The notes under the pieces: generated by a model
Databases searched by the model: none
Seen by the model: the letters and a program-made list of their open reading frames with translations, nothing else
Told to the model about the DNA's origin: nothing
Translations under genes and position numbers: made by a program
Assembly: GCA_020438355.1 (NCBI GenBank)
Contig: JAGQUT010000021.1
Coordinates: 1 to 34,507 of the forward strand
Direction of reading: 5' to 3'
DNA length: 34,507 bases
From: Solirubrobacterales bacterium
Lineage (GTDB): Bacteria > Actinomycetota > Thermoleophilia > Solirubrobacterales > 70-9
Shown: in pieces, positions 1-34,507 of the stretch
How the letters are laid out: each line of letters begins with the position of its first letter
Position numbering within the stretch: the stretch's first letter is position 1

Positions 1-416
<416 letters not shown>

Positions 417-527
417 CTACCGCCTCCTGGGAAAACTGGGGTTGGAAAGACTAGGATTACAAGTCAATTCTACGGCCCTAACCCCTCATTTGCCGCCACC
501 CCGGTGCACCACCGCATTCCGCACTGC

Positions 528-644
528 GCCATGGGGCCGGGCAGCCCTCCCAAAGATGGCCCACCCGTCGCGAGTGAACCCAATCGCTCGCCGACAGGAG
601 CAGTAATCGGAAGCCACTTTGGGAGGGCCACCCGACCCCATGAC
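528..644 (-). ncRNA. Candidate structured RNA: long hairpin upstream of gap
   Basis: Bases 617-644 and 528-555 form a 28-bp helix when read as minus-strand RNA. Every position pairs, four of them as G-U wobbles. On the plus strand those four would be A-C mismatches, so the direction is minus. Inside it, a short TGGC/GCCA helix (613-616 with 557-560) leads to an asymmetric internal loop of about 13 against 2 nt. A second stem (587-598 with 564-574, one bulged G, one more wobble on the same strand) follows, with a 12-nt loop at 575-586. There is no U-run after the helix and no coding signal. It ends 114 nt before the gap start codon. It could be a gap leader element or an independent small RNA. 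It lacks the GNRA-capped SRP motif. Confidence 0.55.
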
Positions 645-704
645 CGCCAACGTGTGCGAAGGACCTGGAACGACCTCTGATTTCGGCGGGTGGGGGCGGC
701 TGGA

Positions 705-739
705 GCCGGCCCATCCATTTAGGGATGTTCTGGGCCGGC
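705..739 (-). terminator. Hairpin downstream of the VOC gene, terminator-like
   Basis: GCCGGCCCA at 705-713 is repeated inverted at 731-739, with an inner ATCC/GGAT complement. It begins 42 bases after the stop of the VOC gene (781). There is no U-tract on either strand, as is common for actinobacterial terminators. It separates the VOC gene from the structured RNA and gap. Confidence 0.5.
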
Positions 740-780
740 GGGTTGAGTATGGAGGCGGAGCGGAGCTCGCCGACTCCTGG

Positions 781-1143
781 TTAATCCTGGGAGACGGTTA
801 TTTCGATGTCGTGACCGTCGGGGTCACGGAGGAAAGCCGAGTAGGAGCCGGAACCGTGGGCGCTCGTTTCGCCGGGCTGGGCGACGTTTGATCCGCCGGA
901 GTTGGTGCCGCCTTCCCAGGCTGCCTTGACGGCGGCGATTCCCGGGGCACCGAGGCTGACCATGGTGCCTTCCGCCCTCACGCCGGTGCGTTCGGTCAGG
1001 AAGAGAATCGGCCTGGAGATGCCGTAGCCGATGGCGTCGGTCCCGTTGACGTGCCGGCGCCAGCCGAGCGGCGAGAGCAGGGCATCGTAAAACGACGCCG
1101 AGCGCGGCAGGTCCGAAACTTCAATGACTACATGGTGAATCAC
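781..1143 (-). CDS. VOC-fold (glyoxalase/bleomycin resistance/dioxygenase superfamily) protein
   Basis: A 120-aa protein starting at GTG 1143. The first residues, MIHHVVIEVSDLPRSASFYD, are the typical opening beta strand and helix of a vicinal-oxygen-chelate module. The end, FLRDPDGHDIEI, is the usual closing strand with an acidic metal-ligand position (Glu in IEI). The length fits a single paired-beta-alpha-beta-beta-beta domain that works as a dimer. Metal ligands at the first His (H3 or H4) and the C-terminal Glu are plausible, so it may be a small metalloenzyme; the substrate cannot be told. It lies 81 bases after the ABC permease on the same strand and is followed by a terminator-like hairpin at 705-739. 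No clear Shine-Dalgarno precedes the GTG. Confidence 0.85.
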   Translation of the reverse strand: MIHHVVIEVSDLPRSASFYDALLSPLGWRRHVNGTDAIGYGISRPILFLTERTGVRAEGTMVSLGAPGIAAVKAAWEGGTNSGGSNVAQPGETSAHGSGSYSAFLRDPDGHDIEITVSQD

Positions 1144-1224
1144 TCACGGGAGGCTAATGGAGATGCAACAGCTCAGGGTTCTGCTCGTTCTGCTAGGGCT
1201 GGCGGGGCGGCAGGGGACAGCAGC

Positions 1225-1995
1225 TCAGGAGCGCGGCGTCCAGCGGAAGTATCTGAGGGCGATCAGGAATCCGGCAAGCCCCCAGATCGCCACCACTCCC
1301 AGCTCGCCCCACTCGAAGCCGGCACCTGTGGTGTTCGGGCTGTATGCGGTGAAGAAAGCCTGGAAGAAGTCGCGGACCGGGAAGTGGTTGGCAAACGAGA
1401 GAACCCCTTCGGGAATCTCGTTCTCGGGAATGAAGATCCCGGATAGGAAATACAGCGGCAGGGTGATCGCGTTGGTGATCGCGGACGCCGCTTCGCGAGA
1501 AGGGATGATTACCGTAATTGCCAGGCCCAGGCAGCAGAAAGCGGCGGCTCCGACAACCAGGGTGACGGCGACGGCCGGCAGCCTCTCCCACGGGATCGGT
1601 GCGTCGTAAAGCAGTTTGCCGATCAGGGTTACGACGACGAGCATGATCGCCGAGATCACGATCGCGTTGCCGACCCGGCCGGCGATGAAGACCCAGGGAG
1701 GGAGCGGCGTGCCCCTTCCCCTCTTGAGCAAACCCTCTTCCCGGGCGATGGTCACGTTCATCGCCAGGTTCACCATGGTCGCGGAGATCACGGCAAGCGT
1801 CACGATCGCCGGGATGTAGTAGGTCGTGACCTTGACGCCGCCCAGTTCGTCGATGGTGTCGTTGCCGAAGATGGTCGCGAAGATCAGCAGGAAAAGGACC
1901 GGCAGGAGAGCCGTGAAGAACACGGAGGCCGGGTTTCGCCAGAAGACCTTCTGGGCGAAGCGGAACTCGTGAAGTGCGAGCGAGACGGATTTCAC
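1225..1995 (-). CDS. ABC-2 type transporter permease
   Basis: A 256-aa membrane protein with about six hydrophobic segments, including one in the first 45 residues (FFTALLPVLFLLIFATIFG), one near residue 65-80 and a last one near the C-terminus. The pattern (cytoplasmic N-terminus, long amphipathic stretch with REEGLLKRGRGTPLP, then paired helices) is that of ABC-2 exporters of the DrrB/NodJ kind. The GTG start (1995-1993) overlaps the stop of the ATPase gene by 4 nt, so the two are translationally coupled and form one half-transporter pair. Substrate unknown; relatives export drugs, lipids or polysaccharides. It is the last gene of the pair and is followed by the VOC gene. Confidence 0.9.
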   Translation of the reverse strand: MKSVSLALHEFRFAQKVFWRNPASVFFTALLPVLFLLIFATIFGNDTIDELGGVKVTTYYIPAIVTLAVISATMVNLAMNVTIAREEGLLKRGRGTPLPPWVFIAGRVGNAIVISAIMLVVVTLIGKLLYDAPIPWERLPAVAVTLVVGAAAFCCLGLAITVIIPSREAASAITNAITLPLYFLSGIFIPENEIPEGVLSFANHFPVRDFFQAFFTAYSPNTTGAGFEWGELGVVAIWGLAGFLIALRYFRWTPRS

Positions 1996-2915
1996 GCGTC
2001 CGTCAATCCCAGGTAGACGTCTTCGAGGCTTGGGCGCCTGACCTCCAGCTGACCGATCTCGAGACCGGTTTCAAGCGCCCAGGCCGTGATTCGGTTGAGG
2101 TTCTCCACGGGATCGTGGGTGCTGATCGAGATTTCGATCCGCCCGTCCTCTCCACCGGTCTGCGAGAGCGTCTGCCCGATTCCTTCGAGGTCACCGAGCC
2201 CGGTTCCGGCCGGAACCGTGAAAGTGATGGTGGTTGGCAACTGTCGCCGGTCGCCGAGGTTTTCCGGGGTGTCGAGGGCGACGATGCGTCCTTCGCTGAT
2301 GATCGCGACCCGGTCGGCCAGAACCTGCGCTTCCTCCATGTAGTGAGTGGTCAGGAGCACGGTCTTGCCGAGATCCCGCAGGCCGGCAACCATCTCCCAG
2401 GCCTGACGCCTCGCCGACGGATCGAAGCCGGTCGTTGGTTCATCGAGGAAGAGCAGGTCCGGGTCGCCGACCAGGGCGATACCTACGTCCAGCCGGCGCT
2501 TCTGGCCACCGGAGAGCTTCCGCGCCCTGGAGTCGGCCTGATCTTCGAGGCCGACCAGGCCAATCACTTCTTCTACTTCACGTGGCTCCCGGTAATAGCC
2601 GGCGTACTGCTGAAGGGACTCCCTGACGGTCAGCGCCGGTTCGAGGGTGGTTTCCTGAAGCACGATCCCGATGCGTTCGCGCCAGGCCGGTGTCGGCCGG
2701 GCGGGATCGACGCCGAGCACGCTGACCTCACCCCCGTCACGGTCGCGATAGCCCTCGAGGATCTCGACCGTGGTCGTCTTTCCGGCCCCGTTCGGGCCCA
2801 GCACGGCAAAGATCTCCCGGGGAAGAACGTCGAGGTCGATGCCTCTGACCGCCTCGAGCTCGTCATATGACTTGCGCAGGCCGCGGATGGATATGACCGG
2901 CTCTGCCACGGCCAA
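1992..2915 (-). CDS. ABC transporter ATP-binding protein (DrrA-like)
   Basis: A 307-aa ATPase. Walker A GPNGAGKT lies near residues 39-46, the signature LSGGQKRRLD near 134-143, Walker B DLLFLDEPTTGFD near 153-165, and the switch His in LLTTHYMEEA. A C-terminal extension of about 90 residues after the nucleotide-binding domain is typical of DrrA-type exporter ATPases (DUF4162-like region). It powers the ABC-2 permease encoded next to it with a 4-nt overlap. The start is TTG at 2915, with AGGA just before it; a GTG two codons later (2909) is an alternative. It lies 20 bases after rapZ, so it may be co-transcribed with uvrC-rapZ. Substrate unknown. Confidence 0.93.
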   Translation of the reverse strand: MAVAEPVISIRGLRKSYDELEAVRGIDLDVLPREIFAVLGPNGAGKTTTVEILEGYRDRDGGEVSVLGVDPARPTPAWRERIGIVLQETTLEPALTVRESLQQYAGYYREPREVEEVIGLVGLEDQADSRARKLSGGQKRRLDVGIALVGDPDLLFLDEPTTGFDPSARRQAWEMVAGLRDLGKTVLLTTHYMEEAQVLADRVAIISEGRIVALDTPENLGDRRQLPTTITFTVPAGTGLGDLEGIGQTLSQTGGEDGRIEISISTHDPVENLNRITAWALETGLEIGQLEVRRPSLEDVYLGLTDA

Positions 2916-2935
2916 CGATCCTAGATGATCGGGTT

Positions 2936-3784
2936 CTATGGGATGTCTCTGTGGGTAACCCGGACCGCGACGTCGTCCCGGGAAGCGAAATCCCGCCAGA
3001 TCCGTTCTGCCACGGTCACCGACCTGTGCCGGCCTCCGGTGCAGCCGATCGCGATCGTCAGGTGGCTCTTGCCCTCGGCTACGTAGGCCGGAATCAGAAA
3101 CTCGAGCAGCGGCAACAGGCGGCCGTAGAACTCGCCGGCGACGGTTCCGGCCTCGACGTAGTCCCTTACTTCCTCGTCAAGTCCCGTCAGGGGCTTCAGT
3201 TTCTCGACATAATGCGGATTCGGGAGGAACCGGACGTCGAGGGTGATGTCGGCATCCCGGGGTGGTCCGTTCTTGAAGCCGAAGGTGAGCAGGTTGACCG
3301 CCATGAGCCCGCTTGATCCGGTGTCGATCAGTTCCTCGGTGATCCGTCGCCTGAGAGTGGCCGCGGTCTCGCCGGAGGTGTCGATCACGAAGTCGGCCCG
3401 TGCCCGGAGCGGAGCGAGAATCTCGCGCTCGTAGTCGATCCCCTCGGTGATCCTTCCGGCCGGTGCCGACGGGTGTCGCCGGCGTGTCTCCTTGTAGCGG
3501 TCGGTGATGATCTCGTCGTGGGCTTCGAGGAAGACCAGTTTCGGCTTGATGCCCTCCCGCTCCAGATCGTCCAGCACCTGGTTCAGCTGTTCGAAGTACC
3601 CGCCGCCGCGGGCATCGGACACGACCGCTGCTTTCGTCACACCACTCCCGGTCAGGCGGAAGAGCTCGCCCAGGGACCTGATCATCTGCGGGGGGAGGTT
3701 GTCGACGCAGAAGTAGCCGGCGTCTTCGAATGCGGCGATCGCCTCGGACTTCCCGGCCCCGGACAGGCCGGTGATGACGACCAT
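2936..3784 (-). CDS. rapZ: RapZ/YvcJ-family nucleotide-binding protein
   Basis: A 282-aa P-loop protein. It starts MVVITGLSGAGKSEA (Walker A, residues 6-13), followed by the family's FEDAGYFCVDNLPP segment. The SDARGG motif comes next, and the C-terminal IGCTGGRHRSV motif closes the conserved part, all diagnostic of RapZ. In E. coli RapZ is the RNase E adaptor that controls GlmS through small RNAs; in Gram-positives YvcJ hydrolyses nucleotides and affects competence. The role in actinobacteria is less clear. It follows uvrC by 58 bases, the widespread uvrC-rapZ arrangement. The usual next genes yvcK and whiA are absent here and an ABC exporter follows instead. There is no in-frame ATG/GTG/TTG between the uvrC stop and ATG 3784. 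Confidence 0.96.
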   Translation of the reverse strand: MVVITGLSGAGKSEAIAAFEDAGYFCVDNLPPQMIRSLGELFRLTGSGVTKAAVVSDARGGGYFEQLNQVLDDLEREGIKPKLVFLEAHDEIITDRYKETRRRHPSAPAGRITEGIDYEREILAPLRARADFVIDTSGETAATLRRRITEELIDTGSSGLMAVNLLTFGFKNGPPRDADITLDVRFLPNPHYVEKLKPLTGLDEEVRDYVEAGTVAGEFYGRLLPLLEFLIPAYVAEGKSHLTIAIGCTGGRHRSVTVAERIWRDFASRDDVAVRVTHRDIP

Positions 3785-3842
3785 CTCGACCGGCTCGGTG
3801 ACCTTCCGGTGCGTTGCTTCTGGATCTGACGGCGGGATGGGA

Positions 3843-5729
3843 CTAACCGGTCCTGTTCAGTTGATCGTGGATCTCACGGGCCACCTTACCGGGCAGCCCG
3901 GGGACCGCTTCGATCTCCTCCCGGCTTGCCTGCAGCAGGCGTTCGGGCGAGCCGAAGTGTTTGATCAGCAGGCGTTTGCGTGTCGGCCCGACACCCCGGA
4001 TGCTGTCGAGCACTGAGCCGGTCATCGCCTTGTCCCGGCGGCCGCGGTGATGGGTTATCGCGAACCGGTGGGCTTCGTCCCGGACCCGCTGAAGCAGCAG
4101 GTTGGCTTCCGAGTCGGCCTTCAGGTCGAGCGGAAGCGAACTTCCGGGGGTGAATATCTCCTCTTCCCGCTTCGCAAGGCTCACGACGGTCACACCGAGG
4201 TCGATGAATTCCTGGAGCGCCCGGACGCCCGCTGCGAGCTGACCCTTGCCGCCGTCGATCATGACCACCGACGGCAGGGAAGCGAAACTCTCGTCCCGGT
4301 CGCGGTCGTGGGGCGAGAGGTCGGCCTGCTGGCGGTACTGGCCTATCCGTCGGCTGAGGACCTCCTCCATCGAGGCGAAGTCATCGGGCCCGGAATGCCC
4401 TTCTTCACCGGCAATCCGGAACCGTCGGTAATCGGACTTTTTTGGCCTGCCGCCCTCGAAGACCACCATCGATGCCACTGTGTGGTCACCGCCGAGATTG
4501 GAGATGTCGAATCCCTCGATCCGGACCGGCAGCTCCTCCATTCCCAGCGCTTCACCGAGCTGGCTGAGGGCTTCCACCCGCCGCTGCTGCCGGTGCTCGC
4601 TCTGGAGCCGGTCCTGATCGAGTGCCAGTTTCGCGTTCCGTTCAGCCAGTTCGCGAAGGCGCCTGGCATCTCCCCGTTCGGCGATCCGGATCTCGACTCC
4701 GGCGCCACCGCGCCGGTCGGAGAGGAAGGTCTCGATCTCCCCCACCTTGCCGGACATGTAGGGGCCGAGCACCACCCTCTTCGGCACCGCAGGCGATGCT
4801 CCGTAGTACTGCTCGAGGAACTCCGCGGTGACTTCCTCGATCTCCCTTTCGGCAGGATTCTCCAGGTAGAACGACTGGCGCTCGGCGAGGATTCCGTCCC
4901 GAACCTGGAAGACCTGCGCATTCGCATCGGTTCCCTCGACCGCAACGCCGATCAGGTCGGCAGTGCCGACCCTGGTTCCCGAGATGCGCTGGCGCTCGAA
5001 CAGGGACTGGATCGAGGCGAGCCGGTCCCGGAACACGGCTGCCGTCTCGAAGTCCTGGTTGGCAGCCGCATCCTTCATCCTCGCTTCGAGGTCCCGCTCC
5101 ACCTGGTCGTAGCGACCCGACAGGAAGTCAATGACCCGGTCGATGTTCGCCCGATAGTCCTCACGGCTGATGTAGTCGACGCAGGGTGCTCCGCAGCGCT
5201 TGATGAAGTAATCGAGGCAGGGGCTGCCCGAGCGCCGACCGGGCTCCTGGCCCTCACAGGTCCGGTACTGGAACAGCTTGCCGAGCAGATCGAGAGTGTC
5301 CCGCACCCGTCGGGCGGAGGAGAATGGTCCGAAATAGGCGCGTCCGGGCCGGTGGCGTTCGCGTGTGAAGTACACCCGGGGGTAGTCCTCATCCAGGCTG
5401 ACAGCGACGTACGGGTACGACTTGTCATCACGCAGCTTGATGTTGAACCGCGGGCGGTACCGCTTGATGAAACTCTGCTCGGCGATCAGGGCCTCGGATT
5501 CAGACCCGGTGACCAGGAACTCGATCCGTTCTATCTGTCTTGTCATCTCGGCGTTGCCGCCACTGAAATGCGAGGCGACCCGTTTACGGATCGAGATCGC
5601 CTTGCCGACGTAAATCACCTCGTCGTCGCGGTCGCGGAACAGGTAGACGCCCGACGCGTCGGGCAGCGAACGCCTCTCGGCGACGATTCGCTCTTCTCTC
5701 GCGTCGGGGCTGTCGAGGGACTTGGCCAC
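3843..5729 (-). CDS. uvrC: Excinuclease ABC subunit C
   Basis: A 628-aa protein with the full UvrC order. A GIY-YIG nuclease is at residues 20-100 (GVYLF 27-31, VIYVGKA 38-44). Four cysteines, C158, C171, C179 and C183, have the spacing of the iron-sulfur site described for UvrC. A UVR helical hairpin that contacts UvrB lies around 210-245. The RNase-H-like second nuclease contains IEGFDISN near 412 and MIDGGKGQL. Two helix-hairpin-helix motifs close the protein (IRGVGPTR, VPGLPGKV). It makes the 3' and 5' incisions in nucleotide excision repair. The start is GTG 5729. The gene is divergent from the crotonase gene, with only 48 bases between them, and is first of the uvrC-rapZ run. Confidence 0.98.
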   Translation of the reverse strand: MAKSLDSPDAREERIVAERRSLPDASGVYLFRDRDDEVIYVGKAISIRKRVASHFSGGNAEMTRQIERIEFLVTGSESEALIAEQSFIKRYRPRFNIKLRDDKSYPYVAVSLDEDYPRVYFTRERHRPGRAYFGPFSSARRVRDTLDLLGKLFQYRTCEGQEPGRRSGSPCLDYFIKRCGAPCVDYISREDYRANIDRVIDFLSGRYDQVERDLEARMKDAAANQDFETAAVFRDRLASIQSLFERQRISGTRVGTADLIGVAVEGTDANAQVFQVRDGILAERQSFYLENPAEREIEEVTAEFLEQYYGASPAVPKRVVLGPYMSGKVGEIETFLSDRRGGAGVEIRIAERGDARRLRELAERNAKLALDQDRLQSEHRQQRRVEALSQLGEALGMEELPVRIEGFDISNLGGDHTVASMVVFEGGRPKKSDYRRFRIAGEEGHSGPDDFASMEEVLSRRIGQYRQQADLSPHDRDRDESFASLPSVVMIDGGKGQLAAGVRALQEFIDLGVTVVSLAKREEEIFTPGSSLPLDLKADSEANLLLQRVRDEAHRFAITHHRGRRDKAMTGSVLDSIRGVGPTRKRLLIKHFGSPERLLQASREEIEAVPGLPGKVAREIHDQLNRTG

Positions 5730-5777
5730 TACCGAAGGGTAGAACCCGGCAGCGGTTGGGATACGCTCCCGCCACTT

Positions 5778-6602
5778 ATGGCGGCAGAACAGTTGAATCC
5801 CCCGGACCTGAAAACCATCCTGATCGAGATCGACGGCGAGATCGGGACCCTCACCCTGAACCGGCCCGAGACCTTCAATGCGATGAGTCCCGATCTGATC
5901 GAAGACATGGTTGAGGCCTTCGCCTGGCTGGCCGATCAGGCTCCCCTTCGAGGGCTGATCATCACCGGGTCAGGTGCTGCCTTCTGCGCCGGCGGCGACC
6001 TCAACTGGTTCAAGGCGGGAATGGAAGACGATTCGGTTGACATCAAGGCGTCGGTACGCCGGGGTGCCGAGATGCTTCATCAGGCGATCGTCGATCTGCA
6101 GAGGATCCCTTACCCAGTCATCGCTGCTCTCAACGGCCCTACGGCTGGTGCCGGGTTCTCGCTAGCCCTCGCCTGCGACATCCGGATCTGTTCCGAGAAC
6201 GCCTTTCTCGCCTGCGCCTACGGCAGGATTGGAGTGTCCCCGGACGGTGGCATGACCTACTTCCTGCCGCGGGTGGTCGGTCCCTCGAAGGCGATCGAGA
6301 TCCTTCTGAACGACCCGAACCTCACCCCCGCCGACGCTCTCGAGGCCGGACTGGTCTCCGAAGTGGTGGCCCCCGATGAGTTGATGGACAGGGCGATGGA
6401 AAAGGCTGAGAAGCTGGCAACGAAGTCGCCGTACTACCAGAAAATGGCGAAGAAACTGGTCCATCAGAGCCTCGACAACAGCATCACCGAACAGCTTCAG
6501 CTCGAACGCCACGGAATCGCCGACGGCATGGGTACCGCCGACGCGATGAACGCCGTTGCCGCCTTCCTTTCCGGGGGCAAGGCCGAGTTCAAAGGCGAGT
6601 AG
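5778..6602 (+). CDS. Enoyl-CoA hydratase/isomerase family protein (PaaG-like)
   Basis: A 274-aa crotonase-fold protein from ATG 5778. The open frame extends far upstream, but that part is antisense to uvrC. CoA-binding and oxyanion-hole segments are present: FCAGGDL (69-75) and NGPTAGAG (119-126). The two catalytic glutamates of enoyl-CoA hydratase are not conserved: the first aligns with S128 and the second with Y148. Instead D156 in SPDGG matches the PDSGG-type motif of PaaG-like isomerases and related acyl-CoA enzymes. It therefore probably isomerises or rearranges an acyl-CoA rather than hydrating a crotonyl-CoA; the substrate is unknown. The neighbouring MaoC-fold hydratase and alpha/beta hydrolase fit acyl-CoA or small-ester metabolism. 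Confidence 0.9.
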   Translation: MAAEQLNPPDLKTILIEIDGEIGTLTLNRPETFNAMSPDLIEDMVEAFAWLADQAPLRGLIITGSGAAFCAGGDLNWFKAGMEDDSVDIKASVRRGAEMLHQAIVDLQRIPYPVIAALNGPTAGAGFSLALACDIRICSENAFLACAYGRIGVSPDGGMTYFLPRVVGPSKAIEILLNDPNLTPADALEAGLVSEVVAPDELMDRAMEKAEKLATKSPYYQKMAKKLVHQSLDNSITEQLQLERHGIADGMGTADAMNAVAAFLSGGKAEFKGE

Positions 6603-6635
6603 CCGGCCGGCAGCGGCGCCTGCCGGTCGTTTCGA

Positions 6636-7121
6636 TCAGGCTTTCAGCAGGCGGGTGACGCTCTCGCCGACGCAGCAGGGCTTTTCGCCCACTGTGCCGT
6701 CGGGACCCTGAACTTCGACGGTGATCGTGGTCACCATCTCGATCCAGCCGTTGCCGAGATCGTTCGCTTCGGTCATCCGGGCCGAGGCACGAACTCTCGA
6801 GCCGGCCGGAACCGGCGAGGGAAAGCGGACCTTGTTCCAGCCGTAGTTCACTCCCATCGTGAATCCGGACCTCACCTCGACCAGATCGAGGCGGAACCCG
6901 TCGATCATCGAGAGGGTTAGGTTTCCGTGGGCGATCGTGGTGCCGAACGGGCTTTCGGTCTTCGAGCGTTCGATATCGACGTGGATCCACTGGTGATCAC
7001 CGGAGAGGTCGGCGAAGGTGTTGATCATGTCCTGGGTGACTTCACGCCACTCGGTAGGACCGACTTCCTCACCGATCAGTTCCTGCAGCTGCTCCGGTCC
7101 TTCAATCGAAAGAGTTTCCAT
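6636..7121 (-). CDS. MaoC-like (R)-hydratase family protein
   Basis: A 161-aa hot-dog-fold protein starting at ATG 7121 (METLSIEGPEQLQELIGEEV). The hydratase-2 motif FADLSGDHQWIHVD supplies the Asp-His pair D42 and H47, followed by TTIAHGNLTLSMI, a hallmark of MaoC and NodN-type proteins. Single-domain length fits the (R)-specific enoyl-CoA hydratases that add water to trans-2-enoyl-CoA. The C-terminal half (GVNYGWNKVRFPSPVP) matches the substrate-contacting strand of the family. The reading frame stays open upstream to 7379, but that part overlaps the divergent hydrolase gene and lacks family similarity, so the shorter start is preferred. The Shine-Dalgarno is weak. It converges on the crotonase gene with 33 bases between the stops. 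Confidence 0.9.
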   Translation of the reverse strand: METLSIEGPEQLQELIGEEVGPTEWREVTQDMINTFADLSGDHQWIHVDIERSKTESPFGTTIAHGNLTLSMIDGFRLDLVEVRSGFTMGVNYGWNKVRFPSPVPAGSRVRASARMTEANDLGNGWIEMVTTITVEVQGPDGTVGEKPCCVGESVTRLLKA

Positions 7122-7230
7122 GGCGGGAACAGTAACGCCATCGCGAGAGCCTGAGCCCCGAGAGCTTCCAGGTTCCGCGTGCAGTTGGCCCGAGCGGCGG
7201 GCTGCCTCCCATTCGGATATCAATCGCGGC

Positions 7231-8124
7231 ATGGAATCGAAAGAAGGTCCGAGAGTCGATGTTGTGGAGACCGCGCTTGGGCCGGTCGGGTTCTCCCGTA
7301 AAGGGGAAGGGCCTCCTGTCCTGATGGTGCACGGCTCACCCGGGGGTATCGACTCGACTCTCGCGATGGGCCGGTTCATCGTGGAGGGAGGCTTCGAATT
7401 GATTGCCCCGGCCCGGCCGGGCTATCCCGGCACAAATCTCAAGGGCAGGGAGTCGATCGACCAGCAGGCCGACCTTCACGCCGCTCTCCTCGAAGCACTG
7501 GGAATCAGCCAGGCCGGGCTGATCACCTGGTCAGGGGGAGGCCCGAGCGGTTACAGACTCGCGGCAAGACATCCCGGTTTGGTCTCTTCGCTGGTCGGCT
7601 TCGCCTCGGTAAGCAAGGCCTATCAGCCACCGAAGGAGAGCCTTGACGAGAGGCTTGTCGAGAACACTTCGGCCGGCAACTGGCTTCTTCGTCAACTGGC
7701 GGTACATGCGCCCAGGTCCACGGTCTCCTCGACCCTTGGCGCCGAAGGTGACCTCGGTCACAAGGAACTGAAGGCGCTGGTTGACGAGGCCATGGATCAC
7801 GAAAACCAGAAGGAAGTGGTCCTGACGATGGCGCTCGTCGTTGCTGATCACGCCAACCGGGAAGCTGGACTGAAAAACGATATGGCCCGTTTCGGAGAGA
7901 TCGAAAGCCTCGAACTCGAAAGCATCGGGGTGCCGAGTCTGATCATTCATGGAACCGCCGATGTCGACGTGACTCCCGACCATGGGGAGTATGCGGCCGA
8001 GACGATTCCCGGCGCCGAGCTGATCCGGATGGATCGCGGGACGCACCTTTCCCTTTTCGTTCATCCAGACGCGGGAGAAGTACAGGGCCGGGTTCTCGAG
8101 CACTTCAGGGCCCCCTTCACCTGA
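7231..8124 (+). CDS. Alpha/beta hydrolase
   Basis: A 297-aa alpha/beta-hydrolase-fold protein from ATG 7231. The oxyanion segment VLMVHGSPGG is at residues 30-39. The nucleophile elbow is TWSGGGPSG with S101; its first glycine is replaced by T, a common variant. The acid is D244 (or D246) in HGTADVDVT and the base is H272 in DRGTHLSLF, so the triad is complete. A cap domain spans roughly residues 125-220. No signal peptide is seen, so it is cytoplasmic. Substrate unknown; esters, epoxides and lactones are all possible for the family. Its stop overlaps the stop of the convergent TadG-like gene by 8 bases. It is divergent from the MaoC-like gene. Confidence 0.9.
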   Translation: MESKEGPRVDVVETALGPVGFSRKGEGPPVLMVHGSPGGIDSTLAMGRFIVEGGFELIAPARPGYPGTNLKGRESIDQQADLHAALLEALGISQAGLITWSGGGPSGYRLAARHPGLVSSLVGFASVSKAYQPPKESLDERLVENTSAGNWLLRQLAVHAPRSTVSSTLGAEGDLGHKELKALVDEAMDHENQKEVVLTMALVVADHANREAGLKNDMARFGEIESLELESIGVPSLIIHGTADVDVTPDHGEYAAETIPGAELIRMDRGTHLSLFVHPDAGEVQGRVLEHFRAPFT

Positions 8125-9937
8125 CCAGTTCGAGGCGCATGCCGATCGGGCTGATCGCGCCCATCCCCCCGAGCATCGCAAGGATCTTTGAGACATAGGC
8201 CTGGGTTTCCGGGTAATCGGGGATGCACCCGCACGATCCGACGGCTCCAGGACCGGCGTTGTAGGCGGCAAGGGCCAGAGCCGGGGAACCGAACTGCCCG
8301 AGAAGGTCACTCATCAGGTGCGCCTGCGCCATGATTGCCGCCTCGGGATCGAACGGATCTCTCAGGCCGTACTCCGCCGCCGCCGCCGGGGTGAAGGCTG
8401 CTATCCCGAAAGCGATGCCGTTTCCGGCCTTGGGATCAAAGCCCGATTCGGCGTAAAGCTGCGCTGCGAGGAGGGCTGGCGAAACATTCCACTTCATCGC
8501 CGCCTTCAGGATGAGAGGCTTGACCCAGCCCGGGGTGACCGGCGGGAATGCCATCGACAGGGCGGCCGAACGGTCACCCCCTCCGGCCCCGACGAGGTTT
8601 CCTTCGGCCGAGCAGGGCTCGGGCCCGGCGACGAATCCGAAGTGCCAGGCCTCCCACGGGTAACGCTTGAGGAATCCGAAGCGGCCGGCGTTGGCGGCCA
8701 GCCAGGCGTAGGCCCCGGAAGGTCCGAGATCAAGTTCGGTGGCGCAGCGGTGAAGTGACTGCCCGGGAGGTGCCACCCAGGTGGGGTCCGGATTTGCTGC
8801 GAAGAGGGCTGCCTGCTCTGCGTCCGAACGAAATGCAGAAGTGATCGTCAAAGTTATGCCGGCCGCCGAGGCTGCTGCGGCCATCGCATCGAATGCGGTG
8901 GCTACGTCAGGGCGCATGCCCTTTCCCTGACGCTCGGCCAACGGTCCTGAGTAGCCTCCGCCGCTGGCAAACGAGGGGACTGCGCCCATCGAAACAGGCA
9001 TGCTGATCCTGGCCTCGGCCCAGTTCGGGGGAGCACGGTGGGAGCCGCCGCCAGATCCGGCACGAACCGAGGTGGCGATCGAGACACGGGCTCGGACCGG
9101 CGCGTAAGACGAAGCATCCGGAAAGCGCACAGATACCGCCAGCGGCGCGGCCCTGTTGATTACCGCGGTCCGAATCGCGGCGAGCCTGGCCCGGTTCAGG
9201 TAGACGGGTTTGGGCATGTGAGCGGGATTCGGAAGGCCGTTGGGCAGCCGGGGTGGCGCCAGGAGTCTCGGCAAGTCGTCCTTCATGGATCGAACTGCCG
9301 ACAGCGCAGAAAGGTCAGCCGTCCGCTGGGCTTCCGCCTTTCCGGTCACTGCCCCGGATATCGCGACCATTGCGACCGCCCCGAGCACGACCGCGAAGAC
9401 ACCGCCGAGAACCAGTGGTGTCGCCTGGCCGGCCTCCGCACGAATTCGCGGGAGACGCCATCTCCTTGCAGGCGAAGGGTGCTTACGGGTGACCCTCCCG
9501 CCGAACTCTTCCGCCTCCTCCACCAGAATCTCGACCAGCGGCGACGGATCCGCTGGCGCAATGATGAGGATCTCGTCCCAGGACCCCAGTTCAAGCAGGC
9601 TTCGGTAGGTGGAAGCAGTGGCAATCACCGCAACCGGCGCATCGCTTGCTTCAAGGAGGCGCTCAACGGCCTCAACCGGGTCGTCTGGCTCACCGCTACC
9701 GAAGACGAGTTCCCCGCGGGCTCTGAACACCAGGCCCGTCTCCAGCCCTTCGAGGGTCTTTTCCAGTTTCCTGGCTTCTTCGTGGGCGAGCAGACTTGCC
9801 GACCGGGGCAGCTCCCGGCCGAGTTCGATCACCAGGCCAACCCGGCCGGACTCCCGACGTTCCCGGATCCGTTCGGCGACAAGCCGGTCGGACACCGACC
9901 CGTCACCGACTGCCAGGGCAAGCAACCTGAAGGTCAT
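8117..9937 (-). CDS. TadG-like pseudopilin fused to VanY-type peptidase and lytic transglycosylase
   Basis: A 606-aa multidomain protein. Residues 1-160 form a soluble domain I do not recognise. Residues 165-215 carry a TadE/TadG-type segment: EAGQATP, a single membrane helix (about 174-197), then AEAQRTADLSALSAV. After a proline-rich linker, residues 335-436 are a LAS/VanY D,D-carboxypeptidase-like domain with zinc ligands H396 and D403 (HxxxxxxD) and ExxH at E429-H432. Residues 475-590 are an SLT lysozyme-like domain with catalytic E497 in YAESG and the AAYNAGPGAV motif. The enzymatic half would face the cell wall and could cut both peptide and glycan. ATG 9937 overlaps the preceding TadE gene by 4 nt. 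It probably opens peptidoglycan for a surface fibre or secretion apparatus; that role is inferred. Confidence 0.88.
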   Translation of the reverse strand: MTFRLLALAVGDGSVSDRLVAERIRERRESGRVGLVIELGRELPRSASLLAHEEARKLEKTLEGLETGLVFRARGELVFGSGEPDDPVEAVERLLEASDAPVAVIATASTYRSLLELGSWDEILIIAPADPSPLVEILVEEAEEFGGRVTRKHPSPARRWRLPRIRAEAGQATPLVLGGVFAVVLGAVAMVAISGAVTGKAEAQRTADLSALSAVRSMKDDLPRLLAPPRLPNGLPNPAHMPKPVYLNRARLAAIRTAVINRAAPLAVSVRFPDASSYAPVRARVSIATSVRAGSGGGSHRAPPNWAEARISMPVSMGAVPSFASGGGYSGPLAERQGKGMRPDVATAFDAMAAAASAAGITLTITSAFRSDAEQAALFAANPDPTWVAPPGQSLHRCATELDLGPSGAYAWLAANAGRFGFLKRYPWEAWHFGFVAGPEPCSAEGNLVGAGGGDRSAALSMAFPPVTPGWVKPLILKAAMKWNVSPALLAAQLYAESGFDPKAGNGIAFGIAAFTPAAAAEYGLRDPFDPEAAIMAQAHLMSDLLGQFGSPALALAAYNAGPGAVGSCGCIPDYPETQAYVSKILAMLGGMGAISPIGMRLELVR

Positions 9938-10326
9938 CTGGCCCCTGCCTCAGAGGACACCGCAAGCGCATCCGAAAGCGAAGGGACCAGAGCCGGAGGT
10001 CGCAGACGAACCTCAACGACCGGGCCGGTCGTCGATACCGACACCCGGCTTCTGGCCCAGCCCGGCAGCGCCTCCCTCACCGCAGGCTCGACCGGTTCAC
10101 CACGGATCAGGGCGATTGCGCCGGCCTCCGCCGCCCCGCCGGCCACAGTCGCCGAGTAGCCCGTCACCATCAGCTGGAAGCCGAGCAGGCCTGTCAGCAT
10201 CAGCGCCGCAACCCCGGCCACGGCCTCGATCGTCGCCTGACCGGATTCGATCCGCTGGTGTTCGGCGATATACCCCGTCACTACTCCCCCGTCAATCCTC
10301 TCCCAGGGAACTCGAGCCGTAGACAT
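9934..10326 (-). CDS. TadE-like pseudopilin
   Basis: A 130-aa protein. A hydrophilic N-terminus of about 27 residues leads to ESGQATIEAVAGVAALML, the TadE signature: a glycine, then a Glu at +5 and a hydrophobic helix of about 23 residues. Prepilin-type processing by a TadV-like peptidase after G29 would be expected. The C-terminal part holds AEAGAIAL and ends in an extracytoplasmic beta-rich stretch. It overlaps its upstream neighbour by 35 bases and the downstream TadG-like gene by 4, so the three are one translational unit. No tadA ATPase or tadB/tadC gene lies nearby in this window. The role as a minor pilin of a Flp/Tad-type system is inferred. Confidence 0.82.
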   Translation of the reverse strand: MSTARVPWERIDGGVVTGYIAEHQRIESGQATIEAVAGVAALMLTGLLGFQLMVTGYSATVAGGAAEAGAIALIRGEPVEPAVREALPGWARSRVSVSTTGPVVEVRLRPPALVPSLSDALAVSSEAGAR

Positions 10327-10651
10327 GCGCTTCGGGGAAGCCGGGGACCAACCCGGGGATCCGGACGCCTACCTTCACTCCGTCCGACTGCGAAACCTGG
10401 ATGCCATCACGGAGCACTTCAGGCAGAGCGCGCTCGGCTGCTCCTCCGGGGTCCCGACCGGTGAGGACCGCCCTGGCCCCGGCTCTTGCGGCGACGCCGG
10501 CCGACCAGAGCGCGACGCCGGCGATGATGAACTGGGCGGCGACGAGAACGGAAAGAAGAACGATCGGCAGGGCGCCGATCAGCTCAAGCGAGACGGAGCC
10601 GTCGACCCGCCCCGGCCGTTTCCATTCGCCCCGTTGCTGCTGCTCGTCCAT
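10292..10651 (-). CDS. TadE-like pseudopilin
   Basis: A 119-aa protein and the first gene of the TadE/TadE/TadG-like cluster. After 18 hydrophilic, basic residues comes GSVSLELIGALPIVLLSVLV, a TadE-type processing site (Gly, then Glu at +5) with a membrane helix. The stretch SAGVAARAGARAVLTG, typical of TadE proteins, follows. The C-terminal 50 residues would lie outside the membrane. It starts at ATG 10651 with only a weak Shine-Dalgarno, and its last 35 bases overlap the second TadE gene. It is separated from the EEP gene upstream by 65 bases, which hold no evident feature. It is probably a minor pseudopilin. Confidence 0.78.
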   Translation of the reverse strand: MDEQQQRGEWKRPGRVDGSVSLELIGALPIVLLSVLVAAQFIIAGVALWSAGVAARAGARAVLTGRDPGGAAERALPEVLRDGIQVSQSDGVKVGVRIPGLVPGFPEAHVYGSSSLGED

Positions 10652-10716
10652 GGGCGGACGTTGACGGCAATCGCCTCACGGGTGGCTCAATGAATGCAAC
10701 GATTCCGCACGCGGGA

Positions 10717-11568
10717 TCAGACCACTATTCGGCGGACCACGGGACTGTGGTCCGAAAGCCTGATCAGCAATGAAGTCTCCGGGTCCGGTACATCGCGGCG
10801 GCCGGCCGGCCAGGCCTCCGGGCCCTCGATCGAATCTGCGCCTCGGATCAGGACATGGTCGATCGAGGAGGACGCGGTGACACCGGTCAGGTCGAACTCC
10901 GCCTCCAACTTCTCGAAGACGTCACTGCTCTTCGGTCGCGCGTTGAAGTCCCCGCCGAGGACCAGCGGACCTTCCTCGGCGCGAGCCGTGGCGAGCCGGG
11001 CAGCCCGCATCACGTCGGCCGAGGCCTGAACTCCCGTGCTGGCATGCAGGTTCGCAACCGAGAGGCCACAACCGAGCCGGACCATCGACATCACCCGTCG
11101 TTCGGGGAACCACGTCAAAGCGGTCTTTCGAAACTCCGTTATCTCGGCGCCGCGTCTGTAGCCATCCAGACCAGGCAACGCGCCCCGGACGAGGATCAGG
11201 TTGCTCCCGCCCTCCCAGCTTCCGGCCAGTTGCGGCCGGAACCGGGCGACCGGCGACATCACCGGGCGGAGCCAGTTTCGCGAAGTAAGGGCCATGCGAC
11301 CGGTAGACCCGGTCGCCTCGGCGAGCCGGTGTCCCCAGCGCGGTGGCACCTCCTGAAGCAGCGCGATATCCCACTTCGCCGCGGCAAGGAAGGCCGCGAA
11401 CTCGCGAAAAAGGTCCCGGTTCAACCTGACGTGATCGGGCCCGAGGACCGGTCGCCCGAAGAATCTCCAGGCGAACCCTCCCGCTGGAACGCCGGGTACA
11501 TCCCCCCCTGGCGCCGGAGGAAAGTCGCGCCCGTGGAACAGGTTCCAGCTGAGAACCCGGAACTTCAA
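10717..11568 (-). CDS. Endonuclease/exonuclease/phosphatase (EEP) family protein
   Basis: A 283-aa protein with the EEP/DNase I-like motif set in order: SWNLFHG (residues 7-13), IALLQEV with the metal-binding Glu, LVLGGDFNARP with the catalytic Asp-Asn, SSIDHVL, and the final SDHSPV with catalytic His. No signal peptide is seen. The family includes nucleases, sphingomyelinases and inositol phosphatases, so the substrate cannot be given. Most actinobacterial members of this size are uncharacterised. The start is a TTG at 11568 placed 1 nt after the stop of the preceding membrane-protein gene; no ATG lies near. Translational coupling to that gene is likely. It is not obviously connected with the downstream pilin genes. 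Confidence 0.88.
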   Translation of the reverse strand: MKFRVLSWNLFHGRDFPPAPGGDVPGVPAGGFAWRFFGRPVLGPDHVRLNRDLFREFAAFLAAAKWDIALLQEVPPRWGHRLAEATGSTGRMALTSRNWLRPVMSPVARFRPQLAGSWEGGSNLILVRGALPGLDGYRRGAEITEFRKTALTWFPERRVMSMVRLGCGLSVANLHASTGVQASADVMRAARLATARAEEGPLVLGGDFNARPKSSDVFEKLEAEFDLTGVTASSSIDHVLIRGADSIEGPEAWPAGRRDVPDPETSLLIRLSDHSPVVRRIVV

Positions 11569-11569
11569 A

Positions 11570-11920
11570 TCAGTGACTGCGGGCTTCCGAGATGACCAGC
11601 CAGATGCCGACCACGGAAGAGCCGAGAAGAAGCAACCAGGCCAGCGTGCCGAGGCCGGTGTCGAACATCTTCGGGGCTCCGGCGACCAGCAGGACGATCA
11701 GGCCGTACGACGCGTAGAGCACCACCCGCCGGGATTCGGGCAGAGCGAGCAGGCTGGTCCGGAAGTCGTAGGTCAGCCTGTAAACGGTCCAGGCGATGCC
11801 GGCCAGGAAGGCCATCGAGATCGCCGCCAGCGCCGCATCGGCCACATTGCCCCCGTTGGGGAGAAAAGCGACACCGGCGGCGAGGACCGCGATGATCAGG
11901 ATGTTGCGGGCCGCGACCAT
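11570..11920 (-). CDS. Hypothetical membrane protein, four predicted helices
   Basis: A 116-aa protein I do not recognise. Hydrophobic segments lie at about residues 5-20 (ILIIAVLAAGVAFLP), 28-46, 66-82 (VVLYASYGLIVLLVAG) and 90-110 (LGTLAWLLLLGSSVVGIWL). Short basic loops (RLTYDFRTS, ESRR) lie between helices 2 and 3. It starts at ATG 11920. It ends 1 nt before the EEP gene, suggesting coupled translation. It sits 29 bases after the 81-aa membrane protein gene of the phosphate locus and may be its distal member. No catalytic motif is visible. Confidence 0.7.
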   Translation of the reverse strand: MVAARNILIIAVLAAGVAFLPNGGNVADAALAAISMAFLAGIAWTVYRLTYDFRTSLLALPESRRVVLYASYGLIVLLVAGAPKMFDTGLGTLAWLLLLGSSVVGIWLVISEARSH

Positions 11921-11949
11921 GAGTCAAGCCTACCTTTGGTTCGTACGTA

Positions 11950-12195
11950 CTACTTGGAGACCATCAGGACGATGCCGAAAATGATGATTCCCAGGGTCGC
12001 GAGCAGTCCGAGAATGCCGACCGCGAGTGACAGAGCGGCAGCAACCCCCCGGCCGTCCTGGCTGTAGTCGACGTACTTGGCCCCACCCCAGATGCCCAGA
12101 GACGAAACCAGAGCAACGCTGAGACCAGCGGCAAACGAAGCGCCGATGGTCATGAGCACATCCCCTGTGTCCACGATCTGGGCGACTAGCGACAT
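11950..12195 (-). CDS. Small membrane protein next to the PiT transporter
   Basis: An 81-aa protein with two hydrophobic helices (about residues 12-36 and 50-78) separated by a polar loop, YVDYSQDGRG. No known domain is recognised. It starts at ATG 12195, only 4 bases after the stop of the PiT gene, so it is almost certainly translated from the same mRNA as ppk1, the DUF47 gene and PiT. By position it may help or stabilise the low-affinity phosphate transporter; this is inference from context alone. The small size and clean overlap-free spacing argue that it is a real gene and not a shadow frame. Confidence 0.7.
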   Translation of the reverse strand: MSLVAQIVDTGDVLMTIGASFAAGLSVALVSSLGIWGGAKYVDYSQDGRGVAAALSLAVGILGLLATLGIIIFGIVLMVSK

Positions 12196-12199
12196 GAGC

Positions 12200-13321
12200 T
12201 CAGGCAGCCTCGGTCTGTACGTCCACCACTTCGGTACGGCGTGCGCGCTTCACGAAGGCGATGACTATCAGCCCCACCGCGACCACGCTGATCACGATGG
12301 GGCCGATCGAAGCCCCGCCCATCAGTTCGGTCAGTCCAAAGGTCGCAGCCCCGATTATCGCTGCGGCGGGAAGGGTGAAAACCCAGGCGGTGACAATGTT
12401 GCCGGCAACTCCCCAACGAACGGCCGATACGCGCTTGGCGACACCTGAACCCATTACTCCGCCGTTGATCACGTGGGTAGTGGAGAGCGGGAATCCGAAG
12501 TGAGTCGAAGCCATGATCACCGCCGCCCCTGCACCCTGCGAAGAGAAACCCTGCGCCGGGTCCATCTTGATGATTCGCATACCGGTCGTTTTGATGATCC
12601 TCCAGCCACCGCTGTAGGTACCCAGAGCGATCGCGGTGGCGGCGGAGAAGATGACCCAGAACGGGGGATCGGAGCCGACCGGGAGCACACCGTCAGCGAT
12701 CAGGGCCAGAGTGATCACACCCATGGTCTTCTGGGCGTCGTTGGTTCCGTGCGCGAGGGCGAGCAGGCCGCCCGAGGCGATCTGCCCAAGACGGTAACCC
12801 CGGCTCACCGGGCCGGGACGCAGGTTCTGGACGATCCGATAGGCCAGGCCGATCGCCAGGGCGGCAACGATGAAGGCAAGAATCGGGGCAACCACGGCCG
12901 GAATCAGCACTTTGCCAACCAGTCCCGCGGTCTCGATCGCCTGGGTTCCGGAATCCGCCAGGGCGGCTCCCACTATCCCTCCGATAAGGGCGTGTGAGCT
13001 GGAAGAAGGGAGTCCGAAATACCAGGTGATCAGGTTCCAGGTGATCGCCCCCACCAGCCCGGCAAAAACGACGTTCAGGGCACCAGGCCCGGAAATCGCG
13101 CTCTGGTCGACCACATCGGAAGCGATCGTTGCCGCAACCTCGATCGAAATGAACGCCCCCACGAAGTTGAGGATGGCGGCGAACGCGATGGCGGCTTTCG
13201 GAGAGGCAGCACCAGTCGAAATCGAGGTCGCGACGACATTGGCGGTGTCGTGGAAACCGTTTGTGTAATCAAAGGCCAGCGCCGAAACAACGACGATTAC
13301 AAGGATCAGGTGGATATCCAC
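12200..13321 (-). CDS. Low-affinity inorganic phosphate transporter, PiT family
   Basis: A 373-aa integral membrane protein with about ten helices. The N-terminal signature FDYTNGFHDTANVVAT and the internal copy LALAHGTNDAQKTMGVI are the two inverted-repeat motifs of PiT (PF01384) transporters. PiT proteins move metal-phosphate complexes into the cell driven by the proton gradient, without the ATP cost of Pst. The start is GTG 13321, 3 bases after the stop of the DUF47 gene; DUF47-PiT pairs are widespread and the DUF47 partner is thought to modulate the transporter. Located at the distal end of the phosphate/polyphosphate run, it gives the cell a second uptake route for when phosphate is plentiful. 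Confidence 0.95.
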   Translation of the reverse strand: MDIHLILVIVVVSALAFDYTNGFHDTANVVATSISTGAASPKAAIAFAAILNFVGAFISIEVAATIASDVVDQSAISGPGALNVVFAGLVGAITWNLITWYFGLPSSSSHALIGGIVGAALADSGTQAIETAGLVGKVLIPAVVAPILAFIVAALAIGLAYRIVQNLRPGPVSRGYRLGQIASGGLLALAHGTNDAQKTMGVITLALIADGVLPVGSDPPFWVIFSAATAIALGTYSGGWRIIKTTGMRIIKMDPAQGFSSQGAGAAVIMASTHFGFPLSTTHVINGGVMGSGVAKRVSAVRWGVAGNIVTAWVFTLPAAAIIGAATFGLTELMGGASIGPIVISVVAVGLIVIAFVKRARRTEVVDVQTEAA

Positions 13322-13324
13322 GGC

Positions 13325-13942
13325 CTAGGAGTTCTTGATCACGATGCCTTCAAGGATGTGCGCAGCCGTCTCCGTCGCATCGATCGCTTTCTCGAGGACC
13401 GCGAAGATGTCCTTCCAGCGAATCACGACCATAGGGTCGATGCCGTTCGAGAAGAGCGAGGCGACCGCATCACGGGATACCCGGTCACCGTCGTTCTCGA
13501 GACGGTGGATCTCAATCCAGTACTGATCGAGATCCCGGAATGAAGGCAGGTTCTCAAGCCCGAGAGAGAGCTGCTCACAGCAGCCGACCAGAATCCTGGT
13601 CAGATCCTGTGCCTGCGACATCGGTGCTTCGATCTGGTAGAGAGCGAGGAAGTCAGCAGCCTCCTCGATGTAGTCGATGACATCGTCCAGCTTGGTTGCC
13701 AGGCCGTAGATGTCCTCGCGGTCGATCGGGGTAACGAACGTCGAGTTGAGACGGTTGATGATGTCGTGGGTGATCCTGTCGCCTTCCTGCTCGATGATCA
13801 GGATCTCCCGCCCCATCCCGTTGTCATCGGGCCAGGTGGTCATCATCTCGTTCAGCATTCCGGCCGCGCGCAGCGTGTTTTGGCCTGCTTCATTGAAGAG
13901 GTCAAAGAAAGTGCTGTCGCGTGGCAGGAGCGAGAAGCGCAT
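13325..13942 (-). CDS. DUF47 family, PhoU-like PiT accessory protein
   Basis: A 205-aa all-helical protein. It carries the two PhoU-like metal-binding motifs, EQEGDRITHDII and LENDGDRVSRDAV, in tandem helical halves, plus the FFDLFNEAGQN segment at the start. DUF47 proteins resemble PhoU and are encoded immediately before PiT transporters in many bacteria and archaea; they are believed to regulate transport. Cytoplasmic, with no signal or membrane segment. It starts at ATG 13942, 30 bases after ppk1, and is followed by PiT after 3 bases. Together with the true PhoU (22639-23322), the locus thus carries a PhoU-type regulator for each of the two transporters. Confidence 0.92.
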   Translation of the reverse strand: MRFSLLPRDSTFFDLFNEAGQNTLRAAGMLNEMMTTWPDDNGMGREILIIEQEGDRITHDIINRLNSTFVTPIDREDIYGLATKLDDVIDYIEEAADFLALYQIEAPMSQAQDLTRILVGCCEQLSLGLENLPSFRDLDQYWIEIHRLENDGDRVSRDAVASLFSNGIDPMVVIRWKDIFAVLEKAIDATETAAHILEGIVIKNS

Positions 13943-13972
13943 AAAAGCCGAGCCAACCTAGCAGAGCAAAGG

Positions 13973-16063
13973 TCAGCCGGATGCCTGGGGCAGCGCGGTG
14001 GAAGCGAGGGTGTCGTGGCGCTCCATCAACTCGTCCTGGACATTCCGACGTTCGCCACCCTCCCGATTGAGGCGAGACCAGTTGCCCGAACTGTCCAGCA
14101 CCCACGAGTTCGTGTTATCTGCCAGACAGCGTTCCATCACATCGAGAATCTGGCCCTTGGCGATCTCGTCCTGGACGGGCGTCACCAGTTCAACCCTGCT
14201 GTCGAGGTTCCTCGGCATGAGGTCGGCGGAACCGATGAAGACGTCCCATTCATCCCCGCGCTGGAAGGCGTACACCCGTGAGTGCTCCAGGAAGCGACCA
14301 ACCACGGAGACAACCCTGATGTTCTCCGAGAGACCGGGCACGCCCGGTCGCAAACAGCAGATTCCGCGAACGTTTATTTCAACCTCGATGCCAGCCTGCG
14401 AAGCCTCGTAGAGAGCCTCGATGCAGGTCCGGTCGACGAGCGAATTCATCTTCATTGCGATCTTCGCTTCGTGACCGGCCTTGTGGGCTTCGATCGTCGC
14501 GTTGATTTCCTCGAGAATCGAGGAACGCATCGAATGGGGCGAAACGAGAACCTTGCGGTAATCGGCCGGACGGGAGTAACCGGTCAGCACGTTGAACATC
14601 TCGGCCACATCGGCACCGATCTCCGGGTCGGCCGTGAAAAGGCCGAAGTCGGTGTAAAGACGAGCAGTCGTCGAGTGGTAGTTGCCGGTTCCGATGTGGA
14701 CGTAGTTTCGAACGTGATCACCCTCGCGCCGGACCACCAGCATGGCCTTGATGTGTGTCTTCAGGCCCGGAATGCCGTAAACGACGTGAACACCAACTTC
14801 TTCGAGGCGCTTCGCCCACTCAATGTTCGCCTCTTCGTCAAAGCGGGCCTTGAGTTCGAGCATGCATACGACCTGCTTGCCGCGCTCGGATGCCTTGATC
14901 AGTGCCGAAACCAGGGGCGAATCGTCACTGGTCCGGTAAACGGTCTGCTTGATCGCGAGCACGTCCGGGTCATTGACCGCCTGGGCAACGAAGCGTTCAA
15001 CGGACGTGGCGAACGAGTCGTACGGGTGATGAACCAGGACGTCCTGCTGCCGGATCACGGCGAAGATGTCAGCCGGGTCGTCATCCTCGCCCTGAAGACG
15101 GGGCTGTGTGACCGGGGTCCAGGGCTCGTCTCTGAGTTCGGCGAACCCGGGCAGCTTGACCACATCCCAGAGGTCGGTCAGGTCCAGCAGACCGCCCGCC
15201 TCGAAGACCTCGTTCTCCTGGAGCCGGAGAAGTTCGACGAGGAGTTCCTTCAGCTCTGGATTCATGGTCTCGGCAACCTCCAGCCGGACCACCTCTCCGA
15301 ACCGCCGACGGCGCACTTCCTCCTGAACGGCTTCGAGCAGATCGTCGGCTTCGTCACTCACCGTGAAGTCCGCGTCCCGGGTTACCCGGAAGTACCCGTG
15401 GTCCAGAACCTCCACGCCGGGGAACAGCTGGTCAAGGTTGGCCGCGATCACCTCTTCCAGCGGCACGAGGATGCGCTCTCCCTCCCCGGTCAGTTCCACG
15501 AAGCGGCCCAGAAGTTCCTTCGGGACCTTGATTCTCGCGAGTACCCGGGTAGAGGTCTCGTTGTCGCGCAGCAACACGGCGATGGACAGAGAAAGGTTGG
15601 AGATATAAGGGAACGGACGTCCCAGACCTATGACCAGCGGGGTCAGGGTCGGAAAGACCTGGGCATCGAAGATGCGGTCGAGCTCCGAGCGCTCTGTTCC
15701 GTTCAGGTCTCCAAGCGTCGCCACCCTGATGCCGTTCGCGGCCAGTGACGGCTTCAGCTGCTGGTCGAAGACATGGGTGAGCCTGCGGTCAAGTTCAAGT
15801 GAGCGGCTTCGTATCGCCTGAATCTGCTCGCGGGGGGAAAGTCCGTCGGGGCCGCGGGCATCGATGCCAGCGTCCACCTGGTCCCAGAGGCCGGCGACCC
15901 GGACCATGAAGAACTCATCGAGATTCGAAGCAAAGATCGCACAGAACTTCACGCGTTCGAGCAATGGCACCGAATCGTCTTCTGCGAGTTCGAGGACCCG
16001 CTGATTGAAGTCGAGCCAGGAGAGCTCACGGTTGAAGAAATGGGACGGATCTGGGCTACTCAT
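13973..16063 (-). CDS. ppk1: Polyphosphate kinase 1
   Basis: A 696-aa protein of standard PPK1 length. The N-terminal domain starts FFNRELSWLDFNQRVLELA, the family hallmark. The catalytic half contains HHPYDSF (345-351), YRTSD with R377, KARFDEEANI with R407, and the autophosphorylated His in GLKTHIKA (H437). The second His, in YVHIGTGNY (H456), is also present, so all core catalytic residues are there. PPK1 makes long-chain polyphosphate from ATP, reversibly. ATG 16063 lies 4 bases after the CHAD gene stop, so the genes are coupled. With ppx two genes upstream, the synthesis and breakdown of polyphosphate are encoded together downstream of pstSCAB, which links storage to phosphate uptake. 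Confidence 0.98.
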   Translation of the reverse strand: MSSPDPSHFFNRELSWLDFNQRVLELAEDDSVPLLERVKFCAIFASNLDEFFMVRVAGLWDQVDAGIDARGPDGLSPREQIQAIRSRSLELDRRLTHVFDQQLKPSLAANGIRVATLGDLNGTERSELDRIFDAQVFPTLTPLVIGLGRPFPYISNLSLSIAVLLRDNETSTRVLARIKVPKELLGRFVELTGEGERILVPLEEVIAANLDQLFPGVEVLDHGYFRVTRDADFTVSDEADDLLEAVQEEVRRRRFGEVVRLEVAETMNPELKELLVELLRLQENEVFEAGGLLDLTDLWDVVKLPGFAELRDEPWTPVTQPRLQGEDDDPADIFAVIRQQDVLVHHPYDSFATSVERFVAQAVNDPDVLAIKQTVYRTSDDSPLVSALIKASERGKQVVCMLELKARFDEEANIEWAKRLEEVGVHVVYGIPGLKTHIKAMLVVRREGDHVRNYVHIGTGNYHSTTARLYTDFGLFTADPEIGADVAEMFNVLTGYSRPADYRKVLVSPHSMRSSILEEINATIEAHKAGHEAKIAMKMNSLVDRTCIEALYEASQAGIEVEINVRGICCLRPGVPGLSENIRVVSVVGRFLEHSRVYAFQRGDEWDVFIGSADLMPRNLDSRVELVTPVQDEIAKGQILDVMERCLADNTNSWVLDSSGNWSRLNREGGERRNVQDELMERHDTLASTALPQASG

Positions 16064-16067
16064 CAGG

Positions 16068-17069
16068 TCAGGATTCTACTTTCAGCGAGGTTTCAAGCGC
16101 GACCCAGACACCCTGTCTCGACTGTTCCAGCCAGAGTCGCTTGAACCGTTCGAAGAGCATCTGCCTTCGCGCACCGAAATGGACAACAGCAAGTTCAAGC
16201 CCCCGATAGGAGCCGCGGTTCGGGGCAGCCTGCACCAGGATCGGATCGAGATCGCGACTGCCTCGCCCACGTTCGATGATCGTCTGGATGTCCTCTTCCT
16301 CAAGCTCCGCAATCGCCTGCCGGGTCGGCGGGACCGAAAGATCACAGTCCCGCATCTCCCCCAGCACTTCCTGGAGCCCACGGGCCGCCCGCCGAGCCGT
16401 ATGAGCCTGCGAACCCAGGGCGTCCCCGGTCAGCTCGAGGCTGTAGCGGAGACGCTCGGCCGCGACCCTCATTCGATGCTGGGCCTGCACGCCCTCCGGC
16501 TCGAGGCTGTCGGTCGCTTCGCTTCGAAGTCGGGTGAGTCGTTTGTTGATCAGTCTGAGGACAGCCGGTGGCAGAACCTCGACCGGACGGTACTCGTCGG
16601 CGCGATCGATAATGTCGGTCTCGATCGTCGAGTCGGCGATCTCTTCGATCCGTACGCGGAAGGCCTGCATTCGGCGTCCGTGGACAATCTGGGCCAGGGC
16701 CCGGTTCGCCCGGGCCTGTTCCCGCCTGAGATTGGCAATGGCCCTGTTCAGGCCATCTGCCTCGGCTGGATCGGTTTCGGAGCTCACCAGTTCCAGCGAT
16801 GAAATAGCGACATCGATGTCGCGGCGATCACCAACCGCCTTCGAGATCCGGCGGGCTTCGGTCTTGCCTTCCCGATACTGGGCCCTGCCAAGGGCCGGGC
16901 GGAAAACCTCGAGCGCGGCCCGCAGGCGCCTTGAAGCGAGCCAGAGTTCGTTGGCCGCAGCAGGCTCCGTTACGTCGAGCACACCCTTGGAGAGCAGCGT
17001 GATCTGGGTGGCCCGTTCCTCAAGTACCTGTGCGGCCGCCAGCCTGAATCGCGAGTCCGGAGTGCTCAT
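16068..17069 (-). CDS. CHAD domain protein
   Basis: A 333-aa helical protein with the conserved basic helices of CHAD (conserved histidine alpha-helical domain). LWLASRRLRAALEVFRP lies near residue 45-60, DRRDIDVAISSLE near 83, HRMRVAAERLRYSLE near 195 and GEMRDCDLSV near 235. CHAD domains bind polyphosphate through these Lys/Arg/His faces and localise to polyphosphate granules in studied bacteria. It stands exactly between ppx and ppk1, the expected genomic context. It starts at ATG 17069 (a TTG immediately before it is a less likely start) and ends 4 bases before ppk1. It probably tethers or organises polyphosphate with the two enzymes. Confidence 0.92.
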   Translation of the reverse strand: MSTPDSRFRLAAAQVLEERATQITLLSKGVLDVTEPAAANELWLASRRLRAALEVFRPALGRAQYREGKTEARRISKAVGDRRDIDVAISSLELVSSETDPAEADGLNRAIANLRREQARANRALAQIVHGRRMQAFRVRIEEIADSTIETDIIDRADEYRPVEVLPPAVLRLINKRLTRLRSEATDSLEPEGVQAQHRMRVAAERLRYSLELTGDALGSQAHTARRAARGLQEVLGEMRDCDLSVPPTRQAIAELEEEDIQTIIERGRGSRDLDPILVQAAPNRGSYRGLELAVVHFGARRQMLFERFKRLWLEQSRQGVWVALETSLKVES

Positions 17070-17098
17070 CAACGGGAACCCTACTCGCGGACTGGTAC

Positions 17099-18007
17099 TC
17101 AGCCGGGCGTCAGGGCTGGTTCTGAAACGTCGATTCCGCCGTTCAGCATGTCGAGGACTATGCCTTCGCGGATGCCACCCTTGCCTATCTGCAGCTCCTG
17201 ACCAAGAAGTTCCGAGACCTTCTCCAGGATCAACACCCCGGTCGGCAGCATCCTCACCCGGACCGGGTCCAGCTCGAACTGGCGGCCGACCTCCACGGCG
17301 TCATCACCACTGAGCACCCTGATGCTTCGCTCCATGGTCTCGTACTCGAGCCGCGCCCCGACGATCTTTCTCAGGGAGGTCGCCGACCCGCCGACCGCCA
17401 CGGCCTGTTCCGGCCGGGTGATCTGAACCTCCGCGAACTCCTCGTCGATCCGGTCACGGATTCGGCGGATCTCGGACGCAGACGGCGGATCGGAGGTGAT
17501 CAGTTCGTCGGCCAGCTGGCCGGAGCCGATCGGCCAGGAGCGAACCTGCTCAACGCCACCATCGACAGTCCCGATGATGATCTCGGTGGAACCGCCACCG
17601 ACGTCAACCACCGCGACACGACCGTCAACCCGGTATCCGAGTGCCTTGGTTGCCCCAAGAAAGGCAAGCCGGCCTTCCTCGTTCTCGCTGACGACGCTGA
17701 TCGGGATTCCGGCTGCTTCTGAAATCGCATCTGCCGCCTCCTTGCCGTTGGGGGCGTCTCGCAGGGCGGCGGTCGCTACTGCACGAAAGCCTTCGGCGCC
17801 CAGTTCGCGAGCCATCCTGACCTGGGTCTCAACAACCTCGGCCACCTCGGCGATCTTTTCCTCCGGAATCGAACCGTCTGAGGTGCGGGCCTGACCGATC
17901 CTCGTATAGGCCCTCTGCTCCATGACCTTCTTGAGCTTGCCCTCGTCGGGCTCGGCGACCAGGATCCTGGTTGTGTTTGAACCGATATCTATCGCTGCAC
18001 AGAGCAT
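17099..18007 (-). CDS. ppx: Exopolyphosphatase (Ppx/GppA family, short form)
   Basis: A 302-aa ASKHA-fold phosphatase starting at ATG 18007 (MLCAAIDIGSNTTRILVAE). Both phosphate-binding loops are intact: DIGSNT at residues 7-12 and DVGGGSTE at 135-142. The catalytic glutamate region SENEEGRLAF is near 107-116. It lacks the C-terminal HD-like domain of E. coli PPX, as do short actinobacterial forms. It cleaves terminal phosphate from polyphosphate or the gamma/5' phosphate of pppGpp; the neighbouring ppk1 and CHAD genes favour polyphosphate. The frame is open upstream to 18106 but reaches into pstB and has no family similarity there; TTG at 18016 is possible. It lies 82 bases after pstB. Compare the degenerate paralog at 26792-27691. 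Confidence 0.93.
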   Translation of the reverse strand: MLCAAIDIGSNTTRILVAEPDEGKLKKVMEQRAYTRIGQARTSDGSIPEEKIAEVAEVVETQVRMARELGAEGFRAVATAALRDAPNGKEAADAISEAAGIPISVVSENEEGRLAFLGATKALGYRVDGRVAVVDVGGGSTEIIIGTVDGGVEQVRSWPIGSGQLADELITSDPPSASEIRRIRDRIDEEFAEVQITRPEQAVAVGGSATSLRKIVGARLEYETMERSIRVLSGDDAVEVGRQFELDPVRVRMLPTGVLILEKVSELLGQELQIGKGGIREGIVLDMLNGGIDVSEPALTPG

Positions 18008-18089
18008 GGGCTTCAAGTACCCATTTTGGTGATTCCGTCGGACCTTTCCGAATTCGGACCGGGCATCCGCCGACCGGACGCGAAGCAGA

Positions 18090-18950
18090 TCAGCCGAAAC
18101 GGCCACTCACGTAGTCCTCGGTCTCCTTGAGCGAGGGGTTCGAGAAGATCTTCTCCGTGTCATCGATCTCGATCAGCACACCCGGGTCCCCGCTTTTCTC
18201 GATGTTGAAGAAGCCGGTGTAATCACTGGCTCGCGCGGCCTGCTGCATGTTGTGGGTGACGATCACGATCGTGAAGCGCTTCTTCAGCTCGTTGATCAGG
18301 TCCTCGATCGCGAGGGTTGCGATCGGGTCCAGGGCCGAGCAGGGCTCGTCCATCAGCAGGACCTCGGGTTCGATCGCGGTCGCGCGAGCGATGCAGAGCC
18401 GCTGCTGCTGACCGCCGGAGAGGCCGCTGGCCGGCTTGTTGAGTCGGTCCTTCACCTCTTCCCAGAGGTGGGCCCCACGGAGGGACTTCTCGACGATCGT
18501 GTCCATCTCGACCTTCTTCATCTTCTTGCGATTCAGACGGAGCCCGGCTGCGGTGTTCTCGTAAATCGACATCGTCGGGAACGGATTCGGCTGCTGGAAC
18601 ACCATCCCGATCTGCTGACGGACAAGCACCGGGTCCATCGAGGGCGCGTAGATGTCGGTCCCGTCGAGGAGCACCTTTCCCTCGACGTGAGCACCGTCTA
18701 TCAGTTCATGCATGCGGTTCAGGGAGCGCAGAAAAGTTGACTTGCCGCAGCCCGAGGATCCGATCAGAGCGGTTACCTTGTTCGGCTGGATGCTGACCGT
18801 GACGTCGCGCACCGCCAGGAAATCGCCGTAGTAGATGTTGAGCTTCTCGGCATCGATCCGCTTGGCCTGCGCATGAACCTGCCTCGCCTCCGCAGAGGGC
18901 TTCGGCGGTTCCAGGATGGCATCTGAGGACCCGGCCTCTACGTCGGCCAT
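18090..18950 (-). CDS. pstB: Phosphate ABC transporter ATP-binding protein
   Basis: A 286-aa ATPase. Walker [10 protein letters not shown], the Q-loop in [11 protein letters not shown], signature LSGGQQQRL, Walker [13 protein letters not shown] and the H-loop VTHNMQQA are in order. The [11 protein letters not shown] segment and the C-terminal [12 protein letters not shown] end are PstB hallmarks. It energises PstCA for high-affinity phosphate import. Two starts are possible. ATG 18983 overlaps the pstA stop as ATGA. ATG 18950 has AAGGAG at a 6-nt spacing, the stronger ribosome site, and is chosen here. The N-terminal 30 residues before the ABC core are hydrophilic and not conserved in the family. 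It is the last gene of the pstSCAB set. Confidence 0.96.
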
Positions 18951-18979
18951 TTCGATCTCCTTCTTGGTGTTGGTCAGAT

Positions 18980-20035
18980 TCATCGGCGGATCTCCACGCC
19001 GTACCGTCGAGCGATGAGCCGTGCTGCGAGGAACAGCACCATCACGATCACGATCAGCAAGAGTGCTCCGGCCCATGCACGCTCGATGTACGGCTCCGGA
19101 GGAACACCGGGAAACTTGTACTGCTGGTAGACGTAGACCGGAAGGTTAGCCATCCGTCCGTCGAACGGATTCAGGTTGGTCGAGGTGGTCGATCCGGTCG
19201 TGATCAAGAGAGGTGCCGTTTCGCCGATGACCCGCGCGACGGCGAGCATGACGCCGGTAACGATTCCCGCGAGGGCCGTTGGAAGCACAACTCGCAGGAC
19301 AGTCAGCCACTTCGGCACTCCGAGCGCATATGAGGCCTCACGTAAAGCATTCGGGACCACCCGCAGCATCTCCTCGGCCGAGCGGATCACGATCGGGATC
19401 ATCAGGACTGCCAGGGCGACCGAACCCATCACCCCGAGTCGAATGCCCGGACCGAAGAAGATGGCGAACAGAGCGAAAGCGAAAAGACCCGCCACGATTG
19501 AGGGGATGCCCATCATGACGTCAACGAAGAACGTGATCGAACGCTTCAGCCGTCCCTTCCCGTACTCCACCAGGTAGATCGCTGCGAGCACCCCGACCGG
19601 AACCGCAGCGACCGTAGCGACGGCGGTGATGATGAACGTTCCGAGCGCGGCGTGAAGAGCGCCACCACCTTCCGCCAGTACTCCTCTCATCGAGCTGGTC
19701 AGGAACTCGGAGTCGAACCTCGCCAGGCCCTTCGAAACCACCGTGTAGATCAGGGATAGAAGCGGCACCATGGCGAGAACGAAGACCTCCATGATTGCCA
19801 CCGACATCACACGATCCAGGGCTCGGCGACGACCTTCGACTGCCAGTGACCAGACGGTGATCCCGGCCAGGCCGATCAGGCCGGTGAACAGCAGCCATAC
19901 GAACGGGCTGAGCCCCAGAGCGAGACTGATCAGGGCAGAAGCGATCGCGGAAGCCGCGAAAACGATCAAGGTCGCCCGCCGGGGCAGGACACCGGAGTTG
20001 TCCCCCAGCGGTACGGACACGGCGCTACCGCTCAC
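18980..20035 (-). CDS. pstA: Phosphate ABC transporter permease PstA
   Basis: A 351-aa membrane protein with a longer N-terminus than typical PstA, containing two extra hydrophobic segments before the family core. The core runs from [21 protein letters not shown] through the permease loop [19 protein letters not shown] (the EAA-type ATPase contact) and ends with the [13 protein letters not shown] helix. The start is placed at GTG 20035, which has GGGAGG 6 nt upstream, inside the end of pstC. An ATG at 20071 in the same frame lacks a good ribosome site. PstA and PstC form the membrane channel. It overlaps pstC by 11 bases and pstB by up to 4, depending on the pstB start. Confidence 0.93.
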
Positions 20036-20978
20036 CGGAGGCCTCCCTTCTGCTGATGATCGCGCGGGCAACCATGTTGACCGCCAGCGTTATTGCGAAC
20101 AGGACAAGGCCTGTGGCGATCAGGACGTTCACATCCAGACCGGAAGACTCCGGGAACTGGAGGGCAATGTTCGCGGCGATAGTGGAGGGGTTCTCGGAGC
20201 TGATCAGGTTGAAGGTGACGATCCCCGAAACCGAGAGGATGATGGTGACCGCCATGGTCTCCCCCAGGGCCCGGCCAAGACCGAGCATCGAACCTGCCAC
20301 TACGGCACTGCGACCAAACGGAAGCACGACCATGCGAATCATCTCCCAGCGGGTTGCTCCCAACGCGAGCGCACTTTCCTGGAGACCCTTGGGAGTCTGC
20401 TGGAAAACCTCGCGGGCGACCGCACTGACGATCGGCAGGATCATCAACGCCAGGACCATTCCGGCGACGAGCATGGTGCGACCTGTGGTGGAGGCGGGTC
20501 CTTCAAAAAGGGGGATGAACCCGAGGTTGTCCGCCAGCCACTGGGTGACCGGAACCGAAGCCGGGCCGAGGACAGCGATTCCCCAGATTCCGTAGATGAT
20601 GCTGGGAATGGCGGCGAGGAGGTCAACCAGGTACGAGACCGACATCGAGATCGCTTTCGGAGCGAGATGGCTCGTGAATAACGCCACGGCGACCGCCATC
20701 GGCACAGCGATCACGATCGCGATGGCCGACGAAATGAGGGTGCCGAAGACCAGCGGCCAGATGTATTTGACGAGGTTCTCGCCGTTCGGAAGGTCTGCGA
20801 CCGGCGCCGTTATCGCCGGCCACGCCTCGCTGAGGAGAAAGATCGCGACTCCTGCGAGTACGACCAGGATCGTCAGGCCCGCGGCAGTGGCCAAACCTGA
20901 AAAAGCCCGGTCACCAAATCTGGTGTGGGCTTTGCCTGCCTTGGGTTCTTCGGGGGTTGAGAGAGTTCCTGCGTTCAA
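20025..20978 (-). CDS. pstC: Phosphate ABC transporter permease PstC
   Basis: A 317-aa protein with six main helices. After a 25-residue polar N-terminus comes LTILVVLAGVAIFLLSEAWPAI. The PstC region PLVFGTLISSAIAIVIAVPMAVAVALF, the loop LQESALALGATRWEMIRMVVLP that contacts PstB, and GRALGETMAVTIILS are all family hallmarks. The start is TTG 20978, preceded by AGGA at about 8 nt; no ATG is available. It overlaps pstA by 11 bases. Between pstS and pstC lies a 14-bp perfect hairpin (21012-21048), which may set the ratio of binding protein to permease. Confidence 0.95.
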   Translation of the reverse strand: MNAGTLSTPEEPKAGKAHTRFGDRAFSGLATAAGLTILVVLAGVAIFLLSEAWPAITAPVADLPNGENLVKYIWPLVFGTLISSAIAIVIAVPMAVAVALFTSHLAPKAISMSVSYLVDLLAAIPSIIYGIWGIAVLGPASVPVTQWLADNLGFIPLFEGPASTTGRTMLVAGMVLALMILPIVSAVAREVFQQTPKGLQESALALGATRWEMIRMVVLPFGRSAVVAGSMLGLGRALGETMAVTIILSVSGIVTFNLISSENPSTIAANIALQFPESSGLDVNVLIATGLVLFAITLAVNMVARAIISRREASGER

Positions 20979-21011
20979 TTCTTTTCCTGCCTTGGAAGCG
21001 GACCGGGCTGC

Positions 21012-21048
21012 GGGTCCCGTGGCGGCCTATGCCTCCGCCACGGGACCC
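21012..21048 (-). repeat. 14-bp perfect hairpin between pstS and pstC
   Basis: GGGTCCCGTGGCGG at 21012-21025 is followed by a 9-nt loop and its exact inverse complement at 21035-21048. It lies 20 bases after the pstS stop (21069) and 33 before the pstC start. There is no U-tract, so partial termination or mRNA-end protection is more likely than full termination. Such hairpins after periplasmic-binding-protein genes commonly let the binding protein be made in excess over the permeases. Confidence 0.8.
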
Positions 21049-21068
21049 CGCCCTCTGAGCATTGCTGC

Positions 21069-22157
21069 CTAGCTGGTCTGGATTGCCTCCACAGCGGGGG
21101 TGATCTGCTGCCGCAGCGAGTCCGGGATCGGCGCGGTGCCGGCGTTCTCGGCGCCAGCCTGCTGACCTTCCTCGGAGATGATGAAGCTGTAGAAAGCCTT
21201 CACCAGCTTGGCCTCTTCCGCACTGTCGTACGTTGTGCAGGCCATCTCGTAGGAGACGAGCGAGATCGGGTAGAGACCCGCGGCGGACGAGGTCCGGTCG
21301 AGGTCGTACGCGAAGACGAACTTGCCTTCTCCGCCCATCCTCTTCGAAGCCTCGAAGATCTTCACCGCGGCTTCAGGCGACGGAGCGACGTACTCGGAAC
21401 CGACCTTGACGTTGACGGTGTTCAGGTCACCGACCTGGCTGAGGTCCGCGTAACCGATCGTTCCGCTGCCGGAATTGATCGCACTGATCACACCAGAGGT
21501 ACCGTTCGCAGCCTCACCGCTGTTGATCGGCCAGTTGCCATCCGGCTCGTAGGTCCAATCCTGGGGGGCGGCCTGCGAGAGGTAGTCGGTGAAGTTCTCG
21601 GTCGTGCCCGACTCATCGGAACGATGGACCACCACGATGTCCTGATCCGGAAGATCAGCATCGGGGTTGTCAGCGGCGATTGCCGGATCGTTCCAGTTTG
21701 TGATCTTGCCCGAGAAGATCTGGGCCATCACCGAGGCAGAGAGATTCAGTTCTTCAACACCGTCGATGTTGTAGGCAACCGCGATCGGAGCGATGTAGAC
21801 CGGGATCTCGATGTACTCGCCTGGGGCGCAGCGCTTCGCGACGTCGGCAAGCTCTGTCTCGTCCATTGCGGAGTCGGTACCGCCAAACGAAGTTCCGCCC
21901 GCGATGAACTGTTCACGTCCACCACCTGACCCGACCGGGTCGTAGGAGATGTTCGCATCCGGGTTGTCCTCCTGGAAAGCGACGATCCAGGCGTTCATCG
22001 CAGCCTCCTGCGAGCTGGCGCCAGCGCCGGCAATTTCGCCGGAAACGGCATCGCCGCTCGAGCTGCTGCCACTGTCGTCACTACTTCCGCAGGCGGCCAC
22101 ACCAAGAGCAAGTGCCAGGGTGAGGGGAACCGCGACGAGCCACTTCTTCAACTTCAA
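21069..22157 (-). CDS. pstS: Phosphate-binding lipoprotein PstS
   Basis: A 362-aa secreted protein. The signal peptide MKLKKWLVAVPLTLALALG ends in the lipobox GVAAC with lipidated C23, followed by a Ser/Asp-rich linker (24-36). PstS motifs follow: GAGASSQ (phosphate contact), a second site GSGGGREQFIAG with GTDSAM, and VVHRSDESGTTENF containing the Arg-Asp-Ser phosphate contacts. The rest has the type II binding-protein fold. It is membrane-anchored and hands phosphate to PstCAB. The start is TTG 22157 with GGAGGA 5 nt upstream, an optimal ribosome site that offsets the weak codon. Two TTCACA units lie 90-104 bases upstream. It is probably the first strongly expressed gene of pstSCAB under phosphate limitation. 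Confidence 0.96.
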   Translation of the reverse strand: MKLKKWLVAVPLTLALALGVAACGSSDDSGSSSSGDAVSGEIAGAGASSQEAAMNAWIVAFQEDNPDANISYDPVGSGGGREQFIAGGTSFGGTDSAMDETELADVAKRCAPGEYIEIPVYIAPIAVAYNIDGVEELNLSASVMAQIFSGKITNWNDPAIAADNPDADLPDQDIVVVHRSDESGTTENFTDYLSQAAPQDWTYEPDGNWPINSGEAANGTSGVISAINSGSGTIGYADLSQVGDLNTVNVKVGSEYVAPSPEAAVKIFEASKRMGGEGKFVFAYDLDRTSSAAGLYPISLVSYEMACTTYDSAEEAKLVKAFYSFIISEEGQQAGAENAGTAPIPDSLRQQITPAVEAIQTS

Positions 22158-22246
22158 GGTCTTCCTCCAGTACAGGTTTCTTCAGGGGAGTTGCGCCGTA
22201 ACGGAAACCAGTCAACAGCGGCAACTGCGCCACGGTGTTACTTCCC

Positions 22247-22261
22247 TGTGAAACTTGTGAA
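22247..22261 (-). promoter_or_regulatory. Candidate PHO-box-like repeat upstream of pstS
   Basis: Read on the minus strand, TTCACA occurs at 22261-22256 and again at 22252-22247. A weaker third unit (GTAACA) follows 11 nt after the second. The 9-nt period between the first two differs from the 11 nt normal for PhoB/PhoP sites, so this is less secure than the phoU site. It lies between the stand-alone winged-helix gene and pstS. Confidence 0.45.
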
Positions 22262-22275
22262 AAGAGACACGATTC

Positions 22276-22629
22276 CTAGGCCACAAGCGGCCTTGGGGAG
22301 AAGCAATAGCCGAAACCGATGTGTGTCTGGACGAAGCTCCAGTGTGGAAGCGACGCTTCGAGCTTGTGACGGAGCTTGGATACATAGACGTCAACCGACC
22401 GGTCCTGATCGGGCATCGGGCCTCCCCACACCAGCTCGTAGATCTCGTCACGGCCGACAACCTGTTCCGGCCGGCTGGCTAGTACTGCGAGCAGATGGAA
22501 CTCGCGGACGGTCAGAACCATCACCCGACCGTCAGCGAGAACGGTCCGCTGGTCCAGCCTCACTTCCAGAGGACCCGCAACCAGCACTTGCCCGGAGGAC
22601 GCGTTCAGATCGGATCCGGCCGCGTCCAT
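22276..22629 (-). CDS. Stand-alone OmpR/PhoB-type winged-helix DNA-binding protein
   Basis: A 117-aa protein made only of a Trans_reg_C winged helix: beta strands VLVAGPLEVRLDQRTVL, helix LTVREFHLLAVLASRP, the recognition helix RSVDVYVSKLRHKLE and the wing FVQTHIGFGYCFSP. There is no receiver domain, so it cannot be phosphorylated in the usual way. It is clearly paralogous to the C-terminal domain of the regulator at 23502-24296 (RSVDVFIRKLRTKLE there). ATG 22629 lies 9 bases after the phoU stop and the gene ends 118 bases before pstS, so it is co-transcribed with phoU. It may compete with or assist the full-length regulator at the PHO boxes. This pairing is inference. Confidence 0.88.
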   Translation of the reverse strand: MDAAGSDLNASSGQVLVAGPLEVRLDQRTVLADGRVMVLTVREFHLLAVLASRPEQVVGRDEIYELVWGGPMPDQDRSVDVYVSKLRHKLEASLPHWSFVQTHIGFGYCFSPRPLVA

Positions 22630-22638
22630 CGGCAGGGC

Positions 22639-23322
22639 TCAAATGGGATGCGACGCATCCTCGAACTCTCGAAAGAGCCCGGTGACCACGAACGCAACCT
22701 GTTCGCCGACGTCCACCGCGTTGTCTCCGATCCGTTCGATGGCGCGGGCCGCCAGCAGCATCGTCATGGCCCATTCGCGACGGTCATGTTCATCACCGAT
22801 CTCAAGCGCGATCGCAAAGCATTCGCGGTTCAGCTTGTCGATCAGATCGTCCTGGCGAACGAGGTCCTGGGCGGCGGTTTCGTCCCGGTCGGCAAATGCC
22901 TGCTTCGCCTGGATTATCTGAAGTCTGGCCTGAGAACCCATCTCGAGGATCCGCTGGACCATGGTCTCGTCGGCTGGTGGTTCGTGGCCGACGATCGGGA
23001 TCAGCTTGCAGATGTTCACGCACTGATCTCCCATTCGCTCCGCGTTCTTGATGATGTGGAGGAGGGCTGAAATCAGACGCAGGTCCGTCGCCACCGGGGA
23101 CTGGGTCGCGAGCAGGGTGATGAGACCCTGATGGATTTCGAGATACCGGCCGTCGATGCGGTCATCATCTGTAGCGACGAGTTCGGCAAGCTGGATGTCC
23201 TGGTGTTCGATCGCTTCCAGGGTACGGTCGAGCGCGCGCACGACAAGATCGAAGGCTCCAAGGGCCTGGGCTTCCAGGTGATCAAGCTCTTCCTGGTACT
23301 GGATTCGGATCTTGTCGCTCAC
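22639..23322 (-). CDS. phoU: Phosphate signalling regulator PhoU
   Basis: A 227-aa all-helical protein of normal PhoU length, with two PhoU repeats. The metal-binding motifs are IKNAERMGDQCVNI (about residues 91-104) and AARAIERIGDNAVDVGEQV (about 192-210). PhoU couples PstB transport state to the PhoR/PhoB-type response and keeps the regulon off when phosphate is abundant. It starts at GTG 23322 and is preceded by a promoter-like element with an 11-bp-spaced PHO box (23395-23434). The winged-helix gene follows after 9 bases. No histidine kinase, its usual partner, is encoded in this window. Confidence 0.96.
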   Translation of the reverse strand: MSDKIRIQYQEELDHLEAQALGAFDLVVRALDRTLEAIEHQDIQLAELVATDDDRIDGRYLEIHQGLITLLATQSPVATDLRLISALLHIIKNAERMGDQCVNICKLIPIVGHEPPADETMVQRILEMGSQARLQIIQAKQAFADRDETAAQDLVRQDDLIDKLNRECFAIALEIGDEHDRREWAMTMLLAARAIERIGDNAVDVGEQVAFVVTGLFREFEDASHPI

Positions 23323-23394
23323 TCACTGCCTCCGGGTTTTCCGCCACCTTCGGACGGTCTGGCTTGCGTAGCTTTCCAATGCGGTTGTCCCAGT

Positions 23395-23434
23395 TTGTTA
23401 CCCCAGCGTATCCCTGCTGTAAAAAGGTTGTGAA
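23395..23434 (-). promoter_or_regulatory. PHO box and promoter upstream of phoU
   Basis: On the minus strand TTCACA (23434-23429) and TTTACA (23423-23418) are direct repeats exactly 11 nt apart, the period of PhoB/PhoP-type sites. TTTACA also serves as a -35-like hexamer with a 17-nt spacer to TAACAA (23400-23395). The layout, with the regulator site overlapping -35, is that of an activated Pho promoter. It lies 73 bases before the phoU GTG. Confidence 0.6.
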
Positions 23435-23501
23435 CCCGTTCCGGTAAACAGGGACCGCCCCCGAAGGGCGCCCCGTGTTTGAGTGAGAGAAGGGTGCAGC
23501 G

Positions 23502-24296
23502 CTAGACCGGCACGCCGGGCGCCTCGGCGCCCGCACTTTCGGTGGCCCGGTCGGAGCCGACCTCTGCGACCGCTTCCGCGGTCGACATCGACGATTCGGC
23601 GGCAAATCTGTAGCCGACGCCGAAGTGGGTGTGGATGTAGGTGTATCCCGGTGAACGCTTTTCGAGTTTGGTCCGGAGCTTCCGGATGAAGACATCAACC
23701 GAACGGTCTCCGTGGGCCATGGCGTAGCCCCAGACCTTCTGGTAGATGGCTTCACGGTCGAGGACCCTGCCCTCGTTCTGCCCGAGCAGCTGAAGCAGCT
23801 CGAACTCGCGACGGGTCAGGTCGAGACTCTGCCCGCTGATGAACGCCTGGAACTGGTCAGGACGGATCTCGATCTCGCCGACCACCATCGGGCCTGACTC
23901 CTGCTCGGAGGAATGGCGGCGCCGGCGGCGGACGACGGACTCGATCCTGGCAATCACTTCTTCGGGATGGCAGGGCTTCGAGATCCAGTCATCGGCACCC
24001 ATCCTCAGGCCCCTGACCCGCTGCGACACGGTCGCGCCGTTCGCAGCAACCAGTACGCCAAGATCCGGGAGGAGGCCACAAACCTTCTCCAGGTACTCCC
24101 ACCCGCCCTCGCCTACGGCGTCAGGGTCGAGCAGGACCGCGTTGATCTTCATCGCGACCAGCTCCTCGGGCGGTACCGCCGAACCCAGTATCCGGTACTG
24201 CCAGCCGGCTGAATCCATACGGTTGGAGAGGACCCGGATGAAGCCGGAATCAGTGTCGATTACTGCGACCCGAAGCGGAACTCTGGGGGCGCTCAT
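23502..24296 (-). CDS. PhoB/RegX3-like response regulator with atypical receiver
   Basis: A 264-aa protein from ATG 24296 (AAAGG 6 nt upstream; the frame continues to 24347 without family similarity). The receiver spans residues 8-125: acidic pair D14/D16, phospho-acceptor D57 in LLDPD, and conserved K107 in SKP. The Thr/Ser that normally follows beta-4 is replaced by alanine (VLVAANG, A84), so its phospho-signalling is probably atypical. A winged helix at about 140-235 has the recognition helix RSVDVFIRKLRTKLE. A 30-residue low-complexity tail follows. It is upstream of phoU and pst on the same strand, so it is probably the phosphate-regulon activator. No cognate kinase is present in the window. 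Confidence 0.92.
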   Translation of the reverse strand: MSAPRVPLRVAVIDTDSGFIRVLSNRMDSAGWQYRILGSAVPPEELVAMKINAVLLDPDAVGEGGWEYLEKVCGLLPDLGVLVAANGATVSQRVRGLRMGADDWISKPCHPEEVIARIESVVRRRRRHSSEQESGPMVVGEIEIRPDQFQAFISGQSLDLTRREFELLQLLGQNEGRVLDREAIYQKVWGYAMAHGDRSVDVFIRKLRTKLEKRSPGYTYIHTHFGVGYRFAAESSMSTAEAVAEVGSDRATESAGAEAPGVPV

Positions 24297-24367
24297 TTGG
24301 ACCTTTCGATCATCTGCCGTGAAGTGTAGGGGGCCTGCGGACGCCAAGTCGCGTAAACAAGCGGTTT

Positions 24368-24384
24368 TTCACAACTCATTCACA
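24368..24384 (+). promoter_or_regulatory. PHO box in the divergent region upstream of the 82-aa membrane protein
   Basis: Two perfect TTCACA units at 24368-24373 and 24379-24384 are 11 nt apart, the same unit as at phoU. They lie between the minus-strand response regulator gene (72 bases from its ATG) and the plus-strand small membrane protein (75 bases from its GTG). The orientation of the unit fits the plus-strand gene; autoregulation of the regulator is the alternative. A TACGAT -10-like hexamer is at 24424-24429. Confidence 0.55.
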
Positions 24385-24458
24385 AGCGCACAGGACACGA
24401 AAGGGGGCAAGAGCGCCGCAACCTACGATCCGCCCTTGAATCCGATACCGTTCGGCAC

Positions 24459-24707
24459 GTGAATCGTGCCCGCAACATTCTCCTCGCAGTTCTGACCGCC
24501 CTCTTCACCCTCCTGCTCCCCGCCTACGCGGCCGCAGCGGACGGAGTAGGCACCGCCGGGAGAATCGACGACAAGTACATCACCTTCTTCTGCTTCGGAG
24601 TGATGGCTTTCTTCACGATCCTCGTCATCGTCCTCTCCCTGATCCAGGGCAAGCTCGATGCCAAGAAGGATCAGCGGCGGCATGACCTGGACCGCTTCAA
24701 CTCCTAG
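24459..24707 (+). CDS. Small secreted or membrane-anchored protein, unknown function
   Basis: An 82-aa protein. Residues 1-27 look like a cleavable signal peptide (basic start, ILLAVLTALFTLLLPAYAAA). A short extracytoplasmic stretch DGVGTAGRIDDKY is followed by a second helix at about 43-63 (ITFFCFGVMAFFTILVIVL) and a charged cytoplasmic tail, KLDAKKDQRRHDLDRFNS. No known domain is recognised. The start is GTG 24459 without a Shine-Dalgarno, so a leaderless or weakly translated message is possible. A candidate PHO box 75 bases upstream suggests it belongs to the phosphate response. It converges with the deacetylase gene across a 166-base spacer. Confidence 0.7.
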   Translation: MNRARNILLAVLTALFTLLLPAYAAAADGVGTAGRIDDKYITFFCFGVMAFFTILVIVLSLIQGKLDAKKDQRRHDLDRFNS

Positions 24708-24721
24708 TCTCCGGCAAAGTC

Positions 24722-24846
24722 CTCAGGAACCACCAGAGCAACGCCTGCTGCGTCGCCGAACTCGACGCTTCGGGAACGCACGGAAGTGCGCCCCCTTCAC
24801 CGCCTTCGCTCGACTCCTTGCATTCGTCGCTCTGGAGGCCCCTGAG
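24722..24846. repeat. Nested inverted repeats between convergent genes
   Basis: The 166-base spacer between the small membrane protein and the deacetylase gene holds a set of nested complements. Outer arms CTCAGG (24722-24727) and CCTGAG (24841-24846) enclose CCAGAGC (24733-24739) and GCTCTGG (24829-24835), with 5-nt symmetric internal loops between the arms. Inside are the hairpins GCGTCG/CGACGC (24750-24755 with 24763-24768) and CGCAC-GGAA-GTGCG (24777-24790). No U-tract and no strand-specific wobbles are seen, so direction is undecided. It may be a bidirectional terminator or a structured RNA. Confidence 0.5.
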
Positions 24847-24873
24847 AACTACCGGCCTTGACGTTTCGGTGGC

Positions 24874-25917
24874 TCACACGGCCCAGTAGGTGCTTTGGGT
24901 TCTTCTGATCTGGGCGAGTCGCTCTTCCCAGCCTGTCGGTCCCGTTTCGGGTGCGATGCTGTCGCCAGAAAGATCAGGGGCGAAGCCACCCAGGCCCGCA
25001 AGCACGGCGTGGTCCAGCAGCGGGAGAGTCTCGGGGTTGTATCCGCCTTCGTGGAGCGCTACCAGCCCGATTCCCTTCGAAGCGGCGAACCTGGCACATG
25101 AACTGGCCAGCTGGTTGTAGCCAGCCGCGGTCAGGTTCTGGCTCGCGAGCTGATCGGCAACATGGCCGTCCTGGCCAGCCGAGACGATCAGCAGGCCCGG
25201 GTTGAACTGGTCCAGGATCGGCCCGGCGATCGCCTCGAAGCCCTCGGCGTGTTCCCTGTCACCGGCCCCCGGGGGCATCGGCAGGTTCACGGTGTAGCCC
25301 CTCCCCTCACCGACACCCACCTCGTCGATCCAGCCGCTGCCCGGATAGAGGGGCCACTGGTGAAATGAGATGAAGAGGATCGAGGGATCGTCGTAGAGAA
25401 TGTCCTGCGTCCCGTTCCCGTGGTGAACGTCCCAGTCGAGTACGGCCACCCGGTCGATACCCAGCACGTCTCGCGCGTAGCGGGCCGCGATCGCGGCGTT
25501 GCTGAACAGGCAGAATCCCATCGCCCGGTCTGCCGTTGCGTGGTGACCGGGTGGACGGATGATCGCGAACAGGGAGTCGGCCTGCCGCTCCGGGCCGGTC
25601 ACCGCGTCGGCCGCGACGAGCGCCGCTCCCGCGGAGCGGAGCGCCACGCCGTAACTCTCGGGGGAGGCCACCGTGTCGCCATCCAGCCAGGTCGGACCGT
25701 TCTCGGCAGCGACCCGGACGTTCTCCACGTGGGAATCGGTGTGGGCGCGAAGCAGATCCTCGACCTCGGCCTCACGTGACTCGAAGATCGGAAGGTCGTG
25801 CTCCCGGCTGTCCTCACCCAGTCGGTTGATCACCCCGGGAAAGCGACGGGCGTTCTCGGGGTGGCTGCCGGTCTCGTGGCCGGACTGTTCCCGAAGGATG
25901 ACCAGACCGGTCTTCAT
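24874..25917 (-). CDS. Histone deacetylase family protein (AcuC/AphA-type)
   Basis: A 347-aa arginase/deacetylase-fold enzyme. Catalytic histidines are H125 and H126 in IIRPPGHHA. The zinc ligands are D163 and H165 in DWDVHHGNGTQ, plus D250 in SAGQDGH. The transition-state tyrosine is Y293 in EGGYN. The active site is therefore complete. Bacterial members remove acetyl groups from lysines (as AcuC does on acetyl-CoA synthetase) or from small molecules such as acetylpolyamines; the substrate is not visible here. ATG 25917 overlaps the stop of the HD-domain gene by 4 nt, so it is translationally coupled to that gene and to the degenerate Ppx paralog. This is an unusual neighbourhood for a deacetylase. 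Confidence 0.95.
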   Translation of the reverse strand: MKTGLVILREQSGHETGSHPENARRFPGVINRLGEDSREHDLPIFESREAEVEDLLRAHTDSHVENVRVAAENGPTWLDGDTVASPESYGVALRSAGAALVAADAVTGPERQADSLFAIIRPPGHHATADRAMGFCLFSNAAIAARYARDVLGIDRVAVLDWDVHHGNGTQDILYDDPSILFISFHQWPLYPGSGWIDEVGVGEGRGYTVNLPMPPGAGDREHAEGFEAIAGPILDQFNPGLLIVSAGQDGHVADQLASQNLTAAGYNQLASSCARFAASKGIGLVALHEGGYNPETLPLLDHAVLAGLGGFAPDLSGDSIAPETGPTGWEERLAQIRRTQSTYWAV

Positions 25918-26795
25918 CCACCCAGCCGGAATCCGGTGAGAAGCCGCTTCTCGCTCTCGCCCTTCACTTCTGCCACCACTTCGATGTGATCCGCAAGCGG
26001 GGTGTCCCGGATCTTGGTGGCCAGAAGGTCATCGACCTGGAAGATCCCGGCGGAATTGTTGAGTTCGATTTCGAGACGGACGGGCCTCTGCTGGCCGGCA
26101 AGGATATTCACCTGGTCGATCGCCGCCGCAGAGATCGAGTGGATCCCCTCCTGGCCCGCCTCCAGGGGGACGCGGGTCCGGCCCTCGGCCATGTCGAGGG
26201 CATCCGCCACCCTCACGATCCCGGCTTCGACGGTATAGGGCTGACCTCGCCGACGGTGGCCGATGATTGCGTGGAGGATCTCGGCCATGACGATCGAACG
26301 TTCGGGTTCGCTGTAGATCCCCTCGAGAAGACGGGGCAGGGCCTCCCGGGCAAGGAAGAGGCTGTACTCCTCGTGGTCGGCCCGGTGGATCGACATGCCT
26401 ACGTCATGGAGGAGGGCGCCACCCGCAACCACCACTTCCGCGTCCCGTTCCGACATGCCGTGGTCGGTGACCATCGCGCCCTCGACCCCGCCCTTGTCGA
26501 GCAGTCTCGTGAGGCGCAGCGCGATGTTCAGGACGATCTGCATGTGTACCCATGAGTGATCGGACATGCCCAGGCGCTCGGCGTGCGTCTGCGCCATGTA
26601 CCACCAGGTCCTGACTTCGTCGTCCCGGTTGACCGCATCAAGGAACTTCTCGAGCTTTCGGTTTCCCCGGGTCGGCGCCTTGATGCGAACCGACTTGATG
26701 GCCTCCCGGCTGTGCATGGCGGGGGCTTCGGAACCCGGTTCGGGGCCGCTGACTTCCATCTCTTCCGGGTCGTCGTTCTGGCCGGGCGGACTCAA
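25914..26795 (-). CDS. HD-domain metal-dependent phosphohydrolase-like protein
   Basis: A 293-aa protein. An acidic, poorly conserved N-terminus (1-40) precedes an HD domain: HSWVHMQIV (H80, H84), LLHDVGMSIHR (H130-D131, H137), then HAIIGHRRR and VRVADALDMAEGR with the C-terminal Asp. The metal-binding residues are intact, so it is probably an active phosphohydrolase or phosphodiesterase. The C-terminal 90 residues form a beta-rich region of unknown role. The start is TTG 26795 (AGGA 6 nt upstream), overlapping the stop of the Ppx-like gene by 4 nt; ATG 26759 is the alternative. Long PPX/GppA proteins carry an HD-like domain after the ASKHA core, so this gene and its partner look like a split version of that layout. 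Confidence 0.85.
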   Translation of the reverse strand: MSPPGQNDDPEEMEVSGPEPGSEAPAMHSREAIKSVRIKAPTRGNRKLEKFLDAVNRDDEVRTWWYMAQTHAERLGMSDHSWVHMQIVLNIALRLTRLLDKGGVEGAMVTDHGMSERDAEVVVAGGALLHDVGMSIHRADHEEYSLFLAREALPRLLEGIYSEPERSIVMAEILHAIIGHRRRGQPYTVEAGIVRVADALDMAEGRTRVPLEAGQEGIHSISAAAIDQVNILAGQQRPVRLEIELNNSAGIFQVDDLLATKIRDTPLADHIEVVAEVKGESEKRLLTGFRLGG

Positions 26796-27691
26796 CTCGG
26801 TTCCTGCCCGGTGACGAGCTGTTCACGCTCTGCCAGCCATTCCAGGCTCGCGGGAAGATCGCAGAGAGCCGGCTCCACCCTTACTCCCAGGCCCTCGGCC
26901 AGCGCGGCATGACCGACGATGATCCCGGGCAGGTGACGGGCCAGAGCCATCTCGGCTCCGAACCAGGCAGATATGTCCTCACTGGTCTGGCCGAGAATGG
27001 CCCCGAGGCCCTTGCGTGCCTCCTCGGGTCCGATTGACGGGCCGCAGAGCCGCTCAACCACTGGCGCGAGCGAGGAGACGACCAGCACCCGGTCGGTCTC
27101 CGGCGGAAACATCGAGGCGATTCCCCTTGATGCCCCGGTAATCGCCGCTTCGATCTGTCCCGGGCGGGGCGGGTCCTGGAACCGGGCCTTGCGGGTCATG
27201 GTCGACGCCCCGACCGGCCGGGACCCGATCCACTCGGGAACCTCGCCCGGGGTACCGACCGCGAGGCCGATCGCCGTCTCGCCAATCACGGCGACAGAAA
27301 CCGGGTCGGGCAGGAAGTCTCCCGCCGGGACGGTCACCCCCAGGAAACTGGCGGCGGCCCAGTCGCGTCGGGTCGGAATATGGATCGGGCCTGCGCCGAC
27401 AGCATCGGCCACCCTGTCGAGGAGCCTGATCAGGCGGGAACCTCGAAGGGTCGGAACCGCGAGGACCTCGACCCGGTCGGCCCCGTGGTCGCGGGCGCAC
27501 TCTGCCTCGGCCATGATCAGGGCGCTTATCCGGTCCAGCCCATCGACGCCCGCGGTGACTGCGTGTCGGCGTTCGACGATGCGCCGGGCAGAACCGGACG
27601 AGACCTCCGACAGCGAGAAACGCGTGGAGCGGAGCGAGATTTCGATGGCTCCCAGGATCAAGACTCGTCCAATCCTAGAGGCTGACCTCAT
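26792..27691 (-). CDS. Degenerate Ppx/GppA paralog, probable pseudo-enzyme
   Basis: A 299-aa protein that aligns throughout its first half with the Ppx of this same window, but without the catalytic residues. AIDIGSNTTR there is AIEISLRSTR here (residues 15-24). The catalytic-Glu segment ENEEGRLAFLG is replaced by TRRDWAAASFLG. The second phosphate loop VVDVGGGSTE is VAVIGETAIG (133-142). The following SWPIGSG...DPPSASEI matches SRPVGAS...DPPRPGQI. Overall length is that of short Ppx. It therefore keeps the ASKHA fold but should not hydrolyse phosphoanhydrides by the usual route; ligand binding or regulation of the coupled HD protein is plausible. ATG 27691 has no clear ribosome site. Confidence 0.72.
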   Translation of the reverse strand: MRSASRIGRVLILGAIEISLRSTRFSLSEVSSGSARRIVERRHAVTAGVDGLDRISALIMAEAECARDHGADRVEVLAVPTLRGSRLIRLLDRVADAVGAGPIHIPTRRDWAAASFLGVTVPAGDFLPDPVSVAVIGETAIGLAVGTPGEVPEWIGSRPVGASTMTRKARFQDPPRPGQIEAAITGASRGIASMFPPETDRVLVVSSLAPVVERLCGPSIGPEEARKGLGAILGQTSEDISAWFGAEMALARHLPGIIVGHAALAEGLGVRVEPALCDLPASLEWLAEREQLVTGQEPS

Positions 27692-27760
27692 CCCGGGCGA
27701 TAAATCATGTGAAAGCGAGCCCCGGACACAGGGCCCGGAGAAAACGCCGCGAAGCTACGT

Positions 27761-28297
27761 CTACTGGCCGCAGACCGGCCACTGGCCGGGACCTGAGCGC
27801 TCGTACAGCAGAGCGGCACGGTAATCCTGCTCGGCTTCCGGAGCGTCTGATGGCAGGCCATTGCCACCAACGGACTCCCAGGTGTCCGGACTGAACTGGT
27901 ACTTGCCGTAGTAGAGACCGCTGGAAGAAACGATCTCGGGGTCACCACCGGATTCGCATTCGGCAATCGCTTCGAGCGTCTCCCGGCTGACCGATCCAGG
28001 CAGGTCACCGAACTTTTCTTTCTGGAGCTTCTCGCGGCGCTGGGCTTCCAGCTTTGCTTCGAGCGCGTCCTGCTGCCTCTCCGCGATTCGCGCAGCGTTC
28101 GCGGCTCTCGCCTCCTCGACCATCGCACCAAGCTGGAATGCGACTGCTAGCGGGGTCTCCGAGGTGACAGCCGCGATCGCGACATCGGTTCGGGAAACGG
28201 AGGGAGTATCGCCGGAATGGTCGAGAGCCAGGTTCCCGGCGATAATCAGGACGGCGATCAGCGCCAGAATTATCAGTGAGTTTCGCGTGGTAAGGAT
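27761..28297 (-). CDS. Rpf-like/transglycosylase-like secreted protein, apparent ATC start
   Basis: The C-terminal 75 residues are an Rpf-type transglycosylase-like domain: AIAECESGGDP with the catalytic Glu, GLYYGKYQFSPDTWESVGG, EAEQDYRAALLYE, and the final WPVCG. A charged Ala/Glu/Arg helix precedes it. The only ATG is at 28123, with no ribosome site and no signal peptide. The frame stays open upstream and encodes a perfect signal or anchor sequence (TTRNSLIILALIAVLIIAG). No ATG, GTG or TTG occurs there, but an ATC at 28297 lies 8 nt after AAGGA. The 178-aa form starting at ATC is given here; 28123 is the conventional alternative. It would cleave wall glycan, as resuscitation-promoting factors do. 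Confidence 0.8.
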   Translation of the reverse strand: MLTTRNSLIILALIAVLIIAGNLALDHSGDTPSVSRTDVAIAAVTSETPLAVAFQLGAMVEEARAANAARIAERQQDALEAKLEAQRREKLQKEKFGDLPGSVSRETLEAIAECESGGDPEIVSSSGLYYGKYQFSPDTWESVGGNGLPSDAPEAEQDYRAALLYERSGPGQWPVCGQ

Positions 28298-28309
28298 GAA
28301 ATCGTTCCT

Positions 28310-29125
28310 TTGTTAGCAAATACTCATATCAATTCGGGAGGCGGTGCGCATTCCGGCTGGGAGCTACTCAGAGATGGATTCCCGGACCGCCCCGAGGTCG
28401 GTCCCGCCCTTTCCCGGGTCATGCTGGAACAGGTCTCCGCCGGGCAACGGCCGGCGACCGTCCGCCTGAGCAGGCCCGGAAGGGTGGTCGCATTCGGGCG
28501 CCGGGACGTCGTTTCGCCCGGGTACCGAAAGGCAGTCAGGGCAGCGTCCAGGCAAGGGTTTCCCGGCATGGAAAGAATCTCCGGCGGTCGGGCCGCGGCA
28601 TTCAGCGAGGGTGCGCTCAGCCTGACCCTGACGATCCCGGACGCCGAGCCATCTGCCCGCACGGAAGAGCGGTTCCGATCCTGGTCCGCACTGCTGCGGC
28701 AGTCGTTCGCTGACCTCGGGATAGATGCACGGATCGGCGCCGTCCCCGGCGAGTACTGCCCCGGCGATTACAGCCTCAATGCCGCGGGCCGGATCAAACT
28801 GGCCGGGGTCGGGCAGAGAATGATCCGTGGCGCCGCGCACGTCGGTTTCGTGATCCTGGTTACCGGCAGCGCGGTGGCACGAGAAGTCCTCGGTCCCGTC
28901 TACGAAGCCCTGGATCTCGAATATGACGGCAACACCGTCGGCAGCCTTGAGGATGCCGCTCCGGGGATCAGCCTCGATGACGCCGAGGAAGCCATCCTGA
29001 AGCGTCTGAACCAGCACCTGGCGAAACGTTCAACCAGTCTTGACCCTGTGGCCCTGGATCCCCGAACTCTCGCCGAAGCAGAAAAACGGGCCGATCGCTT
29101 TCGCTCACCTGCCCAACCGGAATAA
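28310..29125 (+). CDS. Lipoate-protein ligase A family protein
   Basis: A protein of up to 271 aa with the biotin/lipoate ligase fold. WELLRDG lies near the start, followed by RLSRPGRVVAFGRRD, ERISGGRAAAFSEGALSLTLTIP (the RxxGG nucleotide-binding motif), YCPGDYSLNAAGRIKLAGVGQ with the conserved Lys, and RGAAHVGFVILV. LplA-type enzymes attach lipoate or octanoate to E2 or GcvH domains; many actinobacterial relatives are octanoyltransferases or uncharacterised. The 5' end is uncertain. TTG 28310 keeps the conserved N-terminus but lies only 12 bases from the divergent gene's start and lacks a ribosome site; the next ATG (28421) would remove WELLRDG. The gene ends 9 bases before the RDD gene. Confidence 0.85.
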   Translation: MLANTHINSGGGAHSGWELLRDGFPDRPEVGPALSRVMLEQVSAGQRPATVRLSRPGRVVAFGRRDVVSPGYRKAVRAASRQGFPGMERISGGRAAAFSEGALSLTLTIPDAEPSARTEERFRSWSALLRQSFADLGIDARIGAVPGEYCPGDYSLNAAGRIKLAGVGQRMIRGAAHVGFVILVTGSAVAREVLGPVYEALDLEYDGNTVGSLEDAAPGISLDDAEEAILKRLNQHLAKRSTSLDPVALDPRTLAEAEKRADRFRSPAQPE

Positions 29126-29134
29126 TCTGACGGC

Positions 29135-30214
29135 ATGGAACCGGGAGCGAACGGGGGACCACCCGAAAATCAGAACGGCAACCGATCCGATTCAGAAGGC
29201 TCGGGCTCGCTGGCGGGTCGGCTCGTGGGCGTCGGTACCGGAGGAGCCAGGCGCGTGGTCGGCGCCACCGGAATCGACCAGGCGATGGAGACCGCAATCG
29301 AGGAAGCGATAGTCCGGGCGGTCCAGAGCGAGGCGGTGGAGCGGTCGATGACCCGGATCATCAACGGGCCGCTGATCGAGAATGCCGTTCGCGATGCGAT
29401 GAAGAGCGAGGCGGTCGAACAGGCCCTGAATGACCTCGTTGATTCGGAACTGGTTGACCGGCTCTGGGCGCGGATCCTCGAGAGTGACGAGACCCAGCGG
29501 CTGATCCAGCGCATCGCCGAGGCGCCGGAAGTGCGGGCCGCCATCGCGTCGCAGGGCCTCGGCCTGGTCGACGACCTCGGTCGCGGGATCGCGAGGGTAA
29601 CCCGGGTAATCGATTTCGTCCTCGAACGGATCGCCCGGCGCGTCCTCTTTCGCAAGAAGCGCACCACGCCGACAGACCGGGTTGGTGTTGCGACCCGGCT
29701 TCTGGCGCTGATCATCGACGGGATCATCGTCAACATCATCATGGTCACCTCGACCGCGCTGCTCGGGCTTGTCGCCAACGTGATCGGTGTCAATCTGGGT
29801 GACCTCAGCAGCGCTGCCTACGCAGTCGGAGGTGTCTTCTGGCTGGCCCTCGGCTCGCTTTACCTCTTCATCTTCTGGTCGTCATCCGGGCAGACTCCCG
29901 GCATGCGGTTCATGGACATCCGGATCGAGCATCACGGGCAGCGGGCGATAGGTCCGAGGCGGGCATTCCGTCGCCTGGTCGGGTTCTGGCTTTCTGCGAT
30001 CCCGTTTTTCCTTGGGTTCATCGGAGTGCTGACCAGGCTCGAGCGACGTGGCTTTCATGACCGTCTCGGGGACACGGTCGTCTACTACATAAACCCGGGT
30101 GCACCGAATCAACCCCACCTGGCGGCGGTTATTGATCCCATGAAGGAGGAACCGCCAATCCAGCTCGAGGCCGAACCCGCATTGGCGGCCGAAAAGCCGG
30201 TAGATTCTCCCTAG
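29135..30214 (+). CDS. RDD family membrane protein with long helical N-terminal region
   Basis: A 359-aa protein. Residues 1-30 are polar and Gly/Asn-rich. Residues 45-155 are a charged helical region with repeating SEAVE-type units (VQSEAVERSM, MKSEAVEQAL, DSELVDRLW, PEVRAAI). The C-terminal 170 residues are an RDD domain: GVATRLLALIIDGII with the Arg-Asp pair, GQTPGMRFMDIRI, and RRGFHDRLGDTVVYY, with four hydrophobic helices and a proline-rich cytoplasmic tail. RDD proteins are membrane proteins, some of them ion antiporters; the function here is unknown. ATG 29135 follows the ligase gene by 9 bases, so the two are likely co-transcribed. The large secreted protein gene begins 33 bases downstream. 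Confidence 0.88.
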   Translation: MEPGANGGPPENQNGNRSDSEGSGSLAGRLVGVGTGGARRVVGATGIDQAMETAIEEAIVRAVQSEAVERSMTRIINGPLIENAVRDAMKSEAVEQALNDLVDSELVDRLWARILESDETQRLIQRIAEAPEVRAAIASQGLGLVDDLGRGIARVTRVIDFVLERIARRVLFRKKRTTPTDRVGVATRLLALIIDGIIVNIIMVTSTALLGLVANVIGVNLGDLSSAAYAVGGVFWLALGSLYLFIFWSSSGQTPGMRFMDIRIEHHGQRAIGPRRAFRRLVGFWLSAIPFFLGFIGVLTRLERRGFHDRLGDTVVYYINPGAPNQPHLAAVIDPMKEEPPIQLEAEPALAAEKPVDSP

Positions 30215-30247
30215 GGTCTGCCTCGGGAGGTGAGGAGGCCAGGGAAA

Positions 30248-33200
30248 ATGAAGCGTTACGGGAGGAATGTCTTGTCGTTGAACCGCGTCTTTGCCGTGCT
30301 TGCGTTCGCCACGGCTGTTCTTTTCACTGGAATTGCGCCGGCAGCAGCCGACCCGGCTCCGGAGTTGCCGGCCGGACCGATCCTCCCCAAGGCCGAGTGG
30401 CCCAACGACCCCAACTTCGCGCGCTGCGAGCTGCAGGACCCGGTGACCGGATGCCAGGACAGCGAGCAGTGGAACCTTTACGGCCCGATGGACGGACTCT
30501 GCCTCGCCCCCGGTGGCGCGGTCTTCGACCAGCCCCGGCCCGACGGCGGACTTCCCTGCTGGGCCAGGTTCGCGACCGACCCGGAGAGCTCCTCCGGTAT
30601 CAACATGACCGGCGCCTGGGCCCAGGGCAACATCGGCCGTGACGACATCCTGATCGCCTACATCGAGGGTGGAGTCAACTACAGCTCGAACGGGATCAAG
30701 GACGGCCTGAACGCGATCTACCTGAACCCCGGCGAGCTCCCCTATCCGCAGGGTTGGGACGGTCAGGACCTCGGTCGCTACGACTTCGATGGCAACGGTC
30801 AGTTCGATATCCGGGACTACGCCAAGGACCCCCGGGTCAATCCGGAGTGCGATACGCCCGGCAGCCAGTTCACCACCTACGAAGAGGGAACCACACGCGG
30901 CTGCGCTGACAACGGACAGCACGAGTACATCCATTCGGTGAACATCGGCGGACCCCTCACTCCCTACCTCTCACCGGAAGACCTGATCGCAGTCTTCGGC
31001 ACCTGCACGATCACCGACAACCGGGTCTCCTCATGTGAGGAAGGTGCCCGGGTGGACAACGACGGCAACGGATACCCGAACGACATCTCCGGGTGGAACG
31101 CGTACCACAACACGAATGACCCTCAGAACGAGGACCGCGCATATGGCCACGCTTCCGGGCTGATCGGGGAGATGGGCGGCGAGGCGAACAACAACTTCGC
31201 CGGAGTCGGCAACTGCCGCGATTGCCGGATCGTCCCCGTCAAATCGGGTGCCGAATCGGTCGGCAAGGCTGACGGACTGGCCCCAGCCATCACCTACGCC
31301 GCAGACCTTGGAGTCGACGCGATGTCAACCGTGGTGGTCACCTACGCCTACTCCGGCGCCCTCCGGGAGGCCGTCAAGTACGCGGTCGAGGAGAAGGGCA
31401 TCCTGATGTCCATGGACTCGAATGACTTCGATGCCATGGATCACACCGACGGTCACCTCTTTGACGACGTGTTCCCCGGCAACGGCCTTGTCCAGGACGT
31501 CGAAGGCAAGGACGCCCGGACTTTCCGCGGACGCTCCAACGTGACCAGTTACGGCACCCACTCGATCTTCTCGGGCGGCGAAACGACCACCTCGGGCGCC
31601 ACCCCCTTCCAGGCCGCGTTCCTGGCGATGGTCCAGTCGGCCGCGCTCGATGCGGTCGACGACCCGACCAACCCTTACGAGCGTCGCCTGACCCCTAACG
31701 AGGTCAAGCAGGTCCTGATCAACACGGCCAGCGAGATCCTGCCGCAGCGCGACCACCCCGACGTCCCGAACCAGTGGCCGGGCAACCCCGATTCGAAGAC
31801 CGATTCGACCCACACCGCGTGGTCGACCCAGTACGGATACGGCCGCCCGAACATCGGCAAGGCGACCAAGCTGATCATGGACGGACGGGTACCTCCGACG
31901 GCTGACATCGATTCGCCCGATTGGTACAAGTACGTCGATCCGACCAAGGGCGGCAAGCTCCAGGTCAAGGGCAAGGTCGCACCTTCAGCCTGGGGATCGG
32001 AAGGCATCGCGTGGACCCTCGAATGGGCCCTTGGAGCGGACCCCGGTGACGACGACTTCAAGACGATCTCCACCGGCAAGGCCGCCAAGTCAGGTGTGCT
32101 CGGCACTCTCGATCTGAAGGACATTCCCGCCTCCTACGCCAAGGCGCCGCCGGCTGACAACGTGATGCCACCGACCGGTCCCGAGCAGTACACGGTCACG
32201 ATCCGCCTGCGTGCCCGCGACGGCAACGGCCTCAAGGGCGAGGACCGCCGCTCGATCGGCGCCCGCGCCGACAAGGACATGGTCGACGGTTATCCGAAGT
32301 CGATCGGCACCGAGATGAGTGCCGCGCCGACCTTCGTAGATCTTGGAGGCAAGCGACAGCTCGACCTGGTCTTCGGGACCATGGACGGAACGATCAACGC
32401 GATTCAGCCAAACGGGTCGCAGGCTCCCGGATTCCCGGTCTACACCCGGCAGCTTCGCCAGATCGACCCTCGCAACCCGCAGAACTTCGACACCGAGGCC
32501 TACAACAAGGTCGAGGCCCTGCGAGAGGCACGTGACCCGGTCAGCGGTATCGCGGTTGGCGACCTCGACGGCAACGGGGCACAGTCGATCATCGCGACCA
32601 CCACGAGTGGATGGATCTACGTCTGGAGCGCCAACGGCAAGCTGAGAGACGGCTTCCCGGTCCATGGCGATGACCAGTACAACACCCTGCCCGTTCCGAC
32701 GCCGGATTCCGGATGCCGCCGTTGCAGGCTGCCGATTCGCGGCAACTGGTCTGCCCCGGCCCTTGGCAATCTCGAGGGCAACGGGAAGCTGAGCATCCTG
32801 ATGTCCAGCTACGACGGACATGTGTACGCCTTCCGCGCCGACGGCAAGCCGGTTCCCGGATGGCCCGTGAAAGTGGAACTGCCGCAGGCGATGAAGGACG
32901 AGATCCCTGCCAACAGCTACTTCCGTGACCCGAAACTGATGATGACCCCGGCAGTCGGAGACGTGCTCGGGACCGGCAAGGACCAGGTGTTCCTGCCGAG
33001 CTTCGAATGCGACGACGCGGGTAACAGGACCTTCGCCTACGGAATCCAGTCCGAGGGCAACGACAACCCCGGTGGCGCCTACATCCCCGGGTGGCCAGTC
33101 AAGCTCGGGGCGATCGGTGGCTGTTACTCGCAGTCGATCGACTTCGTCCAGGAGGGCGCAAACGCGGCGTCAATCGCTGACGTCGACGGGTCGGGGACCC

Positions 33201-34342
33201 TCAGGGTGGCGATCACCCCGATCGCCGGCGCCCCGATCATCCTCAATGGCGACGGCAGCACCTTCAAGGGAATGAGCCCGGGCTGCCCCTCGGAGGCCTG
33301 CAACGGATACCCGCCCTACTACGCCGCGGATGCTTTGACCGTAGGCGTGACCAGCCAGTCGGCCTTCGGCGACCTGAACGGTGACGGCAAGCCCGAGTTC
33401 ATGCAGCCGACCGCTGGGGCGGCGACCCTCACCAGCGCCCTCGGAGACGCCGGCCAGGCCGCCCTCCCCCATGTCTTCGATCAGGCCTGGGATCCGGTGA
33501 CCGGAGCGGTTCTGGACAACTTCCCGACCAACCAGGACGGATTCCCGTTCTACACGTCACCGGTAGTCGGCAACCTGACCGAAGATGGCAACCGCTCGAT
33601 GATCAGCTCGAATGATTCGTACTGGATCCACGCGCGGGGTCCCGACGGCGAGGAAGCTCCGGGGTTCCCTAAATGGACCGGCCAGTGGACCTCGTTCGGT
33701 GGTGCCCTGGGCGACCCGAAACTCGACGGCCAGCAGTACCTTGCCTACGGCACACGCGAGGGTCAGCTCTTCCTCTGGAAGGTCGGTGGCAAGCCCTCGA
33801 TGAACGACCAGTGGTGGCATTACCGGCACGACGAGCACAACTCCGGCCGGTACGGGAATGACACCCGTCCGCCCGCGGGCGTCAAGTTCGTGGTCAAGCG
33901 CTCGAAGAACTCGGCCCAGGTCACCTGGCGTGCCTCCGGTGACGACGGCGTGAACGGTGGCAAGGTCGCCCAGGTCCAGGTCTACAAGTCGAACAACAAG
34001 ATCAGCCTCGCGAAGCTCGGCACCCGCATCAAGTCACCGGCGATCGCCAAGCCGAACGGTCAGCAGAAGGTGAACCTGAAGCTCCCCGCGAACCGAAGCA
34101 TCTATGTTGCCGTCCGCCAGAAGGATGCCGACGGCAACTGGTCATCGCTGAGCCGCTTCAAGGTCAAGCCCTTCAAGAGCTACAACCTGGCGAAGCAGAA
34201 GCGGATCTGCCGAAGGAAGTTCAACCCGGCCGGCAAGAGCGGTGCCGCGAGGAAGCGGGCGGCGAGCAAGCGGAAGTCCTGCATCAACAAGGCCGTGAAG
34301 AAGTCGAAGCAGGTCAAGAAGCAGAACACCCAGAAGTCCTGA
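30248..34342 (+). CDS. Large secreted subtilase-like protein with FG-GAP-type repeats and basic tail
   Basis: A 1364-aa protein from ATG 30248 (AGGAGG 9 nt upstream). The signal peptide is residues 1-34, cleaved near PAAA-DP. Residues 130-550 follow the S8 peptidase fold, but the triad is altered. The Asp position is E140 (IAYIEGGV). The His motif HGTHVAG is reduced to AYGHASG (H301, possibly displaced). The oxyanion Asn is N392 and the Ser is S449 in TTSGATP. About eight repeats of the form GDLDGNG...G.IY.W...G...GFPV run from about 695 to 1190, suggesting a beta-propeller. A fibronectin-like module and a Lys/Arg-rich tail (about 1300-1364) finish it. It may be a surface adhesin or inactive protease; activity is uncertain. 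Confidence 0.85.
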   Translation: MKRYGRNVLSLNRVFAVLAFATAVLFTGIAPAAADPAPELPAGPILPKAEWPNDPNFARCELQDPVTGCQDSEQWNLYGPMDGLCLAPGGAVFDQPRPDGGLPCWARFATDPESSSGINMTGAWAQGNIGRDDILIAYIEGGVNYSSNGIKDGLNAIYLNPGELPYPQGWDGQDLGRYDFDGNGQFDIRDYAKDPRVNPECDTPGSQFTTYEEGTTRGCADNGQHEYIHSVNIGGPLTPYLSPEDLIAVFGTCTITDNRVSSCEEGARVDNDGNGYPNDISGWNAYHNTNDPQNEDRAYGHASGLIGEMGGEANNNFAGVGNCRDCRIVPVKSGAESVGKADGLAPAITYAADLGVDAMSTVVVTYAYSGALREAVKYAVEEKGILMSMDSNDFDAMDHTDGHLFDDVFPGNGLVQDVEGKDARTFRGRSNVTSYGTHSIFSGGETTTSGATPFQAAFLAMVQSAALDAVDDPTNPYERRLTPNEVKQVLINTASEILPQRDHPDVPNQWPGNPDSKTDSTHTAWSTQYGYGRPNIGKATKLIMDGRVPPTADIDSPDWYKYVDPTKGGKLQVKGKVAPSAWGSEGIAWTLEWALGADPGDDDFKTISTGKAAKSGVLGTLDLKDIPASYAKAPPADNVMPPTGPEQYTVTIRLRARDGNGLKGEDRRSIGARADKDMVDGYPKSIGTEMSAAPTFVDLGGKRQLDLVFGTMDGTINAIQPNGSQAPGFPVYTRQLRQIDPRNPQNFDTEAYNKVEALREARDPVSGIAVGDLDGNGAQSIIATTTSGWIYVWSANGKLRDGFPVHGDDQYNTLPVPTPDSGCRRCRLPIRGNWSAPALGNLEGNGKLSILMSSYDGHVYAFRADGKPVPGWPVKVELPQAMKDEIPANSYFRDPKLMMTPAVGDVLGTGKDQVFLPSFECDDAGNRTFAYGIQSEGNDNPGGAYIPGWPVKLGAIGGCYSQSIDFVQEGANAASIADVDGSGTLRVAITPIAGAPIILNGDGSTFKGMSPGCPSEACNGYPPYYAADALTVGVTSQSAFGDLNGDGKPEFMQPTAGAATLTSALGDAGQAALPHVFDQAWDPVTGAVLDNFPTNQDGFPFYTSPVVGNLTEDGNRSMISSNDSYWIHARGPDGEEAPGFPKWTGQWTSFGGALGDPKLDGQQYLAYGTREGQLFLWKVGGKPSMNDQWWHYRHDEHNSGRYGNDTRPPAGVKFVVKRSKNSAQVTWRASGDDGVNGGKVAQVQVYKSNNKISLAKLGTRIKSPAIAKPNGQQKVNLKLPANRSIYVAVRQKDADGNWSSLSRFKVKPFKSYNLAKQKRICRRKFNPAGKSGAARKRAASKRKSCINKAVKKSKQVKKQNTQKS

Positions 34343-34366
34343 CCGCTTCTGAAGCATCTCGCTTCT

Positions 34367-34416
34367 CCGGAAATCGATTCCGTCGGCGCTATGCACCGAT
34401 GAAATCGATTTTCCGG
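34367..34416. terminator. Strong hairpin between convergent genes
   Basis: CCGGAAATCGATT (34367-34379) pairs with AATCGATTTTCCGG (34403-34416), with one extra T. An inner CGTCGG/CCGATG helix contains one G-U that favours the plus-strand reading. It lies 24 bases after the stop of the large secreted gene and 11 before the stop of the convergent ABC ATPase gene, so it probably terminates both. Confidence 0.75.
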
Positions 34417-34427
34417 ATGGGGCCCGC

Positions 34428-34507
34428 CTAGATTCGGCCGGCGGCGAGGAGGCGGCGGAGGAACTTCTGGGTTTCGGGTCGCTGGGGCTCGGAAAGGATC
34501 TGTTCCG
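34428..34507 (-). CDS. Amino-acid ABC transporter ATP-binding protein, C-terminal end (cut by window edge)
   Basis: Read on the minus strand, the last frame before TAG at 34430-34428 is EQILSEPQRPETQKFLRRLL followed by AAGRI. This matches the closing segment of polar amino-acid ABC ATPases (GlnQ/HisP type), which usually reads like E.IF..P....T..FL..VL. Only 25 residues are inside the window, so the ATPase motifs cannot be checked and the substrate is unknown. It converges on the large secreted protein gene across the hairpin at 34367-34416. Confidence 0.65.
   Translation of the reverse strand, partial: EQILSEPQRPETQKFLRRLLAAGRI

What the first reader, a model, noticed from the sequence alone, without database searches (positions are those of the whole stretch)
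528..644. Unassigned structured RNA between the VOC gene and gap
A 28-bp helix (617-644 with 528-555) plus a bulged apical stem. All five non-Watson-Crick positions I find (four in the long helix, one in the apical stem) are G-U pairs when read as minus-strand RNA, and would be A-C mismatches on the other strand. That is the footprint of a selected RNA, not of a DNA palindrome. The long terminal stem, one-sided internal loop and closed apical stem give a 6S-like outline, but the size is small and no known motif is recognised. It could act on gap expression or be an independent small RNA.
Basis: seen in the sequence. Interest (0 to 1): 0.7.

Follow-up and report, generated by a model that had tools for sequence, protein, structure and literature searches.

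The report
Dispersed long-hairpin repeat, not gap leader
The hairpin beside the gap gene is one copy of a previously undescribed family of repeated 110-145-base hairpins scattered at gene 3' ends in one genus of uncultured Solirubrobacterales bacteria; its shape is kept by selection on one strand, but it is not a dedicated control element of gap.

Summary
Window 528-644, minus strand, folds into a 28-bp helix plus apical stem (-92.4 kcal/mol, z -7.7) and every non-Watson-Crick pair is G-U on that strand. It is not a unique RNA gene. The own genome has about five further copies or partial copies; three congeners share the same subfamily, and most of the genus carries relatives. About 60 copies show (i) strong covariation in the stem, (ii) G-U over A-C mismatches 122 to 18, (iii) an invariant apical core (GATTAC ... 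GACGG) in the window's subfamily, even on unrelated stems, (iv) location at gene 3' ends, with the 3' foot a median 17 nt from an opposing stop codon. The VOC-gap gene pair is conserved in about 10 genomes, but the spacer holds different hairpin repeats or none, and a conserved -10-like TAGAAT block lies between element and gap. So a gap leader or 6S-like RNA is unlikely. Best reading: a REP/ERIC/MITE-like dispersed palindromic repeat, part of a 257-bp composite unit (526-782). No Rfam match was found. Y1/RAYT, RT, IS110 and IS630 enzymes are absent from the element-bearing genomes, so the mobiliser is unknown. Transcription was not testable.

The parts
526..644 (-). family-A long-hairpin element (the finding); RNA-sense = minus strand
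   Evidence: 87-91% identical copies elsewhere in the same genome
617..644 (-). 5' arm of the terminal stem
528..555 (-). 3' arm of the terminal stem
562..613 (-). apical core CTTCCGATTACT ... GCGACGGGTG; GATTAC and GACGG invariant in 24 copies, including copies with unrelated stems
701..782 (-). 5' companion module (AGTCGGCGAGC..CCGCCGGCCCA..TGGGCCGGC), itself a dispersed hairpin repeat; with the element it forms a composite unit 526-782 found again on contig C56
463..475 (-). conserved gap-upstream block with -10-like TAGAAT, kept in most relatives whether or not an element is present; lies between element and gap (not part of the element)
784..1143 (-). VOC/glyoxalase-fold gene upstream; its stop codon abuts the composite unit
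3..413 (-). gap (GAPDH NAD-binding domain), 5' part in window

Best explanation
The element is one copy of a genus-restricted family of dispersed palindromic repeats (REP/ERIC/MITE-like), about 110-145 bp, that spreads as a non-coding passenger, alone or as the 3' part of composite multi-hairpin units, and settles next to gene 3' ends. Shown: multi-copy, dispersed, turnover at orthologous sites, one-strand fold with covariation, 3'-end location, invariant apical core. Inferred: spread by an unidentified enzyme that recognises the one-strand hairpin and its core; when read through from the VOC side the hairpin sits in the transcript's 3' region, where a 30+ bp helix would block 3' exonucleases or polymerase, or be cut by RNase III, insulating VOC mRNA from gap. 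Any effect on gap would be incidental.
For: Own genome: full or near-full copies on C47, C56, C67 (two) and C78, and a partial one on C133. Congeners G006, G012, G015 carry family A; G009, G010, G011 and others carry family B, with the same terminal foot (GTAGCCGTGGGG..CCCCACGGCGTAACCAC) and a different apex. Covariation 0.425 against 0.186 in shuffles and 0.17 or less when slid. G-U 122 against A-C 18. Contexts: 29 convergent, 23 unidirectional, 2 divergent; 3' foot to opposing stop median 17 nt, n = 45. Turnover: VOC-gap spacer; loci with A in one species and B in another, and opposite orientations between the same genes; a 349-nt composite at 95% identity at two G006 loci with different flanks; tandem or nested copies. 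REPs show the same 3'-end placement, within 20 bp of ORF ends, and GT pairing (PMC3733652).
Against: No mobiliser found: Y1_Tnp, RVT_1, Transposase_20 (IS110) and DDE_3 (IS630) are absent from all element-bearing genomes. No target-site duplication signal. The apical core is better conserved than a mere passenger needs. No transcript data. Some copies sit at the same orthologous gene pair in several species, which also fits vertical descent with concerted change.
Confidence: 0.75

Rival explanations
1. A multi-copy structured small RNA family: each copy is transcribed as a discrete RNA whose invariant apical core binds a protein, another RNA or a ligand; the repeats are gene duplicates of a functional RNA.
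For: Invariant GATTAC/GACGG core on unrelated stems; strong covariation; G-U bias.
Against: Presence at a locus turns over between congeners; another apex (family B) uses the same foot at the same loci; no Rfam match; copies sit against opposing gene ends, with no conserved promoter seen.
Confidence: 0.15
2. A cis-regulatory leader or attenuator of gap in its 5' UTR.
For: Same strand, 115 nt upstream of the gap start; G010 has a related hairpin in the same spacer.
Against: Spacer content differs in each congener and is 70-145 nt without an element in G013, G001, G002, G004, G008; the TAGAAT block conserved in most of them lies downstream of the element; other copies sit next to unrelated genes.
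Confidence: 0.05
3. A plain DNA palindrome (transcription terminator or protein-binding cruciform) with no strand preference.
For: Placed at convergent 3' ends like a terminator.
Against: Mismatches are strongly strand-biased; asymmetric conserved apex; no run of T after the hairpin in the feet inspected.
Confidence: 0.05

Closest known systems
GTAG-tagged REP sequences (REP/BIME/REPIN, mobilised by RAYT)
   Same: extragenic palindrome near gene 3' ends, mostly convergent or unidirectional spacers; GTAG at the 5' foot in most copies; G-T pairing; composite and tandem arrays (PMC3733652, PMC2817692)
   Different: stem 30+ bp instead of 5-13; 110-145 nt; fewer than about 20 copies per genome; internal conserved core; no RAYT in element-bearing genomes; the window copy has lost GTAG
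ERIC/IRU (127-bp enterobacterial imperfect palindrome)
   Same: size, intergenic location, long stem-loop, orientation matters (PMC2229807)
   Different: no sequence relation tested; no target duplication found here; different phylum
Correia/NEMIS and other bacterial MITEs
   Same: non-coding, long inverted repeats, RNA hairpins next to genes
   Different: no target-site duplication, no parental transposase found
Rickettsia palindromic elements (RPE)
   Same: 105-146 bp dispersed palindromes forming long stem-loops (PMC2229807)
   Different: RPEs carry open reading frames (PMC2229807 table); here extragenic, with an exchangeable apex and a fixed foot

Membership tests
REP (RAYT-associated) | dispersed multi-copy extragenic palindrome | tested here: met
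REP (RAYT-associated) | short stem of 5-13 bp, 20-40 nt in all | tested here: not met
   110-145 nt, 30+ bp stem; definition from PMC3733652
REP (RAYT-associated) | GTAG or GGAG tag at the 5' foot | tested here: inconclusive
   GTAG in most copies with its last G paired; absent in the window copy
REP (RAYT-associated) | RAYT / Y1 transposase in the genome | tested here: not met
   PF01797 only in G003, which has no CM hit
MITE (ERIC, Correia, RUP type) | terminal inverted repeats, non-coding, under 200 bp | tested here: met
MITE (ERIC, Correia, RUP type) | target-site duplication | tested here: not met
   mean longest direct repeat 4.8 against 4.3 +/- 0.3 for re-paired flanks; exact ends uncertain and a 2-bp duplication such as TA could not be resolved by this test
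MITE (ERIC, Correia, RUP type) | related autonomous IS with the same ends | tested here: inconclusive
   solo feet found but no transposase seen between feet; IS630 DDE_3 absent; other IS families not searched
6S RNA, SRP and other Rfam families | covariance-model match | tested here: not met
IS110 bridge RNA | IS110 recombinase in the genome | tested here: not met
   PF02371 in 0 of 18 genomes
Integron attC | RYYYAAC / GTTRRRY outer boxes in attC order | tested here: not met
   by eye on the feet: GTT at the 5' foot and AAC at the 3' foot, the reverse order; motif order from own knowledge

The most novel reading that the evidence does not exclude
A new class of mobile structured non-coding element: a fixed foot and long stem carrying exchangeable apical heads (A: GATTAC/GACGG core; B: GGGACACTC..GGCUGAAUGCC), recognised as a folded single strand (RNA or one DNA strand) by an enzyme that is neither RAYT, RT, IS110 nor IS630, and inserted against gene 3' ends.
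Probability: 0.2. Interest if true: 0.75.

Novelty: new variant of a known kind. Interest (0 to 1): 0.42.

Why it matters
It shows that REP/ERIC-like palindromic repeats exist in uncultured Thermoleophilia in an oversized, modular form with a selected one-strand fold and no recognisable mobiliser. It also warns that a strongly covarying hairpin upstream of a housekeeping gene can be a dispersed repeat rather than a leader RNA.

Tried and rejected
6S/SRP/leader families: no Rfam match. REP/RAYT membership: no Y1 transposase where elements occur. Retro-element: no RT except in G003, which has no elements. IS110 bridge RNA: none. IS630-type MITE: no DDE_3, no target duplication. attC: box order wrong. 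Phage or plasmid origin: no blastn hit; the one viral pattern hit and the Marinobacter, Schaedlerella, Acidobacteriaceae and Acidimicrobium pattern hits were not examined and are taken as chance. Coding: overlapping small ORFs have no Pfam hit. Wider spread of the core: not seen in 399 genomes of the class outside the genus, though the CM first look scored only 10 candidates per genome.

Full report
Check of the observation. The hairpin is real. On the minus strand, window 518-654 folds at -92.4 kcal/mol, z -7.66, with none of 200 dinucleotide shuffles as good. The arms are 528-555 and 617-644, and every non-Watson-Crick pair is G-U on that strand. gap (GAPDH NAD-binding domain) and the upstream VOC gene are both on the minus strand, so the element lies between two co-directional genes.

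It is a dispersed repeat. A search of the own genome gives copies on C56 (90%), C67 (91% and 87%), C78 (71%) and a partial one on C133. Three congeners carry several copies each. A pattern from the apex hits, among organisms of this group, only MAGs of Solirubrobacterales/Actinomycetota: HKST-UBA63, SSF62 and WHONDRS-SW48 bin.76. There is no match in plasmid or phage collections. No Rfam family matches.

A family with a fixed foot and different heads. A covariance model from 18 copies finds about 40 further long hairpins in the genus and a few weak ones elsewhere in the family. Most share the foot GTAGCCGTGGGG...CCCCACGGCGTAACCAC, but many have another apex (family B, GGGACACTC...GGCTGAATGCC), with further minor apices. 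In the window's type, GATTAC and GACGG are invariant in 24 copies, including copies in G001 whose stems are unrelated in sequence. In 399 genomes of the class this core was seen only in the genus.

One-strand structure. With arms aligned by a strand-symmetric score, mismatches are G-U 122 times and A-C 18 times over 62 copies (copies are related, so this is not a set of independent events). On the core alignment 91% of cells pair (76.7% in shuffles, at most 55% when slid), 18 of 22 pairs have changes on both sides, and the covariation score is 0.425 against 0.186 +/- 0.017. This supports selection on a folded single strand. It does not say whether RNA or one DNA strand; a strand-biased mutation process could add to the G-U excess but would not produce the compensatory changes.

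Gene context. With a simple codon-usage gene finder, 29 copies lie between convergent genes, 23 between co-directional and 2 between divergent ones (all gene pairs of the same loci: 40, 143, 39). The 3' foot is a median 17 nt from the stop codon of an opposing gene (n = 45), while the 5' side is usually 100-280 nt from a gene because other hairpin repeats fill that space. The window copy is one of the co-directional cases.

Turnover. The VOC-gap pair is conserved, but the spacer is short and element-free in G013, G001, G002, G004 and G008, holds other hairpin repeats in G015, G009, G012 and G006, and a related hairpin in G010. A TAGAAT-containing block conserved in most of these genomes lies between the element and gap (463-475). 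At other gene pairs one species has head A and another head B, or the element is inverted. G006 has a 349-nt composite at 95% identity at two loci with different flanks. In the window, 526-782 is such a composite: module 701-782 plus the hairpin, found together on C56. Tandem and nested copies and solo feet occur in G015 and others.

Mechanism. Most likely this is a non-autonomous, palindromic mobile repeat that accumulates at gene 3' ends. When transcribed, its helix would act on the 3' part of VOC transcripts or separate VOC from gap transcription; this step is inference from REP and ERIC work (PMC3733652, PMC2229807). The mobiliser is unknown: Y1/RAYT and RT occur only in G003, which has no CM hit, and IS110 and IS630 are absent from the genus. 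No target duplication was detected.

Verdict. Its functional guess (gap control, or a 6S-like independent RNA) is not. It is a new, oversized and modular variant of REP/ERIC-like repeats.

Noticed in passing
window 701-782 (minus): A second dispersed hairpin repeat (AGTCGGCGAGC...GCCGGCCCA...TGGGCCGGC) starting right after the VOC stop; recurs in G000 C56 and C78 and in G006, also in front of family-B elements.
   Followed up: partly
L183, L184, L185, L193 (VOC-gap spacer of G015, G009, G012, G006): Several further unrelated dispersed hairpin families, e.g. GGTGCCTATGGATT..AATCCATAGGCACC, GTGGGTCGGAT..ATCCGACCCAC, GTGCCGCAGGTTT..AAACCTGCGGCAC; 3' spacers in this genus are packed with palindromes.
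   Followed up: no
L195, L196, L197 (G015): 21-nt tandem copies of the 3' foot (CCCCRCGGCGTAACCACCGR), and in L196 three left feet facing three right feet as if elements were nested.
   Followed up: no
L198, L203, L204, L205, L212: Solo 3' feet without a hairpin next to gene stops; possible target sites or remnants.
   Followed up: no
L117-L132 (G009): Family-B copies share a 5' module (TGCCTGTTGCT...GAGCAGTCGAGCCGATC) containing another long hairpin, giving composite units of about 270 bp.
   Followed up: no
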